A stretch of DNA of 10,232 nucleotides. Source: Campylobacteraceae bacterium (GTDB taxonomy: Bacteria; Campylobacterota; Campylobacteria; Campylobacterales; Campylobacteraceae). Made by a program: the position numbers and the translations under genes. Below, in pieces: positions 1 to 10,232 of the stretch. Each line of letters starts with the position of its first letter. The first letter of the stretch is position 1. The stretch spans positions 1 to 10,232 of the forward strand of contig JAITEH010000144.1 in NCBI GenBank assembly GCA_031282125.1, read 5' to 3'. A model generated the notes under the pieces. That model was not told the origin of the DNA. It worked only from the letters and a program-made list of their open reading frames with translations, and ran no database searches.

Positions 1-1619
1 CTCTCATCTTCCAAAAGTGCGGCTATGAGCAGTTCTAAAGGTTTTTTCATACCCTCCAAGAAAATCTCCGCTTCTTGCATGGCGCTTAAAAGTATATTTT
101 CTATATCTTGCGCGGTGGGGAGCATTCTGTCGCCCATCGCATATTTCTCGACCATTTGGGTTGCTAATTGTCTGGCTTTATTTAAATCTTCACTTGAGTT
201 AGAATAGACTTCATTAAAATATATTTTCGAAGCGGCGATGCCTGCGAATGAGACTTTAATCTTTGCCATGAGTTCCGTGCGGGATTCTATCTCTTTGTCT
301 ATCTCTTTTGTGAAATCCTCGACTAAGCCTATCTTGTCGAAATTTATCTCAAACCAGTAAGCGCAAAGAGCTTTTGCTGCCTGATATACCGCTTGTATGT
401 TTTTCTCTTTTTCGGAGTATCGTACAAGCCTTTTTTTGCCAAGCAACACTTTATCGCGCACAGCTAAAAAATCCTCTGCTTCTACCGTTTTACTCTCTCT
501 TCTTAAAGCATTTATCGCAGCTTCATTTACAAGTGTAGAGAGCGCCGCGCCGCTGAAGCCAACGCTCATCTTGGCGATATCAGATATATTGACATTATGC
601 TTTTTATCTGCCAGATACGTGTCTATTATCTTTTCTCTATCATGCAAATCAGGCAGCGAGACAAAGATACGCCTGTCAAATCTTCCAGACCTCAAGAGCG
701 CCTCGTCTATCATCTCCAAACGATTTGTGGCGGCTATAACTATGACGCCAGAATTATCCTCAAAACCGTCCATTTCCGTCAAAAGTTGATTTAACGTAGC
801 CTCTCTCTCATCGCTTCTCATGCCGCCGCGCGCTTTGCCGACCGCATCAATCTCATCTATAAATACGATTGAGGGCGCGTTTGATTTTGCCGTAGAGAAA
901 AGCTCCCTTACCCTTTTTGCCCCCATGCCGACATATATCTGCACAAAACCAGCTCCGCTTTGATAAAAAAACGGCACGTTAGCCTCTCCAGCGACCGCTT
1001 TTGCTATCATCGTTTTGCCCACCCCAGGAGGTCCTACCAGCAAAACTCCGCGCGGAAGTTTGACATTCATCTTTTGATAAATAGACGGGTTTTTTAGAAA
1101 ATCAACAATCTCGAAAAGCTCCTCTTTTACGCTTTTTATCCCCGCTACGTCGGAAAATTTTATTTTTGAAACGGACGGCAAAATCCTAACTGCGTGCGTG
1201 GTATCCGTTTCTATAGCTATATTGTTGAAGTTTGCTTGGTTTTGCTTGTTTTGTATATTTTTTTTCTCCATTTTTTGATAATAATAGAGAGCAAAAAGTG
1301 CAAGAATAAAAAACGCAAAAGTCAAAAAGAGTTCTGCGAAATTACTCTCTTTTTTTACATCTATCGGCGCAATGAGCAAAAGACGCCCTATGTCTATGCC
1401 GTCTTTTGCTATGCTGTAAACTCCCGAATTTGTATATAGGATAACTTCGTCACCGTATATTTTGGCCTCTTTTATTTGATCTTTGGCGATTAACGTATCG
1501 TAAAATCCCATGTCTATCGCTTTTGGCGAGCTTTTGACAAATATGTAACCCACAAGCATCGCTAAAATACAAAACAACATCACTAAAATCTGCAATTTAC
1601 TCGGTTTAAAAAGCTGCAT
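1..1619 (-). CDS. FtsH-like membrane AAA+ protein with degenerate protease site (3' end outside window)
   Basis: The frame is open from ATG at 1619 to the window edge, giving 539 residues without the C-terminus. The layout is that of FtsH: membrane segments at about 9-28 and 95-114 around a short periplasmic part, then an AAA+ domain with Walker A GPPGVGKT (196-203), pore loop IYVG (228-231), Walker B IVFIDEID (251-258), sensor ATNR (297-300) and arginine fingers in SGRFDR (R313, R316). The ATPase is therefore predicted active. Where FtsH has HEAGH, this protein has YQAAK (412-416). The third zinc ligand, Asp, survives at D478 (SEDL for the usual SNDL). No histidine occurs after residue 341, so the protease is predicted inactive. 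The distance from the degenerate site to D478 is about 15 residues shorter than in E. coli FtsH as I recall it. The start overlaps mtaB by 14 bases and follows a GAGGG ribosome site. A separate catalytic FtsH is expected elsewhere in the genome. Family placement is sure; the role is unknown. Confidence 0.93.
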   Translation of the reverse strand, partial: MQLFKPSKLQILVMLFCILAMLVGYIFVKSSPKAIDMGFYDTLIAKDQIKEAKIYGDEVILYTNSGVYSIAKDGIDIGRLLLIAPIDVKKESNFAELFLTFAFFILALFALYYYQKMEKKNIQNKQNQANFNNIAIETDTTHAVRILPSVSKIKFSDVAGIKSVKEELFEIVDFLKNPSIYQKMNVKLPRGVLLVGPPGVGKTMIAKAVAGEANVPFFYQSGAGFVQIYVGMGAKRVRELFSTAKSNAPSIVFIDEIDAVGKARGGMRSDEREATLNQLLTEMDGFEDNSGVIVIAATNRLEMIDEALLRSGRFDRRIFVSLPDLHDREKIIDTYLADKKHNVNISDIAKMSVGFSGAALSTLVNEAAINALRRESKTVEAEDFLAVRDKVLLGKKRLVRYSEKEKNIQAVYQAAKALCAYWFEINFDKIGLVEDFTKEIDKEIESRTELMAKIKVSFAGIAASKIYFNEVYSNSSEDLNKARQLATQMVEKYAMGDRMLPTAQDIENILLSAMQEAEIFLEGMKKPLELLIAALLEDE

Positions 1620-2862
1620 AATTTCCCTCTTTTTTTGCTTCATAATCGTCAATAACTATCCATTTTCCAGCCAAATCGTCCCCAGAATCAATAAAAATCC
1701 TATTGTAAAACTGGTCAAATCCCGTATAAAAACCGTCCTTTTTCTCTTCTACCAATACCTGCAAATCAATCTTTTTTTGTCTAAAAATAAAATTATTCTC
1801 TTTTATTATATTTTGAAGTTCCTTTAATCTGCTTTTTGCGGTATTACCGTCAACCGTTTGCTTCATGGAAGCTGAGAGCGTGCCGTCTCTTTTTGAGTAG
1901 CAAAATGCATGCAGATGCGTTAAGGGAAATTTTTTGAAATTAATAAGTGCGTTTTGCCAAATCTCCATGCTCTCCCCCGGATGTCCTACTATAAAATCCG
2001 TTCCAAGAGCAAATCCCAAAGATGAGAGTTCCAAGAAAAGCTCCAAATCTCTTTTTGCGCTGTTTCTGCGCCTCATGATTTTAAGCATTTCGTCGTTTGT
2101 ATGCTGAAGCGCGATATGCAGGTGTTTCTCAAGCCACGGTTCTTTCAATACCTCTTTAAAACTCTCGTCAATCTGTACAGGTTCGATACTGCCCATGCGA
2201 ACTCTTTTGACTCCGTCCATAGCGCCTATTTTTTGGAGCAATTTCCCAAGCGACGTATCGGTATCTTTGCCGTAACTTCCTATATTTGTCCCCGTGAGGA
2301 CAAACTCGCTAAAGCCGTTTTGCAAGAGTATTTTCCCCTGTTCAAGTATCTTCTCTTCGCTTTGGCTTCTTGCTTTGCCTCTTGCATGAGGAATGATACA
2401 GTAACTGCAAGAAAAGTTACAGCCTTCTTGTATTTTGATGAAAGCTTTGCTTTTGTCATGGTAATTTGAGACTATACTCTCATCAACATGCGTCAAAATG
2501 CCAATCTCTTTAAAAGGCTCTTTTGAAAAAAGCAGTCTATTGATATTGCGCTTTTCTGAGTGCCCCAAGACTCCAAAGACTCTATTTTGAGCGAAGAGTT
2601 CGCTGCCGCGCGTATCGGCGCCGCATCCTGCGAAAATTACTTTTTTACCGTCTTTATTTTGCTTTGATATGTAATTCCTAACGCCGCTGTCCGCGCCGTT
2701 TGTTACTGTGCATGAATTGACTATGATGATATCGGCAAACAGTTCGCTGGTCGTTACTTCAAAGTCTTTAAGCTCTCCTATCATCATCTGCGTGTCGTAG
2801 ATATTTGTCCGACAGCCGAATGTTTTGAAAAATACTTTGGATTTTGTCAAAGGCTCACTCAC
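1606..2862 (-). CDS. mtaB: tRNA N6-threonylcarbamoyladenosine-37 methylthiotransferase MtaB
   Basis: This is a cytoplasmic radical-SAM enzyme of 418 residues that adds a methylthio group to t6A37 to form ms2t6A next to the anticodon of tRNAs reading ANN codons. Three cysteines of the N-terminal UPF0004 domain (C17 in FGCRTN, C51 in NSCTVTN, C80 in AGCGAD) should bind one 4Fe-4S cluster. The radical-SAM triad CNFSCSYC (C148, C152, C155) binds the second. The last 60 or so residues fit a TRAM RNA-binding domain. The start is GTG at 2862, because an in-frame TGA lies just upstream and the first internal ATG (residue 26) would remove C17. A TTG at residue 5 is a weaker alternative. The gene begins 8 bases inside the end of the MscS-type gene and ends 14 bases inside the FtsH-like gene, so coupled translation is likely. 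MtaB is favoured over MiaB and RimO by the FGCRTN and NSCTVTN motifs and the overall length. Confidence 0.93.
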   Translation of the reverse strand: MSEPLTKSKVFFKTFGCRTNIYDTQMMIGELKDFEVTTSELFADIIIVNSCTVTNGADSGVRNYISKQNKDGKKVIFAGCGADTRGSELFAQNRVFGVLGHSEKRNINRLLFSKEPFKEIGILTHVDESIVSNYHDKSKAFIKIQEGCNFSCSYCIIPHARGKARSQSEEKILEQGKILLQNGFSEFVLTGTNIGSYGKDTDTSLGKLLQKIGAMDGVKRVRMGSIEPVQIDESFKEVLKEPWLEKHLHIALQHTNDEMLKIMRRRNSAKRDLELFLELSSLGFALGTDFIVGHPGESMEIWQNALINFKKFPLTHLHAFCYSKRDGTLSASMKQTVDGNTAKSRLKELQNIIKENNFIFRQKKIDLQVLVEEKKDGFYTGFDQFYNRIFIDSGDDLAGKWIVIDDYEAKKEGNYAAF

Positions 2863-4453
2863 TCACTTCCCCAATCTCTGGAGAGTATTTGACTTTAGAA
2901 GCTTGCCTTAAATTCAGCGTTTGGGTAGGATAAGCTATCACTATATCCTCTTCTTTGTTGATGGCGTCTATGATTTCGCCGCTTAGCGTACTTCTAAGAG
3001 CAAGAGCGGCATAAGAGTTCGTCATGTACCACACATGTATGGTAAGTCCGTGCGGTTCTATAAAAGAGAAAATCTTAGGTTCGACGTTGGTATTTTTGAG
3101 GTTGTATTTTTGTCTTAATTGATTTAACTGTTTTCTTGCTATCTCGGTATAGCCTTTTGAGTATTTTTTTGTAATCTCTTTGATGATATACATGGCTTTT
3201 TTGTAGTTCGAATCAAACGATATAGTCAGATATATACCGTCCCATACGGTCTTTAGCGTCTCATGAGTGTAGTTTGATATGAGATTTGTAAAGATAAAAT
3301 TGTTGGGTATAAATATGACTCTGCCAGCACGCTTGTTTTCAAGATATGTAGTCAAGGTTACATCTTCCAAAATGGTCATTCTCATTAAGGATATATCGAC
3401 TATATCGCCAACGTATGAGAGTCCGTCTTGGTGAACTTTGACTCTGTCTCCCACGCTGAAACTGCGCCCGAATGTTATAACGCTCCAGCCGAGTATATTC
3501 ATAAACATATCTTTCATGGCAATCGCGATACCAGCAGACGCAAAACCCAAAACGGCGACAAGATAGGTCATATTCTCGATATATGCAAACAGCAAAATCA
3601 AAATGATAAGCGTTATGTTGGTGATATTTATCACTTTATTGATGATGTAACTTCTCTCGTTTGCCGACATGAGGCGTTTTGAAATAAGTTTCAGCAAAAA
3701 AGAGATAAGTATAATCGAAACGATAATAGTAAAGATAAACAGCGTGCGTTTTGTCTCGTCTTCTATAGCGTTGGAGGCGCGCGTAACGGCTTCATTTATC
3801 TTTCTTTCGTAGATGGAAGCAGACGTCAAAACTATATCGTAAGCGGAGTTAAACTCTCTTATGAGAGCTTTATTACTCTCCTGCAAAACAGTGTAAGAGT
3901 CGCTGCTGTCAATCTCTATAATACGCTCAAGTATCTCGTCTTTTTCATGTAGGTTGTTTATCAAAATCTCCAAATCATGAGAGAGTTTGGTGTATCCTTC
4001 CAAATCCTGCCTAATCTTTTTGATATACGAAAATCCCGAAAATATAGCAAAAGGATTGCTTATAGAAGGTATCGGCGGAACGTCGGGGGATTTCAAAAGT
4101 CCAGAAAACGGAGCATTTTGAAATTCGCTGAGTTGCTCTATCTGGCTTTCCAAAACGTCGCGTCTTCTCTCCATGTCGCTAAGTTTTGCCAAAGAGTCTT
4201 TGTCGGTTTTTGTGCGGATTTTCTTTATATCTTTCACTACCGACTCAAATTCTGCCTGTTTTGTTTTGTAGATATTGTAATTTTCGTGTCTTGCAAGCCA
4301 GATGTTATTTCTGCTTGCGTCGTCGATGACTTGAAGTTTTAGCTTATAATCAGCCAATAACTGTTTTTGAGTCAAATACTCATTTTGCACCGACTGATTT
4401 ATATCCGCAGCAAGCAAATTTACCAAAAAAATCAAAGCTAAAAACAGTCTCAT
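2855..4453 (-). CDS. MscS-family mechanosensitive channel with extended periplasmic N-terminus
   Basis: This 532-residue protein belongs to the small-conductance mechanosensitive channel family, which releases solutes during hypo-osmotic shock. Residues 1-16 form a signal peptide ending in LLAA. Residues 20-230 are a charged, mostly helical region with coiled-coil character and a proline-rich break (PDVPPIPSISNP, about 123-134), predicted periplasmic. Membrane segments follow at about 238-256, 278-294 and 298-318. The last is the pore helix, rich in Gly and Ala (VLGFASAGIAIAMKD), as in MscS TM3. The beta domain follows with FGRSFSVGDRVKV and the family IPN signature (VIFIPNNF), then an alpha/beta C-terminal domain to about 510. 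It is nearly twice the length of E. coli MscS, mainly because of the N-terminal extension, so gating may involve periplasmic contacts. The ATG overlaps the aroB stop as ATGA. The ion selectivity cannot be read from the sequence. Confidence 0.9.
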   Translation of the reverse strand: MRLFLALIFLVNLLAADINQSVQNEYLTQKQLLADYKLKLQVIDDASRNNIWLARHENYNIYKTKQAEFESVVKDIKKIRTKTDKDSLAKLSDMERRRDVLESQIEQLSEFQNAPFSGLLKSPDVPPIPSISNPFAIFSGFSYIKKIRQDLEGYTKLSHDLEILINNLHEKDEILERIIEIDSSDSYTVLQESNKALIREFNSAYDIVLTSASIYERKINEAVTRASNAIEDETKRTLFIFTIIVSIILISFLLKLISKRLMSANERSYIINKVINITNITLIILILLFAYIENMTYLVAVLGFASAGIAIAMKDMFMNILGWSVITFGRSFSVGDRVKVHQDGLSYVGDIVDISLMRMTILEDVTLTTYLENKRAGRVIFIPNNFIFTNLISNYTHETLKTVWDGIYLTISFDSNYKKAMYIIKEITKKYSKGYTEIARKQLNQLRQKYNLKNTNVEPKIFSFIEPHGLTIHVWYMTNSYAALALRSTLSGEIIDAINKEEDIVIAYPTQTLNLRQASKVKYSPEIGEVSE

Positions 4454-5490
4454 CGGCTAAAAGCTCCCAAACTTTTTTTTACTATCTTCTCTTCCACGTC
4501 GTCTCTTATGACAAAATCTCCTATTTTGTTTGGCAAAATAAACGTTATTTTGGAGTTATTGCTCTTTTTGTCAAGGAAAAACGAGTCATAAAAGCTGTCG
4601 ATATCTTCTATATTATATCTTGTCGGAAGAGAGAATTTTTGCAATGTTTTTTCTATCCTAAGAGCCTCGTTTTTGTCCAAAAGTCCCAAATTGACAGCTA
4701 ATTCGTTTGCCATGACTATGCCAAAAGCCACCGCTTCGCCGTGCAAATACTCGCTGTAATGAGTCTTTTGCTCTATCACATGCGCAAACGTATGACCGTA
4801 ATTTAAAACGGCTCTTATGCCGCTCTCTTTCTCATCTTTGGCTACGACGTCGGCTTTTATCTTCACACACTTTGCTATCACATCTTTTAGATTTGTTTCA
4901 TCATTTAAGTCTATATCTTCAAGACGATAATAAAACTCTTTGTCAAACATTACCGCCATTTTTATTATCTCGGCAACTCCAGCGTTAAATTCTCTTTTTG
5001 GAAGCGTTTTCAAAAATCCGTTTTCGCAGTAAACGGCGCGCGGCTGATGAAAAGTGCCTATTAGGTTTTTGCCAAAATCGCTATTTACGCCCGTTTTTCC
5101 GCCCACACTTGCGTCCACTTGCGCCAAAAGCGTTGTCGGAACTTGGATAAAATCTATGCCTCTTTGATAAATAGACGCCGCAAATCCCGTCATATCTCCC
5201 ACAACGCCCCCGCCAAAAGCTATAAGCGTGGATTTTCTGTCTAATTTGAATTTGAAAAGCTCGTTTAGTATATACTCTATGGTTTGCAGGTTTTTGTACT
5301 TTTCGCCGTCTTTGATGATAACTTCATGAAGCTCTTTTGCTTTTACTCTTTTTTTGATGCTTTCAAGATGAAGCTTGGCTATCGTCTCATTTGTTATAAT
5401 GGCAGCTTTGCCTGCGAGCTTTATCTCTTTGATTTCATCGATAAAAACGTCATAGCCTAAAGCCGCGTCGAACTTTATCTCTATTTTCAT
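4450..5490 (-). CDS. aroB: 3-dehydroquinate synthase
   Basis: AroB converts DAHP to 3-dehydroquinate, the second step of the shikimate pathway to aromatic amino acids and folate, using NAD+ and a divalent metal. The protein has 346 residues, normal for the family. The signature region is intact: AFGGGVVGDMTGF (91-103), the Q-V-P-T-T-L-L-A-Q-V-D block (116-126) and SVGGKTGVN (128-136). The metal ligands expected in AroB are present as E174 (AGVAEIIKM), H233 (YGHTFAH) and H250 (LHGEAVAFG). The start at 5490 is supported by an AGGAG ribosome site (5495-5499) four bases upstream. It lies 46 bases downstream of the TrkA-like gene, and this gap holds its own candidate -10. Its TGA overlaps the ATG of the MscS-type gene. 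Presence of aroB indicates aromatic amino acid biosynthesis; there is no metabolic link to its neighbours, which suggests the grouping is historical or regulatory. Confidence 0.97.
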   Translation of the reverse strand: MKIEIKFDAALGYDVFIDEIKEIKLAGKAAIITNETIAKLHLESIKKRVKAKELHEVIIKDGEKYKNLQTIEYILNELFKFKLDRKSTLIAFGGGVVGDMTGFAASIYQRGIDFIQVPTTLLAQVDASVGGKTGVNSDFGKNLIGTFHQPRAVYCENGFLKTLPKREFNAGVAEIIKMAVMFDKEFYYRLEDIDLNDETNLKDVIAKCVKIKADVVAKDEKESGIRAVLNYGHTFAHVIEQKTHYSEYLHGEAVAFGIVMANELAVNLGLLDKNEALRIEKTLQKFSLPTRYNIEDIDSFYDSFFLDKKSNNSKITFILPNKIGDFVIRDDVEEKIVKKSLGAFSR

Positions 5491-5513
5491 ACCACTCCTA
5501 AATTTTCAGTCTG

Positions 5514-5519
5514 ATTATA
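5514..5519 (-). promoter_or_regulatory. Candidate internal -10 promoter element upstream of aroB
   Basis: A perfect TATAAT reads on the minus strand in the 46-base gap before aroB. It would start transcription near 5507, leaving a leader of about 17 bases that contains the AGGAG site. There is no good -35 at 17 bases; TTGGAG lies 20 bases away. Campylobacterota sigma-70 promoters commonly lack a clear -35 and instead have periodic T-rich upstream DNA, which is present here. It may give aroB and the three genes after it a supply independent of the TrkA-like gene. Confidence 0.45.
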
Positions 5520-5521
5520 CT

Positions 5522-5536
5522 AAAATTTGAAATTTT
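5522..5536. repeat. A/T-only inverted repeat between the TrkA-like stop codon and the aroB -10
   Basis: Two perfect 7-base arms, AAAATTT and AAATTTT, flank a single central base at 5529. The repeat starts directly after the TrkA-like stop codon and ends two bases before the TATAAT. It occupies the -12 to -35 region of the candidate aroB promoter, so it could be an operator or simply part of the A/T-rich upstream region. It is too A/T-rich and lacks the T-run layout for a terminator. Confidence 0.35.
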
Positions 5537-6940
5537 TTACTCCAATATCGGCAAAAAAAGCTGACATTTATTATCCAGCAAAAAATAGACGCGATTTAAA
5601 TCTTCGGACAGAATAGATGCTATTTTTGATTTCATGAAGGATTCGTAAAACGGCACAAATTGCAGTATATTCTCCTCTTTTTTGAGTTTAAATATAGGAT
5701 TTTGGTCGCTGTTTTTGATGATATCTATCTGTTTTCCGTAAAGTTTTGCGATATTTTCGAAATGCTCGGCAAGCTCTTGGTTTTCAATTTCTGGGTCAAA
5801 ATCATAAAACTGCACTTTCAAATCAAGCTGTGAAGAGAGGTCAAATATAACCGAAGAGTGCTTTTCGACATCGTCTGCGTTGCCGCCGAAAACTATGCCG
5901 TTTTTTATATCTTGGAACTTACTGCCGCCTATTTTAAGTATCGGCGCTTGGGAGTTGAAAAGCATTTTTATATTAGCTTTGAAAAAAAGTTTATCCACTA
6001 CGCAAAGCCCTATATTCAGGTGATTTACATCGTCTAGATAGATATTGTCGGACAGCGGATTGTAGTAATCCACCGTGATATCTATGTCATTGGATGAGAG
6101 GTTTTTTATATAATTAAACGCATGCGAATAAGTAGGGTTTACCACTTTAATATAGAGCTTTTTGGAGTTTAACCTCTCATGCAGCATGAGCGTATTTGCA
6201 AGCAGCGCTTCTATTCTTTTGGCGCCCATATTGTTCATATCTATGAAGCAGTAGATGTTTGAGCCAAACGGCTGGGGGAATTGCCCAAGCTCTCTTTTGA
6301 TACTTTTGTACACGTCTTGCAGTACATCGGGAGCGCCCACGATAAGCAGGTTGTCGTTTGGCTGTATCATGATATTTGGTTTTGGCAAAAGAAGTGTATT
6401 GTTTCGATAGAGCGCCGCTATATTCCATTTTTTCTGCTCGATACTGCCCAGATGCCTATACACGTAAGAGCTTCCCACGGGCACTTGCACGTCCATAACT
6501 TCGCCCGTTACAAGTCCTATATTTTGCGCAAATATCGGCGTATTTGGCACAAAATCCGCAAGGCGGAAAGCTGTAATTTTGCGCGAATTTACTATCTTAA
6601 GATACTTATCGTCAAACTCAAGCCCCCATTTATCGACAAGATAAATCGGTATTTTTTTCTCAAACTGCCTGATTACTTTGTAAGAGCCTACGGCGTCCAC
6701 CTTTTTACTTACCGCTATCATAACTTGATAATAGTCTTTGTTGATGATGCTTGTCATCTTTTCAAAACTTGTCGGGTCGAAGGAGTGGATTTTGAAGTTT
6801 TCGGGAAATATTATATTATGTAATGTTTTTTTTCTATAATAGACGATGGTATATTCATTGTTGTCGCTCGCAACGCTGACAACTCTTTCTAAAAAATGTT
6901 TTGCTAAAATACCGTCAGCTATGATTAGGACTTTTTTCAT
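5537..6940 (-). CDS. TrkA/RCK-like putative ion-transport regulatory protein
   Basis: This soluble protein of 467 residues has no signal peptide or membrane segment. Residues 1-120 look like a Rossmann TrkA-N domain (MKKVLIIADGILAKHFL), but the glycine motif is degenerate (A8-x-G10-x-x-A13 instead of G-x-G-x-x-G) and no acidic residue follows the second strand, so NAD binding is doubtful. Residues about 140-217 fit an RCK/TrkA-C ligand-binding domain: GEVMDVQVPVGSSY, a short hydrophobic strand, then IQPNDNLLIVGAPDVL. Residues 227-467 form another alternating alpha/beta domain that faintly resembles a universal-stress-protein fold (GIVFGGNADDVEKH), which is inference. RCK proteins normally gate a potassium channel or transporter, but no such partner is encoded in this window other than the MscS-type channel. 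ATG at 6940 has a GGAG site five bases upstream and heads the operon. From memory, H. pylori and C. jejuni have a homologue at this place; its function is not known to me. Confidence 0.75.
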   Translation of the reverse strand: MKKVLIIADGILAKHFLERVVSVASDNNEYTIVYYRKKTLHNIIFPENFKIHSFDPTSFEKMTSIINKDYYQVMIAVSKKVDAVGSYKVIRQFEKKIPIYLVDKWGLEFDDKYLKIVNSRKITAFRLADFVPNTPIFAQNIGLVTGEVMDVQVPVGSSYVYRHLGSIEQKKWNIAALYRNNTLLLPKPNIMIQPNDNLLIVGAPDVLQDVYKSIKRELGQFPQPFGSNIYCFIDMNNMGAKRIEALLANTLMLHERLNSKKLYIKVVNPTYSHAFNYIKNLSSNDIDITVDYYNPLSDNIYLDDVNHLNIGLCVVDKLFFKANIKMLFNSQAPILKIGGSKFQDIKNGIVFGGNADDVEKHSSVIFDLSSQLDLKVQFYDFDPEIENQELAEHFENIAKLYGKQIDIIKNSDQNPIFKLKKEENILQFVPFYESFMKSKIASILSEDLNRVYFLLDNKCQLFLPILE

Positions 6941-6953
6941 ACATTCTCCATAA

Positions 6954-8695
<1,742 letters not shown>

Positions 8696-8697
8696 AA

Positions 8698-9486
8698 TTA
8701 AAACGCTTCTAAAATCGCGCCCTGATATTTCTCACGTATAAACTCTCTAACTTCTTCAGAGTTTAAAACTTTGTCAAGAGCTTTGATACTCTCTTTATTT
8801 TCATTGCCTTTTTTGACAACTACGATATTTGCGTAAGGAGAATCTTTGCTCTCAAGAAAAAGTGCGTCTTTTAAAGGATTCAAGCCGGCAGGAATAGCAA
8901 AATTTGTATTGATAACGGACAAAGCAAAATCATTGATTGTTCTTGGAAGCTGAGGAGCTTCTAACTCTACTATTTCAAGATTTTTTAGATTTTCCACTAT
9001 ATCAAGTTTTGTTTTTACCTCTTTTTCATTGTTTAGCTTTATGACACCAGCAGCCTGCAATACTTCAAGCGCTCTATTGGAGTTTGTAGGGTCGTTTGGT
9101 ATAGCTATGCTATCCCCATCTGCTAACTCGTCTACAGAAGTTAATGTAGCCGAATAGATACCTATAGGCTCCAAATGAACTGAAACGGTTTTTACCAAAT
9201 CGGTATTTTTATCTTTGTTGAATTGATCAAGATACGGCGTATGCTGGAAAAAGTTAGCGTCGATTTCGCCGTTAAATACCGCTATATTAGGTATAACATA
9301 ATCGTTGAAAACTTGAATATTCAGCGTATAACCCTCTTTTGCAAGAAGCGGTTTTACAAATTCCAAAATCTCAGCATGCGGAACAGGCGTAGCGCCTACC
9401 GTTATCGTTTTTGAAGCACCTTTGTCAGAGCAAGCGCTGAATGTAAGCGCGATACCCACCAATAATAAAGCGTAAAGCTTTTTCAT
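8698..9486 (-). CDS. metQ: Methionine ABC transporter substrate-binding lipoprotein
   Basis: MetQ is the extracytoplasmic methionine receptor of the MetNIQ importer, placed by lipid on the outer face of the inner membrane. I choose the ATG at 9486, giving 262 residues, because AAGGTGG (9492-9498) lies five bases upstream; the in-frame GTG at 9495 sits inside that ribosome site. The signal peptide MKKLYALLLVGIALTFSAC ends in a lipobox with C19 as the lipidated residue; Phe at -3 in place of the usual Leu is tolerated. NlpA/MetQ family features are GATPVPHAEI (31-40), NDYVIPNIAVFNGEIDANFF followed by QHTPYL (61-86), AIPNDPTNSNRAL (128-140) and VINTNFAIPAGL (191-202), the segments that line the ligand pocket in this family. 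It lies 19 bases after metI and two bases before dedA. Methionine specificity is a family inference. Confidence 0.94.
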   Translation of the reverse strand: MKKLYALLLVGIALTFSACSDKGASKTITVGATPVPHAEILEFVKPLLAKEGYTLNIQVFNDYVIPNIAVFNGEIDANFFQHTPYLDQFNKDKNTDLVKTVSVHLEPIGIYSATLTSVDELADGDSIAIPNDPTNSNRALEVLQAAGVIKLNNEKEVKTKLDIVENLKNLEIVELEAPQLPRTINDFALSVINTNFAIPAGLNPLKDALFLESKDSPYANIVVVKKGNENKESIKALDKVLNSEEVREFIREKYQGAILEAF

Positions 9487-9491
9487 AAAAA

Positions 9492-9498
9492 CCACCTT
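9492..9498 (-). promoter_or_regulatory. Ribosome binding site that sets the metQ start
   Basis: AAGGTGG differs at one base from the ideal AAGGAGG and is five bases from ATG 9486. It contains the upstream GTG (9493-9495), so that GTG is unlikely to be the initiator. Confidence 0.7.
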
Positions 9499-9505
9499 TC
9501 ATAAG

Positions 9506-10144
9506 TTAATGTTTAATAGCCTTATAGACTAAATTACCGAATGCTTGGAAAAGTTGAACAACTACAATAAGCATTACAACAGTGATAAAAAGCACATCCG
9601 CTTGAAATCCATTGTATCCGTACTGTATGGCTACCTGTCCCAAACCTCCACCGCCGACTGCGCCCGCCATCGCCGAAAATCCGATAATTACTATTGAGGT
9701 CAAAGTAACTGCCGAAATTATACTCGGCATCGCTTCGGGAAGCATAATTTTGAAAATTATCTGGAGCTTGCTTGCGCCGAACGATTTGGCGGCTTCAATT
9801 ATACCATAATGTACCTCTTTAAAAGCACTTTCTATAATTCTTGCCACAAACGGCGCCGCTCCTATCGTCAAAGGCACGATTGATGCGGTGGTACCTGTGA
9901 TTTTGCCTATAATGATTTTTGTAAACGGAAACAGTATAATGATAAGTATGATAAAAGGAAATGAACGGAATGTGTTCACCACAACATCAAGCGTATTGTA
10001 AATATATCTGTTTGGAGATAAGCCGTTTTTATCCGTAAGTATCAATATTATTGCCAGCATGAAGCCCAAAATAACCGCAAAAAAAGTCGCAGCCAAACTC
10101 ATGTATATAGTCTCAAAAAGAGCGGTAGATAAAAGTTTTATCAT
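9506..10144 (-). CDS. metI: Methionine ABC transporter permease
   Basis: MetI is the membrane channel subunit of the MetNIQ methionine importer and works as a homodimer bound to two MetN ATPases. From ATG 10144 it has 212 residues with about five membrane segments. The EAA coupling loop that contacts the ATPase is clear at about 117-139 (EAAKSFGASKLQIIFKIMLP). The stretch NTFRSFPFIILIIILFPFTK (57-76) and PLTIGAAPFVARIIE (91-105) are typical of MetI, as is the GGGGLGQVAIQYGY block near 164-177. I choose 10144 over an in-frame ATG at 10159 because it gives an ATGA overlap with the metN stop and has GGGTGG seven bases upstream; the other choice would overlap metN by 19 bases. The gene is followed by metQ. 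Confidence 0.94.
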   Translation of the reverse strand: MIKLLSTALFETIYMSLAATFFAVILGFMLAIILILTDKNGLSPNRYIYNTLDVVVNTFRSFPFIILIIILFPFTKIIIGKITGTTASIVPLTIGAAPFVARIIESAFKEVHYGIIEAAKSFGASKLQIIFKIMLPEAMPSIISAVTLTSIVIIGFSAMAGAVGGGGLGQVAIQYGYNGFQADVLFITVVMLIVVVQLFQAFGNLVYKAIKH

Positions 10145-10232
10145 GAAAGCACCACCCATACGACTTGCGTTTTTGTTTTCAGATACTCTTTGACGATAGG
10201 AGCCTGCTGTTCATTTATATTGATAACGAGCG
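10141..10232 (-). CDS. metN: Methionine ABC transporter ATP-binding protein, C-terminal end only
   Basis: Only the last 29 codons are in the window, ending in a TGA at 10141-10143 that overlaps the metI start as ATGA. The visible residues run from LVININEQQAPIVKEYL to the end at VVWVVLS. Their position directly before metI, and their alternating strand-helix-strand pattern, fit the C-terminal NIL ligand-sensing domain that follows the ATPase in MetN and inhibits transport when methionine is plentiful. No ATPase motif can be seen, so the call rests on position and this short tail. The operon promoter lies outside the window. Confidence 0.75.
   Translation of the reverse strand, partial: LVININEQQAPIVKEYLKTKTQVVWVVLS

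Follow-up and report, generated by a model that had tools for sequence, protein, structure and literature searches.

The window analysed here is a stretch of 10,232 nucleotides from a Campylobacteraceae bacterium. Its first gene, on the reverse strand, encodes an FtsH-like membrane AAA+ protein that is called the pseudoprotease in this report (Table 1). The frame starts with an ATG at position 1619 and stays open for 539 codons until the contig end cuts its 3' part; about 15 C-terminal residues fall past this end. A zinc ligand beyond the window edge is unlikely because the close relative P0002 ends 15 residues further on and adds no histidine.

Table 1. Features of the pseudoprotease and of the genes upstream of it in the window.
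Feature	Position	Strand	Basis or remark
Pseudoprotease, FtsH-like membrane AAA+ protein	3..1619	-	open frame; orthologues in 69/69 genus representatives
Transmembrane helix 1, residues 10-28	1536..1592	-	hydropathy
Short inter-helix segment, presumably periplasmic, residues 29-93	1341..1535	-	hydropathy and orthologue lengths
Transmembrane helix 2, residues 94-112	1284..1340	-	hydropathy
AAA+ ATPase domain and lid, residues 147-385	465..1181	-	Pfam AAA, AAA_lid_3
Walker A GPPGVGKT	1011..1034	-	K and T 70/70
Pore loop IYVGMG (FtsH: MFVGVG)	921..938	-	Tyr 69/70, Phe 1/70
Walker B VFIDEIDA	843..866	-	D and E 70/70
Sensor 1 AATNR	720..734	-	Asn 70/70
Second region of homology, two arginine fingers	669..698	-	both Arg 70/70
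Degenerate M41 domain, residues 395-539, truncated at the contig end	3..437	-	Pfam M41 partial match; predicted model of relative
YQAAK replacing HEXXH, residues 412-416	372..386	-	sequence; 70-protein alignment
Asp478, position of the third zinc ligand of FtsH	186..188	-	D 67/70, E 3/70
mtaB (tRNA t6A methylthiotransferase)	1606..2862	-	TIGR01579 above cut-off; overlaps pseudoprotease start by 14 nt
MscS-type channel protein	2855..4453	-	PF00924; in 55/69 fetched loci
aroB	4450..5490	-	TIGR01357 above cut-off; in 55/69 fetched loci

Pfam assigns to the window protein an AAA domain (158 bits), a lid (AAA_lid_3, 47 bits) and a Peptidase_M41 domain (42 bits), the last match starting only at profile position 51, i.e. 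behind HEXXH. With the NCBIfam model TIGR01241 the window copy, which is short of about 15 C-terminal residues, scores 432.5 bits, below the cut-off of 600. The only histidines are residues 142, 326 and 341. An earlier note on this DNA had placed YQAAK at the right coordinates and had correctly stated that no histidine occurs from residue 342 to 539. The Walker A and B motifs, sensor 1, arginine fingers and aromatic pore loop that it described as intact were all located in the window and are kept in the orthologues. Its description of a complete FtsH layout holds for the anchor, AAA+ domain and lid and is too strong for the M41 domain, which has neither the (A/G)ALGY edge strand nor the YSE loop.

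Orthologues were sought in 69 genomes of the phylum, one per genus code and two for code g19 (68 genus codes, 13 family codes, one order). All sampled phylum genomes are classed as 'same order' or closer, and Nautiliales and Desulfurellales may not be among them. A plain protein search gave a match in 397 of 397 sampled phylum genomes, a count that mixes true FtsH and the pseudoprotease. The profile A1, built from ten pseudoprotease C-terminal domains, gave two matches in each of the 69 genomes, one in a frame of 467-674 and one in a frame of 619-714 amino acids (lengths that count any stretch ahead of the start codon). Loci were fetched for 69/69 frames of the short type and 31/69 of the long type; the window and the 69 short-type proteins make up the 70 pseudoproteases compared below.

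The longer frame, present in every one of the 69 genomes, is a second, FtsH-type gene that lies apart from the pseudoprotease gene. HEXXH is kept in 31/31 fetched proteins of this type. Twenty-nine of them entered the alignment (HEXXH 29/29); the other two, which read GSPG and were missed by the motif filter, also have HESGH. The genome of the window itself, a partial assembly of 0.98 Mb, carries a second, longer FtsH frame with HESGH on another contig.

HEXXH is absent from all 70 pseudoproteases. The position of the first histidine is Tyr in 70/70, that of the glutamate is Gln in 65, Asn in two and Leu, Ile or Lys in one each (Glu in none), and that of the second histidine is Lys in 68, Arg in one and Gln in one. 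The position of the third ligand holds Asp in 67 and Glu in three proteins; without the two histidines, the kept Asp cannot by itself form the FtsH zinc site. The checked Walker A, Walker B, sensor 1 and arginine-finger residues are invariant. The pore-loop aromatic residue is Tyr in all pseudoproteases except one with Phe, versus Phe in 29/29 aligned FtsH.

Thirty of 31 named-case loci from Campylobacterota, which include Campylobacter showae and C. concisus, read YQ..K and have no HEXXH; the 31st is cut by a contig end. A Helicobacter pylori cluster of 7240 member sequences has YQSAK in its representative, as have five further Helicobacter proteins read, of 120 listed. The observation is thus confirmed to be broader than one strain, and a strain-specific mutation, a frameshift or a sequencing error is ruled out by the comparable replacements in all 69 orthologues. 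The close database relatives are Campylobacteraceae MAGs labelled as AAA family ATPase, ATP-dependent metalloprotease FtsH or ATP-dependent metallopeptidase FtsH/Yme1/Tma family protein, which bears out the suspicion of a misleading label in the earlier note. Its proposal to align the protein with its orthologues and with the other FtsH of each genome gave loss of HEXXH in 70/70 with conserved ATPase motifs, next to fetched FtsH that keep HEXXH. Of the two sequence-level refuting outcomes named there beforehand, orthologues with HEXXH number 0/70, and a zinc site from residues past the window did not occur, as the tail of P0002 adds no histidine. Conservation in Campylobacterota beside mtaB, also expected there, was found as well: an orthologue is present in 69/69 genomes, and mtaB lies upstream on the same strand in 62/69 loci.

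In 60 of these 62 loci the open frame of the pseudoprotease starts before the mtaB stop codon. From 1606 to 5490 on the reverse strand of the window, aroB, the MscS-type gene (mscS), mtaB and the pseudoprotease gene follow each other head-to-tail with overlaps of 4, 8 and 14 nt, which suggests translational coupling. A BioV-type gene (pimeloyl-ACP methyl ester esterase) lies just downstream in 51/69 loci, with the copy of locus L181 above the BioV cut-off; the window ends before the place of this gene. A MogA/MoaB-like gene was recognized by reading in 33 loci. The frame ahead of aroB (5537-6940, reverse strand) has only TrkA_C above the Pfam cut-off, and a relative is found in 34/69 fetched loci. 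The flanks of the loci are limited, and a gene missing from a fetched locus is weak evidence of its absence. The cluster gives no direct clue to the function of the pseudoprotease because the neighbouring genes share no pathway.

The M41 domain differs from that of FtsH in more than the motif. In 70/70 pseudoproteases the (A/G)ALGY edge strand, which presumably lines the active site of FtsH, is gapped at four of its five positions; the 29 aligned FtsH read AALGY (24), GALGY (4) or SAAGY (1). All three columns of the YSE loop are likewise gapped in 70/70. The spacing from the motif to the Asp is 48-63 residues in the pseudoproteases versus 73-74 in FtsH, and 53-112 residues follow the Asp in the 69 complete orthologues versus 116-167 in FtsH. 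The H. pylori protein P0127 has no Pfam M41 match at E 0.001. Alternative zinc ligands were rejected: no column of the domain reaches 25% His or Cys among the 70 sequences, and 16 of these have no histidine there at all.

The former site itself is strongly conserved. The window covers 145 M41 columns, of which only nine are at least 90% identical (70 sequences). Four of the nine are the former zinc or catalytic positions: Tyr412 (100%), Lys416 (97%), Asp478 (96%) and Gln413 (93%). The remaining 141 columns average 44%. Random placement of four sites among the best nine has a chance of 7e-6, a figure that is a guide only, as three of them are neighbours on one helix and not independent. With four of these nine columns at the former zinc or catalytic site, this site looks rebuilt rather than decayed. 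Judged from the geometry of FtsH, Lys416 and Asp478, both at zinc-ligand positions, may pair and lock the pocket.

The pseudoprotease evolves faster than FtsH of the same 29 genomes, with mean identities of 0.325 versus 0.648 in the M41 domain and mean pairwise identities of 0.640 versus 0.819 in the AAA region. Nevertheless, the dead M41 domain is under purifying selection. In the lineage of the window its dN/dS is 0.047-0.107 in 8/10 comparisons and not computable in two, and that of the AAA region is 0.030-0.052 in 10/10; synonymous sites are near saturation and these values are rough. A predicted model of a relative (the 60-sequence version, which replaced a 15-sequence version with a mean pLDDT of 69) matches FtsH over the M41 domain and the cytosolic region. 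Among solved structures found by sequence, the best 60 of 266 distinct sequences at E 1e-20 are p97/Cdc48-type, FtsH and related AAA ATPases, and none of them is named as the protein studied here.

Hydropathy gives two hydrophobic N-terminal stretches in 67 of the 70 proteins, three in two and one in one. The inter-helix segment comprises 64-94 residues in 48/69 orthologues and 3-13 residues in 21/69 (L165, L168-L170, L186, L193-L203, L205-L207, L209 and L210). The short form occurs in family codes f4, f5 and f6 and in one of two f9 genomes. This shrinkage to 3-13 residues suggests that the indispensable part of the pseudoprotease faces the cytosol.

A tree of the AAA region was calculated by a quick method from 38 of the 70 pseudoproteases, 29 Campylobacterota FtsH and 22 other FtsH, with no plant sequences among them. 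A branch of length 0.77 (SH-aLRT 100) separates the 38 pseudoproteases, as one clade, from active FtsH. The tree is unrooted and fits a basal duplication in the phylum as well as an earlier split. One copy, L211 of genome G345 (frame 5555-7099, reverse strand; genus code of the window's family), is extremely divergent, with 34% identity to the window protein, an end branch of 5.6 and an unsure placement. Its checked ATPase residues are intact and mtaB, mscS and aroB still lie upstream. In other phyla, a search with profile A1 (E 1e-22, a cut-off that catches 51/69 known pseudoproteases and could let scattered or divergent cases escape) gave matches in 0/299 genomes of the phylum of an alphaproteobacterium, in 0/98 of that of a cyanobacterium and in 3/199 of that of Ruminococcus; all three matches keep HEXXH. 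In 22 further non-phylum genomes the best match has 75.6 bits, above the best long-type FtsH of the 69-genome search (64.3 bits) and within the range of weaker pseudoproteases (36-82 bits). The two best of these matches (L247 and L248), the only ones read, both keep HEXXH.

On balance, the pseudoprotease is probably an FtsH-derived, non-proteolytic membrane AAA+ motor, i.e. an unfoldase or dislocase. It would form an ATP-driven hexamer on the inner membrane, the pore loops of which would pull on membrane or membrane-proximal proteins and thereby unfold or extract them. Substrates would pass through or refold instead of being cut. The old protease ring would be retained as structure, its zinc pocket refilled by the conserved Tyr-Gln-x-x-Lys, with Lys416 placed to pair with Asp478 instead of zinc. 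Conservation argues well for ATP-driven threading through the Tyr pore loop, and non-cleavage is very probable. A membrane origin of the substrates, and their fate, can only be guessed from comparable proteins such as FtsHi and membrane dislocases. The fast evolution of the dead domain and the very divergent copy of G345 speak against the motor, as does the third-ligand Asp kept in 67/70, which is readable as a remnant of metal binding.

Less likely, the pseudoprotease joins active FtsH in mixed hexamers, comparable to organelle rings, as an obligate or facultative subunit that would tune the choice of substrates or dilute proteolysis. Both frames occur together in 69/69 genomes, and the inter-subunit ATPase residues are kept. 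When mtaB or aroB is controlled, the evolutionary distances still correlate with those of FtsH (partial Spearman 0.35-0.58, 21-27 genomes); joint control for mtaB, mscS and aroB lowers the value to 0.14 in 22 genomes or 0.25 in 19. Furthermore, the end branches of FtsH are short where those of the pseudoprotease are long (0.069 versus 5.6 in G345, 0.15 versus 1.29 in G293), the inter-helix segment of 3-13 residues in 21/69 pseudoproteases faces one of 78-96 residues in the 29 FtsH measured, and the genes for the two proteins are located apart. The distance correlations with FtsH and with mscS both shift with the choice of control genes.

It is improbable that the pseudoprotease serves the MscS-type channel, or some other single client, as a dedicated assembly or quality-control factor. 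The mscS gene is part of the cluster in 55/69 loci, usually with mtaB in between, and its distances correlate most strongly with those of the pseudoprotease (partial 0.72 in 22 genomes, 0.56 in 19 genomes and 0.52 in 52 loci). This value falls to 0.33 (23 loci) or 0.26 (20 loci) once trk and bioV are added, and shared lineage rates of fast-evolving membrane proteins explain it equally well. Seventeen genomes, 14 without mscS in the fetched locus and three with it (in one case at a contig end), were searched for a relative at E 1e-20. None was found in four (G061, G105, G041 and G261), all of which keep the pseudoprotease. Thus, mscS is rejected as an obligate partner.

A cryptic protease, with zinc bound by other residues or non-metal catalysis at the Y-Q-K-D site, is very improbable. 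The four positions are conserved as in an active site and the third-ligand Asp is kept; on the other hand, His and Cys stay below 25% in every column of the domain, 16/70 proteins have no histidine there, and the edge strand lining the FtsH active site is gone in 70/70. A functionless, decaying FtsH duplicate would account for the rapid change of the M41 domain and the N-terminal part and for the extreme copy L211, but can practically be dismissed: 69/69 genus representatives carry the gene, its ATPase residues are invariant, and dN/dS in the lineage of the window is far lower than 1.

Returning to the non-proteolytic motor, a bolder version of it is put forward tentatively. The pseudoprotease may be an ancient AAA+ membrane translocation motor throughout Campylobacterota that arose from FtsH by removal of the protease function, with the zinc pocket rebuilt into a new conserved Tyr-Gln-Lys-Asp site serving its own purpose as structural lock, peptide grip or ligand site. 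If true, two FtsH machines would work side by side, one destroying and one only moving membrane proteins. With one probably inactive FtsH per genome in every Campylobacterota genus sampled, the phylum offers a simple system for an FtsH motor without proteolysis. The automatic label ATP-dependent metallopeptidase FtsH/Yme1/Tma family overcounts the proteases in Campylobacterota genomes.

Compared with bacterial FtsH (MEROPS M41), the pseudoprotease shares the two-helix anchor, the AAA+ motifs, the lid, the predicted cytosolic fold and the Asp of the third ligand. It differs in the absence of HEXXH, the (A/G)ALGY strand and the YSE loop, in a shorter C-terminus, in the change of the pore-loop Phe to Tyr, in its separate clade and in a score below the TIGR01241 cut-off. 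Msp1/ATAD1, Bcs1, Bacillus subtilis YjoB and the phytoplasma membrane AAA+ ATPases are likewise membrane-anchored AAA+ rings without proteolysis. To our knowledge, Msp1, Bcs1 and YjoB have no M41-derived domain, which sets them apart from the pseudoprotease.

HP0286, jhp0271 and Cj1005c are presumably the H. pylori and C. jejuni genes of the pseudoprotease. A search of open-licence PMC full texts returned no paper for these or related tags, and no description of the Campylobacterota pseudoprotease was found in open-licence PMC papers, subscription papers and supplements aside. In the available sections of a review of C. jejuni proteases, FtsH is Cj1116c and there is no match for Cj1005 (PMC9953165). 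The accessible parts of a 2022 review of FtsH evolution have no match for Campylobacter (PMC9020784), and those of a 2006 paper on epsilonproteobacterial signatures describe a one-residue insert in FtsH with no match for HP0286 or Cj1005 (PMC1557499).

According to passages of three papers, most descriptions of inactive FtsH concern plastids, in which several of these proteins are essential and contribute to protein import (PMC11266112, PMC9020784, PMC8197885). Passages of one of them call FtsHi restricted to the plant chloroplast and also mention green algae, one presumed case in Prochlorococcus and paralogs of FtsH/FtsHi in Firmicutes (PMC8197885). FtsHi have an FtsH-type AAA+ domain and a destroyed HEXXH, occur beside active FtsH and are a model for a non-proteolytic motor; chains of the Ycf2-FtsHi import motor (8xku, 8xqw and 8xks) are among the Foldseek matches of the predicted model. 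The motif reads TEVGV, NEAAM, REAAV and WAAGR in FtsHi1, 2, 4 and 5, respectively, and FtsHi3 is without a motif (Table 2 of PMC11266112). Plant FtsHi thus keep the Glu in three of four motifs, whereas the Campylobacterota pseudoprotease never does and has Lys for the second His in 68/70. The best reading is that the pseudoprotease is analogous to plastid FtsHi, given its FtsH architecture, mutated HEXXH and intact ATPase. Plant FtsHi are the known kind; what appears to be new here is the conserved Y-Q-K together with the old Asp at the former zinc and catalytic positions.
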